Origin: an uncultured Chloroflexota bacterium | GTDB lineage: Bacteria; Chloroflexota; Anaerolineae; Aggregatilineales; Phototrophicaceae | Length of the DNA stretch: 32,435 bases | Reading direction: 5' to 3' | NCBI GenBank assembly: GCA_937870805.1 | Contig: CALMZT010000806.1 | Location: 1-32,435, forward strand | Translations under genes and position numbers: made by a program | Part shown: one piece after another, positions 1-32,435 of the stretch | How the letters are laid out: every line of letters starts with the position of its first letter | Numbering within the stretch: position 1 is the stretch's first letter | Notes under the pieces: model-generated | The model's input: only the letters and a program-made list of their open reading frames with translations | Told to the model about the DNA's origin: nothing | The model's database searches: none

Positions 1-31
1 CTTATCAAATTTTTTCATTTATTTTCAAAAA

Positions 32-62
32 TGCTATTGTGCTATTGTGAAATATCTATATT
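32..62 (+). promoter_or_regulatory. Candidate promoter region upstream of the first gene
   Basis: An 8-bp tandem repeat (TGCTATTG twice, 32-47) is followed by TATATT at 57-62, a plausible -10 box about 60 bases before the gene at 125. There is no good -35 box. The assignment rests only on AT-richness, the -10 match and position. Confidence 0.3.
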
Positions 63-124
63 ATGAAGTCATGCGCTGAATACAACGCATATTTAACGAA
101 ACCTACTTAAAAGGGAACTGAATC

Positions 125-778
125 ATGAAAACCGAAATAATCAACGCTGTAATGTCTGCAAACGCTCAATATATCACCCGCAAAGGTGCAACCGCTAACC
201 TGAATAAATCGGGCATTAATCCCGATTTACAAAAAGCTTTAGATATTGTGCGCGATATTCCCGACGGTCAATTTGTAGCGATTAAAAAGCTTGAAATTGA
301 AACCCGATTAATTGACGGTATCAAAAGCGCTACTAATACGAAAAAACCCATGAGAATCATGCAAGCTCTGTTATTTACTATTAGCGGTAACGGGGTTTTT
401 CTCAAGTCTAGCGCGAAGACTTTTATTCTTGAGTTTTGCGGTTTAGTAATTGGTAACGCTAAAACCCGCGAAGCTTTAGCATTCAGCGCTACGGGCAAGG
501 GCAATGAGAACACCAGCGATGAGATTAGAATTGCGAAAGCGCGCGCTATACAAAAAGCATTCGGGCTCATATCTGCACAAAGCGAACAGACGCAGAATAG
601 TGTTAGCTTTAGTGCGGGTGGTATCGCTGACACATTGGGCATTGCTACTAAAGAGAAGCGCACGGGTATGCCCGTTGTGAACCTAGACAACAAGGTAGCG
701 CAAGCGCTTGATGCGATGATTAGCGCGATGACTGACAGCAAGCTTCAGTTGATTGTTGCCCAATCAACGGGTAAATAA
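125..778 (+). CDS. Hypothetical protein, 217 aa, AT-rich left-end gene
   Basis: I do not recognise this protein. It starts at ATG 125 with a good Shine-Dalgarno sequence (AGGGA about 9 bases upstream). It is a soluble, mixed alpha/beta-looking protein without a signal peptide or membrane segment. A hydrophobic stretch near residues 80-110 (ALLFTISGNGVFL to FCGLVIGN) reads like core strands rather than a membrane helix. The second half is rich in Ala, Ser and Thr. The DNA is visibly more AT-rich than the structural genes. The gene is followed at once by a TAAGTCAC half-site and a long inverted repeat. Its place at the edge of the early region suggests an early function, but nothing in the sequence defines one. 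Confidence 0.75.
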   Translation: MKTEIINAVMSANAQYITRKGATANLNKSGINPDLQKALDIVRDIPDGQFVAIKKLEIETRLIDGIKSATNTKKPMRIMQALLFTISGNGVFLKSSAKTFILEFCGLVIGNAKTREALAFSATGKGNENTSDEIRIAKARAIQKAFGLISAQSEQTQNSVSFSAGGIADTLGIATKEKRTGMPVVNLDNKVAQALDAMISAMTDSKLQLIVAQSTGK

Positions 779-779
779 C

Positions 780-787
780 TAAGTCAC
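780..787 (+). promoter_or_regulatory. Half copy of the TAAGTCAC intergenic element
   Basis: TAAGTCAC lies one base after the stop codon of the 217-aa gene. It matches the left half of the element repeated in the gaps of this window, but the right half (TGA) is missing because the inverted repeat at 788 begins there. Confidence 0.4.
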
Positions 788-824
788 GTTCAACCTAGAC
801 CGATTAAATCGGTCTAGGTTGAAC
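788..824 (+). repeat. Perfect inverted repeat with 18-bp arms and 1-bp centre
   Basis: The arm starting GTTCAACCTAGACC at 788-805 is exactly complementary to 807-824, giving a near-continuous 37-bp palindrome. It lies between the stop of the first gene and the start of the second. It lacks the U-tract of a classical intrinsic terminator on either strand, so it may be a processing or terminator hairpin, or a protein-binding site. Confidence 0.85.
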
Positions 825-842
825 GATAAACATTTAACCTAT

Positions 843-1049
843 ATGAGACGCTATACCATGCAGATTAAACCGCACATTGACTTTATACTGTCGCCCTATG
901 CTATTCGTAATAATATCAACGGGTATGATGTAGACGAATGGGAGATTGAACATATCGAACTAGCGCCCATTCGGGCTAGTGGTGATGACAGTAGCGAAGA
1001 TAGAACCGCGTTCTATTCATTCGGTACTATTGACACCGACTATTTTTGA
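843..1049 (+). CDS. Hypothetical protein, 68 aa
   Basis: Small acidic protein (begins MRRYTMQIKPHIDF, ends GTIDTDYF) not recognised as any family. The frame is open from a TTG at 819 inside the inverted repeat, but ATG 843, or ATG 858 which removes five more residues, is a more natural start. No strong Shine-Dalgarno sequence is visible before either. It follows the 217-aa gene in the same direction and shares its AT-rich composition. The carboxyl half is rich in Asp and Glu. Coding status is likely but not certain. Confidence 0.5.
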   Translation: MRRYTMQIKPHIDFILSPYAIRNNINGYDVDEWEIEHIELAPIRASGDDSSEDRTAFYSFGTIDTDYF

Positions 1050-1365
1050 TTTAACAATTGAGAATCATTCCCGTCTAGGGTGGTGTACCTTAGAAGGGAA
1101 ACGAAGCCCCGATGCCCATCACCAATTATTTTTCCACACTCCCAAACCCGCCTTACACTTCCAGCCAGGCAGCTAGGAGCGACCCTCCTTATACTTCCGC
1201 GTTCACCCGAGCCAGGTGTTCGCGGATTGTGGACAAGCGCTAAAGTTGAACAGGCTCACTTAAACCAAAGCAAAAGTGTTCCGAACAAAAAGGAGAATGA
1301 CCCAATTGTGTAAAGGATGAGTGAAAATTTCTCAATTGACATACTTGCTCCTTACACTTCTCTAC
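1050..1365. other. Gene-free convergent interval, 316 bp, with short repeats
   Basis: No convincing gene lies here: open frames in it have low-complexity translations and no ribosome sites. It separates plus-strand genes on the left from the minus-strand operon on the right. CCTTAYACTTC occurs three times in the same orientation (1151, 1187 and 1350). An imperfect hairpin, CCGCG with a 2x2 mismatch then CACC/GGTG, spans 1197-1225. Two one-mismatch DnaA-box-like 9-mers sit at 1130-1138 (TTTTCCACA) and 1228-1236 (TGTGGACAA). These could mark a terminator region or replication signals; none is conclusive. Confidence 0.5.
1151..1361 (+). repeat. Three direct copies of CCTTAYACTTC
   Basis: Copies at 1151-1162 (CCTTACACTTCC), 1187-1198 (CCTTATACTTCC) and 1350-1361 (CCTTACACTTCT), all in plus orientation in a gene-free interval. 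The first two are 36 bp apart. They are too few for a confident iteron call. Confidence 0.45.
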
Positions 1366-1653
1366 TTATCCGATTCGACCTTGTAACTCAGAAGTGTCAC
1401 AAGGTATCTCCAACTCAATTTCAGTCTCAAAGCAGCGCCTAAACCCAATGTGCAGGTGTGAACCGAAAGCATTCATCAGTACCCACAGCTGCCACTTGCT
1501 CCAGCCCTCTGCATCCTCTACGGGCGGAATATATTTGGGCGCTCTAAGCTGACCCCCGAATTTGGCCCAGAACGTGTAGTGATCGGCTTTGTGTACGGCT
1601 CTGCCGTGATCTGTCAGCCGAACGCGAACTGTGTCATTGATATTGAATTTCAC
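1366..1653 (-). CDS. Conserved-looking phage hypothetical protein, 95 aa
   Basis: Starts with GTG at 1653, preceded on the minus strand by AGGA with a 7-base spacer, 13 bp after the upstream gene's stop. The protein starts MKFNINDTVRVRLTDHGR and has several Trp residues and a His-rich middle. This architecture is familiar from small uncharacterised phage proteins, but I know no function. It is the last gene of the minus-strand operon that begins with the helicase. There is no membrane segment or signal peptide. Confidence 0.75.
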   Translation of the reverse strand: MKFNINDTVRVRLTDHGRAVHKADHYTFWAKFGGQLRAPKYIPPVEDAEGWSKWQLWVLMNAFGSHLHIGFRRCFETEIELEIPCDTSELQGRIG

Positions 1654-1666
1654 GATTTATCCTAAG

Positions 1667-2584
1667 TTACCAAGTCGCCCAGTCTGTGTCGTAGTCTGGC
1701 TCGGTCGGTTTTTTCTGAGCGGTATAAAGTTGACCATCCGGGCCTTTCGATAGGGGCCATTGACATTGAGTGTCGAGCGCTTCGCGCGAAGATGAGTCTT
1801 CCGCCGATTCATCTTCGATCATCCAGACTGGGGTGTGCAGTTTGGAGAGCTTTGTACCGAAGTGGGTATCGACCAAATGCGCCCCATGCAGGGATGAATG
1901 CTCTCTCTCAATAATTTCTAGAAGCTGGCAAGCGGTGGCTTCGCTAAAGTGATGACTTATAAGCTCGCTGTACGAGGGCGCAATAAAAGAGCCGTCAGGT
2001 TCCTGATCTAGCCTACTGAGGTTAGCCAGTGAGCCGATGTTTGGCTCAAAGTCGATACGGTGAAGAATTGCCGACAGCGCAGCGGACCAGTGCGGAGGTC
2101 GAATATCGGAAAAATTGTCTAGCGCAAGGATGAAATCGACCAAGCGCTCCATTTCTTTGAGCGACAGCTTTTTAAGATCGGCGAGCTTCTTTGGTTCTGC
2201 TGCAAGAACGGGTTCGGGCTTCGGTTCTGGGTTAGGTATCCCAAGAAACTCATTGTTTGCAAAGACAATTCTGTCTTCAAGCTTCTTGAGAAGCGTCGGC
2301 GATATATGGCCTGTCACGATTTCAGGCGTGAGACTTCCGGAGATGCTTAACTTGCGTAAGAGCTCTTTACGCGCGCCAAGGTCTTCGATATCGGGCTTGA
2401 AATCAACGCGGTCCATGATGCAAAGAAAAATATCCCTGAAGGTGCTCTCTTTCCAGCTGCCGGGCACAGCATCCTCAAGAATCACATATCGCTTGGCGGA
2501 AATCTCGTTCAGCCACGCGCGAATGCCATCGCGACTTAAGCGTGGCGGCTCGATCTTCTTAAATTTAATAGCCTTAACGTCCAC
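1667..2584 (-). CDS. Hypothetical protein, 305 aa
   Basis: GTG start at 2584 with AGGGA six bases upstream on the minus strand. I do not recognise a family. Two similar halves are suggested: residues about 30-75 (DAVPGSWKESTFRDIFLCIMDRVDFKPDIEDL) and about 150-185 (DFSDIRPPHWSAALSAILHR then IDFEPNIGSL) share a helix followed by DFxPxIxxL. A Pro/Glu linker (PNPEPKPEPVLAAEPKK) lies between them. The carboxyl tail is acidic and Ser-rich, then Trp-rich at the end. Soluble, with no signal. It is third in the helicase operon and separated from the preceding small membrane protein by a GC-rich terminator-like hairpin. Confidence 0.75.
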   Translation of the reverse strand: MDVKAIKFKKIEPPRLSRDGIRAWLNEISAKRYVILEDAVPGSWKESTFRDIFLCIMDRVDFKPDIEDLGARKELLRKLSISGSLTPEIVTGHISPTLLKKLEDRIVFANNEFLGIPNPEPKPEPVLAAEPKKLADLKKLSLKEMERLVDFILALDNFSDIRPPHWSAALSAILHRIDFEPNIGSLANLSRLDQEPDGSFIAPSYSELISHHFSEATACQLLEIIEREHSSLHGAHLVDTHFGTKLSKLHTPVWMIEDESAEDSSSREALDTQCQWPLSKGPDGQLYTAQKKPTEPDYDTDWATW

Positions 2585-2602
2585 TCAGGTTCCCTAGTCA
2601 AA

Positions 2603-2624
2603 CAAGCCCGCGTTTGCGGGCTTG
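2603..2624 (-). terminator. GC-rich hairpin between minus-strand genes
   Basis: CAAGCCCGC and GCGGGCTTG pair around a 4-base loop. On the minus strand the stem is followed by TTTGACT, a weak U-tract, just after the small membrane-protein gene ends. It is probably an attenuating intrinsic terminator that lowers expression of the two genes downstream. Confidence 0.65.
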
Positions 2625-2626
2625 GG

Positions 2627-2812
2627 TTAATTTGTAAATCCGATAGCGTTCTGGCGCTCTTCGGGATCATCTAACTCCTCCATGATAACTGGCATATCCC
2701 GCAGCAGCAGAAGTCCAAGCATTGCAAGGGGGTTCGCTGTAACGATGCCCATCATGCCGATCATAATCACGATTGCAATGTTAAGTAGCAGGGAGGGGAG
2801 CATTGGGTTCAT
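2627..2812 (-). CDS. Small membrane protein, about 61 aa
   Basis: The ATG at 2812 is chosen because GGTGA lies five bases upstream; a TTG at 2824 would add four residues. The product is almost wholly hydrophobic for its first 40 residues (MLPSLLLNIAIVIMIGMMG, then NPLAMLGLLLLRDMP), suggesting one long or two short membrane helices. A short acidic tail with Glu-Glu-Leu-Asp-Asp follows. Such small inner-membrane proteins are common in phage early regions, but no function can be assigned. The start region contains paired inverted AGTCAC half-sites (2816-2843), so expression is probably controlled by the repeated element. Confidence 0.6.
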   Translation of the reverse strand: MNPMLPSLLLNIAIVIMIGMMGIVTANPLAMLGLLLLRDMPVIMEELDDPEERQNAIGFTN

Positions 2813-2829
2813 TATAGTCACCAAGTAAG

Positions 2830-2843
2830 TTATGAGTGACTAA
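2830..2843 (-). promoter_or_regulatory. Copy of the repeated intergenic element, minus strand
   Basis: On the minus strand it reads TTAGTCACTCATAA, then two bases and TTACTT. It lies between the helicase stop and the small membrane-protein gene. A second, opposing half-site (AGTCAC, plus strand 2816-2821) lies nearby. The left half matches well and the right half poorly. Confidence 0.5.
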
Positions 2844-2851
2844 AGATTACA

Positions 2852-4366
2852 CTATGCCGCGCGTTTAACAAAGCCCAACCCGACAAAATCAAAATCCTCG
2901 ACAATGTTCTCGGCAAATCCTGGCGTAGACTCGATGATTGAACGACGCTGCTTGTAGTGCCCCTTCAGGTGAGTGTTGCCGTCATCGGCAAAGTCCACAA
3001 TAAATGCGACGTTGGGCATTCCGTTCTTTTTCTCGCGCAGACCGCGACCGATGCGCTGACGCATCGCAACTTCCGCCTTGCCCCCGCCCGCAAGAATCAC
3101 CATCCCGACAGCGGGCACGTCTACGCCTACGTCGAGAATGGTTGAGCCGATCAACACATCGATCGTACCGCCTTTAAGCTTGTTCAGAGACGCCTTGCGC
3201 TTTACTTGGTCATCTTCACCGTAAATGTAAGTGGCGCGCAGCCCTGCCCCCTTCATGAGCGTGTTGAGGGTCTTCCCATGCTCTTTATGCTGCACCAGAA
3301 CCATTACCGACATCCCGTAGCGCACGGCGCGGAGACATTCGACAACAATATGCTTGTTGCGCAGTTCGAACTCTGAAATACCGATTTTATAGGCACGCTG
3401 CCAAGGGGTGCTGCGATATAGCTTTGCGGGCTTTTCCTTCATGGTGACAAATTTAAAGTAGGGCTTCGCTAGAATGCCGCGCTCGATCAGCAGCTGTTCC
3501 GATACGGTAATCGCAATAGGTCCGGAAGAGGCCATCAGTCGCATATTGGCCTCTTCGCTGTCGCGCATGAATGGCGTCGCGGTGAGTGCCAGACGATAAT
3601 GTGCGCTCTTGCAATGCTGAAGAATCTCGTAATAGCTGTTGCCGGAAGCTTCGTGCGCCTCTTCGAGAATGACCAGCTCGAACATGCCGAGCACTTCTAT
3701 CATTTTCGCCTTGCGCTTAATCTGACGAGTTCGCGCCTCGTTGGACATTTCTGGGTCGGGCTCTTTCAGCCAGGACACAATCGTTTGCACCATCCCGCAG
3801 GTTACTTCTTTGGACACCTGAATATTGCCATCGCCAAGAATCGCAACACGCTTACCCAACGAAGCAAAGCTTTCGGCCATTTGATACATCAGCACGCCGC
3901 GCGTAGTCAGAAACAGGGTGGGGCGTGCAATGCGGGCTGTTGCGAGCTTACAGATACGCGATTTACCGCCACCCGTTGCCACCTGGGCGATCATTGCGCC
4001 ATGACGCAGCAGCTTGTCAACGGTGTGACGCTGATAGTCATAGCGCGGGTCTTCTGGGAAATCATCAACGACAGGGTGCTCCGGCCCCAGCGGTGCAGGA
4101 AAGGGTTTTCTGACGACGCTTACCTTGTAGCCGCAGTTCGTCAGATGCTGCTTCACCATATGCACAAAGCCACGCGGAAATGTAGCCTCGGTGAACGCGA
4201 AGAAGCTCGAACGACCGTCCCAGCCGCCTCGCGCAAACGCGGCCATATGCTCAACCCCATCCACGCGATACGACAGAATGCGCTGCGTTTCAAGTAACGC
4301 CTGACGGTCCGCGCCTATGAGCTTTCCGGTTACTGCGTTATGTGCGATTTGAATGGTTGCCGTCAT
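2852..4366 (-). CDS. Superfamily II DNA/RNA helicase (DEAD/DEAH, UvsW-like)
   Basis: This 504-aa protein carries the full set of SF2 helicase motifs. Walker A is ATGGGKS at 130-136, preceded by a Q-like RYDYQRHTVDKL at 108-119. Motif II is EEAH at 225-228, motif III TATP at 252-255, and motif VI QRIGRGLR at 427-434. The amino-terminal 100 residues resemble the small DNA-engaging domain of phage helicases of the UvsW/RecG-like group. It would unwind or remodel branched DNA, or assist phage replication and recombination. The ATG at 4366 has AAGG eight bases upstream. It is first in the minus-strand operon and divergent from the ParB cassette, with which it shares a palindromic control site. No nuclease domain is visible. 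The exact subfamily is an inference. Confidence 0.9.
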   Translation of the reverse strand: MTATIQIAHNAVTGKLIGADRQALLETQRILSYRVDGVEHMAAFARGGWDGRSSFFAFTEATFPRGFVHMVKQHLTNCGYKVSVVRKPFPAPLGPEHPVVDDFPEDPRYDYQRHTVDKLLRHGAMIAQVATGGGKSRICKLATARIARPTLFLTTRGVLMYQMAESFASLGKRVAILGDGNIQVSKEVTCGMVQTIVSWLKEPDPEMSNEARTRQIKRKAKMIEVLGMFELVILEEAHEASGNSYYEILQHCKSAHYRLALTATPFMRDSEEANMRLMASSGPIAITVSEQLLIERGILAKPYFKFVTMKEKPAKLYRSTPWQRAYKIGISEFELRNKHIVVECLRAVRYGMSVMVLVQHKEHGKTLNTLMKGAGLRATYIYGEDDQVKRKASLNKLKGGTIDVLIGSTILDVGVDVPAVGMVILAGGGKAEVAMRQRIGRGLREKKNGMPNVAFIVDFADDGNTHLKGHYKQRRSIIESTPGFAENIVEDFDFVGLGFVKRAA

Positions 4367-4394
4367 ATTGTTGCCTTGCTTATCCTGTTGGAGT

Positions 4395-4416
4395 ATAGTC
4401 AGTAGTGACTTATATT
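4395..4416. promoter_or_regulatory. Divergent promoter/operator between helicase and ParB operons
   Basis: AGTCAGTAGTGACT at 4397-4410 is nearly palindromic and matches the repeated element on both strands. On the minus strand TAAGTCACTACTGA (4399-4412) is followed by TATACT. On the plus strand the element is followed after two bases by TATATT (4411-4416). One regulator could therefore control both operons together. Confidence 0.65.
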
Positions 4417-4431
4417 AACGCACATTACTAC

Positions 4432-5079
4432 ATGCCCAAAATTACAATGTCCGAAGTGCCGATCAGGTCACTGACGCCGAATGTCTTCAACACTAACGCT
4501 GTTTCCCCAGAGTCTGAAATCAAGCTTGAAAATAGTCTCAAGCGATTCGGGGTTTACAAGCCAATTATCTGTCGCGAGCTAGATGACGGACGCCTAGAAA
4601 TTATTGGTGGCGAACATCGCTGGCGTGCGGCAAAGAAACTTGGCTACGAAACTGTTCCGATTGTCAATCTTGGCATCGTTCCCGACGCGAAAGCGAAGGA
4701 AATCATGCTGGTAGACAACGGGCGTTACGGCGAAGACGATACGCTGGCGCTGGCAGAGCTGCTACAAGACCTCGGTAACGCCGATGAGATTCTGAGTTTT
4801 CTGCCAATGTCGTCCAGTGAGCTTGATGCGATCTTCTCAAGCACAAGTATAGCCCTCGATGATCTGGATTCTGATTCAGACGACCTCCCTGACCTAAGCG
4901 CCGCCAGTTCCGCGCCTCTCAAAACTCACCAAATCATGCGTTTCAAGGTTCCCTTCGAGGACTCTGAGCGAATCCAAAAACGCATCGAGTACGTCATGAA
5001 GACTCAAGGATTTACCGAAGACGATTCAATGACCAATGCCGGCAACGCGCTGGTACATCTGTTAAAGGAAGAAAAGTAA
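4432..5079 (+). CDS. ParB-like nuclease-fold protein (first of two), 215 aa
   Basis: The amino-terminal domain (about residues 5-85) has the ParB/sulfiredoxin-type pattern: a segment for choosing interaction sites (SEIKLENSLKRFGVYKPI), then GGEHRWRAAKKLG at 59-71, which corresponds to the ParB Box II region that binds CTP in canonical ParB. The middle is acidic (DDLDSDSDDLPDL). The carboxyl 60 residues form a predicted helical domain. I chose ATG 4432 over GTG 4405 because GTG 4405 lies inside the palindromic control site. No clear Shine-Dalgarno sequence precedes 4432, and a transcript from the TATATT box would have a very short leader. Stand-alone phage ParB-like proteins are found with DNA-modification and packaging genes. 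There is no ParA here, so plasmid-type partitioning is unlikely. Confidence 0.8.
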   Translation: MPKITMSEVPIRSLTPNVFNTNAVSPESEIKLENSLKRFGVYKPIICRELDDGRLEIIGGEHRWRAAKKLGYETVPIVNLGIVPDAKAKEIMLVDNGRYGEDDTLALAELLQDLGNADEILSFLPMSSSELDAIFSSTSIALDDLDSDSDDLPDLSAASSAPLKTHQIMRFKVPFEDSERIQKRIEYVMKTQGFTEDDSMTNAGNALVHLLKEEK

Positions 5080-5243
5080 TGACAAACCGTTTCCCCGAGT
5101 GTGAAGACTGCGCTTTTAATGGAGTTGAGCCCGCAATCTGTGACGAATGTTACGACGCGGACCAATTTGAGTATGGCGAAACGGAAGACAGCGGAGTACG
5201 AGCAACCCCGATCTACTTTCGCGACTGGAAGAACGCAGCATGA
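5079..5243 (+). CDS. Small CxxC/CxxC zinc-ribbon-like protein, 54 aa
   Basis: ATG 5079 overlaps the upstream stop (TAATG). The protein begins MTNRFPECEDCAFNG and carries CEDC at 8-11 and CDEC at 21-24, a spacing typical of a small zinc ribbon. A strongly acidic stretch (YDADQFEYGETED) follows, and it ends YFRDWKNAA. Overlap at both ends with neighbours (ATGA at 5240) and use of the same frame convention as the cassette support it as a gene despite its size. The role is unknown; zinc ribbons this short usually mediate protein or nucleic-acid contacts. Confidence 0.75.
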   Translation: MTNRFPECEDCAFNGVEPAICDECYDADQFEYGETEDSGVRATPIYFRDWKNAA

Positions 5244-5419
5244 CCTTCGTATCGGCGCTGCGACACAAAAATGGCAAAAAGAACCTTCTTCACATCAATA
5301 ACGCAAAGTCTTTCGAGGAGGCGGTCATGGCAGTACATGCTACTTATCCAGGCGCAACAATCCTCGTTGCCTGCGCCCCAAAGTCCGAAGCTATCCTTAC
5401 CGAGAAAGTGCAAGCATGA
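5240..5419 (+). CDS. Small hypothetical protein, 59 aa
   Basis: It starts at ATG 5240 in an ATGA overlap with the zinc-ribbon gene and ends in an ATGA overlap with the second ParB-like gene at 5416. The product (MTFVSALRHKNGKKNLLHI, ending AILTEKVQA) looks like a compact alpha/beta fold with a basic start. No family is recognised. Its position in an unbroken chain of overlapping genes is the main evidence that it is translated. Confidence 0.65.
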   Translation: MTFVSALRHKNGKKNLLHINNAKSFEEAVMAVHATYPGATILVACAPKSEAILTEKVQA

Positions 5420-6075
5420 GTGATTCTGAAATCAGAATGGAATACTGGCCCATCGATAGTATCGTGCCCTATGAGCTCAACTCTAAAAAGCATGATAAGG
5501 AGCAGGTGGGAAAAATCGCCACTTCCATTCAACGCTTCGGGTTTGACCAGCCTATTGTAGTGGACAAGGACGGCGTCATCATCAAAGGGCACGGTCGTCG
5601 CCTTGCTTGCATTCAGCTTGGGCTGAGGGTGGTTCCGGTGCTGGTCCGTGCCGACCTCACTGCCGAGCAAGTCAAGGCAGCGCGCGTTGCCGACAATCGC
5701 GCGGCGGTTGGAGATATTGATACCGCAATGCTGAAGCTTGAGCTCGAAGGCATTGATCTGGACGATCTGCGGGGCATCTTCGATGACAAGGAGTTGGAAT
5801 TCCTTGATGCGGACATGACCGAAATGAGTGAAGACGCCTTTGCTGATGATCTTGACCAGGCATTAGCCGCCCAGGATGTTGCAACGCAGGAAAAGATGCA
5901 AGTAGCCGCCGATAAACGGGTTCCCATCGCAAAGGCGCTGGGTTTCAAGGACATTGCCGGGGCTGACCTGATTTATGTAAACAGGTTGATGGCGCAGTTG
6001 GAAGCGCAATATGGCGCACGGGGCGAAGGCGCCTTCGTGGGGTTCGTAAAAAGTCTCGTGGGTGATAAGTCATGA
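5416..6075 (+). CDS. ParB-like nuclease-fold protein (second of two), 219 aa
   Basis: The ParB/Srx-type domain covers about residues 5-95: MEYWPIDSIVPYELNSKKH, a helix (VGKIATSIQRFGFDQPIVV), then IIKGHGRRLACIQLG with the Box II-like GHGRRLA at 58-64, and VRVADNRAA near 89-97. This arrangement (WPIDSIVPYxxNxKxH and DNR) is the typical form of phage and prophage ParB-like proteins encoded near terminase or DNA methylase genes. The carboxyl part is acidic then helical. It is a diverged paralogue of the ParB-like protein at 4432. Binding or cutting of DNA is inferred from the fold only. Confidence 0.85.
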   Translation: MSDSEIRMEYWPIDSIVPYELNSKKHDKEQVGKIATSIQRFGFDQPIVVDKDGVIIKGHGRRLACIQLGLRVVPVLVRADLTAEQVKAARVADNRAAVGDIDTAMLKLELEGIDLDDLRGIFDDKELEFLDADMTEMSEDAFADDLDQALAAQDVATQEKMQVAADKRVPIAKALGFKDIAGADLIYVNRLMAQLEAQYGARGEGAFVGFVKSLVGDKS

Positions 6076-6425
6076 ATGACGTATATCGGGGAATACCTAA
6101 GCTGGTCCGGGTTGGGTGCTTCCAATTCAAGGTTGAAATTGGCGACCTTGAAGATCATGAGGTGGAGGCTAACTTCGGGCACTGCAACCTTGTGAGTCAA
6201 AAAATACGGTTGCGACCCGGCATGAGCGCGCAAAACCTGGCGAACACGTTTATTCACGAAGTCATGCACGCAATCCACTGGTTTCATGACCTGAAGGACA
6301 GCGACACCGAAGAAGACTTTACTACCCGTGGCGCAAATGGCCTAGTCGCCTTCTGGCAGGACAACCCGAAAGCCGTCGCATGGTGGAGTCGTACCCTGCT
6401 GCTCAAAGACAGGGATCAGCCATGA
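6072..6425 (+). CDS. HExxH metallopeptidase-like protein, 117 aa
   Basis: The zinc-protease signature HEVMH is at residues 62-66 within TFIHEVMHAIHWFHDL, following a short amino-terminal beta region, as in compact phage zincin-like proteins (SprT-like or ImmA-like small minigluzincins). A further His (H69) and acidic residues downstream could supply the third ligand. It overlaps its neighbours by ATGA on both sides. The substrate is unknown; such enzymes in mobile elements often cleave repressors or DNA-protein crosslinks, but neither is shown here. Confidence 0.75.
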   Translation: MNDVYRGIPKLVRVGCFQFKVEIGDLEDHEVEANFGHCNLVSQKIRLRPGMSAQNLANTFIHEVMHAIHWFHDLKDSDTEEDFTTRGANGLVAFWQDNPKAVAWWSRTLLLKDRDQP

Positions 6426-6667
6426 ATCAGACGCGCCTGGGCTCCTTTATAGAATCCTTGATGAACATCGTTATTGGGTTCGTCGTGGCACTGATTTCTC
6501 AGACCATTATTTTCCCAATGTTTGATATTTACGTATCCATGACGACTCACCTGGCGATCAGCGCCTGGTTCACGGCGATCAGCCTGGTGCGTAGCTACAT
6601 TATTCGCCGCTGGTTTAATGCACGTCTGAGAGCTACGGCCCAAAAGCTTGCGGGAGTGACGGCATGA
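6422..6667 (+). CDS. Small inner-membrane phage protein (DUF7220-like), 81 aa
   Basis: It begins MNQTRLGSFIESLMNIVIGF and continues with QTIIFPMFDIYVS and a second hydrophobic segment (HLAISAWFTAISLVRSYII) followed by RRWFN. This is the familiar phage pattern MNQTRLGSxIE...GF...IFP...W..S..R.Y..RRWFN, usually labelled DUF7220. Two membrane helices, at about 15-32 and 45-62, are predicted, with a basic end that should face the cytoplasm. The start at ATG 6422 overlaps the metallopeptidase stop. The function of the family is unknown as far as I know. Confidence 0.8.
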   Translation: MNQTRLGSFIESLMNIVIGFVVALISQTIIFPMFDIYVSMTTHLAISAWFTAISLVRSYIIRRWFNARLRATAQKLAGVTA

Positions 6668-7371
6668 AGTACATCATCGATAAGCGCTTCACATCGCGGG
6701 TAGGGCGCTCTGACCGCATCCTTGAGGTGGCTGAGTCTTTTGGCATCGGGCTGGAAGAGAAGGAGTTTGTGGTATTCGACAAGCTGGAGCTTGAAGTCAA
6801 CCGAGGAGACGTGGTGTATATCACCGGACAGTCTGGTTCCGGCAAGAGCTTGTTGCTAAAGGAGCTGGAGCGACAGATGGGAGAGGAGGGGCTAAAGGTC
6901 GCCAATCTCGACCAGATCGAGCTGCTTCCCATTCCGCTGATTGACCAGATCGGAAAAGATACCAATGACGCCATTCGGTTGCTGGGCTCTGCCGGGATCA
7001 ATGACGCCTACCTGTTCGTTCGCAAGCCGTCTGAGCTGTCTGACGGACAACGGTATCGCTTCAGGCTGGCAAAGGCCATTGAAACCGATGCTGACGTGTG
7101 GGTTGCTGATGAATTCCTGGCCGTGCTTGACCGCATCGCTGCGAAGGTTATTGCCTATTCGCTTCAAAAGACAGCCCGCCGTAATGGCAAAACGGTAATC
7201 GTGGCAACCACCCACACCGACATGGTGCCCGACCTCGGACCCGACATTTATATCGAGAAGCGCTACCGGGAAAAGCTCCGTATTGACGTAATTCATGACG
7301 CGGCAAATCAGGCTGGAGAACGCGTGGTTACGCGGGATGAGCTCAACAACATGCTCTTAAAGGCGATGTGA
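6664..7371 (+). CDS. Soluble ABC-type ATPase, 235 aa
   Basis: A stand-alone ABC nucleotide-binding domain without membrane segments. Walker A is GQSGSGKS at 55-62, the signature loop LSDGQ at 125-129, Walker B DVWVADEF at 144-151 with catalytic Glu150, and the H-loop His is at 184 in TTHTDM. All ATPase residues are therefore present. The 30 residues before the domain (RVGRSDRILEVAESFGIGL) recall ABC proteins that work with or are fused to a GNAT domain. It is followed, after one tiny gene, by a GNAT-fold protein, so the two probably act as a pair. No transporter permease is nearby, which argues against transport. Frame overlaps at both ends indicate co-translation. Confidence 0.88.
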   Translation: MKYIIDKRFTSRVGRSDRILEVAESFGIGLEEKEFVVFDKLELEVNRGDVVYITGQSGSGKSLLLKELERQMGEEGLKVANLDQIELLPIPLIDQIGKDTNDAIRLLGSAGINDAYLFVRKPSELSDGQRYRFRLAKAIETDADVWVADEFLAVLDRIAAKVIAYSLQKTARRNGKTVIVATTHTDMVPDLGPDIYIEKRYREKLRIDVIHDAANQAGERVVTRDELNNMLLKAM

Positions 7372-7499
7372 TGAACACACTTATGGACTTCATTAAGGCG
7401 GCTCTTGCACCGGCGCTCATCGCCGTTGCTTTATTCCTAGCGTGGCTATCAAACAAGAACGACGATGATGACTGGCCGCAACATGGTGCCATGACATGA
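7371..7499 (+). CDS. Tiny single-span membrane protein, 42 aa
   Basis: ATG 7371 overlaps the ABC ATPase stop (TGATG) and its own stop overlaps the ATG of the GNAT-fold gene (ATGA at 7496). The product, MNTLMDFIKAALAPALIAVA and onward, has one hydrophobic helix at about residues 9-26, then a NDDDD acidic patch and a short tail. It is too short for homology. The tight coupling on both sides supports translation. Confidence 0.6.
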   Translation: MNTLMDFIKAALAPALIAVALFLAWLSNKNDDDDWPQHGAMT

Positions 7500-8548
7500 G
7501 ACTCGGAAAAAGAATCCCTACCCCAGTCGGGGAAGAGGCGCTGTGGGAGCTGATTCCAGACCCGACAATCATTCTCGAAACAGACGAGATTGTTATTAAG
7601 CGAATCCCAAGGGCGGGAAATCACGCCCTATCGATCCTTAAGGATATCTATGTCGAGAAGGGCACGATGGACGATTGGAAGACCCTCTGTGAGCTGCACT
7701 ACAAGGGCCATACGCTCGCCGCAGGGTCCAGATTCTACCGATGCGTCTACGAGCAGAATGGCGTACCGTCACCGATTGGGATCATGGTCTTTGCGAACCC
7801 ACGACCGCTCGACCGCGACCGTATGCGGGTGTTTCCCCATATGAAGCCCAACCAGACCGGCAAGGACACAACGATGATGAACAAGCATCGTATCCGCGAG
7901 GGGCTGAATAAAGATTTCACGTGGAACAACCGCACGGTGCTCGACACGATGTATCGGTCCGGAGGCATCGCCTATCGGTTCAAAAATCTTGCCTATCGCA
8001 TGTACTGCTGCGAGTATGGAAAGAGAGTTGTCGAAAGCCGTTCGTCGATGGGCAAGTTCAACCCATTCTCAATCAAAGCCGGGATGAAGTTCACCACACC
8101 CACTTCAGCGAACGCGCTGCAAGCCGGTATCGAGTTCTTTCGGTCCAACTTCATAGCGTCGCCACACGACGTAGTGGCGCTGCTGGAAGAGCTTGCGGCC
8201 ATGCCGGAGGGCATTCGTGTGTTTACCGAGCGCAAGCTGCGGGAGTTCTATTACCGTCATAGCTCGATGGAGAAATCGGGCGACAAGCGAATGCTGGGAA
8301 CCTCGCGCGTGGATGCGCTGGATATCGGCTATGTGCTGCGCCAGGTGCAACAGCTGGTATTTGGGGCGACCGTGTACTGGGTCTGGATGAATCCCGATAT
8401 CACTTATGAAAAGATCAACGGCAGACGCACGTTGCGCTTTGCCAAACTTCCCAGTCGTTTGCCACTTTTGACATTCGACAACCAGGGTCCAAATGAGCCA
8501 CTGCGGCTCGACTTAATCAACGGAGTAAAAGATGCACCTAACCTCTAA
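7496..8548 (+). CDS. GNAT-fold (acetyltransferase-like / Mom-like) protein, 350 aa
   Basis: The core at residues 90-200 has GNAT features. PIGIMVFANPRP (93-104) would be the central strand. TMYRSGGIAYRFKNLAYRMY (151-170) corresponds to motif A, where GNATs have (R/Q)xxGxG/A for acyl-CoA. VVESRSSMGKFNPFSIKAGM (178-197) matches the conserved M-G-x-x-N-P-F-F-x-x-A-G-M block seen in GNATs linked to ABC ATPases. Phage Mu Mom, a DNA adenine-modifying protein, belongs to the same fold. The carboxyl 150 residues are helical and Arg-rich and unassigned. Pairing with the ABC ATPase at 6664 and with two ParB-like genes suggests nucleic-acid modification, which is inference. A plain protein acetyltransferase is the alternative. 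Confidence 0.7.
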   Translation: MRLGKRIPTPVGEEALWELIPDPTIILETDEIVIKRIPRAGNHALSILKDIYVEKGTMDDWKTLCELHYKGHTLAAGSRFYRCVYEQNGVPSPIGIMVFANPRPLDRDRMRVFPHMKPNQTGKDTTMMNKHRIREGLNKDFTWNNRTVLDTMYRSGGIAYRFKNLAYRMYCCEYGKRVVESRSSMGKFNPFSIKAGMKFTTPTSANALQAGIEFFRSNFIASPHDVVALLEELAAMPEGIRVFTERKLREFYYRHSSMEKSGDKRMLGTSRVDALDIGYVLRQVQQLVFGATVYWVWMNPDITYEKINGRRTLRFAKLPSRLPLLTFDNQGPNEPLRLDLINGVKDAPNL

Positions 8549-8849
8549 GCAGCTCAACGTGTTGGGCGTCATTGTGAACGGAAATGGCACGCAGAATGGA
8601 GTCTTTATCCCCTGTGACCTTGACCAGATTATCGAACGCGTTGAGTACAAGCCAACAAAAGCGGCCATTCATTTCTCCATTCGCAACCTGATTCGCAAAG
8701 GATTGATTGAAAAAGTCAGCACTGAGCTACGCCGGGACCGCAGACGGGTGATTATCGCGCCGACGGAACTGGGTCGGTCTTCGTACAATTCGGGAGCAGA
8801 TTTGTCCTACATAGCGGACGAAGACGACACTTTTGGGGTCGAATCTTGA
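8532..8849 (+). CDS. Winged-helix DNA-binding regulator (MarR-like), 105 aa
   Basis: ATG 8532 with GGAG seven bases upstream; the gene overlaps the end of the GNAT-fold gene. Residues 3-75 form a winged helix: a first helix (KQLNVLGVIVNGN), a helix with QIIERV, a recognition-type helix (KAAIHFSIRNLIRKGLIEKV), and a basic wing (LRRDRRRVIIAPTELGRS). This resembles MarR/PadR-like folds but lacks the long dimerisation helices. It is the last early gene and lies 50 bp before a perfect 32-bp palindrome, so it is a candidate binder of the repeated element. Regulation by it is inference. Confidence 0.75.
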   Translation: MHLTSKQLNVLGVIVNGNGTQNGVFIPCDLDQIIERVEYKPTKAAIHFSIRNLIRKGLIEKVSTELRRDRRRVIIAPTELGRSSYNSGADLSYIADEDDTFGVES

Positions 8850-8898
8850 TTCTAAAATTAAAAACTAAGGTGGCTTATAACAGAATCAACGTGGGCGT

Positions 8899-8930
8899 TT
8901 ACTGTAAAGTCACTAGTGACTTTACAGTAA
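8899..8930. promoter_or_regulatory. Perfect 32-bp palindrome centred on GTCACTAGTGAC
   Basis: Left half TTACTGTAAAGTCACT, right half its exact reverse complement. It contains the core AAGTCACTAGTGACTT of the element found in other intergenic gaps, extended to full symmetry. It lies 50 bp after the winged-helix gene. It is probably the strongest operator for the cognate regulator; it is a poor terminator because it has no loop and no U-tract. Confidence 0.8.
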
Positions 8931-9014
8931 GTCTCTAAAACTGTCAAGCGCGTCATTTACATTAGCAAACACTTATATAGAAGGTAGTTTTTAACAGTCA
9001 AAATGCACACCATT

Positions 9015-9084
9015 TCGTATCCCGCGATTATAGTTTTAATTCATTTAAATTATAAAAATCAAAGAGATAGTCGTATCCCGCGAT
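9015..9084 (+). repeat. Direct repeat TCGTATCCCGCGAT, two copies 56 bp apart
   Basis: Identical 14-mers at 9015-9028 and 9071-9084 in AT-rich surroundings. The GC-rich core CCCGCGAT stands out against the flanks. They are possible protein-binding sites. Confidence 0.7.
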
Positions 9085-9121
9085 CTTCAGATTTTAGACC
9101 TATATTAGATAAATCTTATGA

Positions 9122-9229
9122 ACTAAGGTAGTTTTTGGTTTCCCTTTATAAATACAGATTTCAAAAATACCTTTATAAGTTATAAGTTACTTATTAGGAA
9201 AAATTTTGAAAACCAAAAACTACCTTAGT
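9122..9229. repeat. 20-bp inverted repeat with 68-bp spacer, plus partial direct copies
   Basis: The arm at 9122-9141 (ACTAAGGTAGTTTTTGG...) is exactly complementary to 9210-9229. Partial direct copies occur at 8863-8874 (AACTAAGGTGGC) and 8981-8992 (AAGGTAGTTTTT). The set surrounds the AT-rich centre of the control region and could be regulator sites or a remnant of a small mobile element. Confidence 0.7.
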
Positions 9230-9303
9230 CCTACAGACATGAAAAGGCGAAAGCAAATGCAGCGGAAATATAAACACACGACGGATTCGTTGACTTCAAA
9301 AAA

Positions 9304-9346
9304 TAAGTCAGTAGTGATTGACATTTTGGAAAAAGACATATACATT
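9304..9346 (+). promoter_or_regulatory. Candidate late promoter overlapping the repeated element
   Basis: TAAGTCAGTAGTGA at 9304-9317 abuts a perfect -35 box TTGACA (9318-9323). Seventeen bases later is TACATT (9341-9346), or TATACA after 15 bases. It is the only promoter-like sequence just before the packaging genes. Transcription would start near 9350 and meet the terminator at 9378. Confidence 0.6.
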
Positions 9347-9377
9347 CACACCCGTAGTCTCCTAGTTGGTTCTCCTC

Positions 9378-9412
9378 ATATGGACGCGCTTTCCCTCGCG
9401 TCCATATTTTTT
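9378..9412 (+). terminator. Strong intrinsic terminator upstream of the terminase genes
   Basis: ATATGGACGCG pairs with CGCGTCCATAT around an 8-base loop, followed by six Ts. It lies about 30 bp downstream of the predicted start of the late promoter and 17 bp before the small terminase start codon, so it must be overcome for late expression from that promoter. Confidence 0.85.
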
Positions 9413-9428
9413 GCCTGAGAAGTCGAGA

Positions 9429-10070
9429 ATGGCTGAAGCAAAAACCGTTGCACCTAAAAGAAGAAAAGGCACCCGTCGGGGCAAGCAGCTAACACCAGCC
9501 GAAAAGGCAGAAGCTATCGCGCTCTGGCGTAACGGATCAACCACGCTCGATGAGCTCGCAGCCCGCTTTGATCGTGACAGAACGACTTTCATACGTCTGT
9601 TCAACGCTGCGGGCGTAACCAAGGGCGAGGCGAGCGCAGAACTAGCGCGCAAGGTCACAGAAGCGGTCGATAGTAGCGCGGTGAACGACGCGGGCGTTTT
9701 AGCTGAACGGATTCGCGAAACCAAAGAAGACCATTACAAGATGATCCGGAGCATGTCAAAACTGACATGGTCCACACTTGCTGCCGCAAAGACCGAAAAG
9801 CGCCCCCTTGCAACCACCATCAACGACTTGAAGGCGATTCAAACCGCCGCACAGATTTTTAAAATCTCGCGGGAGGAGTGCTTTGCTCTATTGGGGCTGA
9901 ACGACAAGGATCGGGAAGATGATACGCCTATGCCCGACTTGGTTCTCCGCGAGCTGACGGCTGACCAGGTTAAGGAAATGACGAATGCTCGCGTCGAGGA
10001 GGACGATCTGGGCATTGCGGCTGGCGCGCCAGAGATGGAGGATTACGACGATGGGAGTCTGCCGCAGTGA
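9429..10070 (+). CDS. terS: Terminase small subunit
   Basis: A 213-aa protein starting MAEAKTVAPKRRKGTRRGK (ATG 9429, just after the terminator). Residues about 20-65 form a basic helix-turn-helix (TPAEKAEAIALWRNGSTTLDE..., then AARFDRDRTTFIRLFNAAGV), as in small terminases and transposase-like DNA-binding domains. A helical middle probably drives oligomerisation. The acidic carboxyl tail (EEDDLGIAAGAPEMEDYDDG) is typical of the segment that contacts the large subunit. Position directly before the large terminase, with a GTGA stop-start overlap, supports recognition of the packaging site. The basis is mainly position and architecture. Confidence 0.8.
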   Translation: MAEAKTVAPKRRKGTRRGKQLTPAEKAEAIALWRNGSTTLDELAARFDRDRTTFIRLFNAAGVTKGEASAELARKVTEAVDSSAVNDAGVLAERIRETKEDHYKMIRSMSKLTWSTLAAAKTEKRPLATTINDLKAIQTAAQIFKISREECFALLGLNDKDREDDTPMPDLVLRELTADQVKEMTNARVEEDDLGIAAGAPEMEDYDDGSLPQ

Positions 10071-12370
10071 GTCGGCATTCGCCATCGGTAATTTACCTTC
10101 ATCCGAAGCAGATGGAGGTTTACCGTACCGAGTCCAGGTTCAAGGTTGTCGTGGCGGGTCGCCGGTGGGGGAAAGCGCTGGCTCTTGATACGCCTATACC
10201 AACTCCGCTTGGTTGGACCACGATGGGCGACCTAAAACAAGGCGACTTGGTGTTCGATGAAGCTGGCAAACCATGCAAGGTTGTCTACGCGCACGACGTA
10301 ATGTACGACCGTCCGTGTTACGAAGTTGAGTTTTCGGATGGCGAAAAGGTTATCGCGGACGGCGAGCACCTGTGGTCAACGTGGACTCACGCTGCTAGGA
10401 AAAACTCGCGGCGTAATCCCAAAGCGGGTTACGGCCCCTCCGTTTGCACTACCGAAGAGATTGCAAAAACGCTGACGATAGGAGTGCGCGAAGATTCGAA
10501 TCACAGCATTCAGTGCGCTCTGCCGGTAGAGTATTCAGAGGCAAATCTTCCAATCGACCCGTACATCTTCGGAATGTGGCTTGGGGATGGCGACAGTCGA
10601 TGCGCCGCGATAACGTGTGGCAGTGACGATCTTGAGCACGTATTGAATCAGGTCGAAATGGCGCTTGGCGCTAGACCGTCGTCACTGACGCAGGATGGGC
10701 GGTCGAAAGCGTGGCGCGTTTCTCTCACCACGGGTCGCGGGTGCGAAAGTGGAATTCAAAAGCATCTTCGCGACTTGGACGCATTGGGCAACAAGCACAT
10801 ACCGCGCAACTATTTGGAGTCTTCTGTTGAGCAGCGCATCGCACTTTTGCAGGGACTGATGGACTCAGACGGAACTTGCAACGGCCATGCGGGGAACTGT
10901 GAATTCACATCTACCAGCGCAGCGTTAGCATCAGGCACGCTCGAACTTGCTTTGTCACTCGGCATTAAGGCGACAATGACAGAGGGTCGCGCAACGCTGT
11001 ATAGCACGGATTGCGGTGCGAAGTATCGAGTGAAATTCTCGACTGATTTGCCAATCTTCAGAATGGAGCGAAAGCTTGCGAGGCTTCCTAAAACCAGAAG
11101 GTTTCGTATCGATCACAGATTCATAAAGGCAGTGCGCCTCGTAGCGTCCGTGCCTGTTCGCTGCATTACCGTGGACAGTCCGAACAGCTTATATCTCTGC
11201 ACTCGCTCGTTCATTCCAACGCATAACACCCAGCTAGCTAAAACCGCGATGCTGAAGTATGCCCGCGTGCGCAATCGCCTGATCTGGTATGTCGCGCCCA
11301 GCTACCGCATGGCAAAACAGATTATGTGGCCGGAGTTGATTGCTTCGATTCCGAAGCGGTGGATTCAGAAAATCAACGAAACGACCTTGTCGATCAAGCT
11401 GGTCAACGGAACGCGTCTCGAACTGAAGGGCGCCGACAATCCCGACTCGCTGCGCGGGGTGGGTATCCACTTTCTGGTAATGGACGAAGTGCAGGATATC
11501 GACCGGGAAGCCTGGTCCAAGGTGCTGCGTCCGACGCTAGCGTCAACGGGCGGTCATGCGCTGTTTATCGGTACGCCTAAAGCCTACAACTTTCTGTATG
11601 AGCTTTATGCGCTGGGGCAGATTGAGAAAAACCAAATCGCAAAACAGTGGCGAAGCTGGCAATTCCCGACCATGACCTCGCCCTTCATTCCGCTTGAGGA
11701 AATTGAAGCCGCGCGCGACGACATGGATGAGAAGTCGTTCAATCAGGAGTTCAATGCGAGCTTCGAAACGATGAGCGGACGGGTGTATCACTCCTTCGAC
11801 CGCAAGCTGCATCTCAAGAAGTGCGAGTTCAATCCCGCCTTGCCGATTTGGATTGGGCAAGACTTCAACATTGATCCAATGTCGTCGGTCATCATGCAGC
11901 CACAGGAAGACGGCACGGTCTGGGCGATAGACGAAATTGTGCTGTTTGGCTCCAATACGGAAGAGGCGTGCGACGAAATCGAACGCAAGTATTGGCGTCA
12001 CAAAGACAATATCGTTTTGTTTCCGGACCCTGCGAGCCAATATCGACAGCACGCACGCGGAGAGTCCGACCTGGATATTTTCAGAGAGCGTGGCATCAAG
12101 AAGCAGAAGTTCCATCGCAAGCACCCCGCAGTTGCCGACAGGGTAAACGCGGTGAACCGCATGTTGAAGTCGGCAAAGGGCGCCATTCGATTTTACGTCG
12201 ATCCTAAGTGCAAGCACTTGATTCAATCGCTCGAGCAGACGATTTACAAAAAGGGCGGACGCGACATCGACAAGGACGCAGACATTGAGCATAGCGGTGA
12301 CGCGCTTGGATACTGCATTGAGTTCATGTTCCCGGTTCGCAACGTCGAGATTATTGGCGTATCAATTTGA
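10067..12370 (+). CDS. terL: Terminase large subunit precursor with embedded intein
   Basis: A 767-aa precursor; removing the 351-aa intein leaves 416 aa, the usual size for TerL. The GTG start overlaps the small terminase stop and has GGAG nine bases upstream. The ATPase: Walker A GRRWGK at 31-36 continues as T388 after the intein, giving GRRWGKT; Walker B is FLVMDE at 469-474; the coupling motif is FIGTP. The RNase H-like nuclease domain shows the expected acidic residues in WIGQDFN, LFPDPAS and HSGDALGY. Role: ATP-driven packaging and cutting of concatemeric DNA at the portal. Unspliced protein has a split P-loop and should be inactive, so packaging depends on splicing. Transcription passes on towards portal. 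Confidence 0.93.
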   Translation: MSRHSPSVIYLHPKQMEVYRTESRFKVVVAGRRWGKALALDTPIPTPLGWTTMGDLKQGDLVFDEAGKPCKVVYAHDVMYDRPCYEVEFSDGEKVIADGEHLWSTWTHAARKNSRRNPKAGYGPSVCTTEEIAKTLTIGVREDSNHSIQCALPVEYSEANLPIDPYIFGMWLGDGDSRCAAITCGSDDLEHVLNQVEMALGARPSSLTQDGRSKAWRVSLTTGRGCESGIQKHLRDLDALGNKHIPRNYLESSVEQRIALLQGLMDSDGTCNGHAGNCEFTSTSAALASGTLELALSLGIKATMTEGRATLYSTDCGAKYRVKFSTDLPIFRMERKLARLPKTRRFRIDHRFIKAVRLVASVPVRCITVDSPNSLYLCTRSFIPTHNTQLAKTAMLKYARVRNRLIWYVAPSYRMAKQIMWPELIASIPKRWIQKINETTLSIKLVNGTRLELKGADNPDSLRGVGIHFLVMDEVQDIDREAWSKVLRPTLASTGGHALFIGTPKAYNFLYELYALGQIEKNQIAKQWRSWQFPTMTSPFIPLEEIEAARDDMDEKSFNQEFNASFETMSGRVYHSFDRKLHLKKCEFNPALPIWIGQDFNIDPMSSVIMQPQEDGTVWAIDEIVLFGSNTEEACDEIERKYWRHKDNIVLFPDPASQYRQHARGESDLDIFRERGIKKQKFHRKHPAVADRVNAVNRMLKSAKGAIRFYVDPKCKHLIQSLEQTIYKKGGRDIDKDADIEHSGDALGYCIEFMFPVRNVEIIGVSI
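10175..11227 (+). mobile_element. Class-3-type intein with LAGLIDADG homing endonuclease in terL
   Basis: A 351-residue intein (precursor residues 37-387) inserted between Lys and Thr of the Walker A GKT. Residue 1 is Ala (ALALDTPIPTPLGW), not Cys or Ser. The class 3 WCT set is present: Trp in block B (ADGEHLW, intein residue 67), Cys in block F (RCITVDS, residue 330), and Thr at the +1 position after the terminal His-Asn. The endonuclease has both helix motifs with acidic residues, FGMWLGDGD (132-140) and LLQGLMDSDG (224-233), so it looks intact and able to home. Class 3 inteins use the block F Cys as first nucleophile. It is in frame, with no stop codon. Confidence 0.9.
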
Positions 12371-12379
12371 TCTTGCATA

Positions 12380-12401
12380 TAAGTCACTAGTGAGGTATCT
12401 T
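12380..12401 (+). promoter_or_regulatory. Repeated element upstream of portal gene
   Basis: TAAGTCACTAGTGA (12380-12393), two bases, then TATCTT (12396-12401). The ATG of the portal gene is seven bases further on, so a transcript from this -10 box would be leaderless or nearly so. GAGG at 12392-12395 is the only, distant, Shine-Dalgarno candidate with usable spacing. Confidence 0.65.
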
Positions 12402-12407
12402 ATAGGA

Positions 12408-13937
12408 ATGGCTAAATCAGACGAACTTCAGCAAAAGAAACTCAAGCGGTTTCTTGAGCGCCGACACCCAGAATACAAGGACACCCTGACGCATTGGGAG
12501 TTTTTGGAATCCTGTTATGAGGGTGGTCGCGCTTGGTTCTCCAAGAATATATTTCGCTACATTAAGGAAGGCGACGTTGAGTTTACCGACCGCGTAAGCA
12601 GGGCCTATCGATTCAACCACACACGCGAGGTTGTTGACTTGGTGGACAAGCACCTGTTTAAGCAGGCGGTCGCGCGCTCCGAGGATGCGCCGGCATCTGT
12701 TAAAAAGTTTTGGGAAAAAGCGACGCTGAACAAGCTCGGGATCAAGGACTTCATGCGTCGCGTGTCGTCCAAGTCATCGATCCTTGGTCGCGTCTGGATT
12801 GTCGTGGATAACACCCACTCGAACGGCGTTGTCTCGGTCGCGGAAGCCCGGCAGACAGACTCCCGTACTTATGCTTACGTGGTGACTCCGAAGCATGTTC
12901 TTGATATGAGTTACGACAAGCAGGGCGGTCTGAATTGGATTTTAATTCACGAGCAGGTTCGCGAAGACGAAGACCCGCTTGAGTCCAGCGGTGATATGGT
13001 CAATCGATATCGGCTCTGGACTCAAAATGAGTGGACGCTTTTCACTGCCAGAAGCGATGGCCGCAAGGTTGTTGTGGAGCAGGATGGCCCATACGAGCAC
13101 GGTCTAGGTGTGGTTCCTGTATTCCCAGCCGATAACGTAATTAGCGATGAGCTATATGTTGCTCCTGCGTTAATAGACGATATCGCCTACCTTGACCGTG
13201 CTGTGTCAAATTACCTTTCAAACCTGGACGCGATTATTCAGGATCAGACTTTCTCTCAGCTTGCTATGCCGGCGCAGGGAATTGCTCCCGGAGAGGACGG
13301 GCACGATAAGCTCATTGACATGGGCACTAAGCGAATTTTCACCTATGACGGCGAAGGCGGCGCTGCCCCGTTCTTTCTGTCGCCTGACGTAAAGCAGGCG
13401 CAGCTTATTCTGTCGGTGGTCAACAAGATTATCGGCGAGATTTACCACACAGTCGGCCTTGCCGGTGAGCGCACCAAGGACGACAACTCCCAAGGTATTG
13501 ATAACAGCTCTGGGGTCGCTAAGGCTTATGACTTCGAGCGCGTTAATTCCCTGTTGGCGGCAAAGGCTGACTCGCTTGAGGTAATCGAAAACAAGCTCGC
13601 CTGGATGGTTGCGAAGTGGAATGGCGAGGAGAAGCAGCTTGAGGGTAGACGCGCAGTTAGCTATCCGGACGACTTTGACGTGCGTGGGTTGCACGACGAA
13701 TTTGAGATTGCGGCAAGACTTGCGCTGATCGAGTCACCGGACTCTGTTCGTCGCCGTCAAATGGAAACCGTTATCGACAAGCTTTTTCCGCAGCTTAAGA
13801 AGGAGCTTCGCGACAAAATGATTGCGGAATTAAAGAATTGGCCTCCCGAGATTGATTTGCTCGGAGACCCGCAAGGTTCCAACCCCATCAAGGCGGAAGG
13901 AAAAAATTCGCTAGCAAACAGACTAGTGAAATCGTAA
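12408..13937 (+). CDS. Portal protein
   Basis: 509 aa from ATG 12408 (MAKSDELQQKKLKRFLERRH). The frame continues upstream into the terminase gene, but the ATG after the control element is the natural start. An alpha-rich beginning (YEGGRAWF...FRYIKEGDVEFTDRVSRAYRFNHTREVVD) is followed by a mixed wing/stem region (residues about 120-270), a helical stem (DIAYLDRAVSNYLSNLDAI), and a crown-like carboxyl end. The LSPDVKQAQLILSVVNKIIGEIYHTVGL segment matches the stem-to-clip pattern of portal proteins. Position after TerL and before the scaffold and capsid genes fits. Role: dodecameric DNA channel at the capsid vertex. The assignment rests on architecture and gene order. Confidence 0.78.
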   Translation: MAKSDELQQKKLKRFLERRHPEYKDTLTHWEFLESCYEGGRAWFSKNIFRYIKEGDVEFTDRVSRAYRFNHTREVVDLVDKHLFKQAVARSEDAPASVKKFWEKATLNKLGIKDFMRRVSSKSSILGRVWIVVDNTHSNGVVSVAEARQTDSRTYAYVVTPKHVLDMSYDKQGGLNWILIHEQVREDEDPLESSGDMVNRYRLWTQNEWTLFTARSDGRKVVVEQDGPYEHGLGVVPVFPADNVISDELYVAPALIDDIAYLDRAVSNYLSNLDAIIQDQTFSQLAMPAQGIAPGEDGHDKLIDMGTKRIFTYDGEGGAAPFFLSPDVKQAQLILSVVNKIIGEIYHTVGLAGERTKDDNSQGIDNSSGVAKAYDFERVNSLLAAKADSLEVIENKLAWMVAKWNGEEKQLEGRRAVSYPDDFDVRGLHDEFEIAARLALIESPDSVRRRQMETVIDKLFPQLKKELRDKMIAELKNWPPEIDLLGDPQGSNPIKAEGKNSLANRLVKS

Positions 13938-14001
13938 GCGGTAAGTGAATGCCGCTATTTCCAACTAAAGGTCAAGAGAGTGACCCAAAGGAGTGTTAAA
14001 T

Positions 14002-14880
14002 ATGTCGTTGTATCTACGTAAATTGATGGCCCGTGGCGGTTATATGGATTCCGCCGATGACAATGGTGGGGCTGGCGGTGGTGGGGCGTCTGGCGATAAA
14101 GGCGGTGAGGGTGACGGCAATACGGCATCTGACAATAAAGGTGGCGAGGGTGACGGCAATACAGCGCCCGACAACAAGGGTGATGGAAAGACCAAGCCCA
14201 CCGATGAAGAGGCAAAGCTTCTGAAGGAGCTGATGAGTAAAAAAACTGCCCTTAAGGACGCGCAGGCAAAGCTGGATGCGGCAAGCGCACTCGCGGCTCA
14301 GCTTGAAGAGCTGGGTGGACTGGATTCGATTAAGGAGCTCGTCAAAACCAAGAAAGACGCCGAGCAGAAAAAGCTGGAAGATAAAGGCGAGTGGGATCGT
14401 TTGCGCGCGCAGATGGCCGAAGAGCACACGAAGGAAATCAAAGCAGTCAAGGACGCAGCCGAAGCCGCCAATGGTGAGAACGCGAAGTTGCGTGGAACGA
14501 TTGCGGAGCTGACAGTCGGGGCAGCGTTTGCCATGTCGTCATTTATCAAGGAAGACCTGACGATGCCGGTTTCAAAAGTGCGTGCGCTCTATGGAACGCA
14601 CTTTGAGTTTAACGACGGTCAGATCGTTGCCTATGACAAGCCTGCGGGAGCAGCGGAGCGCACCATGCTGGTTGACGGCAAGGGCGATCCCTTATCGTTT
14701 GAGGAGTCGATTAAGAAGATCATCGATGCCGATGCCGACCGCGACCAGCTGATTAAAAGCAAAACGAAGCCCGGTGCTGGCAGCGTGACGACCGGCAAGG
14801 GCGCGCCTCCCAAAACCGAAACAAAAACAAGCATTGATAAAATCTCTTCGGGATTAGCCGTAAGCCTATTGAAAAAGTAA
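14002..14880 (+). CDS. Putative capsid scaffold / assembly protein
   Basis: 292 aa from ATG 14002, chosen because AAGGAG lies eight bases upstream; a GTG at 13993 lies inside that ribosome site. Residues 15-60 are Gly/Asp-rich with a tandem motif (KGGEGDGNTA repeated, then DNKGDG). Residues about 70-165 are a charged coiled coil (LKDAQAKLDAASALAAQLEEL; KKLEDKGEWDRLRAQMAEEH). The carboxyl third is mixed, ending SIDKISSGLAVSLLKK, a basic helix like those that bind capsid protein. Low complexity, a coiled coil and a position directly before the major capsid gene are typical of scaffolds. Its stop codon TAA is the first three bases of the next regulatory element. A 64-bp leader precedes it with GGTCA-N6-TGACC at 13970-13985. 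Confidence 0.7.
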   Translation: MSLYLRKLMARGGYMDSADDNGGAGGGGASGDKGGEGDGNTASDNKGGEGDGNTAPDNKGDGKTKPTDEEAKLLKELMSKKTALKDAQAKLDAASALAAQLEELGGLDSIKELVKTKKDAEQKKLEDKGEWDRLRAQMAEEHTKEIKAVKDAAEAANGENAKLRGTIAELTVGAAFAMSSFIKEDLTMPVSKVRALYGTHFEFNDGQIVAYDKPAGAAERTMLVDGKGDPLSFEESIKKIIDADADRDQLIKSKTKPGAGSVTTGKGAPPKTETKTSIDKISSGLAVSLLKK

Positions 14881-14897
14881 GTCACTAGTGATATAGT
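14878..14897 (+). promoter_or_regulatory. Repeated element upstream of major capsid gene
   Basis: TAAGTCACTAGTGA at 14878-14891 begins with the scaffold gene's stop codon and is followed directly by TATAGT (14892-14897). The major capsid ATG is 94 bases further on, giving a structured leader. Confidence 0.65.
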
Positions 14898-14923
14898 GGC
14901 GCGCATTGGAAGGCTTTCTCTAA

Positions 14924-14977
14924 GTGAATTGAGCAAGTCGCCTAAACGAGAAGTTTGTTTGGAACGATTCAATTCAC
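14924..14977 (+). promoter_or_regulatory. Leader hairpin abutting the capsid ribosome site
   Basis: GTGAATTGA (14924-14932) pairs with TCAATTCAC (14969-14977); the right arm ends exactly where the AAGGAG Shine-Dalgarno of the major capsid gene begins (14978). It is likely an mRNA-stabilising or translation-tuning stem. Confidence 0.55.
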
Positions 14978-14991
14978 AAGGAGTAGTTTAA

Positions 14992-15924
14992 ATGCCGTTG
15001 CTTAAAGCTGAAGCCGATAAGCTGTCCAACAACGAACTGGTTGCTGGCGTTATCGAAGAAATTATCGAAAAAGACGACCTGTTCTCCGTGCTGCCTTTTA
15101 TGCGCGTGAACAGCAAGGCTTATGTCTATAACCGTGAAGACGAAGGTGCGCAGAACAACATCACCGCAGGCGCTGGTATGCCCGCGTTCGTTGATCCTAA
15201 CGACACCATCACCGAAGGCGCCGTGCCTTTCGTTGAAGTTATTGCCAAGCTGCGCATTCTGGCTGGCGATGTTGATGTAGATAAGTTTCTGCAAGAAACT
15301 GAGTCTGACACGAACAGCCAGCTTTCTGTGCAGATCGCAAAGAAAGCCAAGGCGGTCGGTCGGATGTACCACAGAACGCTAGCTACTGGTGATGCCACCG
15401 CAAACCCCAAGTCGTTCGATGGTATCAGCAAGCTGGTTTCTACCGGCCAAACCCTTCTTGCTGGCACTAACGGTGCTGCATTGACTCTGTCCATGCTGGA
15501 TCAGTTGCTTGACCAAGTGCCTAATGGTGCCGACGCTCTGGTGATGCGTCGCGGAACGCTGCGTGCTTTCCGTAACCTGCTGCGTGTTGCTGGGGGCACT
15601 ACTGCTTCCGAGTACATGATGGAAGCCTTCGGTAAACCGATGCTGACGCATAACGGCGTGCCCATTCTGGTAAACGACCACCTGCCCAGCAACGAAGTTG
15701 TGGGTTCGTCTGGCGCGGTTTGCGCTTCGGTTTACGCGGTTCGCTTGAACGAAGCTGACGGTATGCATGGCCTGTACGGCGGTGCAGAGGCAGGCATTCG
15801 TATCGAGAACGTGGGCACCGTGCAGAACAAGGATGCTGATCGCATTCGTGTGAAGTGGTACTGCGGCCTTGCTCTGAAGAGCACCAAGTCTATCGCTCGC
15901 TTGAGTGGCGTTACCAACGTCTAA
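14992..15924 (+). CDS. Major capsid protein (HK97-fold type)
   Basis: 310 aa, ATG 14992 after a strong AAGGAG. The start MPLLKAEADKLSNNELVAGVIEEI followed by VLPFMRVNSKAYVYNRED matches HK97-type capsid subunits without a cleaved delta domain: an amino arm, then an E-loop-like AYVYNRE segment. The middle has a typical P-domain region (DTNSQLSVQIAKKAKAVGRMYHRTLATGDATANPKSFDGI), and the A-domain holds the conserved-type EAFGKPMLTHNGVPILVNDH stretch. It ends in a beta-rich GLALKSTKSIARLSGV. It forms the icosahedral shell. It has its own control element upstream and a strong terminator directly downstream, an arrangement suited to high, separate expression. Confidence 0.9.
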   Translation: MPLLKAEADKLSNNELVAGVIEEIIEKDDLFSVLPFMRVNSKAYVYNREDEGAQNNITAGAGMPAFVDPNDTITEGAVPFVEVIAKLRILAGDVDVDKFLQETESDTNSQLSVQIAKKAKAVGRMYHRTLATGDATANPKSFDGISKLVSTGQTLLAGTNGAALTLSMLDQLLDQVPNGADALVMRRGTLRAFRNLLRVAGGTTASEYMMEAFGKPMLTHNGVPILVNDHLPSNEVVGSSGAVCASVYAVRLNEADGMHGLYGGAEAGIRIENVGTVQNKDADRIRVKWYCGLALKSTKSIARLSGVTNV

Positions 15925-15933
15925 TAGCTAAAA

Positions 15934-15955
15934 TAAGTCACGAGTGATATATACT
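15934..15955 (+). promoter_or_regulatory. Repeated element with TATACT, after the capsid gene
   Basis: TAAGTCACGAGTGA (15934-15947), two bases, then TATACT (15950-15955), one of the best -10 matches in the set. A transcript starting about seven bases later would begin inside the hairpin at 15956 and would lack part of its left arm. Confidence 0.65.
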
Positions 15956-15982
15956 AAGGGCACGGGCGACCGTGCCCTTTTT
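15956..15982 (+). terminator. Intrinsic terminator downstream of major capsid gene
   Basis: AAGGGCACGG pairs perfectly with CCGTGCCCTT around a 4-base loop and runs into five Ts. It should stop most transcripts from the capsid gene. A promoter overlapping its 5' edge could restart transcription for the connector genes. Confidence 0.9.
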
Positions 15983-15996
15983 CACAGGAGCAGCAA

Positions 15997-16506
15997 ATGA
16001 AGATTCGATTGATAGACGACGGCTATACGCAATTTACCGGACTATTTGGTACGGTCGAATTCAAGGATGGCGTATCGGTTGGTGAAGTGGCAGCGCGCGA
16101 CGCGCGGCAGTTGGCGGCAGTGCTTGGCGTTGCCGTGGTCGGCGGCGATACCGATCTTAGCGCCTCCGCAGAATTTCAGGCAGCAAAAGATGTACCGGCA
16201 AGCACTACCAATCTACCTACGCTTGCTGAGCTGATCGAGCGCGGTGAGATAGAAGTCGAGGCTGCCCCCACTAAGCAAGAGGTCACGGTTCCGCCCGTGT
16301 ATACCCGAGAGGATTTGGAGAAGATCGCAGATAAGGGCGGAATTGCTGCATTGCGTGCCATCGGTGACCCATTGGGGGCTCGTGCAAATAGCATTGCGAA
16401 CCTGATTGTGGCGATTATGAAGGCCCTTGCGCCGCCCGAGCCGGAAGCTGCACCCCTCGAAGAAGGGCAGCCTGACTCCACCAAAGCCGACGCGACCCCG
16501 GAGTAA
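15997..16506 (+). CDS. Head protein with HeH/LEM-like motif, 169 aa
   Basis: ATG 15997 with AGGAG six bases upstream. The first 50 residues (MKIRLIDDGYTQFTGLFGTVEF, then GVSVGEVAARDARQLAAVLG) form a small alpha/beta unit often seen in proteins encoded right after the capsid gene. Residues about 100-142 (YTREDLEKIADKGGIAALR, then AIGDPLGARANSIANLIVAI) look like the helix-extended-loop-helix (HeH/LEM) fold found in phage head-associated and Rho-like proteins. The tail is Pro/Glu-rich and disordered. It is probably a minor head or head-tail junction protein; the precise role is unknown. Confidence 0.65.
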   Translation: MKIRLIDDGYTQFTGLFGTVEFKDGVSVGEVAARDARQLAAVLGVAVVGGDTDLSASAEFQAAKDVPASTTNLPTLAELIERGEIEVEAAPTKQEVTVPPVYTREDLEKIADKGGIAALRAIGDPLGARANSIANLIVAIMKALAPPEPEAAPLEEGQPDSTKADATPE

Positions 16507-16510
16507 TTGA

Positions 16511-17308
16511 ATGCAAGCCATTCTGGGTGGACAGGCGGCAACTTGGGTCATCCCCCTTGAAAGTGAAGGGGGCGTACAACTGTCCGCTACGGGGATACAG
16601 TACCGCGTAACAAAGCAGGACGGCACGGAGCTGCTTGCAAAAACACCCTTGGTGGGCTATGTGGCGGGAGACGTTACTGCGACTGTCACCGTCAGCGCAT
16701 TGGTCAACACGCTTGCCAATGCGACCGCTGGTAGGGAGCTCAGAATGATCGAGCTCTTTGTCACCACTGCCGACGGAATTGTCAAAGTGGAATATAGCTA
16801 TGTCATCGAAGCTGAGGCGCTGTTGGCAGTGGGCGTGAACTCGTTTCAAAGCTACGGATCAGCGCTGATGACTGCGTATGAGTTGCCTAATGTCGAAGGC
16901 TGGAATCAGGCAGTCAAGCTGAACCGCGTCAATGCATTGATCGCGGCGTGGCGAAACATCGGCAAGCTTCATCTTCAGGATAGTGTTGTCACTGCAATGA
17001 ACCGTCTGGGCGCTTCGCAATTGATGCCTAACGAAAACGTTACCGCAATGACTGCCGACGAGTATTCGACCTTAAGTCTGGAGATGCGCAATGCGTTATC
17101 GCGCGCGCAAATTCTGGAAGCGGATTTCTTGCTGGGCGGGGATGAGGTTGGCGACATACGACGCTCGGGCATTATGTCTGCCACGGTGGGCGAATCGTCT
17201 CAGTTTTTTCGTCCTGCAAAGCCGCTTGAAGCAGCAGTGTGCAAGCGAGCCATGCGGGAGCTCTCGGCGTATATTCTTTCGCCCAGACGGGCTTTGGCGC
17301 GCAACTAG
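16511..17308 (+). CDS. Putative head-tail adaptor, 265 aa
   Basis: ATG 16511 with GGAG seven bases upstream. The first 110 residues look like a beta sandwich (ATWVIPLESEGGVQLSATGI, then ELRMIELFVTTADGIVKVEY). The second half is helical: RVNALIAAWRNIGKL, RAQILEADFLLGG, then SGIMSATVGESSQFFRPAKP and a final helix. That second half resembles head-tail adaptor proteins, which carry a helical bundle followed by a 'GI.SA.VGE.s..F' segment. This protein would sit under the portal. The fusion with an amino-terminal beta domain is unusual. The assignment is by pattern and gene order only. Confidence 0.5.
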   Translation: MQAILGGQAATWVIPLESEGGVQLSATGIQYRVTKQDGTELLAKTPLVGYVAGDVTATVTVSALVNTLANATAGRELRMIELFVTTADGIVKVEYSYVIEAEALLAVGVNSFQSYGSALMTAYELPNVEGWNQAVKLNRVNALIAAWRNIGKLHLQDSVVTAMNRLGASQLMPNENVTAMTADEYSTLSLEMRNALSRAQILEADFLLGGDEVGDIRRSGIMSATVGESSQFFRPAKPLEAAVCKRAMRELSAYILSPRRALARN

Positions 17309-17310
17309 TC

Positions 17311-18054
17311 ATGCTTGATCATGCCAAGTTAGATGCTGCGGCTGAGCTCGTTACCAGTAATTATCAATTAATGCTGGGCGCGATGTCGGGGAGTCTGGCG
17401 CAGGTTCTTGACGCGCCCGACCCCACATCTCAGGCGGCAAAGACGCGCTTGCGTCTGGCGCTGGCTATGAATCAGCTGTCATTTGTGAGAAATGCGCAAT
17501 CTGAGTTTGGGCCACTAGTCAGTTTCACTGAAGAGTTTATGGCAAACGGTGTTGCAGATGCAAAGGGCGACATTAGCGGTCCGCTTGACCCGTCCCTTGT
17601 GCAGCACGTCTCAGACATATTGGAATCACTACAGGGCACCTTGCAGCTTTGGGCGTCGCGCGACTCCCAGACAGTTGAGCGTGAGCTGCGCAAGGTAGCG
17701 CTACAGGTCGATTTGTTGCGAGCCAGCGGGTCAAGCTACGCAGGCGCGCTCATCAAGGCAAAATTTGGCAAGGTTCGCAATCTGAATCTGGTTCAAGTGG
17801 ACAGCATTGGGCGCAAGCGCGTTTCCTCCGAGTTTGTGCGCTCGCTGGTTAGGTGGCATTTTGTGACCACTTATGCGGATTCGTTTCTATTTACGCACGT
17901 AAAGAATGGATACGACCTCGCGAAGGTGGTGTACCAGAATGGCAAAGTAGAAGAGGTCTTTTCGATCACTGGCGAAACCCCCGGCTACGTGACCTACGCC
18001 GAAATTGAGCGGGCATTTCATCCCAATACCACAGCAAGTCTGGAGACGGCGTAA
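17311..18054 (+). CDS. Hypothetical structural-region protein, 247 aa
   Basis: Not recognised. ATG 17311, two bases after the preceding stop, is preferred; a GTG at 17239 would overlap the previous gene by 70 bp. No good Shine-Dalgarno is seen, suggesting translational coupling. It is mostly alpha-helical (KLDAAAELVTSNYQLMLGAM; QSQTVERELRKVALQVDLLR-type segments), with a mixed carboxyl domain (RVSSEFVRSLVRWHFVTTYA, then ITGETPGYVTYAEIERAFH). It lies between the presumed adaptor and the connector genes, so it is probably a virion or assembly protein. No catalytic motif is visible. Confidence 0.6.
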   Translation: MLDHAKLDAAAELVTSNYQLMLGAMSGSLAQVLDAPDPTSQAAKTRLRLALAMNQLSFVRNAQSEFGPLVSFTEEFMANGVADAKGDISGPLDPSLVQHVSDILESLQGTLQLWASRDSQTVERELRKVALQVDLLRASGSSYAGALIKAKFGKVRNLNLVQVDSIGRKRVSSEFVRSLVRWHFVTTYADSFLFTHVKNGYDLAKVVYQNGKVEEVFSITGETPGYVTYAEIERAFHPNTTASLETA

Positions 18055-18395
18055 TGGTCATTTTTGGCGTCAAATGCAAAGTCGTCAAGATGTCTGGGCG
18101 CGACGTTTATGGGCAAGAAATTCGCGGATCGGTTACGAACGAAAAATGTGCCGTCGTCAAGCTGAAGCAGACAAGTCAGCACACGACCGTTCGAGTAGAC
18201 AGCGGTGCGACCAGGGCTGGGGCAGACGAGTTGGCGTCAAGCGTGGTGCTCTTAATGCCCCTAAGCACAAAGGCACTTGTTGATGACATGATCGAAATGG
18301 CAACTGGTGAAAAGCTGCGAGTTATCTCCAAGCGTCTTCGCTATACCGTTTTGGGCAAACTCGACCACTACGAAATAGGTTGCGAAACCGACTGA
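18054..18395 (+). CDS. Putative head-closure (stopper-like) protein, 113 aa
   Basis: ATG 18054 overlaps the upstream stop (TAATG), with GGAG eight bases upstream. The small, beta-rich protein (MVIFGVKCKVVKMSGRDVYG, ending RYTVLGKLDHYEIGCETD) has the size and strand pattern of head-closure or stopper proteins (lambda FII / SPP1 gp16 type). It also occupies their usual slot, immediately before an HK97 gp10-like gene. No sequence motif proves this. The next gene starts in its stop codon (TGATG). Confidence 0.5.
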   Translation: MVIFGVKCKVVKMSGRDVYGQEIRGSVTNEKCAVVKLKQTSQHTTVRVDSGATRAGADELASSVVLLMPLSTKALVDDMIEMATGEKLRVISKRLRYTVLGKLDHYEIGCETD

Positions 18396-18847
18396 TGCGC
18401 GGGTCTACGGTCAAGTGCGATGTTGGCGGAATACAGGCGGCGATTCGTCAGGTGGGCGACCGCGCTGTTAAAGGCGTCTCTGGGGTCATGCGGGACTTCG
18501 GTGAAATTATCGCGCATCAGGCAGAAATGAATGCGCCGCGAGACACCGGGGCGCTCGAAGACGCGATACAGGTGAAGATGGATCGCGACAGTAACGGGCG
18601 CTTGGTGGTGAAGATTTACGTGAGTCGGACGGCAATGAACGAAGGTGGCTATCGCGTTGCCGACTATGCGTATCAAATGGAAACGGGGCTCGCTCCCTTT
18701 GGTACAGGCGAGTACCAAGCAGGGCAGGGCACCGTCGCGAAGGGGCCGCAAGCCGGTGGTCGGTATCTGGAGCGGGCGGTACAACAGCATAGACAGGAGC
18801 TGCTACAGCGTGTAGCGCGCATTGTTAGAAAGGCGGTTGGTCGATGA
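18395..18847 (+). CDS. HK97 gp10-like neck/minor tail protein, 150 aa
   Basis: Begins MRGSTVKCDVGGIQAAIRQV; the ATG overlaps the preceding stop. HK97 gp10-like proteins show an amino-terminal helix (VGDRAVKGVSGVMRDFGEII), then HQAEMNAPRDTGALEDAI, where 'AP.dTGaL..si' is the family's hallmark. A beta region with a Tyr-rich YAYQMETGLAPFG follows, then a final amphipathic helix (LQRVARIVRKAVGR). All are present here in order. It acts at the head-tail junction or tail completion. Its stop overlaps the next start by ATGA. Confidence 0.8.
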   Translation: MRGSTVKCDVGGIQAAIRQVGDRAVKGVSGVMRDFGEIIAHQAEMNAPRDTGALEDAIQVKMDRDSNGRLVVKIYVSRTAMNEGGYRVADYAYQMETGLAPFGTGEYQAGQGTVAKGPQAGGRYLERAVQQHRQELLQRVARIVRKAVGR

Positions 18848-19227
18848 ATCTGGAAAGCGTAGCAGAGAGGCTAGAGTTGGATGGCGTGGGTTGGCGCGGT
18901 AGTGACATTTTCGTAAGCCATCTGCCTACCGAGGTCGAGCGCGGAATCTTGCTTCGGCATTCGTATACTGGAACGCCAATTGATCCCGAGTTGCCCGGTT
19001 ATCGCAACACGCGGTTTAGCGTAGCCACTCGGGCAAAGACGTATAAAGAAGGCGTTGATTTGATGTGGGCCGTCATCAATTCGATCACGGTGGCACGAGT
19101 GCAAATGACAAATATGGACGTGAAGCTCATTCGTGCGCGCACTGAGCCTATTCCGTTCCCTATGTCACCGGCTGGAATGTTCGAGTTTCTGGTGATTTTC
19201 GAGGCAGTTTATGTTATAGTCGGGTAA
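18844..19227 (+). CDS. Putative tail terminator protein, 127 aa
   Basis: ATG 18844 overlaps the gp10-like gene. The compact alpha/beta protein begins MNLESVAERLELDGVGWRGS, with a middle RNTRFSVATRAKTYKEGVDLMWAVI and a strand-rich end (IPFPMSPAGMFEFLVIFEAVYV). The pattern of a 5' helix, a strand with R..v..R, a long helix, then a final strand bearing 'F.V.FEa' fits tail terminator/completion proteins (lambda gpU type). The position right before the major tail protein agrees. Its TAA stop is the beginning of the next control element. Confidence 0.65.
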   Translation: MNLESVAERLELDGVGWRGSDIFVSHLPTEVERGILLRHSYTGTPIDPELPGYRNTRFSVATRAKTYKEGVDLMWAVINSITVARVQMTNMDVKLIRARTEPIPFPMSPAGMFEFLVIFEAVYVIVG

Positions 19228-19246
19228 GTCACTCATGACTTATTAT
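19225..19246 (+). promoter_or_regulatory. Repeated element upstream of major tail gene
   Basis: TAAGTCACTCATGA (19225-19238) starts with the terminator-protein stop codon; after two bases comes TATTAT (19241-19246). Just downstream, CCTTTGCAAAGG (19249-19260), a perfect palindrome, overlaps the AAAGGAG ribosome site of the tail gene. Confidence 0.65.
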
Positions 19247-19268
19247 CCCCTTTGCAAAGGAGCTTTAA

Positions 19269-20153
19269 ATGGCAAGTAATACCCGTAATGTGAAGCTTGG
19301 CGTGTGCCAGGTCTTCTTGAAAGGTCAAGACCTCGGCTACACCAAAGGTGGTGTTGAAGTGTCCGTGACTACCGAAACGCACGAAGTAAACATCGACCAG
19401 TTTGGCAAAACTGCGATTAATCAGCTCATTATGGGTCGCGATTTAAAAGTTAAGGTTCCGATGGCCGAAACCACGCTTGAAAATCTCGTGCTGACCATGC
19501 CGGGCACTACGCTAGTGGAGACTGGCGGAACGGCTGCTACTGGCACGATCACTATTGCCACCAACCCCGCGACCTCTGACACTATCATCGTCAATGGCAC
19601 CACTGTTACTTTCAAGACGACTACCGCCGACGCGACTAAAAATGAAGTTTTGATTGGCGCGACCGCATCTGACACCGCTGCGAACTTAAATAAGTTCCTG
19701 AACGAATCGAACGACCCCGGTATCGCCGCTGCCACCTATACGGTAGCGGCTGCTGTTGTGTCTGTGAAGTACGGTAACGTGACGATCTATGGCACTACCG
19801 GCATGAAGTCTACCGAAGGCAATGCGTTTACGCTTGCAACTGGTACTGCGGGCGTCAAAGTTACAGTGAGTGGCGCAACCCTGTCTGGTGGCGCTAATTC
19901 GACCGGCAAAATGCTGACTGCGGAAACCGGCGTTGGTCTTGAACTGCTGTCGCGTGCTCGCGAGTTGCGTCTGCATCCTGTTGACAAAGTGGCGTCCGAC
20001 CTCAGCGAAGACTTTATCGTTCCCCTGGCTGGCACTGCGGGCGCACTGAGCTTTGCTTACAAGGTAGATGACGAGCGCGTTTATAACGTCGAATTTACCG
20101 GCTATCCGGACCCCGTCACCAAGCGTTTGTTCACCGTAGGCGGTCGCGCATAA
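19269..20153 (+). CDS. Major tail tube protein with inserted surface domain
   Basis: 294 aa, ATG 19269 six bases after GGAG. Residues 1-87 and about 215-294 form a typical tail-tube fold: MASNTRNVKLGVCQVFLKGQ, GYTKGGVEVSVTTETHEVNID, and at the end VPLAGTAGALSFAYKVDDER, then VEFTGYPDPVTKRLFTVG. Between them, residues about 88-209 are a Thr/Ala/Gly-rich beta domain with the repeating phage pattern ATGTITI...GDTI.VNGTTVTF...GASASDTAANL..FLN...T.T.GAVVSV..G..T. ending SGATLSGG. This pattern is well known as an add-on domain in many phage tail and adhesin proteins, and here it would project from each tube ring. The gene has its own control element and a strong ribosome site, as expected for an abundant protein. 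Confidence 0.87.
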   Translation: MASNTRNVKLGVCQVFLKGQDLGYTKGGVEVSVTTETHEVNIDQFGKTAINQLIMGRDLKVKVPMAETTLENLVLTMPGTTLVETGGTAATGTITIATNPATSDTIIVNGTTVTFKTTTADATKNEVLIGATASDTAANLNKFLNESNDPGIAAATYTVAAAVVSVKYGNVTIYGTTGMKSTEGNAFTLATGTAGVKVTVSGATLSGGANSTGKMLTAETGVGLELLSRARELRLHPVDKVASDLSEDFIVPLAGTAGALSFAYKVDDERVYNVEFTGYPDPVTKRLFTVGGRA

Positions 20154-20175
20154 TAAGTCACCAATGAGCTAACTT
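20154..20175 (+). promoter_or_regulatory. Repeated element upstream of the tail chaperone gene
   Basis: TAAGTCACCAATGA at 20154-20167 directly follows the tail-tube stop codon; after two bases comes TAACTT. A hairpin overlaps its 3' end. Confidence 0.6.
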
Positions 20176-20197
20176 GCAGATTCATCTGCTCGTTAGC
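20168..20197 (+). promoter_or_regulatory. Leader hairpin before the tail chaperone ribosome site
   Basis: GCTAAC pairs with GTTAGC, and inside it GCAGAT pairs with ATCTGC, giving a two-tier stem. AAGGAG begins about seven bases downstream. No T-tract follows, so it may stabilise the mRNA or attenuate rather than terminate. Confidence 0.55.
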
Positions 20198-20215
20198 CGC
20201 AACAAGGAGCAACAT

Positions 20216-20563
20216 ATGAAAACCTTAAACCTGGACGCTCTCGCAAAATCCAACCGCACCCTAACGCTGAATGGCAAAACCCATAACGTGTTGGAAATGA
20301 CGGTCGAGAACTTCATTGAAACGACAAAGGCCGCTGACGAGCTGGGCGAAGATGCATCGGCACCTGTGCAGATGGAGGCCACGATCAAGATGATTTCCCG
20401 CTCGGTTCCATCGGTCGAGCCCGCAGAGCTGCGCAAGCTGACGTTGGAACAGCTCACCACTATTATCAAGTATGTGCGTGGCGACTTTGATAATGCTGAT
20501 GATGGTGTGCCCGCAAGCGAATCTCCGACTGAAGGTGAGCCGGGAAAGCCGCAAACCCCGTAA
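20216..20563 (+). CDS. Tail assembly chaperone G-like protein, 115 aa
   Basis: ATG 20216 with AAGGAG six bases upstream. Starts MKTLNLDALAKSNRTLTLNG and continues with a short beta unit and helices (NFIETTKAADELGEDA; VEPAELRKLTLEQLTTIIKY) and an acidic, Pro-rich tail. The size, fold pattern and slot between tail tube and tape measure fit the gpG-type chaperone. At 20542-20548 the sequence G-GGA-AAG in the reading frame is a -1 slippery heptamer, four codons before the stop. A fraction of ribosomes should produce a longer GT fusion with the next frame. The chaperone coats the tape measure protein during tail assembly. Confidence 0.8.
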   Translation: MKTLNLDALAKSNRTLTLNGKTHNVLEMTVENFIETTKAADELGEDASAPVQMEATIKMISRSVPSVEPAELRKLTLEQLTTIIKYVRGDFDNADDGVPASESPTEGEPGKPQTP

Positions 20564-20877
20564 AGTCGATTGATTTTGGCTATGTGTTCTGTAGAGTCTG
20601 TCACCACTATTCGGTGAGCTATCGGGAGGCCATGAGCCTCCCGATTCGCGCATTCTGGCTGATGAACTCAAATATAGGCAGGCTACTCGCAGAACGCGAT
20701 TTACGGGGTCTGAGCCTTGCCACTGCGGCCCAAAGCGGCGAGGGCACACAAGAGATAAGACAGCACCTTGTTATTGAAATGGGCGATGTGGGTAAGTGCG
20801 AGAATGACGATGCGCTGACCGCCAAGCGCGACCAGCAGGGGGTTGATGAACTGAAATCGCTTTCAGCGTTAATGTAA
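20216..20877 (+). CDS. Predicted -1 frameshift fusion (GT-like tail chaperone), about 220 aa
   Basis: After residue 111 (Lys of GGA-AAG, ending 20548) a -1 shift reads A-A-N-P-V-K-S-I-D-F-G-Y and on to the stop at 20875-20877. The -1 frame is open from 20539. The extension contains RAFWLMNSNIGRLLAERDLRG then SLATAAQSGEGTQEIRQHLV, the pattern of the T domain of tail chaperones (FW.m..NI.R..AE.D.R.L.V.A....... LV.E.G). There is no credible independent start for this domain: the only in-frame early start is a GTG at 20584 without a ribosome site. This supports frameshift production, as in lambda G/GT. Confidence 0.8.
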
Positions 20878-20896
20878 GTCACGATTGAAGTATTGA
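20875..20896 (+). promoter_or_regulatory. Repeated element before tape measure gene
   Basis: TAAGTCACGATTGA at 20875-20888 starts with the stop codon of the T-domain frame; after two bases comes TATTGA. The tape measure ATG is ten bases further, with AAAGG between. Confidence 0.55.
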
Positions 20897-20906
20897 AAGG
20901 CGGCGT

Positions 20907-23900
20907 ATGAGCACTGAAGGCGTAATTTCGATTGACCTCCGGCTGGAGAATGGGCAGTTCACTGCCACAGTCGCAAACACCGGACAAGTGTTGCGCAGAC
21001 TGCAATCGGACCTTACGCGTACAGCCGACGCAGCGAATAGTACGTCGCGCCACTTCAACTCATTCTCGGGGCACTTCAGAAGCTTCATGACGACAGTGGC
21101 GGCGACGCGTTTCGCCCTGCTGGATATTCACCAAGTATTTTTGGCATTGCCTGCCGCATTCGTAAAGTCTTCGGGCGAAATCGAGCGCATGACGATGCTG
21201 ATGACAGGGCTAAGCAAACAGTCCGACGAGCTGAAACGGAAGCAGGAGGGAATTGCTGACACTAAATTTGTATTTAGTCTGGCACAAAACGCACCGTTCG
21301 AAGTTGCGGCGCTGAGCGATTCATTCGTAAAGTTAAAGGTTGCGGGACTTGATCCGACGAACGGCTCACTCAAGACGCTTGTTGACTCCATCGCTAAGTT
21401 TGGAGGCACTTCGGAGCAGCTTAAGCGAGCATCCGTAGCAATTCAACAGATGACGGGCAAGGGCGTCATCTCGATGGAAGAGTTGAGACAGCAGCTTGGC
21501 GAAGCAGTCCCGTCAGCTATGCAGGCGATGGCTACAGGCACGGGTCTGTCGATGGCGGAACTGGTCGATAAGATATCAAAGGGCACAGTCGAGGCGAAGT
21601 CTGCACTTGAGCGCATGTTCGCCGTTTTAAAGGTAGAAAACGACGGCGCTGCACTCAAGATGATGGATTCCTGGGTTGGTCAGCTCGCGGTACTGAAGAC
21701 CAACTGGACGCTATTTAGCAATGAAGTCGGAACGAGCGGCGGATTTTTCAAGGAAATGAAAGTTCAGCTTGAGCAGCTGAATGCTGAATTCTCCAAACCC
21801 AACATGCGGATATTCGCTCACGACCTTTCAGCTGGTCTTGCGGCAACGGTTAGGGGCATCGCAGACCTCGCATCGTTCGTCAGAAAATATTCTGATGAAA
21901 TAGCGCTTGCCGGAAAGGTGATGCTGACCATTTGGGCAGGCGGCAAGATCGTCAGCGCAATCGGCGGTGTAAGCAACGCGATGCGCGGTTTCTTTGCCAT
22001 GTATATCGGCGGGAGGGCGGCGTCTGCGGCGGCAGATAGGGCAAGCTTGGGCGGCATCCGGGGCATTATCGCAGCCGAAAGAGAGAAGGCCGCTGCGCTA
22101 ACCGCGAATGCGGCGCAGGAGCTCAGTGTGAAGCGCGCGGCGGTTCTTGCAAACGGCATTGAGAACCAGAAGAAAATCGTCGCTGACCGCGCAGCGGCAG
22201 CTGCGGAAATAGCTGCCGGAAAGGCAAAAAATGCCGCATTGCTTGCCGACGCTGCAAGATACTGGGCGCAGCACGATGCCGCCGACAAGGTTGCAACCAC
22301 ACGTCGCCTCGCGAATGGCCGCTTTGCGACTGCTGCTGAAATAGCGAACGCGAAGGCGCTGAAAGTAACCTACGCAGAGAATGCAAACGCGGCAGAGATT
22401 GCCGCCGCGAAAATCAGAAGAACTTACGCAAGTCTGAGCGCATCGCACACGGCGATGATGGCGCAAATGCGTGCAAATACAATCCAAACAACTGCGGAGT
22501 TATCAAAGCTCGGCACCACCACGGTCGCAACGGCGTCTAAGATTGGTATTCTAAGGGGTGCGGTCAGCCTGCTTGGCGGCCCCATTGGCATTATCACAAC
22601 CCTGCTTACTGCTGGGGTGTTTGCATGGATGGAATGGGGGAATGCCGCGAAGAAGGCAGCGGACAAGGCAAATGATGCCTTGGCGAGAACCAAAGCGGGC
22701 TATAACGATCTTGCAGACGTTCAAACGCAGGTAGATCAAATTGCCGCCAATGATAGGTTGATTGCTCAGAAAAAAGCCGATTTGTCACGCGTGCGGACGG
22801 ACGAGGTAGGCGCGACTGTCGCTGAGAGAATTAAGAAGGAAATTGCCGCACTCGAAGCGAAGCAGAAAGACTTTCGCGCGAATCTCGGAAAGGCGCGGAT
22901 TCAGGGCATTGAAGGCTCGATACAGGATTCCGTTTCGGCGGTTGCGCGTGAGTCCGAGCGATTGATCGCTGAGAGAAAAGCGAAGGTCAATACCGAAATC
23001 GTAAAAGAGCGCGAGCTTCTTGATAAGAAGTTTGCCGCCAAAGAAATTGATGCGAAGAAGTACGCTAAGGCCACCAGTGAGCTAGCAAGAAGGCAGGGCG
23101 AGAGTGACGCTAAGGCCGAGGCGGCAGTGTATGCGCAGAAGTGGAATAATGCCCGCGTTGCCATGCAGAAAATGGAGCAGGCAAACGCCCCCAACTTCAA
23201 GAAATCAGCCCTCTATCTTGGCTACGAGCGACAACTGGCGGAAATGGAAACCAAGCGCAAGGCTGCGCTGGAGGGGCTTTCGTCTGCGAGCAAGATCGGC
23301 ACAGAGCCCGATTATAACGTCAAGCAAGGAAAGGGTGGAGGTAAGACGGGCTCTACTGGCAAGGTAAAGGAGCTCAGTGAATACGAGAGGCTGATGAATG
23401 CCCTTCAACAGCGTATCGCCGGTGTAAATGCGGAACTCGACAAAGAAGGCTCTGGGACGCTTGCCAAGCTGCTTGAGGGCTATGAGCAGAAACGAGCCAA
23501 CGGGCTTATATCGGACAAGCAGCTTGCCAATTTAAAAGAGGCATCGATGTCTCTGCGCTCGGGCATGGAAAACCTGGACGCTGAAAAGGCGCTCGATGGT
23601 GCAAGACAGTACCTGGCGGGACTGAAAGAAGAAGCAGAGGGCGGCTCTTCTGCGCTGGGCAAAATGAAGACCAAGCTTGAAGAACTGCTTAAGGTAACGC
23701 AGGGCGACAAGGCCAAGGGCATGATTCGTGAAGCCCTCAATGCAGCCGATGAGGCAAAGGCAATTGAGGGGGCAAAGGCGCTTACAAAGAGCAAAGAATT
23801 AGCCGACGACTACCGCGCCGCAGCGAGAGAGATTGAGATCGGCATGGTCGATGATCGACGCATTGCGTTACGGATGCGTTATGACCTTGAGGTTGCGGCT

Positions 23901-24707
23901 GCTCAGCGCGAGATTGAGCTGCGTAGAAAGCTGAACCCGTCGAATGTGGCTGGATATGAAGCCGAGGTTGAAGGGTTCGCGGTCAAGCAGCAGGCGATGC
24001 TTGCGAAGCTTGCCCGCGACTCTGAGTCGCCTATGCAAACAATGTTGCGTCAGTGGCAGGACGTTAGCGGCGCGATGGAGCAATCTACTGCGCAGTGGCT
24101 GGATCAGGGCACCGATGCCTTTATTGAATTCGCAGCAACGGGCAAATTTCAGTTTAGGGATTTGACCATCTCGATTCTGAAAGACATTGCCAAAATTCAG
24201 ATGCGTAAGGCGATTGCCGGAATGATGAACATGGCAATCGGGGCGTTGGGCGGCGGTGGAGATTTCGGGGCAGGTGCCGCGACCAGCACCGCAATGGGCT
24301 CGCTTGGAACAAGCGCATTTTCACAGCAATCGATGCAGCTTGCTGGGCAGGTGTTCGCAAACGGCGGCATTATGACCGAATACGGTCCTGCGACCCTGCG
24401 GAAATATGCAATGGGCGGCATTGCCAATAGTCCGCAGATCGCGCTCTATGGAGAGGGCTCGATGGCGGAAGCATTTGTTCCGTTACCTGACGGTCGCAGT
24501 ATTCCCGTCAGCTTTGAAAATGGCGGCAGCGGGGGCACTAATAACGTCATCATCAACATCACGGTAAATAAGGATGGCACAGAGGCGACCGGCGCGAATA
24601 CCAGCGGTGATGATGCCCGCGCATGGAGGCAAATGGCTGACAGGGTGAAGGGCGTGGTTAGACAAGAGCTTGCTGAGCAAACTCGACCTGGCGGTATGAT
24701 ATACTAA
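20907..24707 (+). CDS. Tail tape measure protein
   Basis: 1266 aa, the longest head/tail gene other than J, ATG 20907 after AAAGG. The amino-terminal 250 residues hold the tape-measure amino domain (SSGEIERMTMLMTGLSKQSD; FAPFEVAALSDSF-type; GVISMEELRQQLGEAVPSAM). Long Ala/Lys/Glu-rich helices fill residues about 380-530 and 575-1060. A hydrophobic stretch at about 546-572 (LLGGPIGIITTLLTAGVFAW) and another near 1098-1125 may enter the host membrane. The carboxyl part matches the lambda gpH carboxyl domain (DQGTDAFIEFAATGKFQFRD, then SILKDIAKIQMRKAIAGMMN). At about 0.15 nm per residue it predicts a tail of roughly 190 nm, an inference. It sets tail length and assists DNA entry. Confidence 0.93.
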   Translation: MSTEGVISIDLRLENGQFTATVANTGQVLRRLQSDLTRTADAANSTSRHFNSFSGHFRSFMTTVAATRFALLDIHQVFLALPAAFVKSSGEIERMTMLMTGLSKQSDELKRKQEGIADTKFVFSLAQNAPFEVAALSDSFVKLKVAGLDPTNGSLKTLVDSIAKFGGTSEQLKRASVAIQQMTGKGVISMEELRQQLGEAVPSAMQAMATGTGLSMAELVDKISKGTVEAKSALERMFAVLKVENDGAALKMMDSWVGQLAVLKTNWTLFSNEVGTSGGFFKEMKVQLEQLNAEFSKPNMRIFAHDLSAGLAATVRGIADLASFVRKYSDEIALAGKVMLTIWAGGKIVSAIGGVSNAMRGFFAMYIGGRAASAAADRASLGGIRGIIAAEREKAAALTANAAQELSVKRAAVLANGIENQKKIVADRAAAAAEIAAGKAKNAALLADAARYWAQHDAADKVATTRRLANGRFATAAEIANAKALKVTYAENANAAEIAAAKIRRTYASLSASHTAMMAQMRANTIQTTAELSKLGTTTVATASKIGILRGAVSLLGGPIGIITTLLTAGVFAWMEWGNAAKKAADKANDALARTKAGYNDLADVQTQVDQIAANDRLIAQKKADLSRVRTDEVGATVAERIKKEIAALEAKQKDFRANLGKARIQGIEGSIQDSVSAVARESERLIAERKAKVNTEIVKERELLDKKFAAKEIDAKKYAKATSELARRQGESDAKAEAAVYAQKWNNARVAMQKMEQANAPNFKKSALYLGYERQLAEMETKRKAALEGLSSASKIGTEPDYNVKQGKGGGKTGSTGKVKELSEYERLMNALQQRIAGVNAELDKEGSGTLAKLLEGYEQKRANGLISDKQLANLKEASMSLRSGMENLDAEKALDGARQYLAGLKEEAEGGSSALGKMKTKLEELLKVTQGDKAKGMIREALNAADEAKAIEGAKALTKSKELADDYRAAAREIEIGMVDDRRIALRMRYDLEVAAAQREIELRRKLNPSNVAGYEAEVEGFAVKQQAMLAKLARDSESPMQTMLRQWQDVSGAMEQSTAQWLDQGTDAFIEFAATGKFQFRDLTISILKDIAKIQMRKAIAGMMNMAIGALGGGGDFGAGAATSTAMGSLGTSAFSQQSMQLAGQVFANGGIMTEYGPATLRKYAMGGIANSPQIALYGEGSMAEAFVPLPDGRSIPVSFENGGSGGTNNVIINITVNKDGTEATGANTSGDDARAWRQMADRVKGVVRQELAEQTRPGGMIY

Positions 24708-24713
24708 ATAAAA

Positions 24714-24735
24714 TAAGTCACAGGTGACGTACTTA
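24714..24735 (+). promoter_or_regulatory. Repeated element before minor tail gene M
   Basis: TAAGTCACAGGTGA (24714-24727), two bases, TACTTA (24730-24735). The AGGTGA inside the right half is also the only ribosome site for the ATG at 24738, so a bound protein and the ribosome site coincide. Confidence 0.6.
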
Positions 24736-24737
24736 TC

Positions 24738-25133
24738 ATGATTATTACTTCCGACAGTTCGGCCCTCGCCAGCTCGACGTTTACGTCGGATGGGTACGGT
24801 ACGGAAACGTTTGTGTGGTTCCCCGATGTCGGAAGCTCGTTGAGCATTAAGCCTGCGGTTGAAACGACCAAGTTCGGTGACGGCTATGAGTTGCGGACAT
24901 CTTCATCGATCAACACGATGCCGGATAAGTGGTCGCTTACCTTTACTCGGGCAAGCGCGGAAGCAAAATTGATTCTGGATTTTTTGAAGACGCATGGCGG
25001 GAAAACTGCTTTCTTTTGGGTGACGCCTCACGAAGAGGCAAAGAAATTCGTGTGTCGGGAGTGGTCGGCAACCAGAATGAATGGTGGATCGATGGCGATT
25101 ACCTGCTCATTCGAAGAGATGTTTGAAGCATGA
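24738..25133 (+). CDS. Minor tail protein M-like
   Basis: 131 aa. Recognised by order and by FxW.PdvGssls.kP.v...kFGDGYE.R (residues about 28-55) and by GGKTAFFWVTPHEEAKKFVC followed by REWS, the hallmark of lambda gpM-type proteins that link the tail tip. ATG 24738 lies within the control element's reach; AGGTGA ten bases upstream is the ribosome site. It ends in an ATGA overlap with the L-like gene. It is part of the tail tip assembly under J. Confidence 0.85.
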   Translation: MIITSDSSALASSTFTSDGYGTETFVWFPDVGSSLSIKPAVETTKFGDGYELRTSSSINTMPDKWSLTFTRASAEAKLILDFLKTHGGKTAFFWVTPHEEAKKFVCREWSATRMNGGSMAITCSFEEMFEA

Positions 25134-25825
25134 GCATAGCCGAAGAGATTCAATCGTTATCGCCGTCGGCGATTATCGAGCTGTTCGTGCTTGATCTAAC
25201 CGGATTGCCCGGTGGCGGCGGGTTAATGCATTTTCATGCAGGGACCAATGCGCTGAACCTTCCGATATATTGGCAGGGCGTTGAGTACACGCCTTTGCCA
25301 ATTGAGGCAGAGGGTTTCGATATGTCCACTCAAGGTACGCTACCAAGACCTAAGATCAGAGTGGCAAACGTTGATGGATTGTTATCAGCAGCTGTCGCCG
25401 AAAGCGATGACCTTATCGGTGCCACCGTTACGCGCAAGAGGACATTCGCGAAGTATCTGGACGCGATCAACTTCCCAGGCGGTGTAAACCCTGACGCCAA
25501 TCCAGCCCAGCAATTTCAGGATGACGAATGGTATGTCGATCAGAAGATAGGAGAGACGCGCTATGTTATCGAGTGGGAGCTTGCGTCCGCAACTGACTTA
25601 CAGGGTGTGACGCTGCCATCCAGGCAAGTAATTCAGAATACCTGCTGGTGGGCGTATCGCAGCCCCGAATGTGGCTATACAGGTACGCCATTTGACGCAA
25701 ATGACGCACCTTGCGCCACAGCGCAGGATTCTTGCGCCAAGCGATTTAACTCATGTCGAGTGAGGCACCCTGCCGGGGTGCCGGTGCCCTTCGGCGGATA
25801 TCCGGGATCGACAAGAAGTGGTTAA
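25130..25825 (+). CDS. Minor tail protein L-like, iron-sulfur cluster candidate
   Basis: 231 aa. The amino-terminal domain is beta-rich, with LPIYWQGVEYTPLPIEAEGF and TQGTLPRPKIRVAN, hallmarks of gpL. The carboxyl domain has Cys172, Cys181, Cys202 and Cys209 (plus Cys195), closely matching the four cysteines that hold a [4Fe-4S] cluster in lambda gpL. Iron-sulfur binding is inferred from that spacing. It overlaps the M gene (ATGA) and the K gene by a few bases. It forms part of the tail tip hub. Confidence 0.88.
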   Translation: MSIAEEIQSLSPSAIIELFVLDLTGLPGGGGLMHFHAGTNALNLPIYWQGVEYTPLPIEAEGFDMSTQGTLPRPKIRVANVDGLLSAAVAESDDLIGATVTRKRTFAKYLDAINFPGGVNPDANPAQQFQDDEWYVDQKIGETRYVIEWELASATDLQGVTLPSRQVIQNTCWWAYRSPECGYTGTPFDANDAPCATAQDSCAKRFNSCRVRHPAGVPVPFGGYPGSTRSG

Positions 25826-26564
25826 TCGCGAAGAGCTGATCGCCGCGATGAAGACTGCGGGCGCCTCCAGATACCCCAACGAAGCTTGCGGGCTGATTGT
25901 TGCAGCTGGCAAAAAGTCGGTTGTCATCGAGTGCGAAAACATTTCTCCGACCCCTCGCGACAGGTTCATGATCGGCACTGCCGACTATTCGAAGGCGTCA
26001 GATATGGGTGAAATCATCGGCGTATGGCATACCCATACCGATGAGCCCCCAACGCCGTCCGATGGCGACAAGGTGGACTGCGAGAAGTCTGAAGTGCCTT
26101 GGTTCATTCTTGGGGTTTCGAAAGACGAATCGGGCGAATTTCAATACAGCGAACCCGTGATGTTCGAACCGTCGGGCTTCGAAATGCCCTATCTGGGCCG
26201 TCCGTATGTCATGGGAGTGCTCGACTGCTACACACTGCTACTGGACTTCTACAAGCGCGAATACGGGATTCACATAAACGACTACCCGCGCATCGAAGCT
26301 GACGGACGACTGGGATCGAGCCTTTTCGTTGATCGCTACGAACAGGAGGGCTTTGTCAGACTGATTGATAAAGATGTGCAGATCGGCGACGTGTTTCTGA
26401 TTCAGGTTCCAACCGAGAACACTCCGGCACACATTGCCATTTACATAGGCGACGACCAGATTATGCACCACTGTCACGGAAGACTTTCAAAGCGCGACAT
26501 TTATGGTGGCGGATACTGGCAAAAACATACTACATATCATTTGAGGCATAAGACAAAATGCTAA
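25818..26564 (+). CDS. Tail tip K-like protein: JAMM plus NlpC/P60 peptidase
   Basis: 248 aa with two domains. The JAB/MPN domain (about 1-110) has Glu22 and HTHTDEPPTPSDGD (His71, His73, Ser81, Asp84), a complete JAMM zinc site. The NlpC/P60 domain (about 125-245) has DCYTLLLDFY with Cys137 and PAHIAIYIG with His205, a cysteine peptidase suited to cutting peptidoglycan during infection. This pairing is the lambda gpK architecture. The start is GTG 25818, overlapping the L-like stop; the ribosome site is weak, so coupling is likely. It ends overlapping the I-like gene. Confidence 0.92.
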   Translation: MVNREELIAAMKTAGASRYPNEACGLIVAAGKKSVVIECENISPTPRDRFMIGTADYSKASDMGEIIGVWHTHTDEPPTPSDGDKVDCEKSEVPWFILGVSKDESGEFQYSEPVMFEPSGFEMPYLGRPYVMGVLDCYTLLLDFYKREYGIHINDYPRIEADGRLGSSLFVDRYEQEGFVRLIDKDVQIGDVFLIQVPTENTPAHIAIYIGDDQIMHHCHGRLSKRDIYGGGYWQKHTTYHLRHKTKC

Positions 26565-27133
26565 CTAAAGTCATTTTGGAAGGCCCGATGGGCAAGGCGT
26601 GCGGGCGCACCTGGGCGTTTGATATCTCTTCTCCATCCGAAGCATTGCGTATGGTTGACGCTAATAGACCAGGCGTCTTCAACTGGATAAGAAATAACCT
26701 TAAAAAATACGAAGCCTACCGAGTAGTGTGCAGGTACGAAGATGGCAAAACCGAAGAGTTGGACCAAGGCTCTTACACGTTAATGAATAAGCCGGTTGAG
26801 ATTCGCTTTGTGCCGATTGTTCAGGGCTCAGGCAATGCGGGGCGAATTATTCTGGGGGCAGTTCTGGTAATTGCTGGCGTGTGGTTCCAACAGCCATGGT
26901 TGATTCAAATGGGGGCAGGGTTGATAGTTGGTGGCGTGATTGGGCTTTTAACCCCTCAGCCAAAATTGAATAGTAGCGATGAGAAAGAGTCCAAAAATAA
27001 AACCTCGCACTTTTTTGATGGCCCTGTAAACACCACCGAGCAGGGTGTGCCGGTGCAGCTTATTTACGGCGAAACAGTTCTGGTGGGCTCGCACGCAATC
27101 TCGGCAGAAGTCAGCATCGATCAGCTAATGTAG
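26558..27133 (+). CDS. Tail assembly protein I-like
   Basis: 191 aa. The first 85 residues have the ubiquitin-like beta-grasp pattern of lambda gpI (VILEGPMGKACGRTWAFDIS, PSEALRMVDANRPGVFNWIR). Two hydrophobic segments follow (AGRIILGAVLVIAGVWF and MGAGLIVGGVIGLLTPQPK), then a tail (EQGVPVQLIYGETVLVGSHA, ending SAEVSI), as in gpI. It is needed for tail tip assembly with K and J. ATG 26558 overlaps the K-like gene's end. Confidence 0.88.
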   Translation: MLTKVILEGPMGKACGRTWAFDISSPSEALRMVDANRPGVFNWIRNNLKKYEAYRVVCRYEDGKTEELDQGSYTLMNKPVEIRFVPIVQGSGNAGRIILGAVLVIAGVWFQQPWLIQMGAGLIVGGVIGLLTPQPKLNSSDEKESKNKTSHFFDGPVNTTEQGVPVQLIYGETVLVGSHAISAEVSIDQLM

Positions 27134-27141
27134 GTGTATAA

Positions 27142-27163
27142 TAAGTCATGAGTGACGTAACAG
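27142..27163 (+). promoter_or_regulatory. Repeated element overlapping the J start codon
   Basis: TAAGTCATGAGTGA at 27142-27155 contains the ATG of the J gene (27148-27150). The sequence just upstream, TGTATAAT (27136-27143), is a good extended -10-like box. Here the element cannot be a promoter for the gene starting at this ATG unless a later start is used. Confidence 0.6.
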
Positions 27164-30100
27164 TTAAGCCAGACAGTGCGATTGCGGGCGCAGGTGGGGG
27201 AGGCTGCTTTCGTGCGGGCGCACAGATTCAACTACAAGGCGGCAAAACTGTTGCCATTGAGTCGCTGAAAGAAGGCGATGAGGTACTTGCGTTTGATGAG
27301 CAGGGCGAAATTCATCTGGCGAAAGTCACCAAGGTTCACTACCATGCCGACCCGCAACCGATTCTGAAGGTCAAGTTCTGGCGCGGCGAAACCTATATCA
27401 CGCCTAACCACTGGGTACTAAACCAGTACGGCTCGTTTGTCGAAATGGGAAGTCTGACCGACCACGACGCGCTGGTGGACGGCATGGGGCACCTTCGACC
27501 AATTATCGGCGCTGAATTAATCGGACATGAGCCCGTATGGAATCTCACTGTTGAGCCGCACCATACGTTTATCTGTGATGGCGTGCGAGTACATAACGGT
27601 GGGCATCGTGAGCGTCACCCGGTAATCGCGGGCGCAGGTGGCGGAGGCAAACCCAAAGGTGGCGGGGGCAGGGCAGCGGTTGAAGCCGATGACAGCCTTC
27701 AGTCTCGCGCAATGGTTTCGCTGCTGGACTTACTGGGCGAGGGCGAAATCGGAGGATTGGTAGCGGACGCTCAGACGATCTTTCTGGGCGACGTGCCCCT
27801 ACAAAACGCTGACGGAACCTATAACTTTAATGGCGTATCGTGGGACTACAGAAACGGCACTCAAGATCAGTTGCCCATTAATGGTTTCGCCGATGTTGAG
27901 ACGCCCTACGTTGTAGGCACGCGGGTCAAGACAGATTTATCCAAAACTGTTTCGATCACAAACCCGAACGTCGATAGCGTTCGGGTGATAGTCACGCTGC
28001 CCGCGCTGAGCAGTCAAAATCCTGAGAACGGAGATATCAACGGCTCCTCTGTTCAATACAAATTTCAGGTATCCAAAGACGGAGGCCCGTTTACAGACGT
28101 AAATGCTGGGTATACAGCGACCCCGGTTGCCGCGACCGTTACGCCGGAAGGAACCTCTACCTCTAGCACCGCTGTTTCCGTAACAACGACGGACGTAGGT
28201 AATGTGGGTATGGAGATGACGGTCAAGCTCGCATCAACTACAGCGCCTGTCAGAACGCCAGTTTCGATAGTTCTACAGCCGCAAACGTATGTGGGCGCAG
28301 CGTGGGTAGATTATGGCCGTCAAATCGCGATCAATAGGAGCGCCACTTCTGGAAGCGGAAGTGCGGTAGGTTTTATTAAAATAGTTACAGATGCGGTAAT
28401 TAGCCAGCTTGGGGCAGGCACATACTATTCGATAGAAGGACACAGTAAAGTCAGGTTTCGCGTCATTAGCGCAACCCATCCATCTACGCTGACGATTGAA
28501 AATGTCAAAAAGCTCGATGGTGCCCCAATCGTCACCGTAACGGGCAAGGCGCGGTCAAGGTATCAGCGGCACCATCTCATCAAAATGCCAAAGCCGGGGT
28601 CCACCTGGCAGCTGCGCATGATACGAATCAGTCCAGATTCGACCAGTGCGGCGACTGCAAATGAAACCTACTTCGATAGCTACGTAGAGATTGTCGATGC
28701 GATGCTCTCATACCCTAACTCGGCGCTGGTTGGGTTAAGAATCGACTCTGCGCAGTTCAATCAAATTCCGAGTCGGTCTTATCTGGTGAAGGGGCTCTAT
28801 ATCAGAACGCCCTCGAACTACGATCCGATCACCAGAACCTACACCGGCACTTGGGATGGCACGTTTGTTTATCGAGTGTCCAGTAACCCCGCGTGGATTT
28901 TGTATGACCTGCTGCTGCACAAGCGGTATGGCTTGGGCCGGTTCATTCGCGAGGATCAGGTAGATAAAGGAAAGCTATACCAGATAGGTCGCTATTGTGA
29001 CGAGCAGGTGCCTGATGGCTTTGGCGGAATGGAGCCCAGATTCGCTATCAATACCGCGATTCAAACGCTCAGTGAGGCATACAGACTAATCTCCGAGATA
29101 TCTTCGGCGTTTCGCGGAATGATGTACTGGGGCGGCAGCATGGCCGCATTCACCCAGGACAGCCCCGCCGATTCCAGTATGGAATTTAGTCAAGCGAACG
29201 TTGTAGATGGCTTGTTTCACTACACAGGCTCTTCGAGAAAAGACAGGCACTCTGTTGTGCTGGTGGGATGGAATGACCCAGAAGAAAGATTCAAGCGCAA
29301 GCTTGAATATGTCGAAGACCCTGAGCTGATAAAGCGCTACGGGATTCGAAAGCTCGAAACCGTTGCATTCGGCTGCACCAGTCGTGGGCAAGCTGCGCGG
29401 GTTGGCCGATGGATTTTGTATACCGAACGCGACGAGTCTAACCTGATTAGCTTCAAGGTCGGTATTGACTCCGCACTTGTGCTCCCCGGCGAAATCATCA
29501 AAATTCACGATCAGTTCAAATCCGGCAAGCGCATGGCAGGACGGCTAGTTTCAGTTACCCTGACATCCGCGACGCTTGATGCGCCTTTGAAGATCGCAGC
29601 TGCTGGCGCAACGATATCGATTCGCGCAGCCGATGGAACCTTCTACGAAAGGTCGCTAATACAGTCGGCTGGCGAGTATACGGCGGTAAGCTGGACATCG
29701 CCGTTGCCCGCACTACCCGTACCAAATGCGATATGGATGGTGACGGAACCCAGTCTCAACCCGGTTCTCGCGCGTGTGGTCAAGGTTGCTCAGGATGGTA
29801 TGTCAAAGAGCACCTTTGCCATTTCCGCCATTGAGCACAACCCGGCTAAGTATGCGGCAATCGAGAACGGGCTTGTGTTGGAGCGCCCAAAGACGAGCAT
29901 TGTAAGTGCGCGTCCCGGTGTAGTTACGGACCTGATCGCATTAACGGAGATGGTAGAGCTGAACCCAGGCATCTTTGGTGCCCAAATCGCCGTGAGCTGG
30001 GCTGCGCCGTCGCTTGCGACCAATTACAAAATATTCTGGCGGCTTGGCAGCGAGAACTGGAAAGAGGCGACTTCCGATATACCGTCATACGACATCAAGA

Positions 30101-31731
30101 ATGTCCCAGTTGGTACATATACAATCAAGGTTGCCGCCACAAACGCGCTGGGGCTACTGGGTGATGCGCTTACTATAACCCATACCGTAGCGACCTCGGG
30201 CGTGTCTCCTGATGTCGCAAACCTGCGTGCAAACCCAGACTTCTTAGGTAAAGACCTTCAGGTTGCGTGGGACGCCCTCTCTGGCGCTCAAAGCTATATC
30301 GTTCAGGTTAAAACCACTGCCGACGTTCTTCTGAGAGAAGAGACGGTTATCACTACAGGTTACAGCTATAGCTACGCGAAGAATCTGAATGATGGCGGTC
30401 CGCGTCGTGATGTAAAAATTCTGGTAAAGGCAAAAACGGTCGTGGGTCAGTCCGCAAACTGGACGACCATGACGTTTAGCAATCCCGCACCCGGCGCTCC
30501 AACGGGAGTGACGCTTGAGGCGGGGCCTGGGCAGGTCGGCATTTCTGCGATTCGCCCCGCAGATCAGGACCTCGCTGGGATGATCGTCTGGATGAGCTCT
30601 GACCCGACCGTGCCGATGAATTCGGGAACGGAAATTTACAAAGGCTCAAACAACGCGTACATGAAGACCGGGTTGCAACCCGGCGTGGCAATGAACTTCA
30701 GGGTGGCGTTTTACGATGAGTTCGGGACCGCAGCGCTGACGCCCTCAACACCGTTTGCAGCGACGCCAACCGCAACGGGTGGGATCGTCATGGTGACGAC
30801 GCTTCCTGCGAACCCCGCAGCTGTCGATGGTCAGACCGCCGTTTTTCTTGACGTGGTGGACGCGAATGTACGCGGGCTTTATGGCTGGGACGGGTCTGCG
30901 TGGAAGTTCACACGAGACGGCGGGTATCTGGTTGCAAACTCAGTAACGGCAGATCGCATGAATGTGACGAATCTGTCTTCGCTAAGTGCAAACCTCGGCA
31001 CCATGACGGCGGGCAACATCACGCTCGACGCGTCGGGGTTTATTCGTGGCGGGTCGACCGGGTATTTAACTGGTACTGGGTTCTGGGTGGGCAACCACTC
31101 CGGGACTTATAAATTACATATTGGTGATCCAACCGGGCAGTACTTGGCATGGACGGGCTCCGGGCTCACGATCAATGCGGGTGGAACGTTTAGCGGGGCA
31201 CTGTCAGCAGCGTCGGGTACGTTTGCAGGAAGTTTGAGCGCAGCTACAGGTAGTTTTTCCGGAACGCTTAGCGCAGCGACCGGGACGTTTTCAGGCACGC
31301 TCACGGCCTCCGCGATCAACGCGGTGAATACGATCAATATCGCGGGCAATGCGGTGACGATTCCTGTGTTCGCATATGCAGCCGGCCCTACGATGTTCTA
31401 CTGGGCTGGCGGCGCATATGTGCCAATGGTATCGGCGGCAATCGATAGTGCAGGCGGGATGATTGTTATCCAGGGAGGATTTAGCGGCCCTGGGTCCTAT
31501 AGTGATTCCGGGGCTAGCAATATTGTCGTCGTGCAGAGAGACGGGGTCGTTATTTACTCCGTTGGCGGCTATTCGGCAGGGCCTGTTCATTTTATATATT
31601 CAGATACGCCTGGCGCTGGCGCACACACATATACGCTAGGAATAAGCGCAAATATCGTAAATAACGGAAGCGGAGTGCCTGGTCCAGTTTACGAAAAGAT
31701 GTCTTTATTTTTACTGGAAGCTAAACGATGA
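27148..31731 (+). CDS. Tail tip / host specificity protein J with amino-terminal Hint domain
   Basis: 1527 aa. Residues 20-150 are a Hint domain described separately. The lambda J-like core runs from about 180 (DDSLQSRAMVSLLDLLGEGE) to about 920, with landmarks LYIRTPSNYDPITRTYTGTW, VPDGFGGMEPRFAINT and RKLETVAFGCTSRGQAARVG. Fibronectin-III-like beta modules follow: about 925-1020 and two more up to about 1205. Residues 1346-1389 are four copies of an 11-residue repeat (GTFSGTLSAAT type) before a beta-rich tip (1390-1527) that probably binds the host receptor. The ATG sits inside a control element, with AGGTG eleven bases upstream. The gene overlaps its downstream neighbour by ATGA. Confidence 0.92.
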   Translation: MSDVTVKPDSAIAGAGGGGCFRAGAQIQLQGGKTVAIESLKEGDEVLAFDEQGEIHLAKVTKVHYHADPQPILKVKFWRGETYITPNHWVLNQYGSFVEMGSLTDHDALVDGMGHLRPIIGAELIGHEPVWNLTVEPHHTFICDGVRVHNGGHRERHPVIAGAGGGGKPKGGGGRAAVEADDSLQSRAMVSLLDLLGEGEIGGLVADAQTIFLGDVPLQNADGTYNFNGVSWDYRNGTQDQLPINGFADVETPYVVGTRVKTDLSKTVSITNPNVDSVRVIVTLPALSSQNPENGDINGSSVQYKFQVSKDGGPFTDVNAGYTATPVAATVTPEGTSTSSTAVSVTTTDVGNVGMEMTVKLASTTAPVRTPVSIVLQPQTYVGAAWVDYGRQIAINRSATSGSGSAVGFIKIVTDAVISQLGAGTYYSIEGHSKVRFRVISATHPSTLTIENVKKLDGAPIVTVTGKARSRYQRHHLIKMPKPGSTWQLRMIRISPDSTSAATANETYFDSYVEIVDAMLSYPNSALVGLRIDSAQFNQIPSRSYLVKGLYIRTPSNYDPITRTYTGTWDGTFVYRVSSNPAWILYDLLLHKRYGLGRFIREDQVDKGKLYQIGRYCDEQVPDGFGGMEPRFAINTAIQTLSEAYRLISEISSAFRGMMYWGGSMAAFTQDSPADSSMEFSQANVVDGLFHYTGSSRKDRHSVVLVGWNDPEERFKRKLEYVEDPELIKRYGIRKLETVAFGCTSRGQAARVGRWILYTERDESNLISFKVGIDSALVLPGEIIKIHDQFKSGKRMAGRLVSVTLTSATLDAPLKIAAAGATISIRAADGTFYERSLIQSAGEYTAVSWTSPLPALPVPNAIWMVTEPSLNPVLARVVKVAQDGMSKSTFAISAIEHNPAKYAAIENGLVLERPKTSIVSARPGVVTDLIALTEMVELNPGIFGAQIAVSWAAPSLATNYKIFWRLGSENWKEATSDIPSYDIKNVPVGTYTIKVAATNALGLLGDALTITHTVATSGVSPDVANLRANPDFLGKDLQVAWDALSGAQSYIVQVKTTADVLLREETVITTGYSYSYAKNLNDGGPRRDVKILVKAKTVVGQSANWTTMTFSNPAPGAPTGVTLEAGPGQVGISAIRPADQDLAGMIVWMSSDPTVPMNSGTEIYKGSNNAYMKTGLQPGVAMNFRVAFYDEFGTAALTPSTPFAATPTATGGIVMVTTLPANPAAVDGQTAVFLDVVDANVRGLYGWDGSAWKFTRDGGYLVANSVTADRMNVTNLSSLSANLGTMTAGNITLDASGFIRGGSTGYLTGTGFWVGNHSGTYKLHIGDPTGQYLAWTGSGLTINAGGTFSGALSAASGTFAGSLSAATGSFSGTLSAATGTFSGTLTASAINAVNTINIAGNAVTIPVFAYAAGPTMFYWAGGAYVPMVSAAIDSAGGMIVIQGGFSGPGSYSDSGASNIVVVQRDGVVIYSVGGYSAGPVHFIYSDTPGAGAHTYTLGISANIVNNGSGVPGPVYEKMSLFLLEAKR
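27181..27648 (+). repeat. 24-bp direct repeats flanking the Hint coding segment
   Basis: 27181-27204 and 27625-27648 match at 22 of 24 bases, and each encodes Ile-Ala-Gly-Ala-Gly-Gly-Gly-Gly. They are 444 bp apart, exactly 148 codons, so the segment between them is in frame with and without the insert. They flank the Hint domain at its first Cys and a few residues beyond its last Asn. Confidence 0.85.
27205..27597 (+). other. Hint domain (BIL-like mini-intein) in J, 131 residues
   Basis: Hint features in order: Cys at position 1 (CFRAGAQIQLQGGK), the block A loop with LKEGDEVLAFDE, block B TPNH (TxxH) at Hint residues 66-69, and block F VWNLTVEPHHTFICDG leading to His-Asn at the end. There is no endonuclease. 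The residue after the final Asn is Gly rather than Cys, Ser or Thr, so normal splicing is unlikely. Bacterial intein-like type A domains of this kind can cleave or splice in other ways. The flanks on both sides are the same Gly-rich peptide. Confidence 0.88.
31183..31314 (+). repeat. Four 33-bp tandem repeats near the J carboxyl end
   Basis: These encode four degenerate copies of an 11-residue unit, Gly-Thr-Phe-Ser-Gly-Thr-Leu-Ser-Ala-Ala-Thr. Such Ala/Ser/Gly repeats form beta-helical or collagen-like stalks in receptor-binding proteins and can change in number by slippage or recombination. Confidence 0.75.
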
Positions 31732-32153
31732 AATATTTTACAGTCTACAACACCACAACCGGCGAAATCCTACGCACCGGCCAAGTACCCGACGACATGC
31801 TGACAATTCAGGCACAAACTGGCGAAACGGTGGTAGAGGCGATAGCCAATCCAGCAACCGAGTATTACTCTGCGGGCGTGAAGACCGCCCGCCCACTGCT
31901 CACCACGGTCGCCACCTGGGATGTTACGTCCATCATTGCCAACGGTACATTCAAAGCCACGCTGGGGGCAACGCTGCCCAACCCGACTACGGTGTCGGTT
32001 AAGCCCCCGGCAAATTCCGGCATCGCAGCGATAGCTGACCAAACAGTCACTGACGGCACATTCACGCTTGCGACCACCGTTGCTGGCGCATACGTTGTCA
32101 CTGCCAAAGCCTTCCCCTATCAGGATTACACGGTGACAATCAATGCCACTTAA
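31728..32153 (+). CDS. Tail-fibre-associated protein, 141 aa
   Basis: It begins MKYFTVYNTTTGEILRTGQV, with PATEYYSAGVKTARPLLTTV and a beta-sandwich-like carboxyl half (GTFKATLGATLPNPTTVSV, then TFTLATTVAGAYVVTAKAF). Proteins of this type, with the 'Y.v.....G.I...g' start and '..yY..g......' segment, are usual just downstream of J and are thought to be tail-fibre or fibre-chaperone components. ATG 31728 overlaps the J stop by ATGA. A definite role is not shown. Confidence 0.65.
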   Translation: MKYFTVYNTTTGEILRTGQVPDDMLTIQAQTGETVVEAIANPATEYYSAGVKTARPLLTTVATWDVTSIIANGTFKATLGATLPNPTTVSVKPPANSGIAAIADQTVTDGTFTLATTVAGAYVVTAKAFPYQDYTVTINAT

Positions 32154-32435
32154 TTTATCGATTACGCCTGTTCCCGCGCCGACACTGACTGGGCTGACCG
32201 TTACTGCCACACTGAAGGGCATTTTAATCGCCTGGGATGCGCTGAAGGACTCGACACTGTTCGCTGCCGAAATCTGGTCATCGGCAACCAATGATCGTTC
32301 GACTGCCACGTTGCTTGCGACTGTCACGGGCAATTACTACCTGCATACCGGACTCGCAAGCAACGCCACTCGATTCTATTGGGTGCGCTCTAAAAACACC
32401 TTCAATCGTACCGACGGCGCATGGACGCCACTCTC
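32143..32435 (+). CDS. Partial tail-tip/fibre protein with FN3-like start (cut by window end)
   Basis: The open frame runs from ATG 32143, overlapping the previous gene's end, to the window edge: 97 complete codons without a stop. The product begins MPLNLSITPVPAPTLTGLTV and continues as a fibronectin-III-like sandwich (LIAWDALKDSTLFAAEIWSS, then YYLHTGLASNATRFYWVRSK), close in style to the FN3 modules in J. It is likely the amino end of a larger receptor-binding or J-accessory protein. Confidence 0.65.
   Translation, partial: MPLNLSITPVPAPTLTGLTVTATLKGILIAWDALKDSTLFAAEIWSSATNDRSTATLLATVTGNYYLHTGLASNATRFYWVRSKNTFNRTDGAWTPL

Follow-up and report, generated by a model that had tools for sequence, protein, structure and literature searches.

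An A-type BIL-like Hint domain, probably self-removing, behind the native glycine motif of the lambda-type tail-tip protein J

Introduction

BUBL proteins carry a BIL domain behind a ubiquitin-like domain that ends in Gly-Gly. What BIL domains do biologically is unclear; they have been reported in bacterial proteins that lack conservation, within hypervariable regions (PMC7765530). Those of the A type are marked by the absence of a nucleophile at the +1 position; a proposed reaction has them ligate through the amino group that is set free, and cleavage products dominate (PMC4031507). Among phage tail proteins, protein I was described as having a ubiquitin-like domain followed by a Gly-rich linker and belongs to an I/K/J neighbourhood in which the JAB domain of K is predicted to cut at this linker; fusions of I to J were noted in the same study (Iyer et al., PMC1779556).

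Here we describe a Hint domain that is located near the N-terminus of J, the lambda-type tail-tip protein, in a window of 32,435 nucleotides from an uncultured Chloroflexota bacterium (contig CALMZT010000806.1) and in environmental phage sequences. With this family, BIL domains become available in many natural versions of a single structural protein that is well understood. The open-access literature searched contained no mention of a Hint domain in J.

Results

The J gene of the window was recognized by matches to phrog_31 ("central tail fiber J", E=1.6e-261), NF049904 (lambda_TipJ) and the Pfam families FNIII-A_GpJ and Phage-tail_3. Homologues of L, K (JAB plus NlpC/P60) and I lie immediately 5' of it. 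The features discussed below are as follows.

25818..26564, + strand: listed part 5' of the I homologue
26558..27133, + strand: homologue of tail assembly protein I, Ub-like fold presumed
27148..31731, + strand: J, lambda-type tail-tip / host-specificity protein, 1527 aa, carrying the Hint domain (profile matches)
27148..27204, + strand: N-extein, J residues 1-19 (MSDVTVKPDSAIAGAGGGG), abutting Cys20; the -1 residue is Gly in 153/157 J-Hint proteins
27181..27204, + strand: first copy of the Gly motif, IAGAGGGG, 24 nt, direct repeat
27205..27597, + strand: Hint domain (A-type BIL-like), residues 20-150, 131 aa (alignment, AlphaFold, Foldseek)
27205-27207, + strand: Cys20, catalytic signature
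27400-27411, + strand: Thr85-x-x-His88 (T85-P-N-H88), catalytic signature
27562-27564, + strand: His139, catalytic signature
27592-27597, + strand: His149-Asn150, catalytic signature
27598..27624, + strand: C-flank GGHRERHPV, from Asn150 to the second motif copy; +1 Gly not a nucleophile, +2 Gly invariant
27625..27648, + strand: second copy of IAGAGGGG, direct repeat, counterpart of the lone motif in Hint-less J
27649..31728, + strand: J proper, behind the second motif (profile matches)

The Hint domain opens with Cys-Phe, closes with Val-His-Asn followed by Gly-Gly, and holds no endonuclease insertion. When the N-terminal part of J was scanned alone, the Pfam gathering scores of both Hint (32.7 vs 29.7) and PT-HINT (29.4 vs 27.7) were passed; in a scan of the whole protein the two matches fall slightly under the cut-off. 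Searches of PDB sequences, whether with the single sequence or with a profile, led to the C. thermocellum BIL 2lwy (profile E=9.8e-20). The AlphaFold model built with 64 relatives has a pLDDT of about 96-98 across the domain, and Foldseek ranked BIL2 of Tetrahymena BUBL1 (6y75, E=7e-11) at the top together with 2lwy (rmsd 1.5, TMt 0.87). By profile, PDB sequence and fold searches alike, the domain groups with the A-type BILs, in agreement with a preliminary description of this DNA that had called it a BIL-like Hint domain in J and whose range (27181-27648), domain length, 24-bp repeat (22/24) and 148-codon spacing all proved exact.

Residues C20, F21, H66, T85, N87, H88, W89, V135, V148, H149, N150 and G152 are invariant in a 64-member alignment (A4) and H139 is at least 90% conserved, although some search patterns contained TPNHW, the conservation of which is thus partly built in. 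Searches with the J core of L066 or L088 as the query were free of this bias at the search step; a later detection step also required T-x-N-H-W/Y. His66 (64/64 in A4), which belongs to a KVHxH motif outside the classical catalytic blocks, is a possible metal site or assisting residue.

Searches of IMG/VR followed by the parsing of 410 J ORFs yielded at least 157 distinct J-Hint domains in environmental phage sequences, all near the N-terminus and typically about 9-25 residues after a Met. Cys1 is present in 157/157 and the terminal His-Asn in 156/157, and the -1 residue is Gly in the 153 proteins mentioned above. The +1 residue is Ala in 98, Lys in 29, Gly in 27, Thr in 2 and Ser in 1 of them, such that Ala, Lys or Gly occupies this position in 154/157 domains and Thr or Ser in 3/157, bearing out beyond Gly151 of the window the earlier remark that a +1 nucleophile is missing. 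The autoprocessing proposed at that time is also supported, and we regard it as probable.

When about 50,700 cultured-phage records were searched by tblastn with four queries, no J-Hint emerged; J homologues are found in 1443 of these records, and the Hint queries matched Hint domains of other proteins, helicases and terminases among them. In bacterial genomes, an alignment-based contig scan found J-Hints only in two MAG contigs (L089, L090) and the window, and a Hint in a non-J protein in L091. Other genomes of the order and class yielded Hint proteins, none of them J. The window's own assembly encodes another Hint protein, pretoxin-like and not J, on contig C1344 (L430). We note that the large terminase subunit encoded in the window (10067-12370, + strand) harbours another intein-like insertion, unrelated to the Hint of J and some 350 residues long, at Walker A (GRRWGK/ALALDT...FIPTHN/TQLAK; here and below, slashes outside brackets mark domain borders) with a LAGLIDADG domain (Pfam PF14528, PF05204). 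Judged by eye, its Ala start and a Cys in the block-F region give it the look of a class 3 intein.

The Gly motif that flanks the Hint domain also occurs without it. The Hint-less proteins L092-L097, whose J is 61% identical to that of the window, start with one copy (MKEEEKQIV-IAGAGGGG-KGGGG), and other Hint-less J proteins have a single motif as well, in the form of LLIAGAGGKK (SSU5), IEGAGGGG (Silvergun) or LITGHGGGGKGGGG (L338). Since Hint-less homologues begin with one copy, one copy of the motif is native to the N-terminus of J and older than the Hint. Homologues lacking the domain and keeping one copy of the repeat, for which the preliminary description had suggested a search, are thus at hand.

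The Hint is inserted directly behind the native motif (GGGG/Cys) in two architectures. Among relatives outside what we refer to as the clean clade, the motif precedes the Hint in 125/128 and a second copy follows it in 121/128, as HN/GGHRERHPV-IAGAGGGG in the window and HN/AGLGxx-IAGAGGGG in the other clade; GGHR stands behind the Hint in 17 distinct relatives and not in Hint-less J. In the clean clade (L066, L124, L150 and their relatives), a sister clade of the window's, the Hint has the same location and a second copy is missing (...VPxIxG(A/S/G)KGG/C-Hint-HN/KGGGKGGG...), and PxIxG is found before the Hint in 25/25 Hint-bearing proteins, after it in 0/25, and in 8/9 Hint-less J proteins. 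The Hint-less sisters L132, L134, L135, L142 and L180 (...VPxIxGAKGG-KGGGG...) equal the product predicted for splicing in this clade, whereas the splice product of the window would hold two copies of the motif.

A sequence similar to the N-terminal motif of J, VPIVQGSG, is present in the I homologue (residues 85-92; 26810-26833, + strand). The pattern [IVLT]Px[IVLY]xG[ASGH] occurs in 73/108 ORFs 5' of J compared with 3.5% of shuffled sequences, and is located in protein I about 105-145 residues before the C-terminus. The native N-terminus of J resembles the Gly tail behind the presumed Ub-like domain of I. The sharing of a (V/I)PxIxG(A/S)G motif by I and J suggests a processing or binding site in common, or an old I-J fusion.

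The two copies of the repeat in the window lie in frame, 444 bp (148 codons) apart, and are identical at 22/24 nucleotides (92%). Given identical IAGAGGGG peptides and phage codon usage, an identity of at least 22/24 has P = 0.014, and in relatives with the same peptide pair the copies agree at only about 1-5 of 5-7 codons; for these two reasons we do not take the repeat to be a scar of recent origin. It is the peptide rather than the DNA repeat that is conserved, the repeat being beyond chance at the peptide level and weakly so at the DNA level. The near-identical DNA copies that an insertion would leave are not conserved as DNA in relatives, and empty alleles hold one motif copy. The interpretation of the repeat as an insertion scar or recombination device is thus not supported, one copy being native and the synonymous sites of the two being randomized in relatives. 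Within a phage the two motif copies resemble each other more closely than across phages (0.78 vs 0.66 by permutation in the window clade, p=0.0005). Gene conversion of the copies was considered and is not claimed here, the residue match being significant and the codon match small and maybe compositional.

Near-identical phages occur with and without the Hint, indicating that J is functional in its absence. L303, without Hint, and L287, with it, share 97.4% identity across 1.5 kb of J and 99.1% across 214 nt of upstream sequence; L313 and L307, likewise differing in the Hint, are 97.6% identical over 1.5 kb of J, and three further such pairs are 93.7-95.7% identical. None of the five closest Hint-free alleles is obviously derived by collapse of the two copies present in its Hint-bearing partner, contrary to the precise loss by repeat recombination envisaged earlier. 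Rather, the motif of Hint-free alleles seems to be a haplotype of its own, from which it would follow that alleles are swapped through flanking homology; later divergence of the motif is also possible. On a J-core tree (116 rows, quick method) the Hint label changes at least 16 times, compared with 33 when shuffled, and at least 4 of the changes are forced by starred branches.

Between the window and L003, the Hint is 89% identical at the amino acid level and 34% at fourfold sites, and the J core 52% and 28%, respectively. Recent horizontal spread of the Hint was rejected as the cause of the difference between 89% and 52% since fourfold sites in Hint and core alike are close to saturation, and Hint-bearing alleles are old for the same reason. 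Conservation of the Hint exceeds that of the J core in 170/171 pairs of the window clade, 565/703 pairs of the AGLG clade and 8/120 pairs of the clean clade. Among unselected sequences of the L286-like group, pN/pS is 0.21 in the Hint, 0.12 in C-flank codons +1 to +6 and 0.39 in the N-extein. Clean-clade Hints are only about 30-37% alike and retain the active site. The clean-clade Hint is intein-like in tempo and that of the window clade is strongly constrained. As the latter is far more conserved than the core despite near-saturated synonymous sites, it is probably an actively maintained, domesticated autoprocessing domain. The J-Hint of L235 is 79% identical to the L009/L247 group with a J core only about 36% identical, and fourfold sites approach saturation in Hint and core alike, possibly denoting an old mosaic J.

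Discussion

We consider it likely that an A-type BIL-like, mini-intein-like autoprocessing domain removes itself from J behind the native Gly motif. From what was computed, namely domain identity, a conserved active site, a native single-copy state, presence/absence alleles and purifying selection, we infer catalysis, an order of steps, ligation and a role in tail assembly. Cys20 would form a thioester with Gly19; Asn150, aided by His149, would cyclize and release the C-terminal part; and the freed amino group of Gly151 would attack the thioester, joining the two parts with loss of the Hint, as proposed for A-type BILs. The earlier statement that ordinary splicing is not expected holds as regards the missing +1 nucleophile, but ligation is still possible, since A-type BILs are able to splice without this residue (PMC4031507), and the clean clade points the same way. 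In that clade, ligation is the best reading and the likely outcome because the splice product would restore the exact native N-terminus and match Hint-less J; the conservation of both the N-extein and the active site in such divergent Hints also argues for splicing. Uncleaved retention would keep the N-extein of the clean clade, yet it leaves the active site unexplained. In the window, splicing would give a tandem motif, and C-terminal cleavage alone a J protein starting with GGHRERHPV-IAGAGGGG. Since the second motif lies 9 residues behind Asn150, either product would have a usable N-terminus, and both fit an N-extein less constrained than the Hint and the C-flank. The Hint could also stay uncleaved in the virion.

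That C-terminal cleavage is all that happens, Asn150 cyclizing and residues 1-150 being discarded, is possible, if somewhat unlikely; the second motif would, on the same reading, have been selected for restoring a native-like N-terminus. The 9 residues before the second copy equal the number before the motif in Hint-less L092 (MKEEEKQIV) and L096, constraint in the L286-like group is strongest at the C-flank codons, and type A BILs give mostly cleavage products (PMC4031507). Such a reaction, however, needs neither the invariant Cys1 (157/157) nor TxxH, both of which are kept, as is the upstream motif (125/128), and the clean clade, without a second copy, would lose its conserved N-terminus. 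Alternatively, the domain may be a selfish mini-intein of no present function to the phage, kept only because it splices and spread by homologous recombination between phages, a reading that is likewise possible, if somewhat unlikely, and that finds support in the presence/absence alleles of near-identical phages, the patchy distribution on the J tree and the pace of the clean-clade Hint, which evolves faster than the J core. Against it stand the lack of an endonuclease and a conservation of the window-clade Hint above that of J that seems more than splicing alone needs.

That the Hint was inserted recently with a target-site-like duplication and is lost when the 24-bp repeats recombine is very unlikely despite the 22/24 identity and the within-locus matching of residues above permutation, for P is only 0.014 with the peptides being identical, the codons of the two copies differ in relatives, Hint-bearing alleles are old and Hint-free alleles have a motif haplotype of their own. 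No more credible is a catalytically idle structural domain shown on the tail tip; Hint folds are stable, but active-site residues are kept down to about 30% identity in the clean clade.

A speculative and on balance improbable extension is that in the window's clade a domesticated BIL serves as a timed switch of tail-tip assembly, the J thioester being resolved only upon formation of the I-K-J complex. The Gly motif of J and the tail following the presumed Ub-like domain of I, beside the JAB/NlpC peptidase K, would then be of one kind; the Hint would turn the motif into a thioester, to be ligated either to another amine or to the new N-terminus of J itself, as in ubiquitin-BIL systems. Environmental J proteins may differ at the N-terminus from what the gene suggests. 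Near-isogenic presence/absence alleles, together with two architectures (clean and duplicated motif) that predict different products, make natural A-type BIL ligation and regulatory processing directly testable.

Among known systems, A-type BILs (C. thermocellum BIL, 2LWY) share with the J-Hint the fold, the size (about 130-150 aa without endonuclease; 131 aa here, with 6y75 and 2lwy as best folds), Cys1 and the block B TxxH (Cys20 and T85-P-N-H88, TPNHW being in some search patterns), and the C-terminal His-Asn with no Cys, Ser or Thr at +1 (His-Asn, then Gly). Unlike them, the J-Hint occupies one fixed place in a conserved phage structural protein, behind a conserved Gly-rich N-extein and with presence/absence alleles, although hypervariable parts of non-conserved bacterial proteins are where BILs were found rather than what they do. 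BIL2 of Tetrahymena BUBL1 (6Y75, 6TMM) is the top fold match; J, unlike BUBL1, does not itself carry a ubiquitin-like domain and has just a Gly-tail motif similar to that of I. Mini-inteins and phage inteins (gp41-1, DnaB, RecA) resemble the J-Hint in fold, predicted excision and the scarless insertion seen in the clean clade, but the +1 residue of J-Hints is Ala, Lys or Gly instead of the Cys, Ser or Thr of class 1 inteins (Gly151 in the window), and the site is not in an enzyme active site. The PT-HINT domains of polymorphic toxins are related by profile, as the Pfam PT-HINT model matches 64/64 members of A4. In the bacterial Hint proteins recovered here, the domain is mostly internal or far downstream in the ORF, with other sequence after His-Asn, whereas the J-Hint is N-terminal and followed by J.
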